Assembly (NCBI RefSeq): GCF_034479635.1
Contig: NZ_CP140153.1
Location: 2,239,501-2,303,500 of the forward strand
Source of the DNA: Guyparkeria halophila
GTDB lineage: Bacteria; Pseudomonadota; Gammaproteobacteria; Halothiobacillales; Halothiobacillaceae
Direction of reading: 5' to 3'
Length of the DNA stretch: 64,000 nt
Shown here: piece after piece, positions 1 to 64,000 of the stretch
Position numbering within the stretch: position 1 is the first letter of the stretch
Layout of the letters: each line of letters begins with the position of its first letter
Program-made: the position numbers and the translations under genes
The notes under the pieces: generated by a model
Told to the model about the DNA's origin: nothing
Database searches by the model: none
Seen by the model: only the letters and a program-made list of their open reading frames with translations

Positions 1-191
1 ACCACATCGAACTTGTCGCCCATTTCCAGCAGCTCCAGCGGCTGGCGAACGACCATCTGTGCGGTCTCGCGACCGAAGAAGTCTTCGATGCTCTTGCCGT
101 TGATGGTGATGTTGCCGGTACCCGGACGCAGGAAGACCCGTGCAGAGGATCTCTTGCGACGACCGGTTCCGTAATTCTGTGTCATTGCCAT
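1..191 (-). CDS. rpsI: 30S ribosomal protein S9, 3' part cut by the window edge
   Basis: N-terminal 63 residues of ribosomal protein S9 of the small subunit. The visible part contains [14 protein letters not shown] near the start and [18 protein letters not shown] further on, both hallmarks of S9. Two in-frame ATGs exist (191 and 185); 191 is preferred because an AAGAGAG ribosome-binding sequence lies about 7 nt upstream and S9 usually starts with a few residues before the YGTGRRK motif. It follows rplM by 12 nt on the same strand, the standard L13-S9 operon. The C-terminal half lies outside the window. Confidence 0.97.
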
Positions 192-203
192 GAGTAGTCT
201 CTC

Positions 204-632
204 TTAGATCTCGAGCGGCTGGGGCTGTTGCGCCTGATGATTGTGCTCGGCGTTGGCGTAGACCTTGAGCTTGGTATACATCTGGCGACCGAGTGCATTC
301 TTCGGCAGCATCCCCTTGACGGCCAGCTCGATGACGCGCTCCGGGGAACGCTCCATCAGCTTCTCGAAGGTGAAGTGCTTCATGTTGCCGATGAACCCGG
401 TATGGAAGTGATACATCTTGTCGCTGGCTTTCTTGCCAGTAACTTTGATGTCCTTCGCATTGACGATAACGATGTAATCACCGGTATCGACGTGCGGGGT
501 GAACTCGGCCTTGTGCTTGCCACGCAGGCGGCGGGCGACCTCGGTGGCCAGACGACCCAGCGTTTTGCCGGATGCATCGATGACGTACCAGTCGCGTTTG
601 ACCTCGGCCGGCTTGGCGGAATAGGTTTTCAT
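204..632 (-). CDS. rplM: 50S ribosomal protein L13
   Basis: Large-subunit ribosomal protein L13, 142 residues, the same length as the E. coli protein. It starts [20 protein letters not shown] and carries [18 protein letters not shown] and [16 protein letters not shown], all typical of L13. A longer in-frame reading extends to 878 but the family length and the leader promoter at 685-713 place the start at 632. It is the first gene of the L13-S9 operon. In E. coli L13 is known to autoregulate this operon; nothing here proves the same. Confidence 0.98.
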
Positions 633-684
633 GGATCGACAGCTCCCAAACCAGAAGCGATACATTGATTTCAAGAGGGCGCGA

Positions 685-713
685 AGTCTACCCGAAGGCA
701 TCGCACCCCGCAA
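685..713 (-). promoter_or_regulatory. sigma70-type promoter of rplM-rpsI
   Basis: On the minus strand, TTGCGG (713-708) and TAGACT (690-685) are separated by 17 bp. The predicted start would give a leader of about 45 nt before the rplM ATG at 632. A second TATACT box at 753-758 has no good -35 partner. Confidence 0.6.
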
Positions 714-821
714 GGCCGATTTTTCAACCGGCCCGAACGTGGAGAACCGCGGAGTATAAAGCGCATCGGCGCGGAAAGCGAAGGACTTTCCGCATCGGAT
801 GGCAGTCACGGTATTGCAGAC

Positions 822-846
822 AAAAAAAATGCCGGCAGAAGCCGGC
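822..846 (-). terminator. intrinsic terminator of the small RNA candidate
   Basis: GCCGGC stem arms (846-841 and 836-831) with a 4-nt loop are followed on the minus strand by T then eight T residues (829-822). Confidence 0.6.
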
Positions 847-883
847 AACAACAAGAACCACCAAAGGAGGATAAGCAATTCAC
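822..883 (-). ncRNA. candidate small RNA with CCUCCUUU segment
   Basis: A short transcript of about 62 nt is predicted between a good sigma70 promoter (890-919) and an intrinsic terminator (822-846). The predicted RNA has an unpaired segment UCCUCCUUUGG (minus strand, about 873-863) that equals the anti-Shine-Dalgarno sequence at the 3' end of 16S rRNA, followed by a U/G-rich stretch and the terminator hairpin. No open reading frame of note fits in it. It lies divergent to glcF and about 190 nt upstream of rplM, so it could be an independent sRNA or an attenuated leader of the L13-S9 operon. Family not recognised. Confidence 0.45.
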
Positions 884-889
884 AGTATC

Positions 890-919
890 AATATATACTA
901 ATGATCCACGGGCCGTCAA
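890..919 (-). promoter_or_regulatory. sigma70-type promoter for the small RNA candidate
   Basis: Minus strand TTGACG (919-914) and TATATT (895-890) are 18 bp apart, or 16 bp to the overlapping TATATA. The match to consensus is strong, and no protein gene starts immediately downstream. Confidence 0.55.
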
Positions 920-1037
920 CTCCCTGCGGGAATTTTATTCTCGCCCCCGCCGACCTCGACCCGCGGCGCCCTCGACACCGGCGCGCCAGACACCACCCCG
1001 TCTTGACCGGCCACCCGGCCCGCTGCACTCTTCCGAC

Positions 1038-2291
1038 ATGAACTCGCCCGATCCCATCGCGCACGCGCCCACTCAAACGAATACGCTCGACGAGGCGATC
1101 CGCACGGATGCACTCGACTGCGTGATGTGCGGGATCTGCGTGCCGCACTGCCCCACCTTCTCGCTGACCGACAACGAGGCCGACGGTCCTCGCGGGCGGA
1201 TCAGCCTGTTGCTCGGCATCAGCCAGGGCGAGCTGACGCCGGATGCCGACGTCAGCCGACACCTGGATACCTGCCTGACCTGCCGCGCCTGCGAGACCGT
1301 CTGCCCCTCGGGGGTGGCCTACGGCCGCCTGATCGACAACGGTCGGGCACGCCTGGCCCGGGAATCGGCAATGGCCACGCGCCCGCTCGCCGAGGCACGC
1401 GGTTGGCGCCTGCTGCGCGACCAGCTGCTGACCCGGCGCCGACGCCTGGGCGCCGCCTGGCGGATCTACCGCCTCATGCAGCGCATCGGACTGGGCGGCG
1501 TGGCCCGGCGGCTGGCCGGGCCGGTGGGCCGCGCCCTGCCCCGCCAGCTCACGCAGGCCGCCGTGCGGCAGTCACCCGCGCACCACGCGACGGCGTCCCG
1601 TGGGCGCGTGGGCCTGTTCATTGGCTGCACCGGCGCGGCCATGAACGCCCCCGCGGTGGCCGCCGCCCGCACGGCGATCGCCGCCTTCGGCTACGAACCG
1701 GTCATTCCGAGCGGCCAGGGCTGCTGTGGGGCGATGCATACCCACGGCGGCGAGCCGGAGGCCGGCGCACGCCAGCGCGAGCGCAACGCGGCCGCCTTCA
1801 AGGCGGCGGGCGTCGACGAGGTGATCGTGGTCGGCACGGCCTGCACGGCCGAACTGGGCGGGCTGGAGGCAAGCCACGATCTCGCGGTCCGCGAGATCAC
1901 CGCGTGGCTGCTCGAACGCGAGCCGGCGGAATGGCCGCAGCTTGCCCGCATCGACTACCGCATTGCCCTGCACACCCCCTGCAGCCAGCGCAACCACGTG
2001 CGGCAGCCCAATGCCAGCCGGCAACTGCTCGAATCCATTCCCGGACTCGAGCTGCTGGAGATCGACGGCAACGAGCGTTGCTGCGGTGCGGCGGGAATGC
2101 AGGTGCTGCTCTATCCGGAACAGGCCGAGCGCCTGCGCGAGCCGAAGCTCGCCTCCATCGAGCAGCTGGCGCCCGATGCGGTGGTCAGTGCCAATGTCGG
2201 CTGCGCGACCCACCTGGCGGCGGGCGCGAGCCTGGTCGTCAAACAACCCGTGGAATTGCTGGCCGAGTCGATCGTCGCGGCCGGCCGCTGA
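1038..2291 (+). CDS. glcF: glycolate oxidase iron-sulfur subunit GlcF
   Basis: 417 residues. GlcF is the electron-transferring iron-sulfur subunit of membrane-associated glycolate oxidase (GlcDEF), which oxidises glycolate to glyoxylate. Two CxxCxxCxxxCP 4Fe-4S motifs lie at about residues 28-39 (DCVMCGICVPHCP) and 81-92 (CLTCRACETVCPSG). Two CCG signatures of the cysteine-rich domains follow, in GQGCCGAMHTHGG and NERCCGAAGM. Length matches the family (about 405). The ATG at 1038 has only a weak ribosome-binding site. glcD and glcE are not adjacent, so they lie elsewhere or this is a lone paralogue. Confidence 0.9.
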   Translation: MNSPDPIAHAPTQTNTLDEAIRTDALDCVMCGICVPHCPTFSLTDNEADGPRGRISLLLGISQGELTPDADVSRHLDTCLTCRACETVCPSGVAYGRLIDNGRARLARESAMATRPLAEARGWRLLRDQLLTRRRRLGAAWRIYRLMQRIGLGGVARRLAGPVGRALPRQLTQAAVRQSPAHHATASRGRVGLFIGCTGAAMNAPAVAAARTAIAAFGYEPVIPSGQGCCGAMHTHGGEPEAGARQRERNAAAFKAAGVDEVIVVGTACTAELGGLEASHDLAVREITAWLLEREPAEWPQLARIDYRIALHTPCSQRNHVRQPNASRQLLESIPGLELLEIDGNERCCGAAGMQVLLYPEQAERLREPKLASIEQLAPDAVVSANVGCATHLAAGASLVVKQPVELLAESIVAAGR

Positions 2292-2305
2292 AAGCGAGGG
2301 AAGCC

Positions 2306-3142
2306 CTAACTACTGGGCACGTCCGCGTCGGCCAGGTTGCGGCCATAGAAGATCTCGAACATCTCCTTTTTCAGCGCCTTCTCGATGCGGGTGCATGCCT
2401 GCGGGCTGTAATCGTCGGTGCCGTGGCCGAACAGGTAGTTGTCCAGATCGAAGTCCTTCAGGAGCATCTTGGTGTGGAAGATGTTCTCCTGATAGACGTT
2501 CACGTCGATCATCTGGTAGCGCTCGCGGGTGTCCTCGGACATGTAGTTCTGGATCGAGTTGATCTCGTGATCGATGAAGTGCTTGCCGCCGTGGATGTCA
2601 CGGGTAAAGCCGCGCACGCGGTAATCGAGCGTCACGATGTCCGAATCGAAGCTGTGGATCAGGTAGTTGAGCGCCCGCAGCGGCGAGATCCGTCCGCAGG
2701 TGGACACGTCGATATCGACCCGGAAGGTGGAGATGCCGTTTTCCGGATGGCTTTCGGGGTAGGTGTGCACGGTGATGTGGCTCTTGTCGAGGTGCGCGAC
2801 CACCGAGTCGCGCGCCAGCTCGCCATCGCCCGGCAGCGGCCCCGGCTCCTCGTGATAGTCGATGCCCTCGGCGATCACCGGCTCCTCGGAGATCAGGATG
2901 GTCACCGACGCCCCCTGCGGTTCATAGTCCTGCCGGGCGACATTGAGGATGTTCGCCCCGATCATCTCGGTGACATCCGTCAGGATCTGGGTCAGCCGGT
3001 CGGCATCGTAGACCTCGTCGATGTAGGCGATGTACTCGTTGACCTGCGCCCGGGTCTTGGCATAACAGATGTCGAAGATCGACATGCTCAGCGTCTTGCT
3101 GAGGTTGTTGAACCCGTGCAAGGTGACCGACGGCTCACCCAT
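2306..3142 (-). CDS. speD: S-adenosylmethionine decarboxylase proenzyme
   Basis: 278 residues, E. coli-type SpeD. It decarboxylates S-adenosylmethionine to supply aminopropyl groups for spermidine synthesis. The proenzyme cleaves itself before a serine to make the pyruvoyl cofactor; the site is [16 protein letters not shown]. Further conserved stretches include [19 protein letters not shown] and [15 protein letters not shown]-like sequence and [10 protein letters not shown]. The ATG at 3142 is chosen because an AGGGGG ribosome-binding site precedes it and the homologous region begins just after; an in-frame extension to 3334 is unconserved-looking. Convergent with glcF. Confidence 0.96.
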
Positions 3143-3305
3143 GACTACCCCCTGAAACAAAGCGCCCGACCTGCCGGCCGGGCGTGTAGATACGTCGGAC
3201 GTAAAACCGACGACATGCGATTGCCGCAAAGTGTAAACCGCACGCCCGAGACTTGTCACCAATGGCCTGACCGACAAACGCGGCGGCGGACACCCCGGAC
3301 AACCG

Positions 3306-3728
3306 TCATTCTGGCTCGCGAATCTCGAAGTCATGCGTCAGCTCGACCGAGTCGCGCAGCATCGCGGAAACCGAGCAGTACTTCTCCGCCGACAGGTTCA
3401 CGGCACGCTCGACCTTCTTCGGGTCGAGACCCTCACCGACGACCACGTACCGGGTGTGGATGGTGGTGAACACCTTGGGCGCCTTCACGTCCGCCCGCTC
3501 GGCGGACAGCTCGATCCAGCAATCCTCGACCGGCTGGCGCTGCTTGCCCAGGATCATCATCACATCGATGGCGGTGCAGCCACCCAGGCCCATCAGCACC
3601 ATCTCCATCGGCCGCGGCCCGGCGTTGCGTCCACCGATCTCCGGCGCGCCATCCATGACGATGGCGTGACCGCTGTCGGCCTCCGCCATGAACGCCATGC
3701 CGTCGACCCATTTCACTCGTGCCTTCAT
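3306..3728 (-). CDS. OsmC-family protein
   Basis: 140 residues, the usual size of OsmC/Ohr-family thiol peroxidases and their relatives. Both conserved cysteines are present, in [17 protein letters not shown] (about residue 51) and [12 protein letters not shown] (about residue 117), so a thiol-based peroxidase chemistry is possible. The sequence looks closer to the YhfA-like branch ([17 protein letters not shown]) than to OsmC or Ohr proper. It ends 163 bp before speD and starts 10 bp after trpC on the same strand, so it may be co-transcribed with trpDC. Substrate unknown. Confidence 0.85.
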
Positions 3729-3738
3729 CGCGACCTCC

Positions 3739-4557
3739 TCAGGAGCGGTTGAGTTCGAACAGTTCGGCCAGCGCCTCGCCCGGCTCCTCGGCCCGCATGA
3801 ATACCTCGCCCACCAGGAAGGCGTGCACGTCGTGCTCGCGCATCCGGCGCACGTCCTCGGCGGTCAGGATGCCGCTTTCCGTGATCACCAGGCGGTCATC
3901 CGGGATGTCGTGCAGCAACTCGAGGGTCACATCCAGGCTGACCTCGAAGCTCCTCAAGTCACGGTTATTGATCCCGATCAGGCGAGTGTCCAACTGCAGC
4001 GCGCGCAGCAGCTCGTCGTGATCATGCACCTCGACCAGCACGTCCATGCCCCAGTGACGGGCGCGATCGTGCAGGGCGTGCATGGTCTCGTCGTCGAGGG
4101 CGGCGGCAATCAGGAGGATGCAGTCAGCGCCCATCGCCCGGGCCTCGTCGACCTGGTAGGGCGCGATCAGGAAGTCCTTGCGCAGCACCGGCAAACGACA
4201 GGCGGCGCGGGCGGCCTTGAGGTACTCGGCATCGCCCTGGAAGAAGTCGCGATCGGTCAGCACCGACAGGCAGGCCGCCCCGCCCTTCTGGTAGCTCTTG
4301 GCAATGGCCACCGGGTCGAACGGATCACGCAGCACGCCGCGACTGGGCGAGGCCTTCTTGATCTCGGCGATCACCGCCGGGCGTTTTTCCGCCACCCGGC
4401 TCTCGATGGCCCGTTCGAAACCGCGCGGACGATCGGCGGCGAGCGCCTGGTCCTCCATCACGCTCGGCGGGGTCACCTGGCGAGAGGCGGCGACCTCGAC
4501 GCGCTTGCGGGCAATGATCTTCTTCAGGATATCGGGGGTATCAGTCACGACAGTCAC
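3739..4557 (-). CDS. trpC: indole-3-glycerol phosphate synthase
   Basis: About 272 residues. It cyclises carboxyphenylaminodeoxyribulose phosphate to indole-3-glycerol phosphate in tryptophan synthesis. Recognisable TIM-barrel strands: [59 protein letters not shown] and [13 protein letters not shown], containing the family's catalytic Lys and Glu residues. No ATG start is available at the expected position; GTG at 4557 or 4548 are the candidates, and 4557 is used. An upstream open extension to 5244 in this frame is antisense-like filler within trpD. It lies 74 bp downstream of trpD and is monofunctional (no TrpF fusion). Confidence 0.95.
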
Positions 4558-4631
4558 GACCGGGAATGGAAATGGGTGGGTTGGCCGAGGACAAAGAACC
4601 CATCCCCGGCCGGGCAATTCAATAGTGTGGG

Positions 4632-5654
4632 TCAGGCCTCGCAGGACCGGGTCATGGCGACCAGCTGCTCGAGCTTGTCGAGCGCGCGGCCCTCGGCCAG
4701 CAGGCGCTGGGCGGTGGCGATGCCCGCAACCAGGTCCTCGGCGAGATCCGCGGCGTAGATGGCGGCACCCGCGTTGAGCGCGATCATGTCGGCGACCGGG
4801 CCGGGCTCGCCGCCGAGGGCGGCGCGCACGCAGGCCACGCTCTGCTCGGGGCCGTCGACGATCAGGCGGTCGAGCGGCTGGCGCGTGATGCCGAAGTCCT
4901 CGGGCTCGATGCGGTAGCGGCGGATCGTGCCGTCCTTCAGCTCGGCCACCTCGGTCGCCTCGGCCAGTGAGATTTCGTCGAGGCCGTCGTGGCTGTGCAC
5001 CACCAGCACGTGGCGCGCGCCCAGGCGCTGCATCACCTCGGCCAGCGGCTCGAGCCAATCGGCGCTGTAGACGCCCAGCAGCATCGCCGGTGCGCCGGCC
5101 GGGTTGGTCAGCGGGCCGAGGACATTGAACAGGGTGCGCACCCCCAGCTCCTTGCGCGGCACGGCGGCATGGCGCATCGAACCGTGGTGGCGCGGGGCGA
5201 ACATGAAGCCGATACCCAGCTCGCGCACGCAGCGGGCAACGCAATCGCTGTCGACCTCGAGATTAACCCCGGCGGTCTCGAGCATGTCGGCACTGCCCGA
5301 GCGGCTGGTCACCGAACGGTTGCCGTGCTTCGCCACGTGCCCGCCAGCCGCGGCGACCACGAAGCTCGAAGCGGTCGAGACATTGAACAGCGCCGAGCCA
5401 TCGCCGCCGGTACCGACGATATCGACCAGGTGCGGCACGTCGACCTGCACGCCCACCGCCAGCTCGCGCATCACCTCGGCGGCGGCCGTGATCTCGTCGA
5501 TGGTCTCGCCCTTCATGCGCAGCGCGACCATCAGGCCGGCGACCTGCACCGGCGTGGCCTCGCCGGCCATGATCTGGTGCATGACCGCGTACATCTGCTC
5601 GCGGCTCAGGTCATGACGGTCGACGGTGCGGGCAATGGCTTCGCGAATGTCCAT
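4632..5654 (-). CDS. trpD: anthranilate phosphoribosyltransferase
   Basis: 340 residues, normal TrpD length. It transfers phosphoribose from PRPP to anthranilate. The PRPP-binding motif [17 protein letters not shown] is at about 80, [18 protein letters not shown] at about 108, and [12 protein letters not shown] at about 175. Forms a trpD-trpC pair on the minus strand. The glutamine amidotransferase gene trpG, usually immediately upstream, is absent here: the 5' side is the integron-cassette block. A TTGACA hexamer at about 5735-5740 (minus) could be part of its promoter, but the -10 partner is poor. Confidence 0.96.
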
Positions 5655-5765
5655 GGGGTGTTCGGGGTTCCGGGGTGGGTCAGGCGGGGAACGGTAGCAC
5701 GGGTGGGGGATGGGGCGCAGCTATCGGGTGTCGACGGATGTCAAGGTCATCGTACGGGAAGGGAC

Positions 5766-5837
5766 AGCTAACGCCTGGGCTAGGCCGTCGGTGCGCAGCG
5801 CAGTGGAGTACCGGTCGAATTGAGCCCCCGGTTAGGT
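5766..5837 (-). repeat. attC recombination site of cassette 3 (72 bp)
   Basis: On the minus strand the site opens with a perfect R'' core ACCTAAC (5837-5831). It continues with L'' GGGGGCTCAATTCG, an imperfectly palindromic centre, L' CTAGCCCAGGC and R' GTTAGCT (5772-5766). The arms GCTCAA and TAGCCC are arranged as in integron attC sites. It follows the stop codon of the gene at 5851-6270 by 13 bp, as expected for a cassette. Confidence 0.8.
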
Positions 5838-5850
5838 TGACCTGCTTTGG

Positions 5851-6270
5851 CTATTCCAAAAAACTACCTAGTCGCTTTTCCAAAGCTTTCTTCCCGAGGG
5901 CAAATACAATCTTTACAGTTTCCGCCGGCCCTGCATCTTTGAAAGACGTCTTCAGTTGCTCAAATACGCCTGGCTTAGCAAGGTCAGCCGCAAACTGATG
6001 GCCTTGAGCGGTAAGTCGAAGGGGCTTGATTGAAACACTAAATCCGCCATCCCCCATCCTCGTAAAGCCAACCCCGGGGGAACTAGTTGAGCTCTCAATT
6101 AGCCCTTGGTCTTCCAGAATTTCCATATGGAAAACGAACTTATTGATCCTTTCCTTATCGTCGCCATCCCACAGAGGCTTGATACCTTCCTGATTTATCT
6201 TGAAGTCTGGATGGTCGTGGTCGAGCACGACATCCAGAAAATCTTTTATGTACTGAAAATCAATTCTCAT
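5851..6270 (-). CDS. cassette-borne protein, DUF2513-like
   Basis: 139 residues, function unknown. The central and C-terminal part (IKPLRLTAQGHQFAADLAKPGVF, then a helix-rich tail) resembles the DUF2513 family of small, probably winged-helix proteins that often sit on mobile elements; this assignment is from memory of the family pattern and tentative. Acidic N-terminus, no signal peptide or membrane segment. Visibly lower GC than the flanking trpD. It is the third and last gene of the cassette array and is closed by its own attC (5766-5837). Confidence 0.7.
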   Translation of the reverse strand: MRIDFQYIKDFLDVVLDHDHPDFKINQEGIKPLWDGDDKERINKFVFHMEILEDQGLIESSTSSPGVGFTRMGDGGFSVSIKPLRLTAQGHQFAADLAKPGVFEQLKTSFKDAGPAETVKIVFALGKKALEKRLGSFLE

Positions 6271-6300
6271 TTACCAACACTCAATTATCGCAACTAACAC

Positions 6301-6384
6301 ACATAACGCGAAGCTAAGCGGCGGCCCGACAGGGGCGTCCGGTGGAGGCCAAGTGCCGGAACGAACTTGAGCGCCTTGTTAACC
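6301..6384 (-). repeat. attC recombination site of cassette 2 (84 bp)
   Basis: Minus strand: R'' GGTTAAC (6384-6378), L'' AAGGCGCTCAAGTTCG, a palindromic centre, L' GCTTAGCTTCGC and R' GTTATGT (6307-6301). The TAA stop codon of the preceding cassette gene lies inside the R'' core, a common cassette feature. Confidence 0.85.
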
Positions 6385-6972
6385 AAGATTGATCGCGGAG
6401 TATGCTTGCCAAGCCCCCACTCCAAAACAACCGTAGGCAGAAAAGACACCTAACACGGCAACTATGTGACCACCCACACCAACACCACGACTCCAAGAGC
6501 CAAACTCTCCACCGTAACCAGCTTGTGAGAAATACGTTGCACCTGCGGCAATGGCAGCACCAAGCACACCCCAAACGAATTGCAACAGCGCCAGGGATAG
6601 ACCGCCCATACTTAGTGACGCACTTTCACTTGAGAATAAGCGACCAATAAAAGCCAATACAGCCACAGCAGCACCACCGTTTATTAACAATGCGCTTTTA
6701 AGTGCGGACTGCCCCACCGTTATGACGGACCGTAGCATCTCAAGGTTGTATTCGTATTGATGCTGGCGTGCCGTTATCCAAGCGTTTAAATCGGCCCGGT
6801 ACTTTTCCATGTTTGCTTCACCGGCATGCACACCCTCTGGAGACTCATTTACAGCCTCCTCTAAGCGAGCGGTATATGCTTCAAGGTCCTCTATTGAGAC
6901 CTTATCAATACCGTTTTGTTTGGTGCTTTCTATAGCACCCTTAAAAATCTCAACCACTTCTGAAGATTTCAT
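6379..6972 (-). CDS. cassette-borne membrane protein
   Basis: 197 residues, not recognised. Residues 1-90 are charged and probably helical or coiled-coil. The C-terminal half has three hydrophobic segments (about 96-112, 120-148 and 166-192) rich in Gly and Ala, so this is an inner-membrane protein with a cytoplasmic N-terminal domain. The ATG at 6972 lies 6 bp inside the cassette boundary and the stop codon is within the R'' core of its attC, so the gene fills the whole cassette. Codon use is AT-richer than the neighbouring host genes. Confidence 0.7.
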   Translation of the reverse strand: MKSSEVVEIFKGAIESTKQNGIDKVSIEDLEAYTARLEEAVNESPEGVHAGEANMEKYRADLNAWITARQHQYEYNLEMLRSVITVGQSALKSALLINGGAAVAVLAFIGRLFSSESASLSMGGLSLALLQFVWGVLGAAIAAGATYFSQAGYGGEFGSWSRGVGVGGHIVAVLGVFSAYGCFGVGAWQAYSAINLG

Positions 6973-6977
6973 AAATT

Positions 6978-7037
6978 GGTTAACGCCTGAGTTGAACCGA
7001 GCCGCGAAGCGGCGTCGGTTTGAACGAATTGTTAGAG
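6978..7037 (-). repeat. attC recombination site of cassette 1 (60 bp)
   Basis: Minus strand: R'' CTCTAAC (7037-7031), L'' AATTCGTTCAA, the palindrome ACCGACGCCGCTTCGCGGCT-like hairpin, L' TTCAACTCAGGC and R' GTTAACC (6984-6978). Length and layout are those of the classical 59/60-base element of mobile integron cassettes. Confidence 0.92.
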
Positions 7038-7079
7038 TGACAGTCCCTTTTAATCTATAGGTTAAACTTCTTCCTCGTC

Positions 7080-7997
7080 TTAATCTTCGTCGTCAAAACA
7101 GACATTCGGCGCGTTGATGATTGTCATAGTTTCCAGGCGTGCGCGAGCCCCATCTTCAAGCTCAGAGTAATGATGTTCGAGTTCGTCCATGACCATCGCT
7201 TTAGCAGAGTCTGAAGCGAAGCAGGCAAGGTATTCATCGGCGAGCGCTGGATCAAAGTCTAGTGGTTCAATTTTTCGTAGGAAACCCAGATAGCCGGAGG
7301 TGGACCGCGTGTTCATGAAGAATACTAACAGCTCTTTCCACAATATGTCTTCGTTGACTATGTCAATCTCTCGAAGGAATACGGATTCTGCTTTTGACGC
7401 GTGACGAAGCTCATATGTATAGATATTAAGCCCCCTGGCCTCTTTCTGGATCACTTCATAAATTTGTCGAGTAATCTTTAAAATTGTTCTCCTAACGAAT
7501 TTTCGACACTGCTCTGGATTGTCGATGCCAAAAAGCGCATTTCCATGACACAACGTTATATTTAAAGACTTTTCAAGCCAGCCCACTATTGCTTTTCGTT
7601 CTTTCCCACCACTAAAGGAGGACGCAAGCGAAAATCTGTCGTAACGGAGCGAGTTGTAGAACGTCGTGAGAATCGAAATAAGCTCGTTGTGGTTCGTGCC
7701 TAAGTTGATGGGGGCGGATGTTTTTAAGCGCGCAACCAGGTCATTCAAGCTGTGCGTTATCAACGACTTTTCCAGTGCTTCTTGGTCAGTCGTGGCTTTG
7801 TGTTCGCAAAGCACGATGGCTATTTTTGTGAGTCGCTCTAAGCCAACGCTTACATGGTAAAGAAAATCAAAAATCTCTTCATCATAATCCAAGCGTTTCA
7901 TCTCGTGAAAACGCCTGAGTCCGTCATAGATGAAGTTTCCGGAGATCGCCAACTCTTCTCCGAGTCTAAAGTTTTTCCAGAACTCGTCCGGCTTCAT
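7080..7997 (-). CDS. cassette-borne protein of unknown function
   Basis: 305 residues with the start at 7997 (MKPDEFWKNFRL); the in-frame extension to 8210 runs through the palindromic spacer and is rejected. No signal peptide or membrane segment; all-helical appearance. The segment FDFLYHVSVGLERLTKIAIVL (trimmed) is reminiscent of HEPN-type helical domains, but a clear RX4-6H motif is not obvious, so this is only a suggestion. The acidic tail ends in FDDED. It is the first gene of the cassette array, with its start 18 bp inside the GTTAGGG core at 8015-8021 and its attC 43 bp after the stop. GC content is well below that of the host genes. Confidence 0.7.
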   Translation of the reverse strand: MKPDEFWKNFRLGEELAISGNFIYDGLRRFHEMKRLDYDEEIFDFLYHVSVGLERLTKIAIVLCEHKATTDQEALEKSLITHSLNDLVARLKTSAPINLGTNHNELISILTTFYNSLRYDRFSLASSFSGGKERKAIVGWLEKSLNITLCHGNALFGIDNPEQCRKFVRRTILKITRQIYEVIQKEARGLNIYTYELRHASKAESVFLREIDIVNEDILWKELLVFFMNTRSTSGYLGFLRKIEPLDFDPALADEYLACFASDSAKAMVMDELEHHYSELEDGARARLETMTIINAPNVCFDDED

Positions 7998-8014
7998 TGA
8001 AACTATCTCCAGCG

Positions 8015-8021
8015 CCCTAAC
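8015..8021 (-). other. 5' boundary core site of the cassette array
   Basis: GTTAGGG on the minus strand matches six of seven positions of the integron core GTTRRRY and lies 18 bp upstream of the first cassette gene. The sequence upstream of it does not form a full attC, so it may be an attI remnant or a secondary insertion site. No integrase gene is found beside it. Confidence 0.5.
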
Positions 8022-8164
8022 GACACGGATCACACACGGGGAAAAGGGGTCAGAGCCCTTTTTCTCCTTCAAGCCGCGGACCTTAGATCCTACAGCTGTG
8101 GCTGTCGGTTTCGCCCGCCAATCATCATTGGCCCACCTTAGCGGACTCATTGCCCGGCGTGCGA

Positions 8165-8372
8165 GCCCCTTTTCTTGCTTGTCCAAGAAAAGGGGCGAAA
8201 AGAAGGACACCCTGCGCCCTGGTCCTGCGGACCCGGGAGCCTCGGGCCGAGGCTCCCGGCCTCACGAGCGAAGGGCGGCTGATCGGGGCCGGTTCGACGC
8301 GACTTCCTGTCGCGGCGAACCTCGAAGCGACGTCCATGTCGCTTCGCCCCGGCCGCTCTTCGCTCGTGAGGC
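8165..8372. repeat. nested palindromic repeat upstream of glyQ
   Basis: Within the 600-bp gap 8022-8624 there is a chain of perfect inverted repeats: a 13-bp stem (8165-8177/8184-8196), a 12-bp stem (8233-8244/8248-8259) and a 15-bp outer stem (8258-8272/8358-8372). The last encloses two smaller hairpins (8298-8314 and 8324-8345). This looks like a repetitive extragenic palindrome or a non-autonomous element rather than a gene. The rest of the gap holds no supported gene; a TATACT box near 8534-8539 could be part of the glyQ promoter. Confidence 0.6.
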
Positions 8373-8624
8373 AGGACACCAACGGGACATCCCTTCGATC
8401 TGCCTTGACCAGCAACGGCGAACTGGGCTCCTTCCTTGTTTACTGCCTGCCAGTTATCGACGGGACCCTCTGGTCGTCAGCGGACATCCTCTCTGGCAAC
8501 CGCCTTGCCCGTGCAGACCCACCGCCCATCGGTATACTATGGCCGCTTTGCGTTCGGCCCGTATCGCCCGGATAAACATCCGGGCGCGAGACCGCGTCCA
8601 GACACGATCTATACAAGAATTCTC

Positions 8625-9551
8625 ATGAGTCAGCCTTCCATTGAAACGCGCTTCGACCTGTCGACCTTCCAGGGCCTGATCCTCGCCTTGCAGAGCTTCT
8701 GGGCCGAGCAGGGTTGCGCGGTCCTCCAGCCGCTGGATATCGAGGTCGGCGCGGGCACGTTCCACCCGGCCACCTTCCTGCGCTCGATCGGCCCGGAGCC
8801 GTGGCGTGCCGCCTACGTGCAGCCGTCGCGCCGCCCCACGGACGGCCGCTACGGTGACAACCCCAACCGCCTGCAGCACTACTACCAGTTCCAGGTGCTC
8901 CTGAAGCCCTCGCCGGACAACATCCAGGACCTGTATCTGGAATCGCTGACCCGGCTGGGCTTCGACCCGCTGACCCACGACATCCGCTTCGTCGAGGACA
9001 ACTGGGAGTCGCCGACGCTGGGCGCCTGGGGCCTGGGCTGGGAGGTCTGGCTCAACGGCATGGAGGTGACCCAGTTCACCTACTTCCAGCAGGTCGGCGG
9101 GCTCAACTGCGACCCGGTCTCCGGCGAGATCACCTACGGTCTCGAGCGCCTGGCGATGTACCTGCAAGGCGTGGAGAACGTCTACGACCTGGTCTGGTCG
9201 CGCTCGGATGCCGGCGTGATTACCTACGGCGACGTCTACCACCAGAACGAGGTCGAGCAGTCGACCTACAACTTCGAGCAGGCCGACACCGCGTTCCTGT
9301 TCCAGCACTTCGACCATGCCGAGGGCGAATGCCTGCGCCTGGTGGAGGCCGACCTGCCGCTGCCGGCCTACGAGCAGGTGCTCAAGGCCTCGCACGCCTT
9401 CAACCTGCTCGATGCGCGCCGCGCGATCTCGGTGACCGAGCGCCAGCGCTTCATCCTGCGCGTGCGCACCATGGCCCGCAGCGTGGCCGAGCGCTACTTT
9501 GCCGCCCGTGAGGCGCTGGGCTTCCCGATGGCGAGCCAGAGCAAGGGCTGA
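8625..9551 (+). CDS. glyQ: glycyl-tRNA synthetase alpha subunit
   Basis: 308 residues (E. coli 303). Catalytic alpha subunit of the bacterial alpha2beta2 glycyl-tRNA synthetase. It shows [20 protein letters not shown] at the N-terminus, [39 protein letters not shown] and [20 protein letters not shown], all nearly invariant in GlyQ. The ATG at 8625 begins [16 protein letters not shown]; a longer frame into the palindromic spacer is not credible. glyS follows 73 bp downstream. Confidence 0.98.
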
Positions 9552-9624
9552 TCACGCACCGGGCGCATTTGGCCGACGGGGCCACGCCACGACGACTACG
9601 TATTGCCAACAGGTACGGAATTAC

Positions 9625-11703
9625 ATGACTGACACGGCGGACTTTCTTTTCGAACTGGGCACCGAGGAACTCCCGCCCAAGGCCCTGACCACCCTGCGCG
9701 ACGCGCTCGAGGACGAGATCCGGTCGGGTCTGGACGAGGCCGGGCTGGCCCACGGCAAGCTCACCGCCTACGCCGCGCCGCGCCGACTGGCCCTGCTGGT
9801 CGACGAGCTGGCCCGCGCCACCGAGCCCAAGCCGGTCGAGCGCCGCGGCCCGGCCGTCAAGGCCGCTTACGATGCCGACGGCAACCCGACCAAGGCCCTG
9901 AAAGGCTTCGCCACCGGCTGCGGCGTCGAGCCCGACCAGCTCGAGACCATGAAGACGGACAAGGGCGAGTGGCTGGTGCACCGCTACACCGAACCGGGTC
10001 AGTCGGCCGCCGACCTGCTCCCCGCGATCGTCGAGCGGGCGCTGGACAAGCTGCCGGCGCCCAAGCGCATGCGCTGGGGCACCTCGCGCGCCGAGTTCAT
10101 CCGCCCGGTTCACTGGGCACTCGCCCTGCATGGCACGGACGTGGTCGACATGACCCTGTTCGGTCACGCCGCCGGCAACCGGACCTTTGGTCACCGCTTC
10201 CACCACCCGGACGCGCTGACCGTCACCACCCCGGCCGACTACGCCGCCACCCTGCAAAAGCAGGGCTACGTGCTGGCCGATTTCGCCGAGCGACGCGCCC
10301 ACATCGAGGCGCAGGTCAACGCCAAGGCCGACGAGATCGGCGGCCGGGCCCACATCGAGCCGGGCCTGCTCGACGAGGTGACCGCCCTGGTCGAATGGCC
10401 GGTGGCGGTCGCCGGGCAGTTCGAGGCCCGTTTCCTCGAGGTGCCGCACGAGGCACTGATGTACACCATGCAGGACGACCAGAAGTACTTCCCCGTCCTG
10501 GACGAGAGCGGCGCGCTGATGCCGTGGTTCATCACCGTGGCGAATATCGAGAGCCGCGACATCGAGGCCGTGCGCCACGGCAACGAGCGTGTGATCCGGC
10601 CGCGTTTCGCCGATGCGATGTTCTTCTGGGAAGGCGATCTCAAGACCCCGCTGGAGTCGCACCTCGAATCGCTCAAGCAGCTGGTCTTCCAGAAACGCCT
10701 GGGCAGCGTGTTCGACAAGGTGCTGCGCATCGAGCGACTGGCCGAGTTCATCGCCGAGCGCATCGATGCCGACCCACAGGCCGCCCGCCGCGCGGCGCGG
10801 CTGTCCAAGTGCGACCTGCAGACGCAGATGGTGGGCGAGTTCGCCGGCCTGCAGGGCACCATCGGCTATTACCTCGCCCGTCACGAGGGCATGCCCGAGG
10901 ATGTCGCGGTGGCGCTGGACGACCACTATCGCCCGCGCCGCGCCGGCGACGACCTGCCGAGGGGTGGCGTGGCCCAGGCCGTGGCGCTGGCCGACCGGCT
11001 CGACACGCTGATGGGCATCTTCGCCATCGGCCAGGCGCCCACCGGCGCCAAGGACCCGTTCGCCCTGCGCCGCGCGGCACTGGGCGTGCTGCGCATCCTG
11101 GTGGAGGAAAAGCTCGACCTCGACCTGGTCGAGCTGCTCGAGGCGGCTGCGACAGGCATCGCCGACAAGGTGCCCGAGGCGAGCGATCACGTCATGGGCG
11201 TGTTCGAGTTCATCACCGAGCGCCAGCATCGCTACAGCCTCGATCGCGGCATCCGCAGCGACGTGTTCCAGGCCGTCTCGATGACCGGCACCCGTCGACC
11301 GCTGGACTTCGAACAGCGCATGCAGGCGGTCAACGCCTTTATCGAACTGCCTGAGGCCGAGGCACTCGCCGCGGCGAACAAGCGCATCGCCAACATCCTC
11401 AAGAAGCATGACGGCCCCGTTCCCGAGCGCGTCGACGAGGCGCGTCTGGTCGAGGCGGCCGAACAACGCTTGTGGGAAGCACTCGATGCGATCGGCCCGC
11501 GGCTGGAGGGGCTGCTGGCCGAGGGTGACTACACCGCCGCACTGAGCACGCTGGCCGCGCTGCGCGAGCCGGTGGATGCCTTCTTCGACTCGGTCATGGT
11601 CATGGCCGAGGACGAGGCACTGCGCGACAACCGGCTCGCGCTGCTGGCGCGGCTCAACGCGCTGTTCCTGGCCATCGCCGACGTCTCGCAGCTGCAGTCG
11701 TGA
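9625..11703 (+). CDS. glyS: glycyl-tRNA synthetase beta subunit
   Basis: 692 residues (E. coli 689). The beta subunit binds tRNA and has an HD-like domain and a C-terminal anticodon-binding domain. The start MTDTADFLFELGTEELPPKAL and the later motifs FEARFLEVPHEALMYTMQDD, KRLGSVFDKVLRIERLAE and ADRLDTLMGIFAIGQ are those of GlyS. The stop codon overlaps the GTG start of the next gene (GTGA). Confidence 0.98.
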   Translation: MTDTADFLFELGTEELPPKALTTLRDALEDEIRSGLDEAGLAHGKLTAYAAPRRLALLVDELARATEPKPVERRGPAVKAAYDADGNPTKALKGFATGCGVEPDQLETMKTDKGEWLVHRYTEPGQSAADLLPAIVERALDKLPAPKRMRWGTSRAEFIRPVHWALALHGTDVVDMTLFGHAAGNRTFGHRFHHPDALTVTTPADYAATLQKQGYVLADFAERRAHIEAQVNAKADEIGGRAHIEPGLLDEVTALVEWPVAVAGQFEARFLEVPHEALMYTMQDDQKYFPVLDESGALMPWFITVANIESRDIEAVRHGNERVIRPRFADAMFFWEGDLKTPLESHLESLKQLVFQKRLGSVFDKVLRIERLAEFIAERIDADPQAARRAARLSKCDLQTQMVGEFAGLQGTIGYYLARHEGMPEDVAVALDDHYRPRRAGDDLPRGGVAQAVALADRLDTLMGIFAIGQAPTGAKDPFALRRAALGVLRILVEEKLDLDLVELLEAAATGIADKVPEASDHVMGVFEFITERQHRYSLDRGIRSDVFQAVSMTGTRRPLDFEQRMQAVNAFIELPEAEALAAANKRIANILKKHDGPVPERVDEARLVEAAEQRLWEALDAIGPRLEGLLAEGDYTAALSTLAALREPVDAFFDSVMVMAEDEALRDNRLALLARLNALFLAIADVSQLQS

Positions 11704-12467
11704 CCCAACCGACGATCCTCACGTGGCTGCGCACGGCGTGCTTTTACGTGTTGGGCACGCTGTCGCTGATCCTGCACATCCCGGTGCTGCTGATCAGCCT
11801 GACAAGGCCGCTGGAACGGCGCTATTACCGGCTGTTCTCCTTCGGCCGCTCGATCCTCTGGCTCGCCCGTCACGTCACGGGCATCCGTTACGAGGTCGAG
11901 GGTCTTGACCACTTGCCCAAGGAAGGGGGCAGCCTCATCCTGGCCAAGCACCAGTCGACCTGGGAAACGATGTTCCTGCCGACGGTGCTGCGGTTGGCGG
12001 CCTTCGTGCTCAAGCGTGAACTGCTGCGCATTCCCGTCTTCGGCCGGGGGCTCCAGGGGATCGAGGCCATTGCCATCGATCGCGCCGCCGGGCGCCAGGC
12101 CCTGGATCAGATCATGGAAAAGGGGGCCGCGGCGCTTGCCCAGAAGCGCGACGTGGTGATCTTCCCCGAGGGCACCCGCACCCGCCCGGGCGCCCGGCCG
12201 CACTATCGGATGGGCGGGGCCAAGCTGGCCGTCCACGCACGGGCCACGGTAATTCCCGTGGCCATCGATTCCGGCTGTCTCTGGCCCAAGCAGGGTTTCC
12301 TCATGCGCCCCGGCACGATCCACGTCGTCTTCGGCCCGCCGATCGAGACCGAGGGGCGCACCGCCAGCGAGATCAATGCGACCGTCCAGGACTGGATTGA
12401 AACCAAGCAGGAAGAGCTCTACCAACGCCATGGCTGTCCGACCCGACTTCCAGACTCTGCTCAATGA
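11700..12467 (+). CDS. 1-acyl-sn-glycerol-3-phosphate acyltransferase, PlsC family
   Basis: 255 residues. It acylates lysophosphatidate to phosphatidate in phospholipid synthesis. An N-terminal membrane segment (about 10-33) is followed by the acyltransferase block I ILAKHQSTWETMFL (HX4E form of HX4D) and block III VIFPEGTRTRPGARP; IPVAIDSGCLW is typical of block IV. Start GTG overlaps the glyS stop, so translation is probably coupled. It overlaps the next gene by 38 bp. A genome often has several PlsC paralogues, so the physiological substrate is not certain. Confidence 0.88.
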   Translation: MTQPTILTWLRTACFYVLGTLSLILHIPVLLISLTRPLERRYYRLFSFGRSILWLARHVTGIRYEVEGLDHLPKEGGSLILAKHQSTWETMFLPTVLRLAAFVLKRELLRIPVFGRGLQGIEAIAIDRAAGRQALDQIMEKGAAALAQKRDVVIFPEGTRTRPGARPHYRMGGAKLAVHARATVIPVAIDSGCLWPKQGFLMRPGTIHVVFGPPIETEGRTASEINATVQDWIETKQEELYQRHGCPTRLPDSAQ

Positions 12468-13356
12468 CGCCCTGACGGGCCTTCAGAACGCCGATACGCC
12501 TGCCGGGGACCTGGGGGCAAGGCTGGCCGAACACCCCCACCTCGCGCTGCGGGGACACCAGTCCGTCGGTGGGGGCTGCATCGCCGACGCCGCCCGCCTG
12601 GAAACCGATGTCGCCCCGCTGTTCGTCAAGACCCATGCCGACCGCGGTGACGGCATGTTTCCGGTCGAGGCGCGCGGACTCGAGGCCCTGGGCACCCGCA
12701 TCCGCACCCCGCAGGTGATCGCCACCGGCAGCGTGGACGGCGTGGCCTACCTGCTGCTCGAATGGCTCGATCTCGGCCCGGTCGATGACACCGCCCTGGG
12801 CGAGGCGCTGGCCGAATTGCACGCCGAACCGCAGCCGGCCTTCGGCTGGCCGGAAGACAACTTCATCGGCGCCATGCCCCAGCTACATGGCGAGGACGAC
12901 GACTGGGCCCGGTTCTACGGTCAGCGGCGCCTCGCGCCGCAACTCGAGTGGGCCGCCGAACGCGGACTTGCCGCCCGCACCATCGATGCCGGCCAGGAAC
13001 TGATCGAGGCGTTGCCCGCCTTGTTCACCGACTACCGCCCCTACCCCGCCCTGATCCACGGCGACATGTGGGGGGCGAATCACGGCGCGCTGACCGACGG
13101 CACCCCGGTGCTGTTCGACCCGGCCACCTACCACGCCGATCGCGAGGCCGAGATCGCCATGACCGAACTGTTCGGCGGCTTCTCGCCCGGCTTCTACCGC
13201 GCCTACCAGGCCCACCTGCCGCTGGACCCCGGCTACCGGGTGCGCAAGACGCTCTACAACCTCTACCACGTGCTCAACCACTTCAACCTCTTCGGTGGCG
13301 GGTACGGCAATCGCGCCGATGGCATGATGCGCCAGTTGCTTGCCGAGATACGCTGA
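12430..13356 (+). CDS. fructosamine kinase family protein
   Basis: 308 residues. Members of the fructosamine/ketosamine-3-kinase family (E. coli YniA-like) phosphorylate sugar-amine adducts on proteins or small molecules. The catalytic loop LIHGDMWGANHG and the metal-binding VLFDPATYHADREAEIAM are intact; HQSVGGGCIADAARLE and LFVKTHAD fit the ATP-binding lobe. The ATG at 12430 lies inside the end of the acyltransferase gene; earlier in-frame codons would extend the overlap without family support. Confidence 0.88.
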   Translation: MAVRPDFQTLLNDALTGLQNADTPAGDLGARLAEHPHLALRGHQSVGGGCIADAARLETDVAPLFVKTHADRGDGMFPVEARGLEALGTRIRTPQVIATGSVDGVAYLLLEWLDLGPVDDTALGEALAELHAEPQPAFGWPEDNFIGAMPQLHGEDDDWARFYGQRRLAPQLEWAAERGLAARTIDAGQELIEALPALFTDYRPYPALIHGDMWGANHGALTDGTPVLFDPATYHADREAEIAMTELFGGFSPGFYRAYQAHLPLDPGYRVRKTLYNLYHVLNHFNLFGGGYGNRADGMMRQLLAEIR

Positions 13357-13424
13357 CGGGATTGGTAATCACCGGATAAGCTGCAAGAATAGCCCCACTA
13401 TCACTACCGGCATTCCCAATCGTC

Positions 13425-14741
13425 ATGGATGACTCGAGCATCTCGCTGCTGCACGCCCTGCCCGATGCCGTCTACGTGATCGACCCGGCCACGTCCCGGA
13501 TCGTCGACTGCAATCGCGCCGCCCACGACGACCTGGGGCTGGAGCGCGACGACGTGCTGGAACACTCGGTGCTTTCCCTGCAGACGGCCGTTCACGGCAT
13601 GCCCGCCTGGTCGGAGATCGCCGAGGTCATCCGGCAGGCATCCCCCTATCGCTTCATTGGCTCGCACCGCCGCGCCGACGGCAGCGAGATGCCGGTCGAG
13701 GTGGTCACCTCGGTCGCCACCGTGGACGGCCACGAACGCTTCATTTCCGTGGCCCGTGACATCCGTCGCCGCCCCGGCGTTGCCGAACCGGATGCCTCCT
13801 CGCGAGATCGCTGGCAGATCCTGCACGACCTGGCCGACGGCGTCTGGGACTGGTACCCGGCCGAGGAACGCCTGGTGTTCAGTCCCCGACTGCACAGTCT
13901 GCTGGGCTACGGCCCGGAGGAGATGCCCGAGGTGATCGAGACCTGGAAGGATAACGTCCACCCCGAGGACCTGCCGGTGGTCCTGACCATGCTCGAGGAT
14001 CACCTCAAGGGCGAGCGGCATCACTTCGAGGCGGTGTACCGCCTGCGCAATCGCAATGGCCATTATCTCTGGGTCCACGATCGCGGCTCCGTGGTCGAAT
14101 GGGATGCCGACGGTCGCCCCTCGCGGGTCACCGGTCTCGTCCACGACGAAACGGATGCCAAGACGGTGGAATCGAGGCTGCAACGTGAGGCCGACCACGA
14201 CGCACTGACCGGCCTGCTCAACCGGCGCCGGGGCATGGAGCTGCTGGGCGGGCTGTTCAGGCGCCATCTGCCTGACGGCGAACAGACCCTCGCCGTCATC
14301 GCGCTCGACCTGGATCACTTCAAGCGGATCAACGACCGTTACGGCCACCTGGTCGGTGACCGGGTGCTGCAACGGCTGGGTGCCATCATCCGGAGCGAGG
14401 TGCCGATGGAGGCCATCGCGATGCGCTGGGGTGGCGAGGAATTCCTGATCGGGCTGCCCATCACGCACGACGAGCAGCCCTTTGACCTGGTCAGCCGCCT
14501 ACGGGACGCGCTGGTCGAGACGGTCTGGGACCCACCGCTGGCGAACCAAAAAATCACGGCCAGTGCCGGATTCGCCGTTCGCGAGGCCAGCGAGCAGACA
14601 CTCACCGATCTGATTGCCTCGGCCGATCGCGCCCTGTATCTGGCCAAGCGCGAAGGGCGTGACCGCATCGCAGCAGACCAGCCGCACGCGGCCTCGTCCC
14701 GCCCGCTGGGCGACCACACCAAGCAACGCGCAACGAGGTAG
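13425..14741 (+). CDS. diguanylate cyclase with two PAS domains
   Basis: 438 residues. PAS 1 spans about 5-120, PAS 2 with its PAC motif about 130-250 (YRLRNRNGHYLWVHDRGSVV), and the GGDEF domain about 262-425. The catalytic motif is GGEEF within AMRWGGEEFLIG, which is the active variant, and ALDLDHFKRINDRYGH carries the metal-binding Asp. A canonical RxxD inhibitory site is not seen just upstream of it. No membrane segments, so a cytoplasmic sensor making c-di-GMP in response to an unknown signal. It ends 3 bp before the next gene. Confidence 0.93.
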   Translation: MDDSSISLLHALPDAVYVIDPATSRIVDCNRAAHDDLGLERDDVLEHSVLSLQTAVHGMPAWSEIAEVIRQASPYRFIGSHRRADGSEMPVEVVTSVATVDGHERFISVARDIRRRPGVAEPDASSRDRWQILHDLADGVWDWYPAEERLVFSPRLHSLLGYGPEEMPEVIETWKDNVHPEDLPVVLTMLEDHLKGERHHFEAVYRLRNRNGHYLWVHDRGSVVEWDADGRPSRVTGLVHDETDAKTVESRLQREADHDALTGLLNRRRGMELLGGLFRRHLPDGEQTLAVIALDLDHFKRINDRYGHLVGDRVLQRLGAIIRSEVPMEAIAMRWGGEEFLIGLPITHDEQPFDLVSRLRDALVETVWDPPLANQKITASAGFAVREASEQTLTDLIASADRALYLAKREGRDRIAADQPHAASSRPLGDHTKQRATR

Positions 14742-14744
14742 CCC

Positions 14745-15503
14745 ATGACGCAACCCAATGCCCTTGTCACCGGCAACAGCAGCGGCCTGGGCCTCGGCCT
14801 GAGCCACGCCCTGCTCGATCGCGACTACCGGGTCTTCGGCTGCAGCCGCCGCGGCTGTGCCGCACTGGCCGACCGGGTCGTGGACGTGCACTGCGACCTG
14901 GCCGATTTTGCCGCCATCGGTCCGGCCCTGGACCAACTGCTGGCCGGCGTGGACCACCTGGAGCTGGTGGTATTGAATGCGGGCATCCTGGGCGAGATCG
15001 AGGACATGAGCCGCGTGTCGGTCGAGCGGTTGCGCGAGATCATGGACATCAACGTCTGGTCGAACAAAATCATCCTCGACTGGCTGCTCGACTCCGGCAT
15101 CGCCATCGACCAGATCGTCGCCATTTCCTCGGGCGCAGCCGTGCTGGGCAACCGCGGCTGGAGCGGCTACGCCCTGTCCAAGGCGACCCTGAACATGCTC
15201 TGCCGCCTGTATGCCCACGAATTCCCGAACACGCACGTGGCAGCAATCGCGCCGGGGCTGATCGACACGCGCATCATCGACACCCTGTGCGACATCAACG
15301 ACACCGAGCGCTTTCCGGCCCTCGAGCGCATCCACGCCGCCCGCGGCACCGAGACCCTGCTATCGCCCGGCGCGGCCGCCGAGCGCATCCTCGCGGCCCT
15401 GCCGGGCCTGAAGGACTTCGAGAGCGGCCGCTTCGTCGACCTGCGCCAGATCCTCGCCCCGGAGGAATACGAGGCGCTAAGGAAGGCCTGCACGAATCGA
15501 TAG
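14745..15503 (+). CDS. short-chain dehydrogenase/reductase
   Basis: 252 residues. The Rossmann nucleotide-binding motif ALVTGNSSGLGLGLSHAL is at about 6-23, NAG at about 82, the catalytic Ser in VAISSGAAVLG and the YxxxK pair in SGYALSKATLNML. The small residue pattern after the glycine motif (CSRRG) suggests NADP(H) preference. Substrate unknown. It follows the GGDEF gene by 3 bp. Its last 22 bp reappear inverted about 220 bp downstream (15,724-15,745). Confidence 0.9.
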   Translation: MTQPNALVTGNSSGLGLGLSHALLDRDYRVFGCSRRGCAALADRVVDVHCDLADFAAIGPALDQLLAGVDHLELVVLNAGILGEIEDMSRVSVERLREIMDINVWSNKIILDWLLDSGIAIDQIVAISSGAAVLGNRGWSGYALSKATLNMLCRLYAHEFPNTHVAAIAPGLIDTRIIDTLCDINDTERFPALERIHAARGTETLLSPGAAAERILAALPGLKDFESGRFVDLRQILAPEEYEALRKACTNR

Positions 15504-15745
15504 CATCTCTGCGGGACCGCCATGGGGCCAGATGCAAGGCGCGGTCCGCCGTGAAGGGCCGTCGCCCTTTACAAGGGCCGCAACGCCGCAGATGACCCCA
15601 TGGCGGCCCGCCCTATGGGGCTCGCGGGTTCGCCCGCACTCGGCGTTGCCGTCCCTCGGCGGGCAACGAGCCCGCCGTCGGTCCGGCGCCTTGATTGCGA
15701 ACGAACCCGCAAGCCAGAGAAGCCATCGATTCGTGCAGGCCTTCC
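15479..15745. repeat. inverted duplication of the dehydrogenase 3' end around a palindromic spacer
   Basis: A perfect 22-bp inverted repeat joins 15,480-15,501 (the 3' end of the dehydrogenase gene) and about 15,724-15,745. The spacer 15,504-15,720 contains further palindromes, including CCGCCATGGGG with CCCCATGGCGG and a CCCTTTACAAGGG block, and no supported gene. It ends about 35 bp before the prophage. Confidence 0.65.
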
Positions 15746-15774
15746 TAATGGCCGCCCGAAACCAACCGGGCCGC

Positions 15775-15779
15775 TGAAG
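15775..15779. repeat. 5-bp target-site duplication, right side of prophage
   Basis: TGAAG immediately precedes the prophage terminus TG at 15,780 and recurs immediately after the other terminus at 53,299-53,303. Confidence 0.8.
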
Positions 15780-15806
15780 TGTAAAGCGGCGCGATAGTTT
15801 GCGCAG
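15780..15806 (+). repeat. prophage right terminus with transposase-binding site R1
   Basis: TG terminus followed at position 14 by GATAGTTTGCGCAG. The segment AAAGCGGCGC resembles the outer end of phage Mu's right terminus. The 58 bp between the terminus and the methylase stop hold no gene. Confidence 0.7.
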
Positions 15807-15837
15807 ATTTGCGAATTAACGTGCACGCCCCGAAGGC

Positions 15838-16602
15838 TTAATGCCATGACCGGATGAGCAGTTCCTTTGCTGCTTTGCGTTTGCCACCGACGGTGTAGTT
15901 GATGTCCAGTTCGGTCATGTCGAAGCCGCGAAAAACCTCCCGGATATCGGGGTGGTCGTTGATGCTGACCATGACCTTGGCCTTGCCGTCTCTGGCCTGC
16001 TTGGCCAGTTCCCCGTAGTGATCGAGATTCAGGTCTTTGGATTTGCCGTATCCGGCGGTCCCCCAGTATGGAGGGTCGCAGTAGAAGAACGTGCCGTGGC
16101 GGTCGTAACGGCGCATGCATTCCAACCAATCCAGGCGCTCAACTACCACGCGTGACAGTCGCAGGTGGGCTTCACTCAGATCCTGTTCCATTCGCAGTAA
16201 GTTCAGCCGCGGCGGAGTTGTTGTGGAGACACCGAATGTCCGGCCTGTCGGCTTGGCACCAAAGGTGAGCTTTTGGAGGTAGTAGAACCGCGCCGCCCGT
16301 TGAATGTCAGTCAGTCCGTCCGGGTCAGCGTGCTGGTTCCAGAGGAATGACTGGCGCGAGATTAGGGCCCACTTGAACTGACGAACGAAGTCCTCGAGAT
16401 GGTGCTGAACCACGCGGTACAGATTGACCAGATCGGCGTCGACATCGTTGAGGACTTCGACCTTGCTCGGGTCTTTGCGAAAGAAGATCGCGCCGGCGCC
16501 CGCGAAGGGCTCGACGTAGCATTCGTGGGACGGGATAAGGGGGATAATTCGACGGGCGAGGCGACGTTTGCCGCCCATCCACGGGATGATGGGATTGGCC
16601 AC
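15838..16602 (-). CDS. DNA adenine methylase, D12 class (Dam-like)
   Basis: 254 residues. D12-class N6-adenine methyltransferase: N-terminal PWMGGKRRLA, SAM-binding YVEPFAGAGAIFF at about 29-41, and catalytic FFYCDPPYWGT (DPPY motif) at about 172. Dam-type enzymes of this class methylate GATC; specificity here is inferred. Start is GTG at 16,602 with AAGGAG upstream. It occupies the place of mom at the right end of Mu, probably to protect phage DNA or modulate regulation. A Com-like zinc finger partner was not found upstream. Confidence 0.9.
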   Translation of the reverse strand: MANPIIPWMGGKRRLARRIIPLIPSHECYVEPFAGAGAIFFRKDPSKVEVLNDVDADLVNLYRVVQHHLEDFVRQFKWALISRQSFLWNQHADPDGLTDIQRAARFYYLQKLTFGAKPTGRTFGVSTTTPPRLNLLRMEQDLSEAHLRLSRVVVERLDWLECMRRYDRHGTFFYCDPPYWGTAGYGKSKDLNLDHYGELAKQARDGKAKVMVSINDHPDIREVFRGFDMTELDINYTVGGKRKAAKELLIRSWH

Positions 16603-17121
16603 CGGTGAAAGCTCCTTCGTGATAGGCTCCTTTTGCCGCTAGTGGCTGGAAGGGCCTTGTCTGCTCTCACGGGCGGCGTCCCGTGGGTTCAGGGGCTTGG
16701 TATTGGTGGCAGCCAATGCCAGGTCGCCCTTTTCCATTTCAGATTACGTTCCCTCCCCATCGCCCGCGCCTCGAAACCCTTCAGCGGTTTCACCCGTTGA
16801 TCACCACGATGAAGAAACACACGCATGGTCCAATCCGGCGGCATAGATCGACTACCTGTGTGCATCGATGGCTGAAAGGCCGTTTTAGGTCGTGTTCTGG
16901 CATGGTCATCTCCCGTCTGATGGTCGCTTCTTCAGGTTGTCGCGCATGATGGCGACCTTCCAGAGGGACGCGGTCAGTTAGACGCTAAGTGACCGGTATA
17001 AACCAGACCCACCGGCTCAGTTGTCTTCCTATGGTTTTCTGAACAGAATGAACAGCTGATCCATAAGATCATCACCAACCAAGATCGGGCTGTGACGCCC
17101 GCATGGCACAAGGAGGACGCC
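16603..17121. promoter_or_regulatory. divergent intergenic region with a three-GATC cluster
   Basis: 519 bp between the methylase (minus) and the first plus-strand cargo gene; no gene with believable codon pattern was seen in either strand. Three GATC sites lie within 29 bp at 17,058-17,061, 17,067-17,070 and 17,083-17,086, 36-64 bp upstream of the cargo gene start. This is where its promoter should be, so methylation by the neighbouring Dam-like enzyme could influence transcription. Confidence 0.45.
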
Positions 17122-17643
17122 ATGTTGCGCTCCCTATTCACCATCGCTTTGCTCACCGCCGCCGGCGCCGCCCAGGCCGCCGCGTACAAGTGCACCGGGC
17201 CTGACGGGGCGGTGACCTTTTCCGACATGCCATGTCCAGATACTCCCAGCGAGCAGGTGCAGCTGCATGACGAGGGGCACGAGGCGCCGCTGTCGGCGGG
17301 TGACCCGCTCGAGGCGCAGCGGCGGATGGCCGAGGAGTACGATCGCCAGCGCGAGGCCGAGATCCAGTCCAATATGGACCGCCGCCGCCAGGCGGTGCTG
17401 GACAAGAAGGCCCGCGACGAGTGGGAGGCCAAGGTCCGCGACGCGAAGATGGACGACCGGGTGATCGAGGGCATGACGAAATCGGACGTGCGCGATGCCT
17501 GGGGTGATCCGGACGAGACCGACATCAACTCGGGCAGCGAGACCTGGCGATACTGGCGGCGCAACGGCTACGACTCGCTGCTGAACTCCGTTACCTTCCG
17601 TGACGGCCGGGTCTCGTACTGGTCGCAGGATTGGCAGCCGTGA
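17122..17643 (+). CDS. secreted DUF4124-like cargo protein
   Basis: 173 residues. A signal peptide (MLRSLFTIALLTAAGAAQA) is followed by a DUF4124-type motif YKCTGPDGAVTFSDMPCP, a charged coiled-coil stretch (about 60-115) and a C-terminal GMTKSDVRDAWGDPDETD block resembling the SmpA/OmlA-like fold. Predicted periplasmic. The ATG at 17,122 has a perfect AGGAGG site; longer starts would destroy the signal peptide. Transcribed against the phage late genes, so it is a moron with its own promoter and is probably expressed from the lysogen. Function unknown. Confidence 0.8.
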   Translation: MLRSLFTIALLTAAGAAQAAAYKCTGPDGAVTFSDMPCPDTPSEQVQLHDEGHEAPLSAGDPLEAQRRMAEEYDRQREAEIQSNMDRRRQAVLDKKARDEWEAKVRDAKMDDRVIEGMTKSDVRDAWGDPDETDINSGSETWRYWRRNGYDSLLNSVTFRDGRVSYWSQDWQP

Positions 17644-18119
17644 GCCTGGATACCTTTTCCGTCGTCGTGGAGGCCGTGTCCGCTGCGCTGGTGCCGGTGA
17701 TCGCGGGCGTGGTGGCATGGATTGCCTATGCCCAGTGGCGAACCAATGAGCTCCGACGCCGACACGAGCTACACGACGACCGGATGGCCCTCTACCGGGC
17801 CACGGCCGATTTCCTTTCCACGGTGTGCGAGCGCGGTGATGTAAGGCTTGAGGATTATGACCGCCTCATCAAGGAGAAGGTTCGCTCCCAGTTCCTGTAT
17901 CGCTCCGACGTACACAGCTACGTTGAGCACATCATGGATCAGGCCAGCGTTCTCCAGTCCAAGAACCGAAAGCTAGAGAGTCGGGATCCTCTCAGCGCGG
18001 ATGATCTGGATGATCGACAGCGGTTGAACGCCGAGCGCGATACGGTTTGGGGGTGGTTATCTGAAGAGCGCCTTCAATTGCCGGAAGGCCCTTTCAAGCG
18101 TTACCTCGAGATCCCGTGA
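17640..18119 (+). CDS. membrane-anchored cargo protein of unknown function
   Basis: 159 residues starting with GTG at 17,640, which overlaps the stop of the previous gene (GTGA), so the two are translationally coupled. One N-terminal membrane segment (about 8-28) is followed by a charged cytoplasmic helical domain (RRRHELHDDRMALYRATADF). Such small one-pass proteins in prophages may act in superinfection exclusion, but nothing here shows it. Convergent with the tail gene at 18,120. Confidence 0.7.
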   Translation: MSLDTFSVVVEAVSAALVPVIAGVVAWIAYAQWRTNELRRRHELHDDRMALYRATADFLSTVCERGDVRLEDYDRLIKEKVRSQFLYRSDVHSYVEHIMDQASVLQSKNRKLESRDPLSADDLDDRQRLNAERDTVWGWLSEERLQLPEGPFKRYLEIP

Positions 18120-19832
18120 TCAGACCCAGCACACACGATCGAACAGCCCGCCAGACACGATCTCGCCCGTAATCGGATGGATCGAGAGTCGGCTCATCTC
18201 CAGGCCGGTTGACTCATTCTCTGCGTCAGCGAGGACGTCGGCGGGATCGCGTACGCCAAACCGAGTGTGGTACAGCCAGCGGTTTTGCTCGCCGTACGGA
18301 CTCATCACCAAGGCCGCCCCAAGTCGGCATCTGATCCGCATGTCCGGGTCGTCGACGTAATCGAAATCGATGCTTTGCAGGCAACGGTACCTGGGCCAGA
18401 GATAGCCCTGGGTTTCAGCGTAAGCCGAATAGTCCAGGGCGGGCCCGGACCCTGATTCCGTTCGATCGGGCGGATTGTCAGGGTCAGTATCGAGTCGAGA
18501 GCCAGACGATGGTGCTTGGCAAGGGACGCAGTGCGTGATTTGGTCCCTCCGGCTAGTGAATTCGCGCAGCACGCCCCGAGCCGTCGACTGAATCACCAGA
18601 GCTCTCACATCGGACTCCGTGGTGGTCATCCCCCAAACAATCGTTCTCGAATCCTCGATCACGCCAGTCGGGCAGTCGGCGTCGCTGCCGTCAGGACGGG
18701 AATGCACCACCCGCCGTCCTGAGTAACTGAGGTTCTGCTCGAACGCCGCCGTAAACTCACGCTCATGCTCCAGCGTGACGAGATCGACAGCCCCCGCTTC
18801 GGTGAACCCCGCTGCCAGCAGCAGCGTTTCCTGTCGGCGTTGATAGGTGTTGTATCCCTCGCCGTCGATGGTGTCGGTTCGGGTTTCGGTGTGGGTGTAC
18901 TCGTAGATCCGCTCTTCCATTGTCTCGCCGTCCTGGGCACAGGCGAACGTCGAGGTGCTGGTCAGGTCGGAGATCGGCACCTGGTATTCCGGCTGCTGAT
19001 CGAGGAAGTAGGTTTCCGGGTCAGGGATTCGGTGTGGGACCGGATCGTGCAAGTACAGCGATTCGGCGGTGCCCGCTTCCAGGTCGATCAAGAGCGCACT
19101 CAGGATGGGCATCGGGGTGAACACCGGTGGGTTGTATTCCGAGCGCAGCGCGTGAACCAGAATGGCCTGATGCCCCCGTTGAGGAGCGATGTCCGAAACG
19201 AACATCGTGTGCAGCCACCGGCGTACCCCGTCTGACTTGTAGCTTCCGATGTACGGGTACGCGCCGGGGATCACCGTGCCCCCGCTCAGGCCGGAAGTGC
19301 CCGCCGGGATCGTCACCTCCCAAGGGGGGCGGGTAGCCGGGATCTCGATCGAAATTTCGCGCCAGCTTTCCCCTTCCTCGTCGGGAATGGGGCCCATGTG
19401 TCCGAGCCGGGTAAGTCGGAAAGCGACGCTGGTTGGCTGATCCGACGAGACAAGACCCGTGGGCGTTACAGTCCAGGTCCTGCCTTCCGCTTCGGCATAG
19501 ACCCACTCCGAAGCGCGCTCAGCCAGATTGCGCCCCCCGTACTGGAGCCTGACTCCCGAGAAAAGCGCGGTTGCCGGCCATGTCCGACCAGCGGCTAGAT
19601 CCTCTGCCGATGGATTGGCACCCTGGGCCCAAGGTGGCGATAACGCCAGCACGCGCCCCGCAAGGTCCGTTGGGGAGCTGCCAGAGCTTTCTTGCCGCTC
19701 GGGCTGTGGGTAAGGACGAGACTCGCCATTTTCCAGCCGCAACTCCCCCTCCACCACGGGCCCATGGTATGGGCAACCAAACGGCCGCTCGTCGTCGTGT
19801 TCGGCGAGGCCGTGCGGTTCCTCGACGATCAT
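18120..19832 (-). CDS. phage tail-region protein of unknown function
   Basis: 570 residues; last gene of the late operon before the cargo genes. No recognised domain. It is rich in Ser, Thr, Gly and acidic residues, without membrane segments, as in virion tail-tip or receptor-interacting proteins. A CxxC pair (THCVPCQAP) is near residue 445 and another Cys pair (FGCPYHG) near 19. The ATG overlaps the previous stop (ATGA), placing it in the tail operon. A role in host recognition is inferred from position only. Confidence 0.65.
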   Translation of the reverse strand: MIVEEPHGLAEHDDERPFGCPYHGPVVEGELRLENGESRPYPQPERQESSGSSPTDLAGRVLALSPPWAQGANPSAEDLAAGRTWPATALFSGVRLQYGGRNLAERASEWVYAEAEGRTWTVTPTGLVSSDQPTSVAFRLTRLGHMGPIPDEEGESWREISIEIPATRPPWEVTIPAGTSGLSGGTVIPGAYPYIGSYKSDGVRRWLHTMFVSDIAPQRGHQAILVHALRSEYNPPVFTPMPILSALLIDLEAGTAESLYLHDPVPHRIPDPETYFLDQQPEYQVPISDLTSTSTFACAQDGETMEERIYEYTHTETRTDTIDGEGYNTYQRRQETLLLAAGFTEAGAVDLVTLEHEREFTAAFEQNLSYSGRRVVHSRPDGSDADCPTGVIEDSRTIVWGMTTTESDVRALVIQSTARGVLREFTSRRDQITHCVPCQAPSSGSRLDTDPDNPPDRTESGSGPALDYSAYAETQGYLWPRYRCLQSIDFDYVDDPDMRIRCRLGAALVMSPYGEQNRWLYHTRFGVRDPADVLADAENESTGLEMSRLSIHPITGEIVSGGLFDRVCWV

Positions 19833-20158
19833 TGATCGGGCTCCGGCGCGGCGAACTCCATCACCACTTCGGCCCCGTTGGCATCCGCCATCACCAGCTT
19901 TTTCAACGGCTTTACGGGCAGCGTAAACAGCCCGTCGGCACTGGTGACGAGCTCGGTGTCGTGGTACTCACGCGCGGTCACGTCCGGCTCGGTCAGCGGG
20001 CTGGCAATGCCGGCGGTATTGCCCGTTGGCTTGGGCGCGGTCTTGGCTCGGCCTGGCTTGACCCCGTCACGTGGCCGGTGGGGCTGGAAGTCGGGCGTCT
20101 TGGCCTGGCCTCGGTCAACCAGGTCCTGGATCGCCTCCTGGAGATCCCGGCGGCTCAT
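19829..20158 (-). CDS. small phage tail-region protein
   Basis: 109 residues starting MSRRDLQEAIQDLVDRGQAK at 20,158. The ATG overlaps the preceding stop, and a longer frame to 20,248 would overlap the upstream gene out of frame. N-terminal amphipathic helix, a Pro/Lys-rich linker and a C-terminal beta-like part (FTLPVKPLKKLVMADANGAE). Not recognised. Confidence 0.6.
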   Translation of the reverse strand: MSRRDLQEAIQDLVDRGQAKTPDFQPHRPRDGVKPGRAKTAPKPTGNTAGIASPLTEPDVTAREYHDTELVTSADGLFTLPVKPLKKLVMADANGAEVVMEFAAPEPDQ

Positions 20159-20577
20159 CAGCTGGCGTACTCGCGCACGGGGTTGAGCGTCAGGCCGAGA
20201 TCCGCGCTGGATTTCGGTGTGCCGGATTCGCCGGAAAAGCGCAGCCACACGGCGATGGCGTTGGCCGATCCGCTGTCGATCTGGTCGCCGAGGTCGAGTG
20301 GGTCACCGGGCGTGGCCGAATCGAGACCGCTTTGCGTGAGCGCCAGCGCGATGTCCTCGGGGGCGAACCCGGCGCCGGCGTCACTGTCCGTGATGGTCGC
20401 GATGATCTGCGAATCGCCGCTGTTGTCGGGCACGAAGTAGCGGCCGGATGCGGTCGACCCGACGTAGACACGCACGTCGACCGGATTGCCGCCGATCTCC
20501 CGGTCGAGTGTGAGCGGGTTGCTGTCGAGCGGCGTGGTGAGCGAGCTGTCGGCGTAGAACTTGAGCGACACGGTCAT
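20158..20577 (-). CDS. phage tail-region protein, beta-rich
   Basis: 139 residues, not recognised. Beta-rich composition with MTVSLKFYADSSLTTPLDSN at the start and VDVRVYVGSTASGRYFV. Translationally coupled with its downstream neighbour (ATGA overlap) and 3 bp downstream of the 713-residue gene. Likely a minor virion component. Confidence 0.6.
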   Translation of the reverse strand: MTVSLKFYADSSLTTPLDSNPLTLDREIGGNPVDVRVYVGSTASGRYFVPDNSGDSQIIATITDSDAGAGFAPEDIALALTQSGLDSATPGDPLDLGDQIDSGSANAIAVWLRFSGESGTPKSSADLGLTLNPVREYAS

Positions 20578-20580
20578 GGG

Positions 20581-22722
20581 TCAGGCTCCTGTGAGTATCA
20601 GCGGGTCCTCGGGCAGGGTCACGGCGATGCAGCGCTCGGTGCGCAGGTCGGCGTCCTCCTGGTCGGGCAAGGTGATCGGCGGCGTGCGCACGGCAAAACC
20701 TGTCTGGTAGGTCTCGTTTTCCGGCGCGTTCGGGTCATAGGTTGATTCATCTGCCCACCACCCGGTCTCCGTGTTGGCGTTGAAGATCCAGCCCTGCCAG
20801 TCCTCGGACTCGGGCTCGGATTCGGCCAGCCCGCCGACGTAGGTGCCCGGCGCGGGCAGCGCCTCGGCGTCGTCCTCGCGGGTCGGCAGTTGGCCGATGG
20901 CCAGCGCCCCCAGGCCAGTCCAGTCAGTCTGGATGCGATCCCCGGTGCCGCCGCGGAAAACGCGCAGCTCGAGCTCGGTGGTGGCGCCGCCGGCGTCGGT
21001 GTCCAGCCGATGGACGATGCGCGCGATCTTGCCGGCCGCCTCGATGGACGGCAGCTGTGCCGTCGGGCGGTGGTGTCGCTCGATGTCCGGGCGCACCAGG
21101 GTCTCGAGCGTCAGGCTGGTGCGTCGGTGGGCCGAGGCCATCTCGCGGGTGGCGCGGTTGATCGCGTCGGTCACGATGGCTTCGACGCCGGCCTGGTCGA
21201 GCGTGTCGTGCACGTGATCCCCTCGCGGGTCGGTGGCATCCAGCGGCCCCATGTCATCGGCCAGCGGCCCTTCGGTGGATCGCCACGCCGAGTCGTCGTA
21301 GTCCTCGCGGTAGGTCAGGCGCTCGGACCGCGGGCGCTCGCCGAACCGGGACACGCTCTCGGGTGCCTCAAGCGTCAGGCCGATCTCGGCCTGCATCGAT
21401 CGCGAGTACCGCCGCGAGAGTGTCCAGCTGGCCTGCCGCACCGCGTCGAACTCACCCACCAGACCGATACGCTGGCCATCGCAGCTCACCGAGCCGGTGT
21501 CGCTGCGGACGATCTGCTGCGAGTTCGCCGACTCCACCTGCCAGCCGGCCGACTCGATCGCCTCTGCAATCGTGTCGGTGCTTGGCAAGGACGGCTGGTA
21601 GCCCAGCCCACGACCGGTCAGGAACTCGCAGATCGAGTACGGCGCCGTCCAGGTCTCGTCGTGCACTCGCGCCGCCAGGCGCAGCCAGGAGAGCCGAGCG
21701 GTCAGGACGACCCGGTTGCGGATCTGGTCGGCGCTCACCAACGACAGGCTCTCGCTGCCGTCGATCGCGGCTGGGATCGGGTTGGCCAGTGGCTCGGCGT
21801 CGTCCCACCGAGTGGCGCGGAACTGGCCGTCGCGGGTCAGGTCCAGGCTGCCCGGCCACGACTCGAGGCGGTGGCGCAGGTAGTCCCAGCCTTCATCCTC
21901 GTTGTCGCGGGCGGTGGTCGCCTCCGGGGTCAGAGCGTCGATCTGCTCGCGGGAGAGCGCATCGATTCGCTGCTGGATCTGATCGGTGGCCGTGTAGGTG
22001 GTCAGGCCCCGCGCCGGGTCATACTCCGGCTCGGTGATCTCGCCACGGAACATCGGCTCGATATGATCGCCCACGTGCAGCGTCACCTCGACGCGGTGGC
22101 CGACGTCATGCGCCGGCGGGCCAACCACCGACAGCGTGCACAGCCGCGCGCTGGATTCCTCCGCCTCGATCTCGATTGCGCCCGCGGTCAGTACCTCGGC
22201 GCCGTCGATGCGCGTCACCACCGACCACCGCTGCGAGGCGGCCACGTCCGACCAGTCGATTTCACCGATGACACGCGCAAGCAGACCCCCGGTCGGCTGG
22301 TCGGCGGTGTAGGTGCGTGCCACCAACGCCGCCGACGGGCTGCCGGTGCCGATCACCATGCCGGCGCTTGTCGCCAGCCCGGCGGTGGGCTGGCCGACGG
22401 CGTAGAGCCGCGGTCGCAGATAGGCACGAGGCTGGCCGGTGGGTGCCGACACGCTGGCGGCGATCGACAGCGTGGGCGTGCCGACCGCCCACTGCTCGAG
22501 ATCGAGCGTCGCGATCGGCGCACCGACCGAGTACACCGACAGCCGCAACTCGACGGCCGGCTGGCCCACCTCGTAGTCGGGTGCGGAGGGTGCCGAGGCG
22601 CAGGCCGACCCGCCGCCGATTGCTGTGCTGTTGATCGAGGCCGTGTTTAGCGCCCCGGTCGGCTGGCAATCCGGCTCCGACTCGGCATTGATCGCCGTCG
22701 AGTTGAGCGGGTGCTGGTTCAT
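20581..22722 (-). CDS. large tail-hub or fibre-like protein with N-terminal repeats
   Basis: 713 residues, probable tail-tip structural protein by position and size. Residues about 45-155 hold at least five degenerate repeats of roughly 20 residues with the core [YV]xVGxPxAxL, for example YEVGQPAVELRL, YSVGAPIATLDL and YAVGQPTAGLAT. The middle (about 165-420) has beta-rich sequence with VTLHVGDHIEPMFRGEITEPE, reminiscent of hub proteins. The last third contains REMASAHRRTSLTLETLVRPD and an acidic C-terminus. No exact family recognised. Confidence 0.65.
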   Translation of the reverse strand: MNQHPLNSTAINAESEPDCQPTGALNTASINSTAIGGGSACASAPSAPDYEVGQPAVELRLSVYSVGAPIATLDLEQWAVGTPTLSIAASVSAPTGQPRAYLRPRLYAVGQPTAGLATSAGMVIGTGSPSAALVARTYTADQPTGGLLARVIGEIDWSDVAASQRWSVVTRIDGAEVLTAGAIEIEAEESSARLCTLSVVGPPAHDVGHRVEVTLHVGDHIEPMFRGEITEPEYDPARGLTTYTATDQIQQRIDALSREQIDALTPEATTARDNEDEGWDYLRHRLESWPGSLDLTRDGQFRATRWDDAEPLANPIPAAIDGSESLSLVSADQIRNRVVLTARLSWLRLAARVHDETWTAPYSICEFLTGRGLGYQPSLPSTDTIAEAIESAGWQVESANSQQIVRSDTGSVSCDGQRIGLVGEFDAVRQASWTLSRRYSRSMQAEIGLTLEAPESVSRFGERPRSERLTYREDYDDSAWRSTEGPLADDMGPLDATDPRGDHVHDTLDQAGVEAIVTDAINRATREMASAHRRTSLTLETLVRPDIERHHRPTAQLPSIEAAGKIARIVHRLDTDAGGATTELELRVFRGGTGDRIQTDWTGLGALAIGQLPTREDDAEALPAPGTYVGGLAESEPESEDWQGWIFNANTETGWWADESTYDPNAPENETYQTGFAVRTPPITLPDQEDADLRTERCIAVTLPEDPLILTGA

Positions 22723-22728
22723 CGACGA

Positions 22729-23313
22729 TTAGGCCGCGCCGCCACCCGGCTGCTTGAGTATGCGAGCTTTCGCTGTCAGGACGATCTGACCCGGCGGCTG
22801 CGTGCTGCCGCCGAGGGACGAGTAAACCGCCCCGAACTCCATGTCGATGCCTGCGCAGTCGGTGACATCACCGTTCACGTTGATCTCACCGGCGGTATCC
22901 ATGTTCAAGCCGTCATCAAGGGCGATAAATTCTGAATCCCAAGGCCCGGAGTAGTTAATCCCCCCATTGCCGTTCAGGGCTTTGACGCGACAGGTAAAGG
23001 GCAAGTCCTGCGCTTCGAGATTCAGGGAGAAGAAGTCAACGACAACTTGACTGCCGTCACCGGCCCCATCGTGGACATACTCCCCACCGTTGGTCGGCTC
23101 TAGCATAAGATCGGTAAACCACGCCAGCGTGCCGCCACTGCTTCCACCGCCTGAACCAACCTCTTGCCAGCATTCGGCAACTGGGGCCTCTGGGTCGGTG
23201 TCCAGCCCGATGTAGGTCACACGCGGCGAGGCGGACTCGTCCACGTAGTGCTGGCCGGGGTGCTCCGGGCGGGCGCTCGGTGCGCCGCTGCCGGTGATGA
23301 TGTGTTGCGCCAT
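22729..23313 (-). CDS. phage tail-region protein of unknown function
   Basis: 194 residues. Begins MAQHIITGSGAPSARPEHPG, followed by HYVDESASPRVTYIGLDTD, a pattern seen near N-termini of tail-fibre proteins. A Gly/Ser linker (GSGGGSSGG) separates it from a beta-rich domain. A GAGGAGAA ribosome-binding site precedes the ATG at 23,313. Function inferred only from the tail operon context. Confidence 0.6.
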   Translation of the reverse strand: MAQHIITGSGAPSARPEHPGQHYVDESASPRVTYIGLDTDPEAPVAECWQEVGSGGGSSGGTLAWFTDLMLEPTNGGEYVHDGAGDGSQVVVDFFSLNLEAQDLPFTCRVKALNGNGGINYSGPWDSEFIALDDGLNMDTAGEINVNGDVTDCAGIDMEFGAVYSSLGGSTQPPGQIVLTAKARILKQPGGGAA

Positions 23314-23406
23314 GAGTCGTTCTCCTCTGGGTTATTCGGTCAGGACAAGGCCGTCCGAACCGACGAGCACGTCGGTACCGTCGGTCAGGATCGCGTCGGG
23401 GTGGAG

Positions 23407-23718
23407 TCATGCCAGCGTGGCGGCGGTCAGGCGGGCCTCGATTAGCGTGTCGCTGGGCCAGTCGGTGTCCGTGGTGCCCTCGTCCCCGCGTTTGATTAAT
23501 CCGAGTTCGCCGGTCGAACCGTCGGCCGCCGCCACCCGCACGATCTCCACGCCGCCTTGCCCGTCGTCCAGTGTCAGGAGCACCCAGTCGGCCGGGCCGT
23601 TAAGGGCCGCAGCGATCTGCGCGGCATCGGCCGCCGGGACGGTGGCCGTGGCCCCGCCGGCGGCCAGCGGGGCAGCCAGCCGCTTGCCGCTCCAGTTGTT
23701 GATGAATCGCTGGGTCAT
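23407..23718 (-). CDS. small phage tail-region protein, possible UGA readthrough extension
   Basis: 103 residues (MTQRFINNWSGKRLAAPLAAG). It resembles small tail-attachment proteins with a beta-rich DWVLLTLDDGQGGVEIVRV core. The start at 23,718 overlaps the upstream stop (ATGA). After its TGA stop (23,409-23,407) the same frame stays open for 24 more codons to a TAA at 23,334-23,332, with coding-like sequence DAILTDGTDVLVGSDG. The stop is followed by C, the leakiest UGA context, so a longer readthrough product is possible. Confidence 0.65.
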   Translation of the reverse strand: MTQRFINNWSGKRLAAPLAAGGATATVPAADAAQIAAALNGPADWVLLTLDDGQGGVEIVRVAAADGSTGELGLIKRGDEGTTDTDWPSDTLIEARLTAATLA

Positions 23719-24101
23719 GATTCCTCCAGGGTCAGGGTCCAGCGCCATTCGGCGCGCTGTTGATCGAACGATTCCTCGGGGCCGTCGGAGAAACCGGTGA
23801 CGGGTTCTGCCAGGTTCTGCCCGGCGATGGTGACCGGGCCGGACCAGTCGACGGCCGACAGGCTCGGCGGCTTCCAGCCGGTGCCACTGATCCGCACCCG
23901 GCGCTTGCGCCAGACGGTCTGCCGGGCGGCGCTGCCGTCGGACAGCCGGTGGGTGGTCGCCCCGCCCAGGGGCGAGACGCTCACCTGGGGGTCAAGTTGC
24001 TCGGTGTCGCCCAGCGCCACGCCGTTGATCGTCAGCGGGTCGAGCCAGACGGTGCCGCTGGTGGCGGTCAGGGTGCTCGGGTCTTTCCAGTAACCGGTCA
24101 T
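23715..24101 (-). CDS. phage minor tail protein candidate
   Basis: 128 residues, follows the tape measure gene with an ATGA overlap. Beta-rich (GTVWLDPLTINGVALGDTEQ; RKRRVRISGTGWKPPSL), without membrane segments. In siphophages this position is usually held by a distal tail or tail-tip component; the family was not recognised. Confidence 0.6.
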   Translation of the reverse strand: MTGYWKDPSTLTATSGTVWLDPLTINGVALGDTEQLDPQVSVSPLGGATTHRLSDGSAARQTVWRKRRVRISGTGWKPPSLSAVDWSGPVTIAGQNLAEPVTGFSDGPEESFDQQRAEWRWTLTLEES

Positions 24102-27100
24102 CGGCGGGCCCCTCCGAACATGGCGGACGCGCGCTTGAGGTCACGGGTGACGTCCGGTTGCGCGGTCACCGGGCCGACCTGCTGGCCGCCGGGCAGCGAG
24201 AGATAGAGCGTGTCGCCTCCTGCGGCCGACGTCGGAGACGGCAGGCGTGCGGTGGGCATCGAGAGCCGGGTGATCATCCCGCCCGTGGCGAAGCCGCGCG
24301 GGAGCTGGCCGTGGCGGTTGAGGTAGTCGAGCAGCGGTTTGCCCAGGCGCTTGGCAGCGGCCGCCCGGATCATGTATTCGCGATCCGAGGCGCGGATCAG
24401 GAAGGAGTCCGAGGTGGTCGTGCCCGGTCCGCGCAGCTCGCCGCCGGTGGCATAGCCGGGCGGCTTCTCGCCGTTGCCACTAAGGTCGCTGGTGGTCACG
24501 GGGATGACCAGCGGGTTGTCCTGCAAGCGCTTCTGCAATGCGGTACGCAGCTGGTCGGCCGACTGCGTCGCCCCCTCCGTGTCGAAGCCGATGCTTATCT
24601 GCTCGAGCCAGGCGAGATCCTCTTTCACGCCCTGGACCTTCTCGATGGCCTTGTCCACGTCGGCCTGAGCCTTCTTCTCTTCTCCGGCCTGCGCCTCCAG
24701 CGCGGTCTTCTCCACGCTGGCGAGATAGGTGCGCAGCTGACGCAGATCGCCCTCGCCGGAACGGGCCAGCTGGTCGATCAGCTGCCGGGCCTGCTCGGCC
24801 TGTTGCTTGGCGGCGTCGTAATCGCCTTCTTGCAATGAAGTCCGGGCATTGCGATCAAGGTCGACGAGATCCCGCTGTTCGGGCTCGCCCGGGTCGACGC
24901 CGAAGTTGTCCAGGGCCCGGCGCGTGTCGGCGAACCCGCCCTCGATGCCCTCGCGCTCGTTCTGTAGCTCGCGGACGCGCTTGTTGGCGTCCTCATAGGC
25001 CTTGATCTCGGCATCGAGCTTGGTCTTCAGATCGTCGCGGATCTCGGTGCGCACCTGCGCTACCCGGTCGCGGTGGTCCCGCAGGGCGTCCTCGCGGTCT
25101 GCATCGAGATCCGCGAGCTCGCGATTGGCCTCGGCGTATTCGCGGGCGCGGCGGGCGGCGGCGAGCCCCGAGTCAAGAATACCCCCTGTCCACTCTTCAC
25201 CTGTCGCCGACTCAAGCTCTTCGTCGGTGGGCGCGCGGCCCTTCATGTCGGCCAGCATCTGGTAGGCCTTTGCGCCGGATTCGGCAATCAGGTCGCGGCG
25301 GGCCGCCCAGTAATCCCGGGCCTCCTGCAGGCGGCGCTGGTAGACGTCGCGCTCGAACGCCGTCATGGCCTCCAGCTGCTCGCGGCTCTTGCGCTCCACG
25401 TCGGCAGACCCGGCGTTGATGTCCATGGTGGTCTGGCGTTCGGATTGGCGACGCTCGCGGGCACGGGCCAACTCTTCCTCCACCTCGGCCGCTTCCTTCA
25501 TGGCATCGGCCAGGCGCAGCACCTCGATGGCGGTGAAGCCGAATACACCCGCGACACCAGCCTTGCTTAACGCAATCGAACGAAGCGCTTTACCGGTGCG
25601 ACCGGCTGTCGCCCCGAGGGTCGTGAGCCGTGCGTTGTAGGTGGCCGTGGCTCCTGCAGCCACCGTCGCGCTCGTTCTCCAGACGCCTATTGGCGAGATC
25701 AGACTGCGCATCCCGGCCGTTGCCAGCCCGGCGGCGATGGCAATCGATCGGATGGCGATCGCCGCCGGGACGGCAGCACCCAGCAACAGGGCAACCGTGG
25801 CCGCTGACGCACGCACCGGCTCGGGCAACTCGTTGAATCGGCCGATCAGCTCCGTCAGCCCGTCGAGCAGCGGGGTCAGGGAGGTTGCCGCATCGCCAAG
25901 GGACAACAGAACGTCGTTTACGGCCGCCTTAAAACGGGCTTTCTTCCGGGCCGGCGTGTCCATCATCTTGGCCACCGCGTCATCGGTGGCGCCGGCGGAA
26001 TCCTCCATGGCGCCCATGGACTCCGAGAACGAATCGGCGGCATTGCCAGTCAGCGCCAGGGCGGCATTGAGTCCCTCGACGTCACCGAACAGGAGGCTCA
26101 TCTGCTCTGTGTTGCCCTGGGTGGCCTGCGCCACGTCCTCTAGGAAGCCGGAAAGGCCGCGGGCCTTGAGGGCTTGCGCGTCGAACTGGATGCCAAGCTC
26201 GGCAGCCAGGTCGGTGGCCTGCTTGCTCGGCTTGAGGATGTTGCTGATCGCGCTGCGGATGCCGGTGATGGCCTGCGGTGTCTTCACGCCAGCAGCCGTC
26301 AGGGCGGCGATCGCGGAGAGCAACTCGCTGAGCCCCACCTCGGCAGTCGATGCCAGTGGTGCCACCTGACCGATGGACTGTGCCAGCTCCGGCACGGTCG
26401 TCTTGCCCTGGCGAACGGCGGTAAAGAACTTGTCCGACACTTCCCCGGCTCGGGATGCCTTAATGTTGTAGGCGTTGAGCACGGAAGTAAGGCCGTCCGC
26501 GGCGATCGACACGTCGGTGACGCCGCCAATCGCCAAGCGGTTGGCGGTATCGAGCGTGCCCATGGCCTCGGCGGAACCCTCGGCACCTGCGGAGATGATG
26601 TCGTACAGCGCCTTGGCGTTCTTGTTGACGTCGCCGCCGTACTCGCGGGTGAGTGCCCGCACCTCACGGGTGAGCGCCGGCATGCCGCTGGTATCGTCGA
26701 GCAGGGTGGAGACCTCGCCCATCGACTCGCTGAACTTTGCGGACTTGTCGTACAGGGCGTTGATCCCGTACCCGAGCCCCCCCAGGGTGACGATGGCACC
26801 GGCGAGCTCACCACGCATGCGGCCGATCGAGTCGGTCCAGCCGTTGGTTTCGCGGCGCAGGTCGCGGATCTGATCATTCATGCGCCGGTTGGCGTTGGCC
26901 AGCTCGCGGGCCGAGGCTGTGCCGCTCTTGCGCAGATCCTCGTAGGCCTGGCGAACCGATCGGATCTCTCGCCGGATGGTGGCCGGGTCGCGCAGGCCGA
27001 GAATGTCGCGGGCGTTGGCGGCACGCTGACCCTGGCGCAGGGTCTTCAGGAGGCCGGCGGTCTCCTTGTCCAGCGCGTTGATGGCCACCTTGCCCTCGCG

Positions 27101-27259
27101 GGCATCCTTGGCCAGCTTCTCGATCGCATCGACCTTTGCACTGCTCCGGCCCATGCCTCGCAGGGCACGACGGAAGGCATTCTCGAATGCCGCGAGGTTG
27201 GTTTTACCCCGCGAGGCGTCGAGATTCAGCCGGATTGCCAGGTCGAGATCACTGTTCAT
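24098..27259 (-). CDS. tail tape measure protein
   Basis: 1053 residues, the largest gene of the prophage, matching the expected role of setting tail length and forming part of the DNA-ejection channel. The N-terminal third is helical. A TP901-type core is visible at about 200-430 (TREYGGDVNKNAKALYDIIS, LAQSIGQVAPLASTAEVGLS, TGIRSAISNILKPSKQATDL). Hydrophobic segments occur at about 490-530, a long charged coiled coil at about 610-880, and a Gly-rich C-terminus with repeated YATGG/FATGG. It starts 22 bp after the end of the GT frame. Confidence 0.93.
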   Translation of the reverse strand: MNSDLDLAIRLNLDASRGKTNLAAFENAFRRALRGMGRSSAKVDAIEKLAKDAREGKVAINALDKETAGLLKTLRQGQRAANARDILGLRDPATIRREIRSVRQAYEDLRKSGTASARELANANRRMNDQIRDLRRETNGWTDSIGRMRGELAGAIVTLGGLGYGINALYDKSAKFSESMGEVSTLLDDTSGMPALTREVRALTREYGGDVNKNAKALYDIISAGAEGSAEAMGTLDTANRLAIGGVTDVSIAADGLTSVLNAYNIKASRAGEVSDKFFTAVRQGKTTVPELAQSIGQVAPLASTAEVGLSELLSAIAALTAAGVKTPQAITGIRSAISNILKPSKQATDLAAELGIQFDAQALKARGLSGFLEDVAQATQGNTEQMSLLFGDVEGLNAALALTGNAADSFSESMGAMEDSAGATDDAVAKMMDTPARKKARFKAAVNDVLLSLGDAATSLTPLLDGLTELIGRFNELPEPVRASAATVALLLGAAVPAAIAIRSIAIAAGLATAGMRSLISPIGVWRTSATVAAGATATYNARLTTLGATAGRTGKALRSIALSKAGVAGVFGFTAIEVLRLADAMKEAAEVEEELARARERRQSERQTTMDINAGSADVERKSREQLEAMTAFERDVYQRRLQEARDYWAARRDLIAESGAKAYQMLADMKGRAPTDEELESATGEEWTGGILDSGLAAARRAREYAEANRELADLDADREDALRDHRDRVAQVRTEIRDDLKTKLDAEIKAYEDANKRVRELQNEREGIEGGFADTRRALDNFGVDPGEPEQRDLVDLDRNARTSLQEGDYDAAKQQAEQARQLIDQLARSGEGDLRQLRTYLASVEKTALEAQAGEEKKAQADVDKAIEKVQGVKEDLAWLEQISIGFDTEGATQSADQLRTALQKRLQDNPLVIPVTTSDLSGNGEKPPGYATGGELRGPGTTTSDSFLIRASDREYMIRAAAAKRLGKPLLDYLNRHGQLPRGFATGGMITRLSMPTARLPSPTSAAGGDTLYLSLPGGQQVGPVTAQPDVTRDLKRASAMFGGARR

Positions 27260-27280
27260 CGAGGTACCGTTGGGGACGGG

Positions 27281-27762
27281 TCAGGTCGGTTGGTCGTCGG
27301 ACAGTTCCTGAACGGCGGCCAGGTAGATGGGCCATGGGTAATCCCAGACGCCGGCGCCATGGCCCGCGCGGGCCAGGATGCAGGCATTGCGGATCAGTTC
27401 GTCGCGACGCTCGCGGAACGAACTTCCCCGGACCGAGCCAGCAGCCGCCGGCGCATCCCGAAAAAATGCGGGTTGAGCTCCCGCGCCGTGGCGGCGATCT
27501 GGTCGATTGCCGACTGGGACAGTTCATTGATGCCGTCGTGGTCGAGGCTGGTCATGCGCACCAGGTCGTCGAGGGTCATGTCCTCGAGCAGGTGCTCGTC
27601 GACCAGGTCGACCGGCTCGCTGGCTGCCTCCTCATCGAAGCTGCGCTCGAGCCGCTCGGTGAGTTCGGCAAGCCACGACCGGATCTCGGCAATGGTCAGC
27701 TCCTTGACCTCGACCCGGCGCCCGTCCTGCAGCTCTTCACATCGCGTTCTGATCAGGCTCAT
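27281..27762 (-). CDS. tail assembly chaperone GT, made by -1 frameshift
   Basis: Predicted 160-residue fusion: the first 101 codons are those of the G protein, then a -1 shift at the slippery site (27,466-27,460) leads into 59 codons ending at 27,281. The shifted frame reads plausibly (RERRDELIRNACILARAGHG, then WDYPWPIYLAAVQELSDD). In tailed phages including Mu and lambda the short G and fused GT proteins chaperone the tape measure protein, which is the next gene here. Frameshifting is inferred from the site and the two open frames. Confidence 0.75.
27394..27762 (-). CDS. tail assembly chaperone G
   Basis: 122 residues in the zero frame, starting MSLIRTRCEELQDGRRVEVK. Acidic, helical, with ERLERSFDEEAASEPVDLVD. 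It lies between the tail tube and tape measure genes, the standard place of the G gene. Its zero-frame end after the slippery site (RRRLLARSGEVRSASVATN) is basic and short. Confidence 0.75.
   Translation of the reverse strand: MSLIRTRCEELQDGRRVEVKELTIAEIRSWLAELTERLERSFDEEAASEPVDLVDEHLLEDMTLDDLVRMTSLDHDGINELSQSAIDQIAATARELNPHFFGMRRRLLARSGEVRSASVATN
27460..27466 (-). other. programmed -1 frameshift site U UUU UUC
   Basis: Minus strand heptamer T TTT TTC in the zero frame (CAT TTT TTC GGG), preserving pairing of both tRNAs after a -1 slip. It is placed about 100 codons into the G gene, as in other phages. A GC-rich stretch (CGCCGGCGGCTGCTGGC) begins about 8 nt downstream and could form a stimulatory hairpin. 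Confidence 0.75.
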
Positions 27763-27765
27763 GGC

Positions 27766-28542
27766 TTACACCGGCAGCGCGTCGACGCGCATGAACGGGC
27801 CGAAGTCCGCATCGTTCTCCAGCTCGGGCACGAAAAGCGCCTGGCCGGACAGCTCCAGGGATGCGGCTTCGTCGGAGATCCAGCCGAAGTCGCCGCCCAT
27901 GGCCAGGTTCAGGCGCGGGATGATCACGCGGCCCTTGTAGCCCTCCTGGTTGGTGCCGTTGAAGATGATCCCGGTCTGCACGTCCTCGGCGGAGAACGCG
28001 GCGATGTTGCCGTAGGCGCCGTACTCGTAATCGACCTTGAGCGGGCCTTCCTGGCCGGCCGGGTGCTCGATCAGCTTGCAGCGGCCATGGTCCGCGTCCT
28101 CGACGACGTAGTGCGTGCCAGCGACGTACTCGGTCGGCGTGGTGGCTGAGTCCTCGATCACCACCGAACTGACCTTCGGGTGCTTGAGGAAGAAGTAGTC
28201 GCCCGGGTTGAGCGTCGGCAAAACCTCGTCGGTGACCGTGCCGGCTTCCTTCTCGACATGCTCGCCCGCCAGCCCCTTGGCCAGCGTGCGGCCGTCGAAC
28301 TGCTGCATGGCGAGGCTGACCGACAACGAGCGCGCGCTGGTCAGCTGCGCCAACGGCAACCGCTTGCCGGTGCACGATTCGTTGATGGTGTTGCGCTCAA
28401 TGCTCGGCGTGGTGGTGAGCGTGCGGGTGCCACAGCCCACCTGGTACAGGCCGGTGAGGAAGCCCATCTCCGGCGTGCCGTTGTCGGGGTCGTACTTGCC
28501 CAGGAACACGGGGCCCTGGCCATCCCAGATCATGCGTTTCAT
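27766..28542 (-). CDS. major tail tube protein
   Basis: 258 residues. The position before the chaperone and tape measure genes, the size and the sequence (WDGQGPVFLGKYD; LTTTPSIERNTINESCTGKR; LSVSLAMQQFDGRTLAKGL) fit a siphophage tail tube subunit of transposable phages. No sheath gene is present, which supports a non-contractile tail. ATG overlaps the stop of the 54-residue gene upstream. Confidence 0.8.
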   Translation of the reverse strand: MKRMIWDGQGPVFLGKYDPDNGTPEMGFLTGLYQVGCGTRTLTTTPSIERNTINESCTGKRLPLAQLTSARSLSVSLAMQQFDGRTLAKGLAGEHVEKEAGTVTDEVLPTLNPGDYFFLKHPKVSSVVIEDSATTPTEYVAGTHYVVEDADHGRCKLIEHPAGQEGPLKVDYEYGAYGNIAAFSAEDVQTGIIFNGTNQEGYKGRVIIPRLNLAMGGDFGWISDEAASLELSGQALFVPELENDADFGPFMRVDALPV

Positions 28543-28703
28543 CGCTTGGTCTCCTCAGTGGTGGTCGGCTTGGCCTTGCCCATGGCTTCGGCACGCTTGA
28601 GGCCGATCAGCCAATTGGCCTTGCGTTCGGGCAGGTCGATCTCCGCGCCGGCGGGATAGTCGCGGCCGGCGTGGCGGTGGGGTTTGGTCAGCTTGATGCG
28701 CAT
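28539..28703 (-). CDS. 54-residue conserved phage protein (DUF7210-like)
   Basis: Small protein starting MRIKLTKPHRHAGRDYPAGA, with AEIDLPERKANWLIGLKRAE. This short domain is common next to tail tube genes of Mu-like phages. The start overlaps the end of the upstream gene by 16 bp and the stop overlaps the tail tube start (ATGA), so it is embedded in a coupled series. Too short for many gene callers. Function unknown. Confidence 0.75.
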   Translation of the reverse strand: MRIKLTKPHRHAGRDYPAGAEIDLPERKANWLIGLKRAEAMGKAKPTTTEETKR

Positions 28704-29131
28704 GCGTCAGTCCTCACGTTCAGTTGGGTGGTCCAGGCGATTGGCAGGTAGAAGTAGCCCGCGTCATAGCCGGCTTGGGGTGCGGGTGCGATGGCCATGG
28801 CCTTGGCGCCCGTGGGCGCCCAGCCGAGCAGGCTCTTGATGACGGCTCCAGCGATCGGTCCGGCTTCCGCTCGGGCGGCATTGCCGCTGGCGACATGCCG
28901 ACGGTTGCGCACCGCGATCACCGTCCACCAGGTCTGCTCGATCACGGCGAAACCACCGGCCGCGTTGCCGTCCTTCGGGCGGTAGCCGCGATACAGCAGG
29001 TCCACGGCTGGAGCTGGCCGATTGCCGGCAGCGACACCGTCCAGATCCGGGGCGGTGAACACCTTGACCGACTCGCCAACGCCCGCTTCCAGTCGGGCCT
29101 TGATGGGTGCTTCCAATTCGAGGAAATCCAT
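28688..29131 (-). CDS. Gp37-like tail completion protein
   Basis: 147 residues (MDFLELEAPIKARLEAGVGE). Size, position directly after the gp36-like gene, and a central WTVIAVRNRRH strand are consistent with the Gp37/tail-terminator family of Mu-like phages that caps the tail for joining to the head. The ATG at 29,131 shares its A with the upstream TGA. Confidence 0.65.
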   Translation of the reverse strand: MDFLELEAPIKARLEAGVGESVKVFTAPDLDGVAAGNRPAPAVDLLYRGYRPKDGNAAGGFAVIEQTWWTVIAVRNRRHVASGNAARAEAGPIAGAVIKSLLGWAPTGAKAMAIAPAPQAGYDAGYFYLPIAWTTQLNVRTDACASS

Positions 29132-29556
29132 CACAGGTACCCCGTCGACTCATTGCGGCCCCAGTGGCGGCCGCCGGATTTCATCTGGACCCGGCCGATA
29201 GTCGAGTCGGGCTGCGGCGTGCCGATGTGGGCCCGGCCCGCTGCGATCTCCCGCAGGGTCTGGCGGGCGCCGTCTGCCTCGCGGCGGACGGGGTCTTCCT
29301 CGTCCAGGCGGGCGCCGTTGGCGGTGGCCAGGCGTTCGCGGGTGAGCGCGGTGGCCAGGCGGACGAGGATGCGAGGGATGTTCGTCAGCGGCAGCTTGTA
29401 GCGGCCCGCCAGGTGGGCATCGATCTCGGCGTCCACGTCGGCCAGCACGGCGGCGATGAAGTCCGGGTCGGGCTGGCCGTCGTTGTCACGGTCGGCCCAC
29501 TGGACGATCTCGTCGCCATAGCGCTCGGTCAGGTCGGCCAGGGCGATGTAGGCCAT
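29131..29556 (-). CDS. Mu gp36-like protein (DUF1320)
   Basis: 141 residues. MAYIALADLTERYGDEIVQW and the following DAEIDAHLAGRYKLPLTNIP, then RILVRLATALTRERL, are characteristic of DUF1320, the head-tail connector-like protein gp36 of Mu and relatives. Located between the gp35-like gene and gp37-like gene as in Mu. Confidence 0.85.
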   Translation of the reverse strand: MAYIALADLTERYGDEIVQWADRDNDGQPDPDFIAAVLADVDAEIDAHLAGRYKLPLTNIPRILVRLATALTRERLATANGARLDEEDPVRREADGARQTLREIAAGRAHIGTPQPDSTIGRVQMKSGGRHWGRNESTGYL

Positions 29557-29559
29557 CGG

Positions 29560-29982
29560 TTAGCCCTGCGAGTCCGCGTTGTCAGTGAAGGTGTTGCGCT
29601 CGACGATCAGGTTGGGCTCGGCCTCGAGGGCAGCCAGCTGCTCGTCGGTGAGCGCTTCCAGCGCGACCCCGGTGCCGGCCTCGTTGAAGGCCATCCCGGC
29701 GCGGCGGAAGCGGCGCACGCCGGGAACGGTGCGAACCCAGATGGCCTCGACGTCCTCGCCCTGGTCGGTTGGCGAGGCACCGGGATCCTCGGTCGCCGTC
29801 GCGCCGTCCTGTTCCGGCTGGTCGCCCTGGTCAGCCTGTTGCTGGTGAGCATCCCAGGCGGCGTCGCGCTCGGCGGCGCTGACCTTGTCGAGGCCTGCGG
29901 CCTGGGCGGCTTCGTCCACCTTGGGCTTCTCCTCGAACTGCGACATCGCGCCGAGCAGCTTCTGGTGCTTGTCTTCGTTCAT
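29560..29982 (-). CDS. FluMu HI1506/gp35-like phage protein
   Basis: 140 residues from the ATG at 29,982 (MNEDKHQKLLGAMSQFEEKP). The N-terminal two thirds are acidic and glutamine-rich. The C-terminal RRFRRAGMAFNEAGTG and LEALTDEQLAALEAEPNLIV match the small domain of Mu-like prophage protein HI1506/gp35. A GAGAAGGAGACACC ribosome-binding site precedes the start. Directly downstream of gpT and a hairpin. Confidence 0.75.
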   Translation of the reverse strand: MNEDKHQKLLGAMSQFEEKPKVDEAAQAAGLDKVSAAERDAAWDAHQQQADQGDQPEQDGATATEDPGASPTDQGEDVEAIWVRTVPGVRRFRRAGMAFNEAGTGVALEALTDEQLAALEAEPNLIVERNTFTDNADSQG

Positions 29983-29995
29983 CGGTGTCTCCTTC

Positions 29996-30042
29996 TCAGG
30001 CGTTGACGGTGGCCGTGAAGCCACCGTCATGGCCGTTTACGG
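29996..30042 (-). ncRNA. hairpin element downstream of gpT (Mu-gpT-DE-like)
   Basis: Between the gpT stop and the next gene lies a perfect 9-bp stem GACGGTGGC/GCCACCGTC (30,005-30,013/30,020-30,028) with a 6-nt loop on the minus-strand message. The location just after gpT is that of the published Mu-gpT downstream element RNA motif; I could not compare it base by base. No T-tract follows, so it is not an intrinsic terminator. Confidence 0.4.
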
Positions 30043-30047
30043 GTGGG

Positions 30048-30950
30048 TTACTGGCCGGTGGAGCCGTACGCCAGCTGCCAGAAGCCGTAACCGCCGGCCG
30101 CGCGGGCCTCGGCGCCGAACTTGAACTTCTTGCGCATGAAGACGTTGTCGGAGCTGGTGTCCGTCTGCTCGACGAAGTTGGGCTTCTTTCGCTCCTGGTA
30201 GACGATCGGCTTGACCGGCTTGGTGGTGTCCAGGAGGAACCACGCGGTGTCGGAGGTCAGCCGGGCGTCGACCACCACCTCGGCGGTGTTCTTGTACGGG
30301 TTCGGCTTGCCGTCCTCGAGGCGGTCGACCGTCATCAGCGCATTGGCCGTGTCTTCGAGTGCCGGCGGCACCAGGAGCACGTTGGGCGTGATGTTGAGCG
30401 GGCGCCCCTCGTCGTCCTTGAACTTGCGCATCGCGGTGCGGGCAGCACCAAACGAAGCCTGCGCCTGTGCCAGGGTGGCGATCGACAGGACGGCGCTGCC
30501 CTTGTTGCTGACCGACTGGCCGTCGACCTCGTGGTCGGTGTCGAAGAACGGCTGGCCGTCGAAGCACTTGTTGGTGAATCCCTCACTGACCAGCTCGAAG
30601 ACGATTTCGTCGGGCAGCTGCTTGGCCGAGTGGCCGGCCATCTGCGCCTGCGGGGCGTAGACGCCCAGGTTGTCGTCCTCGATGTCGTTGCGGTCGACTT
30701 CGACGGTGGCTTCCCAGTCGTCGTTGACGATGGTGTAGCCGAAGCCCTCCAGCGCCTTGACGTTCTTGTCGCCGATCCACTTGCGCATGCGCGGGAAGTT
30801 GGCCAGCCACTTGTAGTCGTTCTGGCTGCCGGTGGACGGCACCAGCATGGCGACCTTTTCCCAGTTGCTGGGTGCGGCCTCGAACTGCTTGGCGAAAGCC
30901 GTTTTCAGGTTCTTGAAAATCTCGGTGAGATTGGCCCGGTTGATGATCAT
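30048..30950 (-). CDS. major capsid protein, Mu gpT family
   Basis: 300 residues. MIINRANLTEIFKNLKTAFA, SNWEKVAMLVPSTGSQNDYK, WIGDKNVKALEGFGYTIVN and a later FFDTDHEVDGQ are typical of the Mu-like major head subunit. Length agrees with the family (about 300). It assembles the icosahedral head with gpI as maturation protease. Confidence 0.95.
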   Translation of the reverse strand: MIINRANLTEIFKNLKTAFAKQFEAAPSNWEKVAMLVPSTGSQNDYKWLANFPRMRKWIGDKNVKALEGFGYTIVNDDWEATVEVDRNDIEDDNLGVYAPQAQMAGHSAKQLPDEIVFELVSEGFTNKCFDGQPFFDTDHEVDGQSVSNKGSAVLSIATLAQAQASFGAARTAMRKFKDDEGRPLNITPNVLLVPPALEDTANALMTVDRLEDGKPNPYKNTAEVVVDARLTSDTAWFLLDTTKPVKPIVYQERKKPNFVEQTDTSSDNVFMRKKFKFGAEARAAGGYGFWQLAYGSTGQ

Positions 30951-30998
30951 CGTTCGCTCCTTTCGCGACTGTTAGCGGCGCTTGTTAGTGGCCCCGGG

Positions 30999-31400
30999 TC
31001 ACTCGACCCAGATGCCGTCGGAATCCACGCCGACCACGGTGCCCGCGGCCGATCGAGTGCCGGTCCCGTCACTGGCGGCGACGGTCTCGTCGTCGACCAC
31101 GTAACAGGTCTTGCCCAGCTCGGCCTGGGTGACCGGGTCCGTGCCGGAGTTGGTCCACTTGAAGGCCTTGCCACGACGAACCAGGACGGCCGCGTCGCCG
31201 GCGGCACCCGCGGCGTTGTTGACGTACTCGTCGGCACGGCCCAGGTAGGTCAGGCCGGTGGCCGTCGAGCCGGGGGCGGCGTAGCCGGAGGCGTTGGCCA
31301 CCACCAGGCTGCCGGCGAAAATCTCCGACGAGGCGGCGACCGGCACGCTGACCAGCTCGCCATCCTTCATCGGGGTATTGCGGTCTTTGGTAAGAGGCAT
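30999..31400 (-). CDS. capsid decoration/stabilisation-like protein
   Basis: 133 residues located between the protease/scaffold and capsid genes. Small beta-rich protein (VPVAASSEIFAGSLVVANAS; GKAFKWTNSGTDPVTQAELG; CYVVDDETVAASDGTGT), resembling head decoration proteins and DUF2190-like folds. Family assignment is by position and composition. Confidence 0.6.
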   Translation of the reverse strand: MPLTKDRNTPMKDGELVSVPVAASSEIFAGSLVVANASGYAAPGSTATGLTYLGRADEYVNNAAGAAGDAAVLVRRGKAFKWTNSGTDPVTQAELGKTCYVVDDETVAASDGTGTRSAAGTVVGVDSDGIWVE

Positions 31401-31463
31401 CTCGTTGCTCCTGTGACGGGTTACTGATTTCGGTGTCGGTGCGGCTGGCCCGGCGGCGCCGGC

Positions 31464-32564
31464 TTAGCTGTACTTCGCGAGGTCTTCGGCGGTGTTGCCG
31501 AACATGCCGGCGACCGAACGCTGCTCATCGGTGAGCGGCTCGCCGGACTCTGGCGGGGTACTGCCGCCCGACTGCATGCCGCGGAGCGCGGCGATCGGCT
31601 GGGCGGTGTCGAGGTACTTCTTGAGGGCGGCCGGGTTGGACTCGCCCAGCTCGCGCGCCCAGGTCTCCTGTTCCTTGAGCAAGCGGCCGTCCTCGAGGGC
31701 CGGCTTGACCATGTCGTCGACATCGCGCTCGTTGACGCGCTTGGTCAGATCCGCGACCTGGCCACGCAGGGCGGTGACGACTTCGTTCGGCTGGTGGCTG
31801 GACTTCAGCGCGGCCAGCTGCTCCTTGGTCTCGTCGACTTCGCCGGCCTTCGTGGTCAGGGCGGCGACGGTGGTCTTGACCTCTTCCTCGCCGGCGTCTT
31901 CCTTGAGGCCCAGCGCGGCGAGCACGTGGCCCTGCTGCGCCTTCATGGCGGCGACGGCGGTCTTGATCTCTTCGGCGCTGGCATCCTTCTTCAGGCCCAG
32001 CGCGGCAAGGGTTTCTTCATCCACGGCGGATTCCTCCGGTTGGTTGTGGTGGTCGGCGTGAAAGTGCTCGGCGCGGGCGGCCACGGCGGCCATGCCGTCG
32101 ATGCCGGCGTCGTTGGTCAGGGCGGCGTGATACAGGCGCCGGACTCGGCCGTCCGGGCCATAGGAGAAAACGGGGGAGATAAAGCGGTACTCGCCGGCGG
32201 CGATCATCTGCCGAGCGCGGTCGGTCCATTCGACGTTGACGGCGAACAGGCCAACGCCCTCGCGCCATTCGAGATCGCGGAACCAGCCGGCGGCGGGCGC
32301 AGGTTGGCCGTTCAGCTCCACGTAGAGCGTCTGGTGCTCGAAGTCGATGACGTAGGGGTTGGTCCGCTGGGCAGCGGCGGCGATCAGGTTGTCGGCGACC
32401 TGGCGGTCGACGATCCAGGCGGGCACGTCCTTGGGGCGGACGTCACCGGAGCGGAACTCGCCGGCAGGCAGCAGCTGCACCTCGCCCGGAGCCCCGGACG
32501 TGCCGTCCGGGATCAGGGCCGCGAGGGCTGCGATTCGTTGGTGCTTTCGCTTCATGCGGCCCAT
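31464..32564 (-). CDS. Mu gpI-like protease/scaffold protein
   Basis: 366 residues. The N-terminal domain (IPAG-like start, WIVDRQVADNLIAAAAQRTN, VIDFEHQTLYVELNGQPAPA, YRFISPVFSY) is that of Mu I protease. The C-terminal half is a charged helical scaffold with a tandem duplication of about 29 residues (LAALGLKKDASAEEIKTAVA and LAALGLKEDAGEEEVKTTVA). In Mu, gpI and the scaffold gpZ share a C-terminus; an internal start could do the same here. A GCGGCCC/GGGCCGC hairpin covers its start codon. Confidence 0.88.
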   Translation of the reverse strand: MGRMKRKHQRIAALAALIPDGTSGAPGEVQLLPAGEFRSGDVRPKDVPAWIVDRQVADNLIAAAAQRTNPYVIDFEHQTLYVELNGQPAPAAGWFRDLEWREGVGLFAVNVEWTDRARQMIAAGEYRFISPVFSYGPDGRVRRLYHAALTNDAGIDGMAAVAARAEHFHADHHNQPEESAVDEETLAALGLKKDASAEEIKTAVAAMKAQQGHVLAALGLKEDAGEEEVKTTVAALTTKAGEVDETKEQLAALKSSHQPNEVVTALRGQVADLTKRVNERDVDDMVKPALEDGRLLKEQETWARELGESNPAALKKYLDTAQPIAALRGMQSGGSTPPESGEPLTDEQRSVAGMFGNTAEDLAKYS

Positions 32565-32584
32565 GATCGGGCCGCGGGGGAGTT

Positions 32585-32610
32585 AGGTCGTGGGGAGGGG
32601 GTTCAGTGGG
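32585..32610. repeat. 26-bp direct repeat, copy 1 (before gpI)
   Basis: AGGTCGTGGGGAGGGGGTTC plus AGTGGG is identical to 42,804-42,829. This copy lies 15 bp after the stop of the cargo membrane gene and 21 bp before the gpI start, where Mu has late promoter PI. Confidence 0.9.
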
Positions 32611-32625
32611 TTGTCGCAAATAGCG

Positions 32626-33270
32626 TCAGGAGGGATGGGGTCGATGGTGGTTGCCATTGGGAACAACATGCCCTTCCAACACCTCCTCATGTTGAGCTGG
32701 GCCTGACCGCTGATTTTTACGGAAAGGCTCCAGCTCCTTGATAGTCTGGAGGCGCTGCTCTTTCCTTCTTTTCTGTTCCATCAGGCGATGTTCACGCTCA
32801 CCCAGAGCCTGTAGCCAGTAGGACGCAGAAAACACGAAGTGAAGAAAAAGGGCAGCCGCGCCACCAAGCGATGCCGCCAACATTTTCTCGGCAAACGGGT
32901 TCTCAATGAAGCCGATGATGCTCGGTAGAATCAAGCACCAAAAACCGATTGCCGCAGACAGCCGAACAAGGATTGAGGCCCTTCCTCGCATCTTGTCTAG
33001 GGCCATGTGACGGCGCGACATTATCTGATAGTCGGCTTGGTCACTGGCATCTGAGACAGCCTTGGCACGAAATGCGAGCGCCCCGAACATCGCCAGAGAC
33101 CCAGCGAACATAGCGGGGCCGCCAAACATCGCCACGCCGGCAAACTCTAGGAGCAAAGCGTCGGGCACAAATGTCCACGCAAACCAGAACCCCACAACCG
33201 CAAAGAACACGGCGAAGAACCACCAGTTAGCTATTGGACGAGATCTTGTTCTATGCACTCTAAAAGCCAT
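32626..33270 (-). CDS. cargo membrane protein, second gene of the two-gene module
   Basis: 214 residues with four hydrophobic segments (about 14-36, 40-66, 101-122 and 128-152) and a basic, partly coiled-coil cytoplasmic tail (EREHRLMEQKRRKEQRLQTI). No family recognised. Its start overlaps the upstream 331-residue gene by 40 bp, so both are translated from one message. Base composition is lower in GC than the structural genes on either side, and neither gene belongs to the Mu plan. A membrane effector of a defence or superinfection-exclusion pair is an inference from this architecture. Confidence 0.65.
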   Translation of the reverse strand: MAFRVHRTRSRPIANWWFFAVFFAVVGFWFAWTFVPDALLLEFAGVAMFGGPAMFAGSLAMFGALAFRAKAVSDASDQADYQIMSRRHMALDKMRGRASILVRLSAAIGFWCLILPSIIGFIENPFAEKMLAASLGGAAALFLHFVFSASYWLQALGEREHRLMEQKRRKEQRLQTIKELEPFRKNQRSGPAQHEEVLEGHVVPNGNHHRPHPS

Positions 33271-34226
33271 GCCCCCATTTCCTCGAACACGTGATCAACC
33301 GTCGGGACACCGTACTGGCACTTAATACTCTTGTTTGTTTTCAAGAATAGTTTGTCCCCTTTAACAGTGCCGTAGGTCCGGGTGTGTACGGTCACGTCTT
33401 CCTCATGTAGGTGGCGCAAAGTCGTGGTGATCGCTGACATCGTCTGCTGCGGCGCGTTGTCTGGGCCAGGGGTCCTCTTGCCACCTTTGCGAACAATACT
33501 GAGATGTACTTCCACATTGTGAGCACCAGCGAGGTCCGCCTGGTCAAGCTGGTCGACCCAGTCGCGTCCTAGTGCATGCCGCAACCAATCCAGCCCTCGT
33601 CCGGTTAGATTGACATTGACCTGTTTGGTTTCCGGATCCACCGTCCCTTGGGTCTCTGTTGGATCGAACAACGGCGCTCCAACAGTAACCTCGCGCACAT
33701 CATTGAAGATGTTCCGACTCGCAATATCCAGCTCTTTCCGTAAGGCAATCTGTTCGCCGTCAAGCAAGACATTTCCACCCTCGGAACCAAGGAGCCAAGA
33801 AAGGTAGCGCTCTAAGTCTCGGTCACTAAGGGACTGAGACTGCATGATCGCCAAGTGATTGTCTTTGACTCCGAAATAGAGCACCGAGTCAATGAACTCT
33901 CGCGGGTGGCCATCCGGATCTTGCGGTGGTTGAATCTGGTCGACCGACAGTTCGCGTTGGCGCTGTTGAACGGTTACAACCTGCTTGTTGGTGCCAGGAA
34001 CGTAGAGAATGAACTCCCCAAACAACATGTTGTCTTCATGGACCCATCGATTCAGGCAACGGTTGAGCTCATCGTCAGGATGAGCCCCCTCTACCGCCTG
34101 AGACCGCTGATCCACATAGGCATGGCTACCGCTGATTACCGGTGTCAGGAGATTCTGTAGGGTCCTTCCGTCGTGTAGACCTTCCACGCAGCGGTATTGG
34201 AGGGTCTTTCTCTTATATTCAGGCAT
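33231..34226 (-). CDS. cargo protein, first gene of the two-gene module
   Basis: 331 residues, soluble, not recognised. Notable segments are CVEGLHDGRTLQNLLTPVIS near the N-terminus, FIDSVLYFGVKDNHLAIMQS and LERYLSWLLGSEGG in the middle, and VHTRTYGTVKGDKLFLKTN with FEEMGAWLLECIEQDLVQ at the end. No signal peptide or membrane helix. AT-richer than its neighbours and inserted between gpG and gpI. Probably the cytoplasmic partner, possibly sensor, of the overlapping membrane protein; function unproven. Confidence 0.65.
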   Translation of the reverse strand: MPEYKRKTLQYRCVEGLHDGRTLQNLLTPVISGSHAYVDQRSQAVEGAHPDDELNRCLNRWVHEDNMLFGEFILYVPGTNKQVVTVQQRQRELSVDQIQPPQDPDGHPREFIDSVLYFGVKDNHLAIMQSQSLSDRDLERYLSWLLGSEGGNVLLDGEQIALRKELDIASRNIFNDVREVTVGAPLFDPTETQGTVDPETKQVNVNLTGRGLDWLRHALGRDWVDQLDQADLAGAHNVEVHLSIVRKGGKRTPGPDNAPQQTMSAITTTLRHLHEEDVTVHTRTYGTVKGDKLFLKTNKSIKCQYGVPTVDHVFEEMGAWLLECIEQDLVQ

Positions 34227-34299
34227 CCATCTGTCCTATTTTCTCTGTCAATCAACGCGATGCCGAATAGAAGCACATTGGGCTAGTGTTTAAAACCCC

Positions 34300-34327
34300 T
34301 TTAAATCTTGCCACGCGGCGCTATCAA
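34300..34327 (-). promoter_or_regulatory. candidate promoter of the two-gene cargo module
   Basis: Minus strand TTGATA (34,327-34,322) and TTTAAA (34,305-34,300) are 16 bp apart in an AT-rich gap between gpG and the cargo genes, giving a leader of about 65 nt. Independent expression from the lysogen is therefore plausible. Confidence 0.4.
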
Positions 34328-34381
34328 CTGGCACCCCATGCCCACGCCCGCCGACGGCACCTGAAACGCTTACACGGCCTC

Positions 34382-34837
34382 TCAGGCGGTCGGGTCTAGA
34401 TAGCTGCGGACGATATCGAGGATCTCGTTCTTGTCCTCGTCGCCGATGCCGAGGAACGGTCGGGCCGGGATCTCCTTGTAGGGGATCATGCTGTTCGCCT
34501 TGGTGATGCCGCCAAACTGCTGCATGGCGGCGTACACCTTGTTTGTGCCGGCGACGGCGTGGTCCGGTCCCCAGTCGCCGGTCACGCTGGCAGCCAGCTG
34601 GCCGGAGCGCTGGAGGATGGGGTGGGCATCGCCGCCGCGCATGCCGACGGTGGCCTCGGTCAGCGGGGCCCAGGGCGTGCCGGTGGCGGGGTCGGCCTCG
34701 TCCTGGAAGGCGCGTTCGGTGGCGTCGGTCAGCACGCCGGCGATGTCGCGCATCGCGGGCGTCAGGTTGGTCAGGCGATCGTCGAGGCGCTGTAGGGCGT
34801 TGAGTACGCTGCGGTCTTTGTAGTCGATCTCGATCAT
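34382..34837 (-). CDS. virion morphogenesis protein, Mu gpG family
   Basis: 151 residues. DIAGVLTDATERAFQDEADP, GTPWAPLTEATV, HPILQRSGQLAASV and the C-terminal IPARPFLGIGDEDKNEILDI are typical of phage virion morphogenesis proteins (Mu G, P2 S relatives). It probably acts at the head-tail joining step. Downstream, the usual neighbour gpI is displaced by the cargo module. Confidence 0.9.
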   Translation of the reverse strand: MIEIDYKDRSVLNALQRLDDRLTNLTPAMRDIAGVLTDATERAFQDEADPATGTPWAPLTEATVGMRGGDAHPILQRSGQLAASVTGDWGPDHAVAGTNKVYAAMQQFGGITKANSMIPYKEIPARPFLGIGDEDKNEILDIVRSYLDPTA

Positions 34838-34855
34838 GGGCTATCCTTTAATCAA

Positions 34856-34985
34856 GCTCTGGGCGGGTGTACCCCGATGGGCAAGGGGGTATGTCCCGGC
34901 AAGCCCAACGCCGATGATCCAGGGGCCATCGGCCGCGGGTTTGGGGCATGCGGATGTGGGTTCAAGTCCCACCCCCGCTCAGAGC
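34856..34985 (+). ncRNA. tRNA-like structured RNA candidate
   Basis: On the plus strand, 34,856-34,867 pairs with 34,974-34,985 (12 bp, one G-U). Next come a D-arm-like hairpin (34,871-34,875/34,886-34,890, loop with GGG) and a helix 34,891-34,897/34,943-34,949. The T-arm is canonical: GTGGG-TTCAAGT-CCCAC at 34,956-34,972. Instead of an anticodon loop, the third helix extends through 34,901-34,906/34,937-34,942 and ends in a 7-bp stem 34,910-34,916/34,927-34,933. No anticodon and no encoded CCA. It fills the gap between gpG and gpF and overlaps the last codons of gpF. Confidence 0.45.
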
Positions 34986-36370
34986 GCCCCATCCAACACC
35001 TGGTGTTCCCGTAGATTGATAACGGGCACCACGCGGGCCGTGTTCACCACGTTGGCCCGCACCGTTTCCTTCCCGCCTCCGGGCTTGCGCTGCCGCACAC
35101 GGTAGTCGAGTTGCACCACCAGCTTCTTTCGGTCGTCGCTGCCATGGTCATGGACCAGCAGCACGGCGGGTTGGTCGTGGGTGGTGTCCAGCAGAGCGGC
35201 CCGCGGATTTGTAAGGTGCGCGGGCAGATCCAGCAGCCAGTCGCGATCCACCCCGCCGGCTTTCTTGTCGCGCGCCATGTGGATCAGATCGTTCTCTCGC
35301 ACGGACACCACGCCGGATTCCGGCCCCATGCCCCGACGCTCCAGCGAGGCGATGACGTCGGTCGACAGCGCGCCGATGTGACGAACCCGGCCGTGCGGGC
35401 GCGGCTGGTCGGCATCGAGCCCGGCGAACACCTCCCGTGCCATCTCCTGATAGCCATCCTCGACCCCGCGCCGGACACGGTCATCGGCCAGTGCTTCCCT
35501 GGCAGCCAGCGACCCGAGCATGGCCGGCGCCTGGGCGCTGCCGGCGAGGTGCAGTTCGCCCAGGTGGGACAGCCCCGCCTGGCCGGGGTTGTAGCTCCAG
35601 CCGGCATCGGGCTTCATCAGCATGTCGCGACCGGTGGTCCGGTCGGTGTAGCGCACGGCCGTGACCGGGCGCAGGTCGGGGCTGCCGTCCGGCAGCTTGC
35701 CGGCGGGCACCTCGACGGTCTCGGTGCGCCCGGTCTCCGGGGTCAGGCCCTCGGCTTGAAGGCGGCGGTCGGAGAGTGCCCGCACCCGGCAGCGGCAGTT
35801 CCAGCCGTTGGGCGGATAGATCGAGGACCAGACGGGGTCGTCGGCGCGGTAGACGCGCCCGTGCAGGCCGGCATGCGATGGACGGGTGCGTGAGTCGCGC
35901 ACGGCAAGGTACTGCCAGTAAGGCCGGGCCCCGCTGGCGGCCATCTCTTGCTGGTGGCGATAGCGCCCGGCCATGTAGGCGGTCTGGAGGTTCTGCCGGT
36001 AGATCAGCTTGAGGCGCCACGGACTGCCCCACTGGACCGGCCGGCCGGTGGCGTCGTATGCCTCGAGCACCTCGCCGGTCTCCTTGTCGATCGCCTGGCC
36101 CCACCAGCCCTTGCGCTGGAGCGTGGGGGTGAGCTCGCGGATAAAATCCCGCTCGGTTTTCCCCTCTTTCAACGCATCTGTAAGGCCACCGTGAATGTCC
36201 TTCAGCACGTCGATCTTGGCCAGCCGCGCAACCGTGAAGGCGCGGGCGTGCTGCGCCTGCCACAGCTCGCGCCAGTCGCCGGTCAGCTTGAGGCCCTTGG
36301 CTTCGAAGTAGCGGATGGCGTCTGCCGGCGGCAGACCGATGGCATTGCCGATGCGTGGCGATTCAGGCAT
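34979..36370 (-). CDS. head morphogenesis protein gpF with C-terminal nuclease-like domain
   Basis: 463 residues from the ATG at 36,370. The N-terminal part is the Mu F/SPP1 gp7 minor head domain: LKLIYRQNLQTAYMAGRYRH, YLAVRDSRTRPSHAGLHGRV and IYPPNGWNCRCRVRALSD. The last 140 residues (HIGALSTDVIASLERRG; DRDWLLDLPAHLTNPRA; VNTARVVPVINLREHQV) resemble the phage-barnase-EndoU-colicin-RelE (PBECR) nuclease domains known to be fused to gpF; that assignment is tentative. Overlaps the portal stop by 8 bp. Confidence 0.88.
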   Translation of the reverse strand: MPESPRIGNAIGLPPADAIRYFEAKGLKLTGDWRELWQAQHARAFTVARLAKIDVLKDIHGGLTDALKEGKTERDFIRELTPTLQRKGWWGQAIDKETGEVLEAYDATGRPVQWGSPWRLKLIYRQNLQTAYMAGRYRHQQEMAASGARPYWQYLAVRDSRTRPSHAGLHGRVYRADDPVWSSIYPPNGWNCRCRVRALSDRRLQAEGLTPETGRTETVEVPAGKLPDGSPDLRPVTAVRYTDRTTGRDMLMKPDAGWSYNPGQAGLSHLGELHLAGSAQAPAMLGSLAAREALADDRVRRGVEDGYQEMAREVFAGLDADQPRPHGRVRHIGALSTDVIASLERRGMGPESGVVSVRENDLIHMARDKKAGGVDRDWLLDLPAHLTNPRAALLDTTHDQPAVLLVHDHGSDDRKKLVVQLDYRVRQRKPGGGKETVRANVVNTARVVPVINLREHQVLDGAL

Positions 36371-37955
36371 CCCGCTCGGCCTCCTGTTGCGCCTCGAGGC
36401 GGCCGGCCAGTTCGGCGGCGAACATGGCACGGGCGAGCGCCTCGGTCAGGTCGGACGGGTCGGTGTCCGGGTACTGGTCCGCGAGTCGGGCGATGATCTC
36501 CTCGGGGGTCAGGCCCTCGTCGAGGGCGTCGACCATGGGGCGGATGATCTGTTGCGCCTGGTCGTGCTGGCCGGGCTGGTCGACCTCGGCGATCTCGTCC
36601 TGCAAATCGGCCGCTTCCGGCTGGGCTGCCAGCGCGGCGCGGCGCTCGCCCCGGCATCCGTCACAGCTGCACCCCTGCCCATGCGTCGCGCGCATGGCGG
36701 CCGCCGGCAGGCTGCCCGGCCGCTCGAGGATCGGCTCGTCGTCCGCTGGCGCCGGGATCCGCAGCTTGTCGTGGACCCACGACTGCGGGATCCGCACGCC
36801 GGCGTCGACCAGCTTCGACAGGCTCTGGGAGAGCGCGCCCATGTCTTCGTTGTCGGCCACGTCGAAGTAGAACTGCGGCACCGCCTTGAGCCCGGTATTC
36901 AGGCGCGCCAGCGGGGTGACCAGGTCACGGGTGAGCGTGCGGGCGATCAGGCGCAGGTCGGCGCGCATGATGTCGCTGCGTACCTCGTCGTGGGTCTGGG
37001 CCGCGGCATAGCTGCCCTTGCCGTCCACCTGGCTGGTGAGCGTGCCGCCCAGGATCGCCTTGCTGATCGACTGCTCGGCCCAGCGGACCATGGCGAGGAA
37101 CGGATCGGCGGCACCACGGGCGGCTTCCTGAAACTCGATTTCCATGCCCTGCGGCAGGATGCCGGCGGCGTTGTGGCCGATGCTGACCACCGCCTGCATC
37201 AGGGTGGACTTCTCGTCGTCGGTAGCCCCACGGGGATACCGGCCGACGCGCAGTGGCAGGCCGTAGATTTCCAGGAACTCGGCGAAGTCGCGGGTGCTCA
37301 AGGCCCGGAACAGGAACGGCCAGCCGAGCACGCGCACCAGCCCGGCACGCGTCAGGTACCCGGACTTGGCCGGGTGGTGGTGGACGATCCAGCCCCATGG
37401 GCGCAATGCCTCGCCACCGGCGGCGGTGGTCCGCAGGCGCAGGGTGTCCCGATCCTCTGGGGTGACCATGAACCAGTCGGCCGGCCGGGCGTGCGGCTCG
37501 GCACGCCACTGGCCTTCGGACTGCTCCCATTCCAGCTCGATGCCGGCATAGCCCGGCAGGATGGCGCCGGCCAGATCGAGGATCAGTTGGTCGATGTCCA
37601 TCTCCTCGCGGAGCATGGCCTCCAGTTCCTCGGTCGCTTTCTGGTCGGCCGCGCTGGCACCCCGGGGCGCGCGCAGTCCCCAGTCGACCGTGAGGGTGGC
37701 CAACTGGCGCTTGCTCATCTCGGCGAGCAGGTGGGCGTCCTTCTCCTGCATGTCCTCGGCGAGACGCGCCTGGGCGGTGAGATCGCCGCCCTCGGCATCC
37801 TCGTACAGACGGGCGAGCTTCGCCGGGGTCAGGCCGCGCGTGGGGTGGTCCGCCAGCTCGCGGTGCAGGCTGGCCATGCGCGCGGTCTGTGGTTCGCGCG
37901 CCAGTTTGCGCGGCGAGATGGGGGCACCGTCAGGACCGAGAATCGAATTCGCCAT
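36363..37955 (-). CDS. portal protein, Mu gp29 family (DUF935)
   Basis: 530 residues. The start MANSILGPDGAPISPRKLAR and later GWPFLFRALSTRDFAEFLEI, YGLPLRVGRYPRGATDDEKS, QSISKAILGGTLTSQ are diagnostic of DUF935 portals. The dodecameric portal forms the DNA entry vertex and docks the terminase encoded just upstream. A CxCxxC cluster (GCSCDGCRGERRA) near residue 435 may bind a metal. Confidence 0.93.
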   Translation of the reverse strand: MANSILGPDGAPISPRKLAREPQTARMASLHRELADHPTRGLTPAKLARLYEDAEGGDLTAQARLAEDMQEKDAHLLAEMSKRQLATLTVDWGLRAPRGASAADQKATEELEAMLREEMDIDQLILDLAGAILPGYAGIELEWEQSEGQWRAEPHARPADWFMVTPEDRDTLRLRTTAAGGEALRPWGWIVHHHPAKSGYLTRAGLVRVLGWPFLFRALSTRDFAEFLEIYGLPLRVGRYPRGATDDEKSTLMQAVVSIGHNAAGILPQGMEIEFQEAARGAADPFLAMVRWAEQSISKAILGGTLTSQVDGKGSYAAAQTHDEVRSDIMRADLRLIARTLTRDLVTPLARLNTGLKAVPQFYFDVADNEDMGALSQSLSKLVDAGVRIPQSWVHDKLRIPAPADDEPILERPGSLPAAAMRATHGQGCSCDGCRGERRAALAAQPEAADLQDEIAEVDQPGQHDQAQQIIRPMVDALDEGLTPEEIIARLADQYPDTDPSDLTEALARAMFAAELAGRLEAQQEAERDA

Positions 37956-38217
37956 GGGTATTTTCCTCGAACAGTTCGGGGTGGTGTCGGGCCAGCGCGG
38001 TCTCGGCGTGGTTGGCGATGACCAGCTCGCGGCGCATGCGGACGTACTGCACCAGTGCCTGCTCTAACGCGGCCTCCTGGTCTTCTCTTGAGACGAAGAC
38101 AGGGCCAGCCGTTGTCCGCAGATTCGGCGACATGTGGACTTGCACGAAGTGGCTGTCGGGATCCAAGCGACAGGCCAGTCGCAGTAGCCACCAGATCACG
38201 CGTTGACGCCACCGCAT
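37930..38217 (-). CDS. small protein between terminase and portal
   Basis: 95 residues starting MRWRQRVIWWLLRLACRLDP at an ATG that shares its A with the terminase TGA; it ends 26 bp inside the portal gene. An amphipathic/hydrophobic N-terminal stretch is followed by a soluble helical part. Not recognised. The coupled overlaps make it a real gene rather than chance. Confidence 0.6.
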   Translation of the reverse strand: MRWRQRVIWWLLRLACRLDPDSHFVQVHMSPNLRTTAGPVFVSREDQEAALEQALVQYVRMRRELVIANHAETALARHHPELFEENTHGEFDSRS

Positions 38218-39707
38218 CACCACAACCCCCCGGAGGTCGGCAGGTCCGCGCGGCGCGGGGCCGGCTCGAAGGGCGCGATCTCGATGCCGTCCTTGCGGCT
38301 GGCATAAAAGGCGAGCGCCAGCGCGATCGCCGCGTCGCCGTGTCGGTTGCGCTTGTCGCCGGTCTTGATGTCCGGCAGCTTGGGCACGCCGCGGATCACC
38401 TGGAGGGCGCGCAGGTCGTCAAGCACGTCGAGGTCGCGCGGGATCTCGATCTCGCCGTCCTCGAAGGCCGCCTTGAAAGGCGGCATGTTCTCCAGGTACC
38501 AGCCCTGCGAGAGCATCACCGCCTCGACGCGCGAGGCGCCATATCGGTAGGTCGCCTGCTCGGCCAGGTACTGGCCGTTGCCGCGAGCGTCGAGCGCGCC
38601 GCCCAGCATTCGCGGCAGCCGGTCGACGATGTAGTTGAGCACCTGCTCTTGCTGGCGGAACGGGACGTTGCGCAACTCGACCAGGAACGGCGTGCGCCGG
38701 AACAGATCCTGCCCGACCTCGAGTGGCGCGATGATGGTGAGATCCCCGGAGCGGCCGAAGTCCTCGCCGAAGGCGTGCGGCAGGTCGGGGTTCAGCTCGG
38801 CGAGCAGCGGTTTCAGGTTCTCGTCGCACCAGTCGCGGATCTCGGCCTCACGGAGGTGGTCCGGCCAGCCGTTGAAGTCCTCGCTGCCCTCGAAGCGGAT
38901 CACCGGCGCATCACGCATGCTCGCCTCGATCAGCGCGCGGGACAGGTAGGCGCCGCCGCCTTGCTTGGGCACGCAGTAATACTCCTCCAGCGCGTCCTCG
39001 CGGGTGGCGGTGTCGGAAAGGAGATCCTCCTTCCACCGCTCCTCGTCGGCCTGAGTCCACTCCTTGCCCTGGATCTGGCAGATGCGCCGGTAAAGGCCCA
39101 TCTCGCAGGCATCATCCAGCGTGACGCGGTGCACGCTGTAACGCTTCTTGCCGGCGCGGGAATCCTTGATCAGCTCGTTGAACAGGTTGTCGACGCCGTT
39201 GTGCGTGCTGATCAGGCGGACACGTGCGCCCCACATGGTCAGTGCCATCGCGGCCTTGAGTACCTCGGCGAGCCTGTCGTGGTGGCCGGCCTCGTCGATG
39301 GTCACGTTGCCCTGGCGACCACGCAGGTTGGACGGGCGCGACGACAGCGCCTGGATCTTGAAGCCCGAGGCGAAGCGGATGTTGAAGGTGAGGATGTCCT
39401 TGTCGTCGTCCTTGAGGACTTCCTCCTCGATGGCGCTGGCTGCCCGGTCGAAGGCGCGCGCCCACATGGCGGCCGCCTCGATGAACTCGATGGCCATCTC
39501 CTTGCTGGAGCCGACGTAGTAGTGGTTCGTCCCGCCGGCGGCGCGCTGGGCCGAGGCGGTCAGTACCGCGTCGGCCGCCTCCGCCCAGGTCAGGCCCGTG
39601 CGGCGCGACTTCTCCGCGATCTTGAGCTGGGACTTGTCCTCCATCCAGCAGCGCTGGTACGGCAGGAGCAGCTCGTCTGGGTCGTAGCTGTACGGGCAGT
39701 CAGTCAT
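38217..39707 (-). CDS. terminase large subunit, Mu gp28 family
   Basis: 496 residues. ATPase/nuclease motor that packages phage DNA. LLPYQRCWMEDKSQLKIAEK, SRRTGLTWAEAADAVL (Walker-A-like), TIDEAGHHDRLAEVLKAAMA (Walker B with DEA) and RLISTHNGVDNLFNELI are clear. The C-terminal nuclease region includes HAFGEDFGRSGDLTIIAPLE and GDAAIALALAFYASR, holding the metal-binding acids. Placement between gp27 and gp29 homologues agrees with Mu. Confidence 0.94.
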   Translation of the reverse strand: MTDCPYSYDPDELLLPYQRCWMEDKSQLKIAEKSRRTGLTWAEAADAVLTASAQRAAGGTNHYYVGSSKEMAIEFIEAAAMWARAFDRAASAIEEEVLKDDDKDILTFNIRFASGFKIQALSSRPSNLRGRQGNVTIDEAGHHDRLAEVLKAAMALTMWGARVRLISTHNGVDNLFNELIKDSRAGKKRYSVHRVTLDDACEMGLYRRICQIQGKEWTQADEERWKEDLLSDTATREDALEEYYCVPKQGGGAYLSRALIEASMRDAPVIRFEGSEDFNGWPDHLREAEIRDWCDENLKPLLAELNPDLPHAFGEDFGRSGDLTIIAPLEVGQDLFRRTPFLVELRNVPFRQQEQVLNYIVDRLPRMLGGALDARGNGQYLAEQATYRYGASRVEAVMLSQGWYLENMPPFKAAFEDGEIEIPRDLDVLDDLRALQVIRGVPKLPDIKTGDKRNRHGDAAIALALAFYASRKDGIEIAPFEPAPRRADLPTSGGLW

Positions 39708-39801
39708 TCAGGAAGCCTCGAATGAAGGCTGCAATGACGATCGCAAACGCGATAGCGTCGCCTGCTTCAACGATGGCTTGGGCGATGGTCAACTCTTCCA
39801 T
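39700..39801 (-). CDS. 33-residue hydrophobic peptide
   Basis: Starts at an ATG sharing its A with the TGA of the gp27-like gene and overlaps the terminase start by 8 bp. It starts MEELTIAQAIVEAGDAIAFA and ends in a hydrophobic helix plus RGFLND, so a one-pass membrane peptide. The tight coupling on both sides supports translation. Function unknown. Confidence 0.5.
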   Translation of the reverse strand: MEELTIAQAIVEAGDAIAFAIVIAAFIRGFLND

Positions 39802-40349
39802 CAGGCAATCCCCAGGATGTCGCGCTTGATGGTGGCGATAGCCTCCTTGCTCATGCCCTGGCTGGCCATGGCGGCCGTGGCCACCTCGGCCGCCTCGGTG
39901 GCGGCCTCGCGGCGGATCTCGGCGGCCCACTTCTTCTGACTGACCGAGGCCCGGCCGGTCTGCGCGATCGCACGGGCGGCGCGCGACAGCAGCTTGACGC
40001 GCTCGCTGGTGTCGACCTCCTCGTCGCTGGCCTCTTGCAGGTCGAGCAATGCCTCGAACAGGTCGCTCTGCACCAGCGAGATCACCGCCGCCGAACGCTG
40101 GTCGGCCTCGTCGGGCGCGGCATCGGCGATGGCCTTGGCCGCTTCGGTGCTGGCCCGGATGGCGGACAGGCGGCGCTCCAGGCGCTGGCCGTAGCGGTGC
40201 AGCGTGGACTTGCCCACCTCGATGCCGTGCGCCTCGAGGATCTGCTCCTCGAGCGCCTCGTAGCCGGAGAAGCCGCGACCGATCAGGAGGCGATCGATCT
40301 CGGTGCGTACCTCGGCGGGGAGCTGGCTGATCTTGTCACGAGGAGGCAT
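39801..40349 (-). CDS. Mu gp27-like protein (DUF3486), probable small terminase
   Basis: 182 residues. The N-terminus KISQLPAEVRTEIDRLLIGR with HGIEVGKSTLHRYGQRLERR is a DNA-binding-like helix-turn-helix typical of DUF3486. Later helical region includes LSRAARAIAQTGRASVSQKK. It lies directly upstream of the large terminase, so it is the likely DNA-recognition subunit for packaging. Confidence 0.85.
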   Translation of the reverse strand: MPPRDKISQLPAEVRTEIDRLLIGRGFSGYEALEEQILEAHGIEVGKSTLHRYGQRLERRLSAIRASTEAAKAIADAAPDEADQRSAAVISLVQSDLFEALLDLQEASDEEVDTSERVKLLSRAARAIAQTGRASVSQKKWAAEIRREAATEAAEVATAAMASQGMSKEAIATIKRDILGIA

Positions 40350-40602
40350 CGTCTTCTTCCTTCATGAGTCGCAGCATGTCGCGGCGCACTTCGTGGACCC
40401 GTTCCTGGAAACGCTCCCAGATGTGGCGCTGTGTCGGCGTCATGGTCTTGCGCTGGTAGTGGTCGAAAAACCCGTTCAGGCCCGCCACGTTTCGGTCGAT
40501 GTCTTCCGCCACGTAGACGTGCGCCAAGGCATCGACCACCTCTTCCTGTGGCTTGCTCAGCCCAAGGCGCTTTACGGCAACTGGCTCGCGCTGCACCTTC
40601 AT
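40336..40602 (-). CDS. small phage protein of unknown function
   Basis: 88 residues, basic N-terminus and charged helical C-terminus (RHIWERFQERVHEVRRDMLR). It overlaps the genes on both sides by 4-14 bp in the late operon. Not recognised; position is between gp26-like and gp27-like genes. Confidence 0.6.
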   Translation of the reverse strand: MKVQREPVAVKRLGLSKPQEEVVDALAHVYVAEDIDRNVAGLNGFFDHYQRKTMTPTQRHIWERFQERVHEVRRDMLRLMKEEDDASS

Positions 40603-40892
40603 GGCCGCGGTCTCGCCACACCGTCAACCGCAACGCGTCCGGCGGCCGCGTCCAGCCCGCGCGGGGTGATCCGGCCGACCTGGATGTCGTCGTGGTATTC
40701 GACGGTGACCAGGCCGCGATCGGCCAGCCAGGTGAACTCCTCGCGCAGCTCGGTCTGTCCGACGGCCAGGCGTTCGCCTTCCAGCAGCCGGATCAGCACG
40801 GTCTCGCGCAGGGCGTAATCGGGCACCTCGGCCATGGCCCGCAGCATCACCAGCCGGCGGTCGGCGGCAATCAGGTCTCGGTAGTGCGTCAT
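40599..40892 (-). CDS. Mu gp26-like winged-helix protein
   Basis: 97 residues. MTHYRDLIAADRRLVMLRAM, ALRETVLIRLLEGERLAVGQ and LREEFTWLADRGLVTVE, then ITPRGLDAAAGR, form a winged-helix pattern found in the gp26-like proteins of Mu-type phages. Its role in virion assembly or packaging is unknown. Confidence 0.75.
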   Translation of the reverse strand: MTHYRDLIAADRRLVMLRAMAEVPDYALRETVLIRLLEGERLAVGQTELREEFTWLADRGLVTVEYHDDIQVGRITPRGLDAAAGRVAVDGVARPRP

Positions 40893-41225
40893 TTACTTGT
40901 CCTCCCGGATCAGCTTGTCTTCAACGCGACTGAGTGAGCGCTCGACCGCCCCCATCACCCCGACCAGCTTGTTGACGGCACCCGACAGGTCGTTGATGCG
41001 TGCATGCAGCTCGGCAAGATCCTGGTGGGTCGGGGCGTGGTCGGCCACCGATTCCAGCCGGTCGATGCGCCGGTCGGCCTCGGCCTGGTGGGCGGCCTGT
41101 TTGTCGATTGCATCGCGGTTGGCTACCGAGCGGCTAATCAGCCAGGTGTAGATGCCGACGGCGACCACGCCGATAGCATTCACCCCCTGCATCACATCGC
41201 CGAATGTCAGGTTCTCCAGTGCCAC
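40893..41225 (-). CDS. Mu gp25-like protein (DUF2730)
   Basis: 110 residues. One N-terminal membrane helix (VNAIGVVAVGIYTWLI at about 14-30) and a coiled coil (EADRRIDRLESVADHAPTHQ; DLAELHARINDLSGAV), the layout of DUF2730. Follows the spanin genes as in Mu-like lysis regions. Confidence 0.82.
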   Translation of the reverse strand: MALENLTFGDVMQGVNAIGVVAVGIYTWLISRSVANRDAIDKQAAHQAEADRRIDRLESVADHAPTHQDLAELHARINDLSGAVNKLVGVMGAVERSLSRVEDKLIREDK

Positions 41226-41234
41226 GTCGCTCTC

Positions 41235-41519
41235 CTAGTCGCGTTCGTTGTTGAGGATTCGGGCCCGGCCTTCCCGGTCGAGCTGGAACAGTTGCAGATC
41301 GGTCAGGCGGTCGGTGCAGTCGTGGTACTCGCCGGCCAGACGTGTATAGGCCTTGACGATGTCACCCACCGTCGGCCCCGGTTCCGCGATCGGCGGACAA
41401 GGGACCATCGCCTCGGCAGGGGCAGTCGTCTGGATCACGTCCAGCGGCCGCGGCCCGGACGAGGCACAGCCCGCAAGGATCGAGACGCTGGCCGTACAGA
41501 TCAGGATGCGTGGCCACAT
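41235..41519 (-). CDS. outer-membrane spanin Rz1-like lipoprotein
   Basis: 94 residues. Signal peptide with lipobox LAGC at about 15-18, a proline-containing stretch (PAEAMVPCPPIAEPGPTVG) and a C-terminal helix. Its first 158 nt overlap the Rz-like gene in another frame, the classical embedded arrangement of Rz/Rz1. Anchored in the outer membrane, it would fuse membranes with Rz at the end of lysis. Confidence 0.75.
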   Translation of the reverse strand: MWPRILICTASVSILAGCASSGPRPLDVIQTTAPAEAMVPCPPIAEPGPTVGDIVKAYTRLAGEYHDCTDRLTDLQLFQLDREGRARILNNERD

Positions 41520-41766
41520 GGCGGCTGACCTCCTCGGCAGTGCGTTGGTTGGTGCGACGGGCCGCCGACCGTTCGGCGGCTCGCTTGCGGAACAGCTCGG
41601 CGTTCTCCGCCGTGGCGTCTGCCGCCGTGTCGACGGCGCGCTTCATCGAGTCCAGTTGCTGGCGCTCCATCTCGGCGACGCCGGCCCGGTGCCCGAGCTG
41701 GTAGCCGCCGAAACCGGACCCGGCGGTGACGACCAGCGCGGCGACGACGAGCACCCAGCGGATCAC
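41362..41766 (-). CDS. inner-membrane spanin Rz-like protein
   Basis: 134 residues beginning with GTG at 41,766 (overlapping the endolysin stop as GTGA). N-terminal membrane anchor IRWVLVVAALVVTAGSGFGG followed by a periplasmic coiled coil (AGVAEMERQQLDSMKRAVDT; ELFRKRAAERSAARRTNQRT). Overlaps the Rz1-like gene in a different frame. Confidence 0.75.
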   Translation of the reverse strand: MIRWVLVVAALVVTAGSGFGGYQLGHRAGVAEMERQQLDSMKRAVDTAADATAENAELFRKRAAERSAARRTNQRTAEEVSRHVATHPDLYGQRLDPCGLCLVRAAAAGRDPDDCPCRGDGPLSADRGTGADGG

Positions 41767-42413
41767 GGGCAACCCTCCCGGCATGGCCACCCCGTGCCCC
41801 AGCCCGCGTCGACATAACGCGGTTGCAGGTCGTAGATGATCCGGCGGGGATAGCCGAGGTTCTCGGCGCAGTGCCGGGCCGACCGGCTGGCGCTGCCGCA
41901 GGCCGCGTCGACGGTGCGGTGGTCGAGCGGATCGGCGGCATTGGCGGCCTCGTTGCGGTAGTGGCCGAGCCCGCCGTTGTAGCTGCGCAGCGCGCACCAG
42001 GCGCGGTCGCAGTCGGTGTGCCCGTGGCATAGGTCGTAGAGGTGGCGGTCGTAAGTGACCAGGGCGCGCATCGCCCAGCGCGGGTTGGTGGTCTCGCAGC
42101 CCGGCAGGTCGTAGGCGCCGCAGATCCAGCGGGCAGTCGCGGGCATGAACTGGGCGAGGCCCGACGCCCCGACGGGGCTCACCACATCCGGCCGCCATGC
42201 GCTCTCGGCGTGGATCTGTGCGGCGAAGCCAGCGACCGGGGCGCCGAGGCCCCAGATGCGGTTGGCCTCGCGGGTCAGGTCGCGCTGGTAGGTTTCGGCC
42301 GCGTGCGGGATGCCGGCGGCCTGGCCGCTGGCGATCGAGAGGAACGCCAGCATCGCGGCCAAGGCGAACAGGATCAGGCCGCGCAGGAGACAACGCTGGG
42401 CGGGCGTGGCCAC
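41763..42413 (-). CDS. endolysin, lytic transglycosylase (SLT) type
   Basis: 216 residues. An N-terminal hydrophobic segment (about 9-32) could be a signal peptide or signal-anchor-release sequence. The catalytic Glu lies in QIHAESAWRPDVVSPVGASG, followed by LAQFMPATARW and later LRSYNGGLGHYRNEA, all SLT signatures. Six or more cysteines suggest periplasmic disulfides. It cleaves peptidoglycan during phage lysis. Confidence 0.88.
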   Translation of the reverse strand: MATPAQRCLLRGLILFALAAMLAFLSIASGQAAGIPHAAETYQRDLTREANRIWGLGAPVAGFAAQIHAESAWRPDVVSPVGASGLAQFMPATARWICGAYDLPGCETTNPRWAMRALVTYDRHLYDLCHGHTDCDRAWCALRSYNGGLGHYRNEAANAADPLDHRTVDAACGSASRSARHCAENLGYPRRIIYDLQPRYVDAGWGTGWPCREGCP

Positions 42414-42414
42414 G

Positions 42415-42726
42415 TCAGGCTCCCAGCCCCACGGCGATCATGGCGGCCGCGACGATCACCGCCCGGCGGATGGTGGCGAAGGAAAAGCGCGCCGGCTCGG
42501 TCTGCGAATGCGAGTGCATCCGGTGCGGTCGGGCGTAGGGGAACAGGCCGCGGTCGATCCAGTACCCCAGCCAGGCGGCCAGGGTGACCAGCGAGAGCTT
42601 GTAGAGCGTCACCCCGATCTGTTGCGGGGCCAGCATGGCGATCACGGCCGAGGCGATCAGGCCGGCCAGCAGGATCGGGGTCATGCGCGCGAGATCGCGC
42701 AGGCGGGGGAACAGGTCGGAAAGCAT
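42415..42726 (-). CDS. putative holin
   Basis: 103 residues with hydrophobic segments at about 16-34, 41-60 and 86-103, located directly before the endolysin. A His/Gln-rich loop (PHRMHSHSQTEPARF) separates segments two and three. Size, topology and position fit a phage holin that triggers lysis. Confidence 0.78.
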   Translation of the reverse strand: MLSDLFPRLRDLARMTPILLAGLIASAVIAMLAPQQIGVTLYKLSLVTLAAWLGYWIDRGLFPYARPHRMHSHSQTEPARFSFATIRRAVIVAAAMIAVGLGA

Positions 42727-42770
42727 GTGGTGACACCCTCTTTACGGCCCGTTTACGCGGGCAGAAACAA

Positions 42771-42795
42771 CACACCCCGCATGCTGCGGGGTGTG
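42771..42795 (-). terminator. hairpin between cargo gene and lysis operon
   Basis: An 11-bp perfect stem CACACCCCGCA/TGCGGGGTGTG with a TGC loop. On the minus strand it is followed by the moderately T-rich TTGTTTCTGC, so it is a weak intrinsic terminator or a processing hairpin. Confidence 0.45.
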
Positions 42796-42803
42796 GGGCT
42801 GTC

Positions 42804-42829
42804 AGGTCGTGGGGAGGGGGTTCAGTGGG
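42804..42829. repeat. 26-bp direct repeat, copy 2 (before the lysis operon)
   Basis: Exact copy of 32,585-32,610. It lies 4 bp after the stop of the zinc-ribbon membrane gene and about 80 bp before the holin start, where Mu has late promoter Plys. Confidence 0.9.
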
Positions 42830-42833
42830 GCGG

Positions 42834-43334
42834 CTATCTTCCGATCAGGTGAACCTTTGTTGCCTTGGCCTGTTGGCCGCTCACCTCGATGTCACACAGA
42901 TAGTCTAGGCGCAGCTTGGCGCCAAAGCCGTTTTCCGCGTCGACGTGGGACTGGAGGAGGTACTGGCTTCCCTTGGCATGTGCGACACGGTAGTCCATCA
43001 ATGCGAAGTCGGCGGTGCCAGGTGCCTTTAGCTGGCGTTCCACCAGCGTCATGCACTCGCCGTATGCGTCCTCGGCCACTTCGATCGCCGGCCGCGGCTC
43101 GTCTTCCCCGCCAACGAACAGCCAGGCAATGCCGACACCCAAGAAGACGAACAGGATGATCGAGCCGATACCCCGTGTGGCCTCAGGGTCGACCGGCCGT
43201 TTCCGTGGACGCTCCTTCGTATGTGGTTTCGCCTTGGCGTAAACCACGCCGCACGAGGGGCAACTGTCTGTCGGGTCTTCCGGGTTGGCGGCTTGGTTCA
43301 CGTATCCGCATTTCGGGCAGGTCTTCTGCGTCAT
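42834..43334 (-). CDS. zinc-ribbon membrane protein, cargo
   Basis: 166 residues. Zinc ribbon with two CxxC pairs (TCPKCGYVNQAAN and SCPSCGVVYAKAKP) at the N-terminus, a basic linker, one membrane segment (SIILFVFLGVGIAWLFVGG, about 79-97), then a soluble domain (YGECMTLVERQLKAPGTADF). A very strong AAGGAGGT ribosome-binding site precedes the ATG. Not part of the Mu plan; similar zinc-ribbon-plus-membrane proteins are common accessory genes. Function unknown. Confidence 0.75.
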   Translation of the reverse strand: MTQKTCPKCGYVNQAANPEDPTDSCPSCGVVYAKAKPHTKERPRKRPVDPEATRGIGSIILFVFLGVGIAWLFVGGEDEPRPAIEVAEDAYGECMTLVERQLKAPGTADFALMDYRVAHAKGSQYLLQSHVDAENGFGAKLRLDYLCDIEVSGQQAKATKVHLIGR

Positions 43335-43354
43335 GGTTACCTCCTTGTGGCTCG

Positions 43355-43780
43355 TCAGAACAGTGCGGGCTGGTCGACCGTCGGCGGGATTGCTTTCAGG
43401 ATATCCCATACGCGCCGGTCGGACAGTTGATGCTCCCGCGCCAGTTCGGCCACGGTCTGGTTGGCGCTCGCCCCGGAGCGGATGGATGCGTCGAACCGGG
43501 CGTGGATCGCGCGGTCGCGGCTTCGTTGCAGGGCGGCGTGACAACGGGGGACGTACAGCACTTCACCTCCGTAGTGACGCGTGATGATTTCGGCCGCTTC
43601 CTCGCCGACGACTTCGGCGAGGAGTTCGAAGCGAGCCACCCCCATTCGGGTTCGCCCCTTGGCCACGGGAAAACTGGTCCCTCCGAGCTGGCGCACCAGT
43701 CGCAGGGTGGCGGGCAGGCCGATGAGGTCGGCGAGATCGCGGGCCGTTTCCGGCAGATCCGCAAGCGCGACGTCATTCAT
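43355..43780 (-). CDS. Mor/C-family transcription activator
   Basis: 141 residues. DLADLIGLPATLRLVRQLGG, FPVAKGRTRMG, IITRHYGGEVLYVPRCHAAL and a C-terminal helix-turn-helix (VAELAREHQLSDRRVWDILK) are typical of the Mor family. Mu has two members, Mor (middle) and C (late); only one is seen here, just upstream of the lysis region, so it probably activates the late operons. Confidence 0.93.
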   Translation of the reverse strand: MNDVALADLPETARDLADLIGLPATLRLVRQLGGTSFPVAKGRTRMGVARFELLAEVVGEEAAEIITRHYGGEVLYVPRCHAALQRSRDRAIHARFDASIRSGASANQTVAELAREHQLSDRRVWDILKAIPPTVDQPALF

Positions 43781-44138
43781 GGTTGGCCTCCCGCAGGGTT
43801 TGTTGGATCTCGGCAATCCAGGCGCGCCCGGCGCGCTCGTCCCGCGGCGGGCGCGGCAGGCGCCGCTGCTGGCGACGGGGCGGCAGTCGAAGGCGCAACT
43901 GTGAGGGGGCCGGCCAGCGATCGCAGTCGCGTACCAGGCCGTGGAAGGCGACCCGGATCCGCTCGGCGTCGAGCGCCTCGATCCAGTCCTTGGTCGGCCA
44001 CAGCGACTCGATCCACACCTGGGCGGTGTAGTCGATCTGGTCGGCGGCCGGGCGGCCGTCGAGGCCGAGCACGTGCAGGCTCATCAGCCCGTCGATCACG
44101 GCATCGGCAAACCAGCGCTGTGGGCGGCCTTCACTCAT
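43773..44138 (-). CDS. early-region phage protein of unknown function
   Basis: 121 residues, MSEGRPQRWFADAVIDGLMS at the start, an aromatic core (YTAQVWIESLWPTKDWIEAL) and an Arg/Pro-rich segment (LRLRLPPRRQQRRLPRPPRD). Its stop overlaps the Mor start by 8 bp. Such genes accompany mor in B3-like transposable phages; no function known to me. Confidence 0.65.
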   Translation of the reverse strand: MSEGRPQRWFADAVIDGLMSLHVLGLDGRPAADQIDYTAQVWIESLWPTKDWIEALDAERIRVAFHGLVRDCDRWPAPSQLRLRLPPRRQQRRLPRPPRDERAGRAWIAEIQQTLREANHE

Positions 44139-44586
44139 AGCGATTGCGAACCCCGTGCAGTGCGGTCAGGCCGGCGGCGGAACGGCTCGTGGCGCCGACG
44201 GTGCGGGGCCCGGCGGCCACCGGCAGTGTCTGGCCACGGTCGGCTACGGATTCGAGCACCCGGCGCAGGTAGTTGTGGCTGGACAGGGCCCGGTGGTCGG
44301 CGCCCTGGTCGCGCTTGGCGCGGATGGCCTCGACCGTTTCGGACAGGGAGGCGCCCAGCACGGCCGGGTCGTCGTGTAGTGCCAGCGTTTCGCGGGCGAT
44401 CCGCAGAGCGCGCTCCCAGCCCAGCGCGCGGGTCTTCGGCCGCCACAGGCCGAGATAGGCGGCCAGCGGGCGGCTGGTCTCGCGCGGCAGGTCGGCGAGC
44501 AGGCCCATCATTTCGCGGGCGGCCTCGTCCTCGAGGACCGCCTCGATGGCGTGCTCTGCATGGCAGCTCGGGCAGCGAATGCGCAT
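44131..44586 (-). CDS. phage protein with N-terminal zinc-binding motif
   Basis: 151 residues from the ATG at 44,586, which shares its A with the upstream TGA. N-terminal MRIRCPSCHAEHAIEAVLED has one CxxC plus H, a partial zinc ribbon. LADLPRETSRPLAAYLGLWR and LGWERALRIARETLAL follow. Possibly a DNA-binding accessory factor of the early operon; not recognised. Confidence 0.65.
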   Translation of the reverse strand: MRIRCPSCHAEHAIEAVLEDEAAREMMGLLADLPRETSRPLAAYLGLWRPKTRALGWERALRIARETLALHDDPAVLGASLSETVEAIRAKRDQGADHRALSSHNYLRRVLESVADRGQTLPVAAGPRTVGATSRSAAGLTALHGVRNRYE

Positions 44587-44837
44587 CACGATCCTCCGCA
44601 GATGTCGCGCCAGCGCGGGCACTGTGCCCGGCCGGCCTGGGTGAGCCGGTAGCTCACGCCCCACATGTCGTCGCGCTCGACCAGCCCCTCGCGCACCAGC
44701 TCGGAAAGCGTGCTGCTGTGGTCGCCTCCGAGGCGCTCGTCGAGTGCCTCCGACGCGGCCTCACCCGCACGCAGGGCCAGCAGGACGCGGTCGCGCATCC
44801 GGGCGTGGCTTCTATCTTGGCGGCCGCGTTGGATCAT
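44586..44837 (-). CDS. small winged-helix-like protein
   Basis: 83 residues starting MIQRGRQDRSHARMRDRVLL. The pattern LALRAGEAASEALDERLGGD, then STLSELVREGLVERDD and YRLTQAGRAQCPRW looks like a winged helix with a beta wing. ATGA overlap with gemA upstream. Regulatory role inferred. Confidence 0.65.
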   Translation of the reverse strand: MIQRGRQDRSHARMRDRVLLALRAGEAASEALDERLGGDHSSTLSELVREGLVERDDMWGVSYRLTQAGRAQCPRWRDICGGS

Positions 44838-45259
44838 CCGCGCCTCCGGTCGTATTCCAGGGCCGCGATCACGCGGCGCAGCTGTTCGTTCGAGCACCAG
44901 TCGACCTTGTCGACCCGGCACACGCGCTTGGCGATGGCGTCGGCGTAGGCCCACGGCACCGGCCGGCCCTGGCGCTTGGCCTTGTCGGCCAGCAGGGCCT
45001 CGATCTTGGCGATCTGGTCGGCGCGACTGCGCGGCGGTTTTGGTCGACGGCCGGCGCCAGGCTTCTTCGGTGTCCAGCCCTTGGCCTGCAATTCGCGCAC
45101 GACCGTCTCGAGCTGGGGCACGGTCATCTGCGCACTCGACGGGCGATCGCCGGGGGCACCGTGGCGCGCGAGGATGGCGCGGTAGGTGTCCTCGTCGAGG
45201 CCGAGATCCTTCTTGGCGATGTGGATCTTCGCCATCAGGGCGCGGCGGGCGTCTTTCAT
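44834..45259 (-). CDS. gemA: GemA-like regulatory protein (DUF1018, Mu gp16)
   Basis: 141 residues. AKIHIAKKDLGLDEDTYRAI, LARHGAPGDRPSSAQMT and WAYADAIAKRVCRVDKVDWC are clear DUF1018 features. In Mu the GemA protein modulates host gene expression and DNA topology and its gene precedes mor; the same order is seen here with three small genes between. Confidence 0.88.
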   Translation of the reverse strand: MKDARRALMAKIHIAKKDLGLDEDTYRAILARHGAPGDRPSSAQMTVPQLETVVRELQAKGWTPKKPGAGRRPKPPRSRADQIAKIEALLADKAKRQGRPVPWAYADAIAKRVCRVDKVDWCSNEQLRRVIAALEYDRRRG

Positions 45260-45462
45260 GCGTCACCTCGGATCGCCGGCGGGGCCGGCAGCGGCCGCCA
45301 ATGAGTGACTTGAACCACCACATTCATGAAGCCGGAAAGAACCCAACGGCCGTCCGGCTTTCGGTAGGCCATATCCACCGCAGGTTGATCGTGAGTCGGG
45401 TAGACCAGCACATCGGTGAGTGGTGCCGGTAGTGCCTCGTCTGTCGTGTTCCATTTGTCCAT
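45256..45462 (-). CDS. DUF551-like small protein
   Basis: 68 residues from MDKWNTTDEALPAPLTDVLV. Ending VTHWRPLPAPPAIRGDA, it has the hallmark W...P...VLVY...VTHWxPLPxPP of DUF551, a family frequent in phages. Overlaps the gemA start by 4 bp. Function unknown. Confidence 0.75.
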   Translation of the reverse strand: MDKWNTTDEALPAPLTDVLVYPTHDQPAVDMAYRKPDGRWVLSGFMNVVVQVTHWRPLPAPPAIRGDA

Positions 45463-45542
45463 TTCGACTGTCCTTCTTGTCGGCTTGGCGATGCACCCCG
45501 CGGGCGCATGGCGAAGCCGGGCGGGCCATGCCCGCCGGGTGG

Positions 45543-45728
45543 TTATCTTCGGGGCGACCTTTCCAGTCGCTTGAGCCGGGCGCGCAGGGCCTTCTCGACC
45601 GTGCCTTGCAGGCTGAACAACCCCAGCGCGGACCGGCACTGCTTGGCGTCGAAGGTGCGCACCATCTCGATGCGATCCGTGACGCTGACCTTCTGGCCGT
45701 GTTCGGTCTTGAATGGGTTGTCAGTCAT
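45543..45728 (-). CDS. small early phage protein
   Basis: 61 residues, MTDNPFKTEHGQKVSVTDRI, basic C-terminus (KALRARLKRLERSPRR). ATG overlaps the upstream stop (ATGA). Not recognised; possibly nucleic-acid binding by charge. The 80 bp to the DUF551 gene holds no gene. Confidence 0.6.
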   Translation of the reverse strand: MTDNPFKTEHGQKVSVTDRIEMVRTFDAKQCRSALGLFSLQGTVEKALRARLKRLERSPRR

Positions 45729-45967
45729 CGGTCGGTTCCCCCCGCGCACTCGAGCCGCTCCGCCTCGTCGTCCAGGGCGGTGAGGAAGTCCTGCGTGTCT
45801 TCGCCGACGATCACCACGAACGCAGCGACAGGCCGTCCGTCTTCACCGCTGAACTTGTAGGCGATCCGGCCAGCGCCAAGCTCTAGGTCACTGGCCCGCA
45901 GGATCATTTCGCCGATCGTCGTATCGGCCTCGGGTACTTTCAGTGCGTTTTCGATGGCTTCACTCAT
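45725..45967 (-). CDS. small acidic early phage protein
   Basis: 80 residues, MSEAIENALKVPEADTTIGE, acidic, with a beta-strand-like GRPVAAFVVIVGEDTQDFLT. Coupled to the next gene by an ATGA overlap. Not recognised. Confidence 0.6.
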   Translation of the reverse strand: MSEAIENALKVPEADTTIGEMILRASDLELGAGRIAYKFSGEDGRPVAAFVVIVGEDTQDFLTALDDEAERLECAGGTDR

Positions 45968-45981
45968 GGCGTACTCCCCCT

Positions 45982-46677
45982 TCAAACGGCCGCGAGATCC
46001 AGCGGGATCGCGCGGTATTGGTCGCTGTTGCCGACGCGCTCGTAGACGCGGACGTACACGGCGGTGCCGACGGTCTGGATCGAATCCTTGAGCGCGTCCA
46101 TGGCGCGGGTCCAGCCGTCGTCGTCGATGTCCAGGCGGAGGAGCTCGAGCACGGCGGCGGTCTTGATCTGGCCGGCGGCGTCGGTGCGGAAGGCCCGGTC
46201 GACCAGGACGCGGATGTTGGCGTTCGCGCCTTCGCTCCAGCGGTCGATGCAGTCGTTGATCAGTGTCTTCGCGGCCTCCAGCTCTTCGGTGAAGGCGATG
46301 CGATCGGCGACCGAGCGCTGCACCTTGTAGCGACCGTCGTAGCTGGTGACGCTGACGTTGCCCTTGCGACCGCCAAGGTGGGTGCCATAGCGGTCGGCGG
46401 CGATGGCGACCAGATCCTCGATATCGCCCAGGGCCGTCCGCTTGAAGTGCCCCAGCGCCTGGTGCAGTTCGCGGGCATTGCTGGCGATCCGGCGGGCGAC
46501 CTCGTCGCGCAACTTGTCCTGTTCGCGCACCTGGCTCTCGGGCACCAGGTGGCCGGCGGCGTTCTTCATGTAGCCGGCGGGCACATCGTCGGCCGGCATG
46601 GCGTCGAACGCTTCGCGGCCGGTGTCGTCAAGGGCGCTCTTGCCTTGTGCGCTCCAGTGGTCGTTGGTGGCAGTCAT
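45982..46677 (-). CDS. DUF3164 early protein of Mu-like phages
   Basis: 231 residues from MTATNDHWSAQGKSALDDTG. YMKNAAGHLVPESQVREQDK, ALGHFKRTALGDIEDLVAIA, DRYGTHLGGRKGNVSVTSYD and FRTDAAGQIKTAAVLELLRL are typical of DUF3164 proteins, found in the early operon of Mu-like phages. Function not established. ATGA overlap with the upstream gene. Confidence 0.85.
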   Translation of the reverse strand: MTATNDHWSAQGKSALDDTGREAFDAMPADDVPAGYMKNAAGHLVPESQVREQDKLRDEVARRIASNARELHQALGHFKRTALGDIEDLVAIAADRYGTHLGGRKGNVSVTSYDGRYKVQRSVADRIAFTEELEAAKTLINDCIDRWSEGANANIRVLVDRAFRTDAAGQIKTAAVLELLRLDIDDDGWTRAMDALKDSIQTVGTAVYVRVYERVGNSDQYRAIPLDLAAV

Positions 46678-47384
46678 TTCGGGCTCCTCTGCTGGTAGGT
46701 GGTCAGGGCGCGTTCGGCGGCATTGGCCGAGGCGATCAGGCTGGACAGCACAGGGTCGTCCAGCGAGTCGAGGTACTCGTCGAGTGCCTCGCGGGCGGTG
46801 CGGGCATGACGGCTCAACGCCTTGGTGGTGGCATCGCCGCTGCCCTTGGTCTTGGCCGGCTTGCGCTCGACCTTGATCGGCGTGGATGCGGCGGTCGCCA
46901 GCTGGTAGACGCCGTACCGCACCCGGCTCAGACGGCCGTCGCGTTCGAGGCGCATGATCTGGTTGCGGATGGTCTTCTTCGGCACCGTCGGCAGGCGCTC
47001 GGCGAGGTCGCCGGCGGTCCATTCCTGCCCGTCCGCGGCGAGGTTCATGATCAGCTCGCGCACTCGCGGCGCGGCGGATTCGGTGGTCGTGCTCATGGGT
47101 TTCTCCGTTGTCTGGTTGCCTTGGGCGGGAGGCGTGGTCTCCGGCGAGATCAGGTACGCCGGGGCGCGGTCGTTGGCCGCCGGGCGAGCCACGACACCGG
47201 CGCGGTGCCAGCCGACCCCCTCGGGCGATTCGACGGCTTCGCCCTGGCTGGCCAACATCGCAAGCGCGTTGCGCACACGGCTGGCGTGGCGGGTGGCGCT
47301 GACCGATTCGAGGATGTCGTCCGGCCACAGCGCCCGATCGGCGTTGGCCAGCACGTCCCGCACCTGGTCGATGAGCCGGCTCAT
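46674..47384 (-). CDS. protein with two winged-helix-like domains
   Basis: 236 residues starting at 47,384, where ATG shares its A with the upstream TGA. Domain 1 (about 1-60, MSRLIDQVRDVLANADRALW, ATRHASRVRNALAMLASQGE) and domain 2 (about 105-160, WTAGDLAERLPTVPKKTIRN, RLERDGRLSRVRYGVYQLAT) both look like winged helices. A second ATG at 47,096 with GGAG nine bases upstream could give a shorter protein holding only domain 2. Role in early regulation or replication is inferred. Confidence 0.65.
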   Translation of the reverse strand: MSRLIDQVRDVLANADRALWPDDILESVSATRHASRVRNALAMLASQGEAVESPEGVGWHRAGVVARPAANDRAPAYLISPETTPPAQGNQTTEKPMSTTTESAAPRVRELIMNLAADGQEWTAGDLAERLPTVPKKTIRNQIMRLERDGRLSRVRYGVYQLATAASTPIKVERKPAKTKGSGDATTKALSRHARTAREALDEYLDSLDDPVLSSLIASANAAERALTTYQQRSPK

Positions 47385-47701
47385 CAGTGGCCCACCACGT
47401 CCCATTCGACCCGGCAGCCTTCGAGCTGCACCTGGTAACGGCGCATGCGCCCGCGGCGGTCGTGGCCGAACACGTACGGCACGGCGTAGCCGAGGTGCCG
47501 GACGGCCGCGCAGTTGGCGATGGTGATCACCGGCTTGGGGCGGTCCAGGTCGATGCCACGGACGTCGATATCGAGGTCGGCCAGCCGCTCGATCGCGGCG
47601 GCCACCCGCAACATGCGGGTCGCGTAGCGCTGATGGGACTCCTCCGACCGCCGGACGGGCGGCAAGAAGGTGCGAAGTGGCTGCGGTTGAGTGGCGGTCA
47701 T
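47384..47701 (-). CDS. early phage protein of unknown function
   Basis: 105 residues. MTATQPQPLRTFLPPVRRSE, then RMLRVAAAIERLADLDIDVR and a beta-rich end (YVFGHDRRGRMRRYQVQLEG). Part of the tightly overlapping early operon. Not recognised. Confidence 0.65.
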   Translation of the reverse strand: MTATQPQPLRTFLPPVRRSEESHQRYATRMLRVAAAIERLADLDIDVRGIDLDRPKPVITIANCAAVRHLGYAVPYVFGHDRRGRMRRYQVQLEGCRVEWDVVGH

Positions 47702-48066
47702 GACTGCTTCTCCTGGTGACGGTGCGGGCAGTAGCTGTGGCAGGCCCGGTAGAGGCGCACGCGCATGGGATTGGTTGGCGAGAACGGCGCGCGCTGGTGG
47801 CGCAGGCAGTCCTGCTGCGGCAGGTCGCCCAGCACCGGGCAGGCCACGGTGGCGCCGGCAAAGGCGCCCATCACCGCACTGCGTACGCGGTCCGTATTGC
47901 CCTGGTAACGGCCCTTCAATGCCTGGCTGATCACGGCCGGCGAGTAGCCGATGGCGTCGGCCACGGCGCGTTGGCTCCGAACGTCGACTTCGGCGGCGAG
48001 AATGCGGATCCAGTCGGGCATCTCGTCGCCCCAGGCCTGCGTGGCGATGGCGAGTGCGCGGGTCAT
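47698..48066 (-). CDS. helix-turn-helix early protein
   Basis: 122 residues. RSQRAVADAIGYSPAVISQA followed by LKGRYQGNTDRVRSAV is a helix-turn-helix of the lambda-repressor type. The C-terminus has Cys and His residues (VACPVLGDLPQQDCLRHQR; CHSYCPHRH) that may bind zinc. Such proteins are common in early operons of Mu-like phages; target unknown. Confidence 0.75.
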   Translation of the reverse strand: MTRALAIATQAWGDEMPDWIRILAAEVDVRSQRAVADAIGYSPAVISQALKGRYQGNTDRVRSAVMGAFAGATVACPVLGDLPQQDCLRHQRAPFSPTNPMRVRLYRACHSYCPHRHQEKQS

Positions 48067-48641
48067 GAGTCACCTCCCGGCGACTGACGCCAGATCACGC
48101 GGTTTAGGTTGGGGTCGAACACCTGGCTCATGCGCTGGACCATGGGCGGACGCGGGCCGGTCCACATCGCCGGGACCAGCGCATATCGCGCAAGCGTGCC
48201 GGGGTGGGATGGCGCGGCGATCCGCAGGTAGCCCGCGTGGTGCAGGTTCTTGAGGTAATCGCGGACGTAGCTGCGGGTCGGGCCGCCGGTTTCGTCCGTG
48301 CAGGCGGTCACGATCTCGTCGGCGGTGAACGCGCCGAGGATCTTGATCGACCGCCAGATGCGCTCGCTCTTGGTCGGCGGAACGATGCTGCCGTCGGTGC
48401 GCACGCGCGGGGTCTCGTGGCCCACGTCGCGCACCAGGCGGTATCGCTTGCCGTCGCGCTCGAGGATCCCGGCACGGGTCAGGCCCTGGAGAAACACCCG
48501 GATGGAGCGCTGATCCAGCTCCGAGTCGAGGAGCAGGTCGCGGAAGATGAAGGTTTGACGGTCGCGGATCTCGGCCCACAGGGCATCGCGATCACGCGGC
48601 AGGTCCGCGGCTCGGGTTTCACTGATCGGTGAACGCCCCAT
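48063..48641 (-). CDS. early phage protein, winged-helix-like
   Basis: 192 residues. MGRSPISETRAADLPRDRDA, RSIRVFLQGLTRAGILERDG and IKILGAFTADEIVTACTDE with YVRDYLKNLHHAGYLRIA suggest two helix-rich DNA-binding modules. Directly downstream of the B-like ATPase. No family recognised. Confidence 0.65.
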   Translation of the reverse strand: MGRSPISETRAADLPRDRDALWAEIRDRQTFIFRDLLLDSELDQRSIRVFLQGLTRAGILERDGKRYRLVRDVGHETPRVRTDGSIVPPTKSERIWRSIKILGAFTADEIVTACTDETGGPTRSYVRDYLKNLHHAGYLRIAAPSHPGTLARYALVPAMWTGPRPPMVQRMSQVFDPNLNRVIWRQSPGGDS

Positions 48642-48642
48642 A

Positions 48643-49398
48643 TCAGCGCCCCCGGACCGGCGCCTGGCCGGTGTAGAAGCCGCGCTTTCCCCAACGGGCG
48701 CGATCGATGCTGTCCCAGCCTTCGGTGCGGGCGACCGAGGCGATCTTGTGGAGGTTGACCGCGACCCGGCGGGTGATGCCGTGGCTCTGGCGCAGGACTT
48801 CCTCGAGCAGGTCGAGTTCGATCCGCACCCGCTCGTAAGCGGCGGCCATGGCCTGCGCATCGTCCAGGCTGCACAGCTGCGCCGGTACCCAGTCGAGGAT
48901 GCGGTTATGGAACCGCTCCCAGCGGCCGAGCTTCTGCGGCAGGTTCTCCTCGCCGATCAGGAGGATGGTGCCGTGGGAGGACTCGTAGATGTCCCGGATC
49001 ATCTCGACGTTGGATTTCTTGACCAGGTAGTCGGCCTCGTCGACGATCAGCGGCCGCCCGGAGAGGGCCAGTTGCTCGGCGATCTGGTCGACGCCCTGGT
49101 AGATGGTCCGCGCCGGCGGCATGCCCATTTCCCGAGCGAGGGCCTCGATCATGGCCTTCTTGGTCCAGGTGCTGCGCAGCTCGACGTAGTAGGCGCGCGA
49201 CTTGTTCGCCGACCAGGCGGCGGCCATGGACTTGCCCACGCCCGACGGGCCGTAGACGGCCACCATGCCCGGCAGGTGCTCGGGGCGATTCATCGCGCCG
49301 TCCAGCGCCTGCCACATCAGCACGACGTTCTGCAGGGGCGCGATCGGCGTCGCGCTCTGTTGCGGGAGAATCTCGCTTGCTACACTCATAATCTTCAT
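48643..49398 (-). CDS. MuB-like AAA ATPase, transposition target selection
   Basis: 251 residues. Walker A in VAVYGPSGVGKSMAAAWSAN and Walker B in RPLIVDEADYLVKK, with an arginine/sensor region ILLIGEENLPQKLGRWERF. MuB-type ATPases coat DNA, choose targets and stimulate the transposase. Immediately downstream of gene A as in Mu. ATG at 49,398 has AAAGGAG only 3 nt upstream; ATG at 49,389 (MSVASEIL) is an alternative start. Confidence 0.92.
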   Translation of the reverse strand: MKIMSVASEILPQQSATPIAPLQNVVLMWQALDGAMNRPEHLPGMVAVYGPSGVGKSMAAAWSANKSRAYYVELRSTWTKKAMIEALAREMGMPPARTIYQGVDQIAEQLALSGRPLIVDEADYLVKKSNVEMIRDIYESSHGTILLIGEENLPQKLGRWERFHNRILDWVPAQLCSLDDAQAMAAAYERVRIELDLLEEVLRQSHGITRRVAVNLHKIASVARTEGWDSIDRARWGKRGFYTGQAPVRGR

Positions 49399-49413
49399 TT
49401 ACTCCTTTGTTCC

Positions 49414-49458
49414 CCGCCCATCACACGGTGTTGCTGCACCGTTGGGCGGTTTTTTTTT
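49414..49458 (+). terminator. strong plus-strand intrinsic terminator at the A/B junction
   Basis: Plus strand CCGCCCA (49,414-49,420) pairs with TGGGCGG (49,443-49,449) around an inner ACGGTG/CACCGT stem and is followed by nine T. It is oriented opposite to genes A and B and covers the last codons of A. No plus-strand gene ends here, so it would stop an antisense transcript. Confidence 0.7.
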
Positions 49459-51466
49459 GCGGTGCAAAGTCCGCATAGAATTCCGCCGTCCGGCGGAACT
49501 CGTCGGTCGTCGGGTAGTGGGCTACCCAGCGACGTTGCTCGTCGGTCAGGTCGTCGCGGCCTGACCATTCTTCGTATTGCTTCCAGCGGCCCATCGGATC
49601 GGTGGCCCAGTCGATTTCCGGCTCGGCGGCCAGCATCCGGGCGCGCACTTCCTCGAGGCGCTCGGCCTCGACCGGCTCGGCTTCCAAGGTCTGGTGGCCC
49701 ATGACCCCCTCCAGCGTCCGGCCGGGCTGGTGCTCGAGCTGGATGGAGGCGACGCGCTGGCCGGTGCGGCTCTCGATCTTTTTGGCCAGCCGGTCGATCT
49801 GCGCCTTCTCCCGGCGGGAGCGCGCTTCCTCGACGCGGCTTTCCGGCAGGTAGTCGGCGGCATTGGCATCCTTCTCGGCCACGCAGATGAGCTGGCCGGA
49901 TAGCTCGTGCACCCACACGCGGTTGGCGTCGCGCAGGTCGTAGCCGACCAGCACTTCCTCGCCGTGGTGGTGGCGCAGGGCGTTGTCGAAGTAGATCCGG
50001 CTGAACAGGCGAACCTCGCCGCGCTGGGTCTTGCGCGCCAGCTGCGGGCGGCAGAGGGTGTCGAGCATTTCGCCGTCGACGGTTTCCGGTCCCCAGCCCT
50101 CGGCCTCGAACGATTCCCAGGCGGCGTCGGGGGTGGTCTTGATGGTGCTGTGCCGGGTGGCGTTGTATTCGGCGACGGCCTGGTCGGCCATCTGGAGGAA
50201 CGCGTCCCAGCCGATGATTGCCCGGTGAGCCACGCCCTGGGTGAGTGCCTGGCGGGTGATCTTGTGGACCCGCGTGCCGGCCTCCTTGTCCATGTCCGCC
50301 CCGATGTAGCTGGGCAGGCGCTTTGCCAGCCGGGTCCAGACTTGCTGGATGCGCTCGATTGCACCGCGTGACTGCGAGCGGTACGGGATGGAGTGGGTCA
50401 GCGTGATGCCCAGGCGTTCGACCACGTCGGCCACGGCATCCGAGGTGTAGCCGGAACCGTTGTCGACGTAGAGCACCGCCGGCAGGCCGCAACGGCTGAT
50501 GCCGTGACGCAGGCCGTCGAGGACGGCGGTTGTCGACTCGGCGAGATCTACGCTCCAGCCGACGATCCGACGGGTGCGGATGTCCGCATAGGTGGTGATC
50601 TCCGGCCGGAACACCTTGTTCGGGTAGTGCGGATGGGCGATCTCGGCATCGAAGGTATGGCCATCGGCCGTCCAGATGTCGTTCGGCACCAGCTTGGCGA
50701 ACGTCCGGCGGACGAACGGCTGGATGTTGCGCAACTCGCGCGGGCCCATGCGGCCTCGATCGCGGGCTTCGGGCGACAGCTTTGCCAGGAAACGCCGCAC
50801 CTGGTGAATGCTGGGTGGGTGCTTTACGTCGCGTTTGAAGGCCCGGTACGCATCCGCGACCGACGGCTTGGTCGGCAGCTGGTAGTGGCGCAGGAAAGCG
50901 CCCGCCCAGGACGGCACCGACAGGCTTTTCTGGCGACGGCCGGGGATCAGGGCGCGCTCGCCCTGGAGGCGGAACTGTTTATGCCAGCCCAGCAGGCCGC
51001 GCGGGGAGATCCCGCCACCGGCACGCGGGCGGTCGTTGGCCTCGCTGGCCAGGCGCATCACGTTCTCCGGCGCGGTGCCGCCGCGGACGTCGTCGGCGAT
51101 GTGCCGGCACGCGCCACTCACGGAAAAGCCCGCCTCGGCCACCAGGCGATCCACCGCCCGGCACAGGCCGGCCCTTGCCCAGGCGACGCGGAGTTGCCGC
51201 TGGCTGACTTCCTCGGCGGCCGGCAGGTTGACCTCCTTGGCGGCCGGCAGCGTCTCGTTGGCCGGGGCCGGCGTGCCGGCATCCAAAGTCAGTCGCATTG
51301 CCACTTCGCGCGGGAGGTCCGCCGGGCGATAGAGGCGGCGCTTGCCGCCACGGCCGGTGGCTTCCTCGAAAGGCCAACCCTCGCGGTTCGCTCGCAACTC
51401 GATTGCGCGCTTGCTCATGCCAATCGCTTCTGCAATCTCGCCGCTGGTAACGGTGCGCTCAGACAT
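49421..51466 (-). CDS. Mu-type DDE transposase A
   Basis: 681 residues (Mu A 663). N-terminal Mu-type DNA-binding domain (SGEIAEAIGMSKRAIELRAN, REGWPFEEATGRGGKRRLYR) followed by further end-binding helices. The DDE catalytic core has Asp in NDIWTADGHTFDAEI, Asp in VLYVDNGSGYTSDAV and Glu in QSRGAIERIQQVWTRL. The C-terminal MuB-interacting region is acidic. The ATG at 51,466 shares bases with the upstream TAA stop. It catalyses integration and replicative transposition. Confidence 0.96.
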   Translation of the reverse strand: MSERTVTSGEIAEAIGMSKRAIELRANREGWPFEEATGRGGKRRLYRPADLPREVAMRLTLDAGTPAPANETLPAAKEVNLPAAEEVSQRQLRVAWARAGLCRAVDRLVAEAGFSVSGACRHIADDVRGGTAPENVMRLASEANDRPRAGGGISPRGLLGWHKQFRLQGERALIPGRRQKSLSVPSWAGAFLRHYQLPTKPSVADAYRAFKRDVKHPPSIHQVRRFLAKLSPEARDRGRMGPRELRNIQPFVRRTFAKLVPNDIWTADGHTFDAEIAHPHYPNKVFRPEITTYADIRTRRIVGWSVDLAESTTAVLDGLRHGISRCGLPAVLYVDNGSGYTSDAVADVVERLGITLTHSIPYRSQSRGAIERIQQVWTRLAKRLPSYIGADMDKEAGTRVHKITRQALTQGVAHRAIIGWDAFLQMADQAVAEYNATRHSTIKTTPDAAWESFEAEGWGPETVDGEMLDTLCRPQLARKTQRGEVRLFSRIYFDNALRHHHGEEVLVGYDLRDANRVWVHELSGQLICVAEKDANAADYLPESRVEEARSRREKAQIDRLAKKIESRTGQRVASIQLEHQPGRTLEGVMGHQTLEAEPVEAERLEEVRARMLAAEPEIDWATDPMGRWKQYEEWSGRDDLTDEQRRWVAHYPTTDEFRRTAEFYADFAPQKKTAQRCSNTV

Positions 51467-51909
51467 TAGGCGCCCTCCTGTCCCATTTGTTTTTTCAGCG
51501 CCCGGATCCGTTGGTTCGCTTCCTCTCGGGAGCGCTCCAGTCGGCCAAGCTCGGCCGTCAGAGCCTCGCGGCCAATCAGCATTTGGGCTCCACGCTTCTG
51601 CGCAAGCCATTGGGTGATCAGGTAGCTCTCGCAAGCCGCCTCGAGTACGGGGGCGGCCCAGGTCGGCATGTTGTAGGCCTCGCGGGCCTCGCTGGACCAG
51701 GCGTCGAGCATGTATTTCGTTACCTCGACACCCGCCAGTCGGGTCATCCGGGACGCGATCTCGTGCCGATCGCCGTCGGCCTGTTTCAGTACGTGGGCAA
51801 CCAGTGCCGCCATCTCGCGTCGGTAATCCATTGACGCCGGGAGCGTCGGTACCGGATGCGGAACTTCGAACAGGTCAGGGGTATGCGGGTCGCGCGCCAT
51901 GTCAGCCAT
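51466..51909 (-). CDS. early phage protein between ner and A
   Basis: 147 residues. MDYRREMAALVAHVLKQADG and HEIASRMTRLAGVEVTKYML, then DAWSSEAREAYNMP and a charged coiled-coil C-terminus (ELGRLERSREEANQRIRALK). Proteins of this type lie before the transposase in B3/D3112-like phages and are thought to be regulators or DNA-binding proteins; exact role unknown. Confidence 0.7.
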   Translation of the reverse strand: MADMARDPHTPDLFEVPHPVPTLPASMDYRREMAALVAHVLKQADGDRHEIASRMTRLAGVEVTKYMLDAWSSEAREAYNMPTWAAPVLEAACESYLITQWLAQKRGAQMLIGREALTAELGRLERSREEANQRIRALKKQMGQEGA

Positions 51910-52276
51910 CTACCCGTGATTCGACATTGCGCCCAATCGGGGTACTGCTAGGCTTGCATTTGGTAGTACCCTTTTTGAGCCGGGACCGCTTTGGGCGGCC
52001 CATGCGATACAGAGGCAGGCCGTGCTCGTCGTATCGCTCTGGCCACAGCACGGCTGGTTCGACGCCGACGGCATCGGCGATGACCTTCTCCATGCGCGGA
52101 TAGGTGCGCTGGAAGGCTTGATACAAGGTCTGCCGATTCACGCCGGCCTCATCGGCCACGGCGGCCATCGAACGACCCTGCATGTGGATCTGGTACTTCA
52201 CCCACGCCCGGCGGGCGGCAGGGTCGTGAAGGAGGCGGCGGGTTTTGCTGTCTAGCTGCTTCATGGTTTTAGACAT
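51902..52276 (-). CDS. Ner-like DNA-binding regulator
   Basis: 124 residues (start 52,276; ATG 52,264 is an alternative). The stretch RRAWVKYQIHMQGRSMAAVA, DEAGVNRQTLYQAFQRTYPR and the following EKVIADAVGVEPAVLWPERY has the pattern of Ner/Nlp proteins, the early-lytic negative regulators of Mu. First gene of the leftward early operon, divergent from the repressor with four shared operator-like motifs between them. Longer than Mu Ner because of a basic C-terminal tail. Confidence 0.85.
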   Translation of the reverse strand: MSKTMKQLDSKTRRLLHDPAARRAWVKYQIHMQGRSMAAVADEAGVNRQTLYQAFQRTYPRMEKVIADAVGVEPAVLWPERYDEHGLPLYRMGRPKRSRLKKGTTKCKPSSTPIGRNVESRVDG

Positions 52277-52280
52277 TAGC

Positions 52281-52357
52281 AGGAACCTGTTAGATGAGTC
52301 AACAGGTTTCTGTGTTCGCACTTAGTAGGAATCGGTACTTTGCCTAGAAACCTGTCA
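52281..52357. promoter_or_regulatory. repressor/Ner operator cluster
   Basis: Four related motifs lie between ner and the repressor: AGGAACCTGTTA (52,281-52,292), AACAGGTTTCTGT (52,301-52,313, inverted), TAGTAGGAATCGGT (about 52,324-52,337, weaker) and AGAAACCTGTCA (52,346-52,357). The common core RGRAACCTGTYA suggests binding sites for the repressor or Ner controlling the divergent promoters. Confidence 0.65.
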
Positions 52358-52446
52358 TTTGCTGGCAACATCAATAACTTGCGGGCTTCTTCCGCGCTTA
52401 TTGCAAGTGCGAAAGGCCTTTCGCGCTTTCTGGGTCGAGGTGCGAA

Positions 52447-53112
52447 ATGCTGAAAGACCGAATACGGAAGTGCGCCGACATAGCAGGAAGCGGTGAGGCA
52501 CTCTCTCAGGAAACTGGCATCCCGCGGAGTACGTTGGAGACCTATTTGGCTGGACGGGCCGAGCCAAAAGCATCACGGCTCAACCTGATCGTGAAGGCCA
52601 CAGGCGTGTCAGGTCATTGGCTGGTTACGGGCGAAGGGGAGATGCTCGCGTCGCAGACAGGAGCGCGAGTCGCTGGCACAGCGCATCCAGGCGAGTTCGC
52701 TACCATCCCGCTGTACAACGTCGAGGCCTGCGCCGGCGATGGCTCCTACGTTGAGCACGAGGAGATCGCAACGCAGCTCTCGTTCCGCCGCGATTGGATT
52801 CACCAGGAGATCCACGCCAACCCAGCCAACCTGCATCTGATTTACGTGCGTGGCGATTCGATGGAGCCCGACCTACAGGATGGCGAGATCGTCATGGTCG
52901 ACACCTCGTTCGCTGACCGGGTGCCGCGCGATGGGATCTACGTCGTGCAGATCGATCACCAGGTAGCGGTCAAACGCCTGCAGCGCCTCCCCGGTGACCA
53001 GGTGAAGGTGATGAGTTCAAACCGCGCGTACGAGCCATTTACAGCCCACCTGGGTGACGGTGAGTTGAAGGTGATCGGCAAGGTGATCTGGCACGCCGGC
53101 CCGATGGGGTGA
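52447..53112 (+). CDS. prophage repressor, HTH plus S24 peptidase domain
   Basis: 221 residues. N-terminal helix-turn-helix (ALSQETGIPRSTLETYLAGR), then a C-terminal LexA/CI-type S24 domain with the nucleophile Ser in YVRGDSMEPDLQDGEIV and the general-base Lys in HQVAVKRLQRL. A possible self-cleavage site lies in VEACAGDGSY. This differs from Mu c, which lacks S24, and implies induction through RecA. It is the only early-region gene on the plus strand and points at the left prophage end. Confidence 0.93.
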   Translation: MLKDRIRKCADIAGSGEALSQETGIPRSTLETYLAGRAEPKASRLNLIVKATGVSGHWLVTGEGEMLASQTGARVAGTAHPGEFATIPLYNVEACAGDGSYVEHEEIATQLSFRRDWIHQEIHANPANLHLIYVRGDSMEPDLQDGEIVMVDTSFADRVPRDGIYVVQIDHQVAVKRLQRLPGDQVKVMSSNRAYEPFTAHLGDGELKVIGKVIWHAGPMG

Positions 53113-53126
53113 GCGCGCAAACAATC
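53113..53126 (-). repeat. internal transposase-binding site L3 candidate
   Basis: GATTGTTTGCGCGC on the minus strand, directly after the repressor stop, closely matches GATAGTTTGCGCAG of the right terminus. A weaker relative, GATGTGTTGCGTGC, lies at 53,196-53,209. Confidence 0.55.
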
Positions 53127-53132
53127 GCGCAC

Positions 53133-53157
53133 AAAAAAAGCCCCTCGACTGAGGGGC
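53133..53157 (-). terminator. minus-strand terminator inside the left prophage end
   Basis: GCCCCTC/GAGGGGC 7-bp stem (53,140-53,157, loop GACT) is followed on the minus strand by seven T (53,139-53,133). It would stop host transcription from entering the prophage antisense to the repressor. The rest of 53,113-53,298 holds no gene. Confidence 0.65.
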
Positions 53158-53271
53158 CTGCAAAATCCGATTTCCGCGCGATGTCTACGGATTGAGCACG
53201 CAACACATCAACGAACCGCACCACGACGCCATTCGTCCCGCTTCATCGCACCAAATCCCTGTTCTTCCCAC

Positions 53272-53298
53272 CTACGCAGACTCTCCCGTTAAGCCACA
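53272..53298 (-). repeat. prophage left terminus with transposase-binding site L1
   Basis: From 53,298 on the minus strand: TG terminus, then GAGAGTCTGCGTAG at position 14, aligned without gaps to GATAGTTTGCGCAG at the same position of the right terminus. Confidence 0.7.
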
Positions 53299-53303
53299 TG
53301 AAG
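53299..53303. repeat. 5-bp target-site duplication, left side of prophage
   Basis: TGAAG directly after the CA terminus at 53,298; matches 15,775-15,779. Confidence 0.8.
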
Positions 53304-53330
53304 ACAGCGCAAGGCGTATCCCCGCACAGC

Positions 53331-53363
53331 AAAAAGCCCCGCCGGTCACCCGGCGGGGCTTTT
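53331..53363. terminator. bidirectional terminator downstream of tRNA-Ser
   Basis: GCCCCGCCGG/CCGGCGGGGC 10-bp stem (53,336-53,345/53,350-53,359), loop TCAC, with five A before and four T after, so it works on both strands. It ends the tRNA-Ser transcript on the minus strand, 8 bp beyond the CCA. Confidence 0.8.
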
Positions 53364-53370
53364 CTCGATG

Positions 53371-53463
53371 TGGCGGAGAGAGAGGGATTCGAACCCTCGA
53401 AGGGGCTATAAACCCCTTACTCCCTTAGCAGGGGAGCGCCTTCAGCCACTCGGCCACCTCTCC
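53371..53463 (-). tRNA. tRNA-Ser (anticodon GCU)
   Basis: 93-nt tRNA with encoded CCA. Minus strand starts GGAGAGGTGGCCGAGTGGCT. The anticodon arm CTCCC-CTGCTAA-GGGAG gives anticodon GCU. A long variable arm typical of type II serine tRNAs (AAGGGGTTTATAGCCCCTT) is present, and the T-arm carries GGGTTCGAATCCC. It reads codons AGC and AGU. Confidence 0.97.
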
Positions 53464-53475
53464 AACAAGCGCCGC

Positions 53476-53504
53476 ATGGTAGCGGCTTTGACGGCAGGAA
53501 TCAA
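53476..53504 (-). promoter_or_regulatory. promoter of tRNA-Ser
   Basis: Minus strand TTGATT (53,504-53,499) and TACCAT (53,481-53,476), 17 bp apart, ending 12 bp before the mature tRNA. The interval 53,505-53,665 up to csrA contains no other supported feature. Confidence 0.7.
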
Positions 53505-53665
53505 TGCCGCCGACACGCGGCGAGCCGCCTCATCGGGCCACTACAACGCGCCCGCGAGGACGCGCCCGGATCCCGGGGTTCGAGAACGGATCGCCCTCGT
53601 GAACGGATCGACGCCGGGGCAAGACCAGCGAGCGATGGCGACGGGCCGCTCATGGCGGGACCACC

Positions 53666-53863
53666 TCAGCTTGAGGACTCGCCTTCGCCGTCCTGCTCCG
53701 TTTCGCTCTTGATGCGCTGATAGATTTCCTCGCGATGCACGGAGACATCCTTGGGCGCATCAATACCGATTCGCACCTGGTTTCCCTTGATGCCAAGCAC
53801 CGTGATGGCGACATCGTCGCCGATGCGCAGCACCTCACCAATGCGGCGAGTCAAAATCAACAT
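53666..53863 (-). CDS. csrA: carbon storage regulator CsrA
   Basis: 65 residues. [20 protein letters not shown] and [20 protein letters not shown], then [11 protein letters not shown] are nearly identical to E. coli CsrA, a dimeric RNA-binding protein that recognises GGA motifs and controls translation and mRNA stability. The lysC-csrA-tRNA-Ser order is widespread in gammaproteobacteria. Confidence 0.98.
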
Positions 53864-53922
53864 ATCTGGTCACTCTCTGTGTTTTTTCGGTCCCACCTGT
53901 GTTCCGTCGGGGACCATGCCGG

Positions 53923-53951
53923 ATATTAGCCTGTGAGCGCGCTCAGGTCAG
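53923..53951 (-). promoter_or_regulatory. candidate csrA promoter
   Basis: Minus strand CTGACC (53,951-53,946, overlapping the lysC stop) and TAATAT (53,928-53,923) with a 17-bp spacer, giving a leader of about 50 nt before csrA. Confidence 0.5.
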
Positions 53952-55175
53952 GGATACTTCCGGGGTATCCAGCTCGAATGCGTCGTGCAGGGCACGCACC
54001 GCCAGCTCCAGGTACTTGTCGTCGATCACCACCGAGATCTTGATCTCGGAGGTGGCGATCATGCGGATATTGATCTTTTCCTCGGCCAGCACCCGGAACA
54101 TCTTCGAGGCAATGCCGGCGTGCGAGCGCATGCCGACACCCACCAGCGAGATCTTGACGATGTTGTGGTTACCGGAGACCTCACGCGCGTCCAGCTCTTC
54201 AGCGGTCGTGCGCATCAGGCCGAGGGCCTTGTCGAAATCGTTGCGATGCACCGTGAACGTGAAGTCGGTGGTGTCATCGGCACCGATGTTCTGCAGGATC
54301 ATGTCGACTTCGATGTTGGACTCGCCGATCGGGCCCAGGATCTTGTAGGCGATCCCGGGGCTGTCCGGCACGCCCTTGATGGTCAGCTGGGCCTCGTCCT
54401 TGTGGAACGCGATCCCGGAAATTACTGGTTCTTCCACGCCGTCTTCCTCCAGGGTAATCAGGGTGCCGGGGCCGTCCTGGAACGAGGACAGCACCCGCAG
54501 GGGCACGTTGTACTTGCCGGCGAACTCCACCGAGCGGATCTGCAGGACCTTCGAGCCCAAGCTGGCCATTTCCAGCATTTCCTCGAAGGTAATCCGGTCA
54601 AGCCGGCGGGCCTTGGGCACGACGCGCGGATCCGTGGTGTAGACCCCGTCGACGTCGGTGTAGATCTGGCACTCGTCGGCCTTGAGCGCCGCGGCCAGGG
54701 CCACGGCCGAGGTATCCGAGCCGCCACGGCCGAGCGTGGTGATCTGGCCGTGCTCGTCCACGCCCTGGAAGCCGGCGACCACCACGACGCGACCGGCATC
54801 GAGGTCGCCGCGGATGGTATCGGTGTCGATCGACTGGATGCGCGCCTTGGTATGGGTACTGTCCGTGAGGATGCGCACCTGCGCGCCGGTATAGGAACGC
54901 GCATCCTGGCCACGCGCCTGCAGGGCCATCGAGAGCAGCGCAATGGTGACCTGCTCGCCGGTGGCGACCAGGGTATCGAGCTCACGCGGGGTCGGCTCGG
55001 CCTGGATCTGGTTGGCCATGCCGATCAGGCGATTGGTCTCGCCGCTCATGGCCGAGACGACGACGACCACCGAGTCGCCGTTGGCCACCGAACGCTGCAC
55101 GCGCTCGGCGACCGCCTGGATACGCTCGACCGTGCCGACCGAGGTACCGCCGTATTTCTGTACGATTAACGCCAT
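53943..55175 (-). CDS. lysC: aspartate kinase
   Basis: 410 residues, monofunctional aspartokinase of the Pseudomonas type. It phosphorylates aspartate, the first step to lysine, threonine, methionine and diaminopimelate. Kinase signatures: [35 protein letters not shown] and [13 protein letters not shown]. Two ACT domains in the last 150 residues ([39 protein letters not shown]) suggest feedback inhibition. An internal start for the regulatory beta subunit is possible in this family. Confidence 0.97.
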
Positions 55176-55325
55176 AATGTGGTTTCCTTGGCCCCGCCTC
55201 GCGGGTGCCAGCTCCTTGTCGCTGACGTGAGAAAGTCAAAGCAGCCGGGCAGTATAAACGGCCTGTTTGACTTTTTCATCCGCCGGCGGGCTCCTCACCG
55301 TCCGACACCAAACCCAGGGATGGGT

Positions 55326-57941
55326 TCAGCCCAGCTGATCGGCCACCCAGGCGCGCGCCGCGGACAGGGCCTCGGCGAGCCGCTCGGGCTGGCTGCCGCC
55401 GGCCTGGGCCATGTCCGGCCGACCGCCACCCTTGCCGCCGACCTCGGCGGCGGCGACGTTGACCCAGTCACCCGCCTTGAACGTCTTGGTGAGGTCCTTC
55501 GACAGCCCCGCCACCAGGCGCACCTTGCCGTCATCGACGGTGGCCAGCAGGATCGCGGCCGTGCCGAGCTTGTCACGCAGCTTGTCCATGCTCTCGCGCA
55601 GAGCGCCGGCATCCGCGCCGGGAAGCTCGGCAACCAGCACCTTGGCCGCGCCGATCGTCTCGGCGCTGTCGGCCAGCTCGTCGCCGCTGGCCGAGGCCAG
55701 TTCGGCCTTCAGCTTGGCCAGTTCGCGTTCCAGCTGACGGGAGCGCTCCAGCATCTGCGCGACCCGTTCGGCCGCCTCGGTCCGGGGCCCGCGCAGCAAT
55801 TCGGCAATCTCGCCCACCGTCTGGTCGGCACTCTCGGCCTCGGTCAGCGCGGCCGCCCCGGTGACCGCCTCGATGCGGCGCACGCCGGAGGCCACGCCCG
55901 ACTCGGCCAGGATCTTGAACAGGCCGATATCACCACCGCGGCGGGCATGGGTGCCGCCACAGAGCTCCATCGAGAACGGCCCCATGGTCACCACGCGCAC
56001 GGTGTCGCCGTATTTCTCGCCGAACAGGGCCATGGCACCGGCGGCGCGCGCGTCGTCGATCGCCATCTCGCGGGTCTCGACCGCATGGTTCTCGCGCACC
56101 TGGGCATTGACCAGTCGCTCGATCTGCCGCAATTGTTCGCGGGTGACCGGCTTGTCGTGCGAAAAGTCGAAGCGCAGGGTTTCGGGACCGACCCGGGACC
56201 CCTTTTGCTGGACGTGATCACCGAGCACCTCGCGCAGCGCGGCGTGTAGCAGGTGCGTGGCGGAATGGTTCAGGCGGATCTCGGCGCGTCGGTCGGCATC
56301 GATCTGGGCGGTGACCGCTTCCTCCGGGGCCAGATGCCCGTCGGTGAGCGTGCCGTGGTGCAGAAAGACGCCGCCCTGCTTCTGGGTGTCGTGGACGACG
56401 AAGCGGCCACTGGCTGACTCGATTACGCCGGTGTCGCCCACCTGGCCGCCGGATTCCGCGTAGAACGGCGTGCGGTCGAGTGCAACCACGCCGTCCTGGC
56501 CACTCTCGAGCGCCTCGGCCTGCCCGCCCTCGCGGGCCACCGCCACCACGCGTGCCTCGAGGGACTCGTGCTCGTAGCCGACAAACTCGGTTGCCTCGTC
56601 CGTGCCGATCTTGATCGTCTCGGCCGTGAAATGGCTTGCCGCGCGGGACTGGGCACGACGCTCGGCCATCTCGCGCTCGAAGCCGGCCTCGTCCACCAAC
56701 AGTCCGCGCTCGCGGGCGATATCGGCGGTCAGGTCGAGCGGAAAGCCGTGGGTGTCGTACAGCTTGAAGGCGGTGTCACCACTGATCGTGCCGCCAGCGG
56801 GCAGCCCGGCCACCGCCTGCTCGAGCACCTGCATGCCCGAGGCCAGCGTCTGCAGAAAACGCTCTTCCTCGGCGAGCAGGACGCGGGCCACTTCGTCTTC
56901 GGCCTTGACCAGTTCCGGATAGGCATCGCCCATCTCCTTGACCAGCGGCCGGACCAGCTGATGGAAGAACGGCGCGTCCTGACCGAGCTTGTGGCCGTGA
57001 CGGGCCGCCCGGCGGATGATCCGGCGCAACACGTAGTCGCGCCCCTCGTTGCCGGGACGCACCCCGTCGACGATCAAAAAGGCGCAGGAGCGGATGTGGT
57101 CGGCGATCACCTTGAGCGAACTCGACTCGCGATCGCTCGCCCCGGTAGCCGCGGCGGCGGCATCGATCAGGTGCTGGAACAGGTCGATCTGGTAGTTCGA
57201 GTGCACGCCCTGCATGACCGCCGCGAGGCGCTCGAGCCCCATGCCGGTATCCACCGACGGCTTGGGCAGGTTGCTCAAGGTGCCGTCGGCCGCCCGGTCG
57301 TACTGCATGAAGACGATGTTCCATATCTCGATGAAGCGGTCACCGTCCTCGTCCGGCGAGCCCGGCGGGCCGCCGGGGATCTCGGGGCCGTGATCGTAGA
57401 AGATCTCCGAGCAGGGGCCGCAGGGACCGGTGTCGCCCATCTGCCAGAAGTTGTCAGAGCCACCGTCCGGCTTGTCGCCGATGCGCAGGATGCGCTCGGC
57501 GGGCAGGCCGATGTCGTCGCGCCAGTGGGCGAAGGCCTCGTCGTCGGTCGCGTAGACGGTCACCAGCAGGCGCTCGGCGGGCAGGCCGAGGGTCTGGGTC
57601 AGGAAGTCCCAGCCGTAGCGGATCGCATCGCCCTTGAAGTAGTCGCCGAAGCTGAAGTTGCCCAGCATCTCGAAGAAGGTGTGATGCCGGGCGGTATAGC
57701 CGACATTCTCGAGATCGTTGTGCTTGCCGCCGGCGCGCACGCAACGCTGCACCGAGACCGCACGCGGATTGGAGCGCTTCTCCTGACCCAGGAAAGCCTC
57801 CTTGAACGGCACCATCCCGGCGTTGGTAAACAGGAGCGTCGGGTCATTGGCCGGAATCAACGACGCGGAAGGCACGACCTCGTGCCCTCGCTCGGCGAAG
57901 AAATCCAGAAAGGACTGACGAATCTCGGCGCTGGTTTTCAT
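55326..57941 (-). CDS. alaS: alanyl-tRNA synthetase
   Basis: 871 residues (E. coli 876). Class II synthetase with an editing domain. Start [20 protein letters not shown]; catalytic motifs [37 protein letters not shown] and [13 protein letters not shown]; the editing-site zinc ligands [11 protein letters not shown] and [16 protein letters not shown]; the C-terminal DHHA1-like [15 protein letters not shown]. An in-frame extension upstream to 58,091 is rejected by family length. Confidence 0.98.
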
Positions 57942-58048
57942 GCACGAACCATCTCGGAAAGCGGGAGGACAAAGCGCGGATTGTAGCGCAGTCCGATGCC
58001 TTTTCCGATGCAGGAACGCAGGGTGAAGACGTCTGTCGGTGCCGCCGG

Positions 58049-58534
58049 TCAGTGCAGGGGTTGATCCGCCTCGTCCGAGTCGGGCCACCAACCGGCCAGT
58101 TCGTGGGAAAGGTCGGGCGGGAAACCGCGTCGAACAAGGTGCCGGTGGCGTCTGGCCCGGTCGGGAAAGTCGGCCGGTGGCTCGCGGTAGCGGGCCACGA
58201 GCTGATCGCGCGCCAACTCGGCCCAGTCGCGCGGCTCGGCGGCGAACGCCTCGGCCACCACGCCGTCGTCAACGCCCTGCTGGGCGAGTTCGTTGGCGAT
58301 CCGGTCCGGGCCGTAGCGACGCGCCGACCGGGCCCGGATCAGGCTCTCGGCATAACGCCGATCCGACTGCCAGCCCTCGTCGACCAGCCGATCGAGGACC
58401 GGCTCGACCTCGTCGGCGGAAAAGCCCCGGTCGGCCAGCTTGCGGGCGAGTTCCAGCCGGCTGTGCTCGCGCCGGGCGAGCAGGCCGACCGCACGCTTCT
58501 CGCAATCGAGCAGGCGGCGTTTCTCGTCGTCCAC
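58049..58534 (-). CDS. recX: recombination regulator RecX
   Basis: 161 residues. Three-helix repeats typical of Rec[59 protein letters not shown] and [20 protein letters not shown]. RecX binds RecA filaments and limits their activity. It follows recA by 15 bp, so the two are co-transcribed. Confidence 0.95.
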
Positions 58535-58549
58535 GGGACGTGGCCGCCC

Positions 58550-59596
<1,047 letters not shown>

Positions 59597-59683
59597 CGGT
59601 CAACTCCCAACCCTTCGGGCTTGAAATGCAGACATTGAAAAGCGGCCGACCTCCCTGCCAGCCGCCTTGAAAATTCGGTTCGA

Positions 59684-60865
59684 TCAGGCCGCGGCCAGGA
59701 CCGCGCGGATCCGGTCGATGGCCTCGCGCAACGCATCCAGGCTGGTTGCGTAACTCAGACGGACGTGGCCCGGGGCGCCGAAGGCCGACCCCGGCACCAC
59801 CGCCACGCCGGCCTCTTCGAGCAGGTGCTCGGCGAAGGCCACGTCGTCCGCGATGCCCAGCGCCTTCATGGCAGCCGAGACGTCGGGGAAGCTGTAGAAG
59901 GCGCCCTGCCCCGGCAGGCAGGTAACGCCCGGCAGGTCGTTCAGGGCCTCGACCACGTAATCGTGACGCTCGCGGAAGGCGGACACCATGGCGTCGATCT
60001 CCGACTGGTCGCCGGCAATCGCCTCGCAGGCCGCCTTCTGGGCAATCGAGCAGGCACCCGAGGTGCTCTGCGACTGGAGCACGTTCATCGCCTTGATCAG
60101 GTCGGCGGGGCCCGCGGCATAGCCGATCCGCCAGCCGGTCATCGCGTAGGCCTTGCTCACGCCGTTGAGCACCACGGTGCGCGGGATCAGGTCCGGCGCG
60201 ACCATGGCGATGTTCGAGAACGGCTCGTCGGCCCAGAGGATCTTCTCGTACATGTCGTCGGTGGCGATCACGATCTCGGGGTAATCGCGCAGGACGTCCG
60301 CCAACTGGGCCCAGTCCTCGCGGGTGTAGGCCACACCGGTCGGATTGGATGGGCTGTTGAGCATCACCAGACGGGTCTTGTCGGTAATCGATGCCGCCAG
60401 CTGGCGCGCGGTCATCTTGAATCCCTGATCCTGGCCGGCCGAGACAATCACCGGCTCGCCGCCGGCCAGGCGCACCATGTCCGGGTACGACACCCAGTAG
60501 GGTGCGGTGATGATCGCCTCGTCGCCCGGATTGAGCAGGGCCTGGCAGAGATTGAAGATGCTCTGCTTGCCGCCGGTGGAGACGATGATCTGGTCGAGGC
60601 CGTACTCGAGGCCCTGGTCGGCCTTGAGCTTGTCGGCGATCGCCTGGCGCAGCTCGACGATGCCCTCGACCGCGGTGTAGCGGGTAAAGCCGTCGCGGAT
60701 CGCCTGGATGCCCGCCTCACCGATGTGCTTCGGGGTGTCGAAGTCCGGCTCGCCGGCACCGAGGCTGATGATGTCGCGACCCGCGGCACGCAGTTCGGCG
60801 GCCTTGGCGGTGACGGCAAGTGTCGGTGAGGGACGGACCCGGCGGACCCGGTCGGAAAGGTTCAT
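59684..60865 (-). CDS. pyridoxal-phosphate aspartate aminotransferase
   Basis: 393 residues, class I aminotransferase of subgroup I-gamma/Ib type. SLGAGEPDFDTPKHIGEAGI, SNPTGVAYTREDWAQLADVL and the cofactor lysine in LNGVSKAYAMTGWRIGYAAG are clear, as is the C-terminal substrate arginine region GHVRLSYATS. It most likely interconverts aspartate and oxaloacetate. Start at 60,865 (MNLSDRVRRVRPSPTLAVTA) matches the family; an in-frame start at 60,922 adds unconserved residues. Confidence 0.92.
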   Translation of the reverse strand: MNLSDRVRRVRPSPTLAVTAKAAELRAAGRDIISLGAGEPDFDTPKHIGEAGIQAIRDGFTRYTAVEGIVELRQAIADKLKADQGLEYGLDQIIVSTGGKQSIFNLCQALLNPGDEAIITAPYWVSYPDMVRLAGGEPVIVSAGQDQGFKMTARQLAASITDKTRLVMLNSPSNPTGVAYTREDWAQLADVLRDYPEIVIATDDMYEKILWADEPFSNIAMVAPDLIPRTVVLNGVSKAYAMTGWRIGYAAGPADLIKAMNVLQSQSTSGACSIAQKAACEAIAGDQSEIDAMVSAFRERHDYVVEALNDLPGVTCLPGQGAFYSFPDVSAAMKALGIADDVAFAEHLLEEAGVAVVPGSAFGAPGHVRLSYATSLDALREAIDRIRAVLAAA

Positions 60866-61013
60866 GACGGCAGCTGACTCCCTGGTAGGCGTTCGCCGGC
60901 GGGCGCGGGAACACCGGACCATATTGAAATGATTCGGTCGGCATTTTACCGGAAACGCGTGGCGGTTTCGAAGGGGATGACGCCCCCGGCCCGCTTCCCG
61001 CCAACCGTGGCTC

Positions 61014-61784
61014 TCAGCCGAGTGCCGCCAGCCGCTGGCGCCGGAACTCGAACAGGCAGACGGCGGAGGCCACCGAAACGTTCAGACTCTCGACACTCGC
61101 TGCCATCGGGATATGGATCAACTGGTCGCAGCGCTCACGGGTGAGACGGCGCAGGCCGCCGCCCTCGGCCCCCATCACCAGGACGACCGGCTCGCAGGCG
61201 AAATCGCTTTCGTAGAGCGACACCGGCCCCTCGCCGGCCGCCCCGACGATCCACAGGCCACGCGCCTTGAGATCGGCCAGGGTGCGGGCCAGATTGGTCA
61301 CTTGGAAGAAGGGCAGACGCTCGGCCGAGCCGGCGGAGGTCGTGCGGGCGGCGGGGGTCAGGCCGCAGGCGCGGTCCTTCGGTGCGATCACCGCCTGCAC
61401 CCCGGCCGCCTCGGCAGCACGCAGGCAGGCACCCAGGTTGTGCGGATCGGTCACGCCATCAAGGACCAGCAACAGGGGCACTTGATCGTTACCGTCCAGC
61501 AACGCGGCGAGATCCTGCTCGTCACCTGCCTGGCTCAGGGCCACCAGTGCCGCGACTCCCTGGTGTTTCAGGGGGCGACCATCACTGCGCAGCTTGTCGA
61601 ACCAGGGCTCGTCGCGCGACTCGATCGTGACGCCTGCCCGTTCGGCGAGCGCCTGCAGACGGCGGGCGCGGCGATCATCCCGCCCCGACAGGGCGACCCG
61701 CTCGACGCGCTCCGGGCGCTCGCGCAGGGCGGCCTCGACGGCATGAAAGCCGCCGATCCAGGTGGGTGCTTGGGGACGGGCCAT
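61014..61784 (-). CDS. rlmB: 23S rRNA 2'-O-methyltransferase RlmB
   Basis: 256 residues. SPOUT methyltransferase that methylates G2251 of 23S rRNA. N-terminal substrate domain (WIGGFHAVEAALRERPERVE; KHQGVAALV), then the knot motifs LVLDGVTDPHNLGACLRAAE, VVLVMGAEGGGLRRLTRERC and IPMAASVESLNVSVASAVCL. It lies 11 bp downstream of rnr, the conserved rnr-rlmB pairing. Confidence 0.96.
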   Translation of the reverse strand: MARPQAPTWIGGFHAVEAALRERPERVERVALSGRDDRRARRLQALAERAGVTIESRDEPWFDKLRSDGRPLKHQGVAALVALSQAGDEQDLAALLDGNDQVPLLLVLDGVTDPHNLGACLRAAEAAGVQAVIAPKDRACGLTPAARTTSAGSAERLPFFQVTNLARTLADLKARGLWIVGAAGEGPVSLYESDFACEPVVLVMGAEGGGLRRLTRERCDQLIHIPMAASVESLNVSVASAVCLFEFRRQRLAALG

Positions 61785-61795
61785 CGCGGCGGCGA

Positions 61796-64000
61796 TCAGC
61801 TGGGCGAGTCGTCGGACGAATCGCCGCCCTTGCCCTTGCTCCCGGCCTGGCCTTGGCTTTCGCCCTGACCCTCACCTTGGCCCCCGCCATCAGCCCCATC
61901 CTGGGGCTTGCGGCGACGCCGGCGGCGCGGACGGCGTTTCTTGCCGCCACCGCCGCCCTCGTCGCCGGCCTTGTCATCCGAGCTTTCCGGGGCCTTCGAG
62001 GAGGACTTGCCCTCGTCGCTGCCCGCCTCGTCACTCGACTGGTCCCCGCCGTCGGCGACTTCCTCGTCCTCCGGCAGCATGAAGTCGATCTTGCGCTCGT
62101 CGAGATCCACGCGCGCCACCCGCACGTGGATGGTGTCGTTGAGCGAGTACGTCTTGCCGCTGCGCTCGCCCTTGAGCGAGACGGTTACCGGATCGAAGTG
62201 ATAGAAATCGCGCTTGAGGGCGGTGATGTGCAGCAGGCCGTCGACGAAGAAGTCCTTGAGCTGGACGAACAGACCGAAGCCCAGCACGGAGGCCACCCGG
62301 CCCTCGTAGACATTGCCGACCTTGTCGAGCATGAACTCGCACTTGAGCCAGTCGGTGGCATCGCGCGTCGCCTCGTCGGCCCGGCGCTCGTTGTTGGAGC
62401 AGTGCTCGCCGATCAGCAGCATCTCCTCGTGGCTGTACGGGAACTCCTCGGCCTGCCCGGTACGCAATACGTGCCGGATGGCGCGGTGGACCATCAGGTC
62501 CGGGTAGCGACGGATCGGCGAGGTGAAGTGCGCGTAGTGCTCGTGGGCGAGACCGAAGTGACCCAGGTTGTCCGGCGCGTAGACCGCCTGCTGCAGGGAG
62601 CGCAACAGCAGAGTCTGGACGGTGGCGAAGTCCGGACGATCCTTCGCCTCGGCGATCAGGGCGTTGAAATCGGCCGGGGTCGGCTTCTCGCCGCCGCCGA
62701 GGGTCAGGCCCTTCTCCTTGAGCGCGGCGCGCAGGTCGTCGATCTTCTCGGCGCCCGGGCGGTCGTGCACCCGGTAGAGCGACGGGATCTTGCGCCTGGC
62801 GAGGAAGCGACCGGCAGCGACGTTCGCCGCGATCATGCACTCCTCGATGATCTTGTGCGCGTCGTTGCGCTCGTAGGGCACGATCGCCTCGATCTTGCGG
62901 TTCTCGCCGAAGACGATCTTGGTCTCGATGGTGTCGAAGTCGATCGCCCCGCGGGACTCGCGCTCGGCCCGCAGCACCTTGTACAGGTCATGCAGCGCCT
63001 CGAGCGGCTTGATCACGTGGCTGTGCTTGTCGCGCTCGTCCTGATCGTTGTCGAGCAGCATGGCCGCGACATTGTCGTAGGTCAGGCGCGCGTGGCTCTT
63101 CATCACGCCCTCGAAGAAGCGCGAACGGATGATCTGGCCCTGGCTGTTGATCAGCATCTCGGCACACAGGCAGAGGCGATCCACGTCCGGGTTCACCGAG
63201 CACAGGCCGTTCGAGAGGATCTCCGGCAGCATCGGCACCACGCGACCCGGGAAGTAGACCGAGGTCCCGCGGCGGAAGCCTTCCTCGTCGAGCGCCGAGC
63301 CGATGCGCACGTAGTGCGACACGTCGGCGATCGCCACCAGCAGGCGGAAGCCCTTCGGCGTCGGTTCACAGAAGACCGCGTCGTCGAGGTCCTTGGAATC
63401 GGAGCCATCGATGGTCACCAGGGGGACGTCGCGCAGGTCGACCCGGCCGACCTTGTCTGCCTCGGCCACCTGGTCGCTCATGTGCTCGACGTGGCGTTCG
63501 ACCTCGTCCGGCCATTCATGGGGAATGCCGTGGGCGCGGATGGCGACGTCGATCTCCATGCCCGGCGACATGTGGTCGCCCAGCACCTCGATGATCTTGC
63601 CGACCGGCTTGTGCCGCTGGGTGGGCTGCTCGACCAGCGCGACCCGGACGATCTGACTGTCGGTCGCCCCACCGAGCGCCTCCATCGGGATCAGCACGTC
63701 CTGGGTCATGCGGGTGTTGTCGGGGATGACGAACGCCACGCCCGCCTCGATCACCAGCCGGCCGACGATCTCGGCATTGGCCCGTTCGATCACTTCGACC
63801 AGCGCGCCCTCGGGACGGCCGCGGCGGTCCTCGCCGACCACCTGCACCACGGCGCGGTCGCCATGCAGCAGGGCGCGCATGACGCGCGGCGAGAGGAAGA
63901 CGTCGTTGCCGCCCTCGTCAGGCACCAGGAAACCGAAGCCGTCGCGGTGACCGATTACCCGGCCCCGCACCAGCTCGGCCTTGGTCACCGGCACGTAACC
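61796..64000 (-). CDS. rnr: ribonuclease R, N-terminus beyond the window
   Basis: At least 734 residues visible. 3'-5' exoribonuclease degrading structured RNA. Cold-shock-like domains (GRVIGHRDGFGFLVPDEGG; FLSPRVMRALLHGDRAVVQV), RNB catalytic domain with VTIDGSDSKDLDDAVFCEPT and HFTSPIRRYPDLMVHRAIR, S1 domain (VYEGRVASVLGFGLFVQLKD) and a basic, Gly/Ser-rich C-terminal tail. The frame is open to the right edge and GYVP before VTKAELV fits the E. coli sequence, so the gene continues past 64,000 rather than starting at the GTG 63,994. Confidence 0.96.
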   Translation of the reverse strand, partial: GYVPVTKAELVRGRVIGHRDGFGFLVPDEGGNDVFLSPRVMRALLHGDRAVVQVVGEDRRGRPEGALVEVIERANAEIVGRLVIEAGVAFVIPDNTRMTQDVLIPMEALGGATDSQIVRVALVEQPTQRHKPVGKIIEVLGDHMSPGMEIDVAIRAHGIPHEWPDEVERHVEHMSDQVAEADKVGRVDLRDVPLVTIDGSDSKDLDDAVFCEPTPKGFRLLVAIADVSHYVRIGSALDEEGFRRGTSVYFPGRVVPMLPEILSNGLCSVNPDVDRLCLCAEMLINSQGQIIRSRFFEGVMKSHARLTYDNVAAMLLDNDQDERDKHSHVIKPLEALHDLYKVLRAERESRGAIDFDTIETKIVFGENRKIEAIVPYERNDAHKIIEECMIAANVAAGRFLARRKIPSLYRVHDRPGAEKIDDLRAALKEKGLTLGGGEKPTPADFNALIAEAKDRPDFATVQTLLLRSLQQAVYAPDNLGHFGLAHEHYAHFTSPIRRYPDLMVHRAIRHVLRTGQAEEFPYSHEEMLLIGEHCSNNERRADEATRDATDWLKCEFMLDKVGNVYEGRVASVLGFGLFVQLKDFFVDGLLHITALKRDFYHFDPVTVSLKGERSGKTYSLNDTIHVRVARVDLDERKIDFMLPEDEEVADGGDQSSDEAGSDEGKSSSKAPESSDDKAGDEGGGGGKKRRPRRRRRRKPQDGADGGGQGEGQGESQGQAGSKGKGGDSSDDSPS

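What the first reader, a model, noticed from the sequence alone, without database searches (positions are those of the whole stretch)
34856..34985. tRNA-like structured RNA antisense to the phage late operon, anticodon loop replaced by a long helix
The plus strand folds into an outer 12-bp stem, a D-arm-like hairpin, a long third arm and a perfect T-arm with loop TTCAAGT. The third arm has three stacked helices ending in a 10-nt loop, so there is no anticodon. The T-loop consensus is satisfied on the plus strand only. It sits between gpG and gpF in a 141-bp gap that otherwise has no reason to exist in a tightly overlapping operon. It could be a decoy for tRNA-processing or modifying enzymes, a processing signal, or an antisense regulator.
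Basis: partly seen in the sequence, partly recalled or inferred. Interest (0 to 1): 0.78.

Follow-up and report, generated by a model that had tools for sequence, protein, structure and literature searches.

The report
tRNA-shaped RNA beside phage toxin-like domain
A small RNA shaped like a transfer RNA but without an anticodon is encoded backwards at the end of a phage head gene; it belongs to a large undescribed family that comes and goes together with a nuclease-like part of that head protein, so it may be an RNA antidote to a toxin carried in the phage particle.

Summary
The structure is real. Window 34856-34985 (+) is one member of a family of tRNA-shaped RNAs that I found no description of: 66 places, 59 distinct sequences, with strong compensatory change in all four arms. 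Wobble pairs show that the plus strand is the RNA, and sigma70-like promoters lie just upstream of most members. The anticodon arm is a variable hairpin; there is no conserved CCA end.

In Mu-like phages the RNA is usually antisense between head genes F (MuF) and G, its 3' arm overlapping the MuF stop codon. It tracks MuF's C-terminal nuclease-like domain: all 25 sampled loci with the best-conserved domain have it. Loci without the slot have lost the domain's basic motif (table 41/0, 1/7); the window's closest relative, L002, lacks both. Two phages whose MuF N parts are 92% identical but C-terminal ends 21% identical carry different RNA classes.

Best reading: an RNA immunity factor, a tRNA mimic that neutralises the MuF C-terminal nuclease, in the slot where other MuF toxins keep an immunity gene. 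The function is inferred. Copies in genomes without any such MuF are the main difficulty.

The parts
34856..34985 (+). tRNA-shaped RNA, whole element
   Evidence: fold; covariation in relatives; model R1 76.9 bits, though this sequence is among those the model was built from
34856..34867 (+). acceptor-like stem, 5' strand (12 nt), followed by a bulged U at 34868 and G34869 that pairs with C34973
34872..34888 (+). D-arm-like hairpin, stem CCCC/GGGG, loop GATGGGCAA
   Evidence: the loop GATGGG.AA is shared by all 59 distinct members, but it was part of the search patterns
34889..34952 (+). third arm in the place of an anticodon arm, three stacked helices, no anticodon; the longest in the family
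34956..34972 (+). T-arm GTGGG TTCAAGT CCCAC
34974..34985 (+). acceptor-like stem, 3' strand; 34979-34985 overlaps the last 7 nt of gpF, the stop codon being 34979-34981
34818..34847 (+). promoter-like sequence: TTGTAG (34818-34823), 18 nt, TATCCT (34842-34847); inferred, no transcript known
34979..36430 (-). MuF head protein (gpF)
   Evidence: Pfam PF04233, 1e-25
34979..35611 (-). C-terminal nuclease-like domain of MuF (last 210 residues), near-invariant H384, R387, D415, K436, N460 of gpF
   Evidence: alignments; AlphaFold model pLDDT 92.3; nuclease nature inferred
34382..34837 (-). gpG, virion morphogenesis protein, next gene of the late operon
   Evidence: Pfam PF05069, 1.9e-34

Best explanation
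The element is the gene of a small stable RNA that mimics the elbow of a tRNA. It is made from its own sigma70-type promoter on the strand opposite to the late genes. It most likely works as an RNA immunity factor (antitoxin): it binds the C-terminal nuclease domain of the phage's own MuF head protein, which is presumably packaged and injected, and keeps that domain off real tRNAs in lysogens or producing cells. Shown by comparison: the RNA fold, its strand, its place, and its joint gain, loss and exchange with the MuF C-terminal domain. Inferred: expression in the lysogen, nuclease activity, binding and neutralisation.
For: (1) Real RNA: 23 of 28 pairs change on both sides, covariation score 0.494 against 0.194 in shuffles (0 of 500) and at most 0.141 when slid. 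(2) Strand: 48 G-U against 10 A-C cells in 18 core pairs of 59 sequences. (3) Promoter: 53 of 74 upstream regions reach 6 bits against 12.3% of mononucleotide shuffles and 6 of 74 on the other strand. (4) Place: in 26 of 67 listed places a minus-strand gene shared by at least 3 loci stops exactly 7 nt inside the RNA; by direct BLAST to the window's gpF, a MuF end lies antisense there in 34 of 59 distinct type-1 and 16 of 20 type-2 places. (5) Link to the domain: of 80 MuF loci (the best 80 of 541 confirmed), R1 hits the slot in 32, among them all 25 with C-terminal score 194 or more. (6) Joint loss: motif present/absent against slot occupied/absent is 41/0 and 1/7 in 49 distinct domains, p = 9e-8; for the Lys alone 40/1 and 2/6. 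Window and L002: MuF N part 92% identical; L002 has no slot, no R1 match in its 37-kb record, and Asp and Met in place of the His and Lys. (7) Joint exchange: L191 and L203, N part 92% and last 130 residues 21% identical, RNA classes T and III. (8) Cultured phages: B3 and AFS-2018a keep DHRDKN and have a slot of 123-124 nt; JBD67 (same genus as B3), MP38 and UMP151 have changed residues and no slot; YPCBV-1 and ThpS-P1 have a short MuF and no slot. (9) In print: MuF proteins are polymorphic toxins whose genes are followed by small presumed immunity ORFs in 89.4% of 191 cases (PMC5576092, section 8 read); orthologs of Mu MuF carry predicted active PBECR RNase domains while that of Mu is inactive (PMC5512222, passages read).
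Against: No transcript, activity or binding was measured. Context-B members (sense, between GemA and gpT) lie in genomes where no such MuF was found (A6: none in G404-G408; A5: 17 of 20 genomes or records searched without a match, some of them short fragments); they would have to be orphan immunity genes. RNA class and domain subclass are not one-to-one: the 'RH' subclass goes with class III (7) but also with T (6) and T? (1). The nuclease fold is not established: no significant Foldseek match, best aligner hit BrnT at Z 4.9-5.4, under 8, Pfam PBECR3/MuF_C only below cut-off. A5 and A6 were built mostly from RNA-bearing loci, so (5) is partly shared descent; the motif was defined after looking, and a first regular expression that missed some true motifs gave 36/1 and 6/6, p = 4e-4. 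R1 finds nothing in the ten cultured-phage loci, and the slot RNAs of B3 and AFS-2018a do not fold better than shuffles (z -0.90, -0.46). Strand-specific RNA-seq of an Fc02 lysogen (a B3 relative) reports only the regulation region transcribed (PMC9936078, passages); whether Fc02 has the slot I did not determine.
Confidence: 0.6

Rival explanations
1. A decoy against the host: the tRNA-like RNA soaks up a host tRNA-cutting defence enzyme or a tRNA-processing enzyme and has nothing to do with MuF; the link is shared descent of neighbouring modules.
For: tRNA-elbow mimicry with no anticodon and no conserved CCA end; orphan copies in genomes without such a MuF; one copy (L039) lies 160 nt upstream of a Type IIG restriction gene.
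Against: RNA and intact domain are lost together and exchanged together between close MuF relatives (L191/L203); a second MuF domain cluster has another RNA class in the same slot (11 of 12).
Confidence: 0.2
2. An antisense regulator of the late operon: transcription from the plus-strand promoter at the F/G junction, or the RNA itself, damps F or portal expression during lysogeny.
For: Antisense position, overlap with the MuF stop codon, promoter-like sequence.
Against: Context-B copies lie sense between GemA and gpT; the conserved parts are the tRNA-like elbow and stems, not a stretch complementary to an mRNA; it would not explain loss together with the domain's motif.
Confidence: 0.1
3. A structural or packaging RNA: the MuF C-terminal domain binds the RNA as part of head assembly or DNA injection, without toxicity.
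For: MuF is a head protein; PMC5512222 suggests RNA binding for the inactive domain of Mu (passage read); the joint inheritance fits any binding partner.
Against: Close relatives (L002, L177, JBD67) do without it once the motif is lost, which points to catalysis, not structure.
Confidence: 0.07
4. A structural element of the minus-strand mRNA (translation coupling, processing or stability of the F-G message).
For: It lies just upstream of the G ribosome-binding site.
Against: G-U against A-C is 48 to 10 for the plus strand; tRNA loop sequences read correctly only on plus; context B is the other way round.
Confidence: 0.03

Closest known systems
MuF polymorphic toxins of temperate phages (Jamet et al. 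2017, PMC5576092)
   Same: N-terminal MuF head domain, exchangeable C-terminal domain, a presumed immunity factor directly downstream
   Different: The slot holds a structured antisense RNA; the paper proposes small proteins. Four of the 80 loci (L207, L209, L210, L218) do have a small ORF there.
Type III toxin-antitoxin systems (ToxIN and relatives; recalled, not from a call)
   Same: An RNA would neutralise a nuclease toxin
   Different: No repeats, own promoter on the opposite strand, downstream of the gene, tRNA-shaped; binding untested
PBECR domains of phage proteins (PMC5512222; Pfam PF18812)
   Same: C-terminal to MuF; His in a helix, alcohol residue in a late strand; Mu gp30 called inactive
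   Different: Pfam matches are weak or below the curated cut-off
BECR tRNase toxins of CDI systems and BrnT (PMC9086364; PDB 6cp9, 3u97)
   Same: Top of the aligner lists for the domain model (BrnT Z 5.4, 76 of 77 residues; 6cp9 Z 3.3)
   Different: Z below 8; protein immunity there
tRNA (Rfam RF00005), tmRNA, YrlA
   Same: D-arm and T-arm loops, cloverleaf; RF00005 reaches its cut-off in 2 of 12 loci at the place of the element
   Different: No anticodon, third arm of 18-67 nt, no conserved CCA, acceptor stem often longer than 7 bp with a bulged U

Membership tests
tRNA | anticodon loop of 7 nt in the third arm | tested here: not met
   third arm in the window has three helices and a 10-nt loop; ARAGORN calls nothing at the window element, and odd or undefined anticodons for part of the relatives
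tRNA | encoded or added CCA end on a 7-bp acceptor stem | tested here: not met
   12-bp stem in the window; CCA near the 3' end in 3 of 59; later addition of CCA not testable
tRNA | D-loop and T-loop consensus with matching stems | tested here: met
   loops GATGGG.AA and TTCRANT, stems covary
YrlA / Y RNA | Rfam score above cut-off | tested here: not met
   17.3 bits against 69
Type III toxin-antitoxin | RNA antitoxin of tandem repeats upstream of the toxin in one transcript (recalled) | tested here: not met
   single element, opposite strand, downstream of the gene
Type III toxin-antitoxin | RNA neutralises a nuclease toxin | not testable with these tools
   needs an experiment
MuF polymorphic toxin | MuF domain at the N terminus, exchangeable C-terminal domain | tested here: met
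   PF04233; N parts 92% and C-terminal ends 21% identical in L191/L203
MuF polymorphic toxin | toxic activity of the C-terminal domain | not testable with these tools
   needs an experiment
PBECR / BECR nuclease | profile or fold match | tested here: inconclusive
   PBECR3 below cut-off; BrnT Z 4.9 and 5.4; no significant Foldseek match
PBECR / BECR nuclease | catalytic His in the N-terminal helix | tested here: met
   near-invariant H384 of gpF, just N-terminal to R387, lies in a predicted helix; that it is catalytic is inferred

The most novel reading that the evidence does not exclude
Phage-head (MuF) polymorphic toxins have RNA immunity: exchangeable C-terminal nuclease domains are each paired with a cognate structured RNA, tRNA-shaped for one large group and of other folds for others, encoded antisense at the toxin's stop codon with its own promoter. 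The RNA neutralises the toxin by mimicking its tRNA target, and orphan copies elsewhere in phages and chromosomes act as resistance genes.
Probability: 0.5. Interest if true: 0.95.

Novelty: categorically new. Interest (0 to 1): 0.87.

Why it matters
If true, it is an RNA-based immunity to a polymorphic toxin, a kind I found no report of in the held library, and it would give a concrete role to the long-puzzling C-terminal domain of MuF. It makes a clear test possible: express the domain with and without its RNA. It also explains odd tRNA predictions in Mu-like phages, adds an RNA family absent from Rfam at gathering score here, and suggests that a toxin's RNA antidote can reveal what it cuts.

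Tried and rejected
Chance fold: rejected. Real tRNA with a lost anticodon: rejected as a full account; R1 separates members (54-91 bits) from the ordinary tRNAs found in the 11 loci checked (at most 41.9 bits), although the members built the model. mRNA-strand element: disfavoured by the strand test. YrlA: below cut-off. Spread of the window's own copy in the host: single copy. DNA BLAST in annotated phages found no family member. A relaxed T-arm-side pattern gave no new viral locus (15 stretches, all known). L070 was dropped as false (no acceptor stem). L040 was left out of A3 because its T-arm is shifted by one base in my cut. Six of the 80 MuF loci were left out of the cluster table as cut or short. 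A first motif expression missed true motifs and was mended. Profile comparison of the two MuF domain clusters gave no support for kinship (hhalign probability 0.3%). A5 against PDB sequences gave nothing below E 0.36. Families not listed in the aligner output are not excluded.

Full report
OBSERVATION. Neither ARAGORN nor Rfam at gathering score names it. The closest phage relative found, L002, has no gap.

FAMILY. A DNA search of 27 genomes of the same order gave one clear relative, in G023 (L039), with the same D- and T-arm, compensatory stem changes and a third arm of different sequence. The D-arm pattern then hit 22 viral contigs and 3 of 369 genomes of the class, the window's own included; a looser pattern hit 40 stretches in named genomes: Rhodobacterales, Rhodocyclaceae, Burkholderiaceae, Symbiobacter, Tepidimonas, Competibacteraceae and others. 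After dropping one false hit there are 66 places and 59 distinct sequences. On 58 of these, 85.5% of cells pair, 23 of 28 pairs change on both sides, and the covariation score is 0.494 against 0.194 (shuffled) and at most 0.141 (slid). These sequences were found by D- and T-arm patterns, so loop conservation is partly built in; stem covariation is not. G-U outnumbers A-C 48 to 10, so the plus strand is the RNA (cells are not independent). A second subtype with D-arm TGTTTCCAATGGGAATGG occurs in 18 viral stretches, and some loci hold two or three elements (L043, L084, L092).

PROMOTER. Of 74 upstream regions 53 score 6 bits or more for a -35/-10 pair, against 12.3% of mononucleotide shuffles and 6 of 74 on the opposite strand. 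For the window: TTGTAG, 18 nt, TATCCT, with the -10 hexamer starting 14 nt before the first paired base.

PLACE. In 26 of 67 listed places a gene on the opposite strand, shared by at least 3 loci, ends exactly 7 nt inside the RNA. In the window that gene is gpF (MuF). Counting only direct BLAST relatives of the window's gpF, an antisense MuF end lies there in 34 of 59 distinct type-1 and 16 of 20 type-2 places. A second context has the RNA in the same direction as its neighbours, between GemA and gpT (L054 tested with Pfam; L051, L057, L061, L083 and L104 by BLAST neighbours). One member (L039) lies upstream of a Type IIG restriction gene.

LINK TO THE MuF C-TERMINAL DOMAIN. I scanned viral contigs with a MuF alignment; of 541 confirmed relatives the best 80 were kept. 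R1 hits the slot behind F in 32 of 80, always antisense; two of these hits are weak (15.3 bits, E = 1). All 25 loci with a C-terminal score of 194 or more are among them. C-terminal domains fall into clusters: cluster 1 (49 loci) has T 32, T? 1, class III 6, no slot 7, other 3 (of which L158 looks like III by eye); cluster 2 (12) has class IV in 11; a cluster of 4 has a small ORF of 55-57 codons instead. In 49 distinct cluster-1 domains (window and L002 added), the motif is present in 41 with an occupied slot and in none without, absent in 1 with and 7 without (p = 9e-8); for the Lys the table is 40/1 and 2/6. The seven without a slot include the near-copies L200 and L202, so about six are independent; on a tree of the N-terminal part the no-slot label needs 5 changes, 3 of them forced by well-supported branches. 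The one occupied slot without the motif is L171, whose domain has a deletion there.

SISTER PAIRS. Window and L002: N part 92% identical, L002 with Asp and Met where the window has His and Lys, no slot, and no R1 match in its 37,498-base record. L191 and L203: N part 92% identical, last 130 residues 21%, RNA classes T and III. L160 and L177: 79% and 47%, class III and no slot.

CULTURED PHAGES. Ten of the 260-284 records with a match were fetched. B3 and AFS-2018a keep all six residues and have slots of 123 and 124 nt; JBD67, MP38 and UMP151 have changed residues and no slot; YPCBV-1 and ThpS-P1 have a short MuF and no slot; RC1 has another domain and 66 nt; TJ1 and KS10 have F at the record's end and could not be judged. 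R1 found none of these RNAs and the folds of the B3 and AFS-2018a slots are not better than shuffles, so their RNA nature rests on place, a promoter-like TATAGT and, for AFS-2018a, a T-arm seen by eye.

THE DOMAIN. AlphaFold models are confident (pLDDT 92.3 and 91.3). The aligner's best match is the ribonuclease toxin BrnT (Z 4.9 whole, 5.4 core, 76 of 77 residues), followed by a CDI toxin (6cp9, Z 3.3) for the whole model and an MqsR-MqsA entry (Z 3.6) for the core. Foldseek has nothing significant and Pfam PBECR3 or MuF_C are below cut-off. PMC5512222 (passages) predicts active PBECR RNases in MuF orthologs and an inactive one in Mu; PMC9086364 (passages) says that characterised BECR CdiA-CT toxins are tRNases except one.

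MECHANISM. MuF toxins are expected to have an immunity gene right behind them (PMC5576092, section 8). Here that slot holds a tRNA-shaped RNA with its own promoter, present while the domain is intact and exchanged with it. The simplest account is RNA immunity by target mimicry. Steps shown: RNA, strand, place, joint loss and exchange. Steps inferred: expression, toxicity, binding.

AGAINST. Orphan copies without such a MuF, the imperfect match of RNA class to domain subclass (T in six 'RH' loci: L172, L174, L180, L185, L188, L194), the lack of any transcript, and the Fc02 lysogen RNA-seq report (PMC9936078, passages), in which only the regulation region is transcribed before induction; I do not know whether Fc02 has the slot.

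NOVELTY. Searches of the held papers showed no description. On anatomy it fails the tests for tRNA and type III antitoxin, so I rate it categorically new; if the bench shows a plain RNA antitoxin it would become a new variant of that kind.

Noticed in passing
window 8249-8382 (-): Rfam TwoAYGGAY RNA, 64.2 bits.
   Followed up: no
window 53371-53463 (-): tRNA-Ser (gct).
   Followed up: no
L158, L160, L153, L178, L179, L187, L203, just after the MuF stop: A different structured RNA (class III) in the same antisense slot: outer stem and hairpins, often with a TATAAT-like box.
   Followed up: partly
L196-L199, L201, L205, L206, L208, L219, L224, L226, after the MuF stop: A further conserved element (class IV, TTTCGGACGT) tied to a second MuF C-terminal domain cluster.
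   Followed up: partly
L207, L209, L210, L218, after the MuF stop: A conserved small ORF of 55-57 codons in the slot, possibly an immunity protein.
   Followed up: no
L054, L057, L061, L062, L077, L086, L088, 3' of the RNA: A conserved stretch, read as GREN..VSRL on the other strand, near the RNA's 3' end in both contexts.
   Followed up: partly
L039 2365-2488 (-): Family member upstream of a Type IIG restriction-methylase gene on a contig where I saw no phage gene; L075 also lies next to such a gene.
   Followed up: partly
L045, L046, L048-L051, L053-L056, L058, L059, L064: ARAGORN reports members as tRNAs with odd anticodons, or in L048 as a tmRNA, so annotations may hold them under such names.
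   Followed up: no
L043 826-1001, L084 5264-6743, L092/L095, L101: Two or three tRNA-shaped elements close together, of different subtypes.
   Followed up: partly
L064, L087, L101: Members among small genes that look like toxin-antitoxin genes (seen by eye).
   Followed up: no
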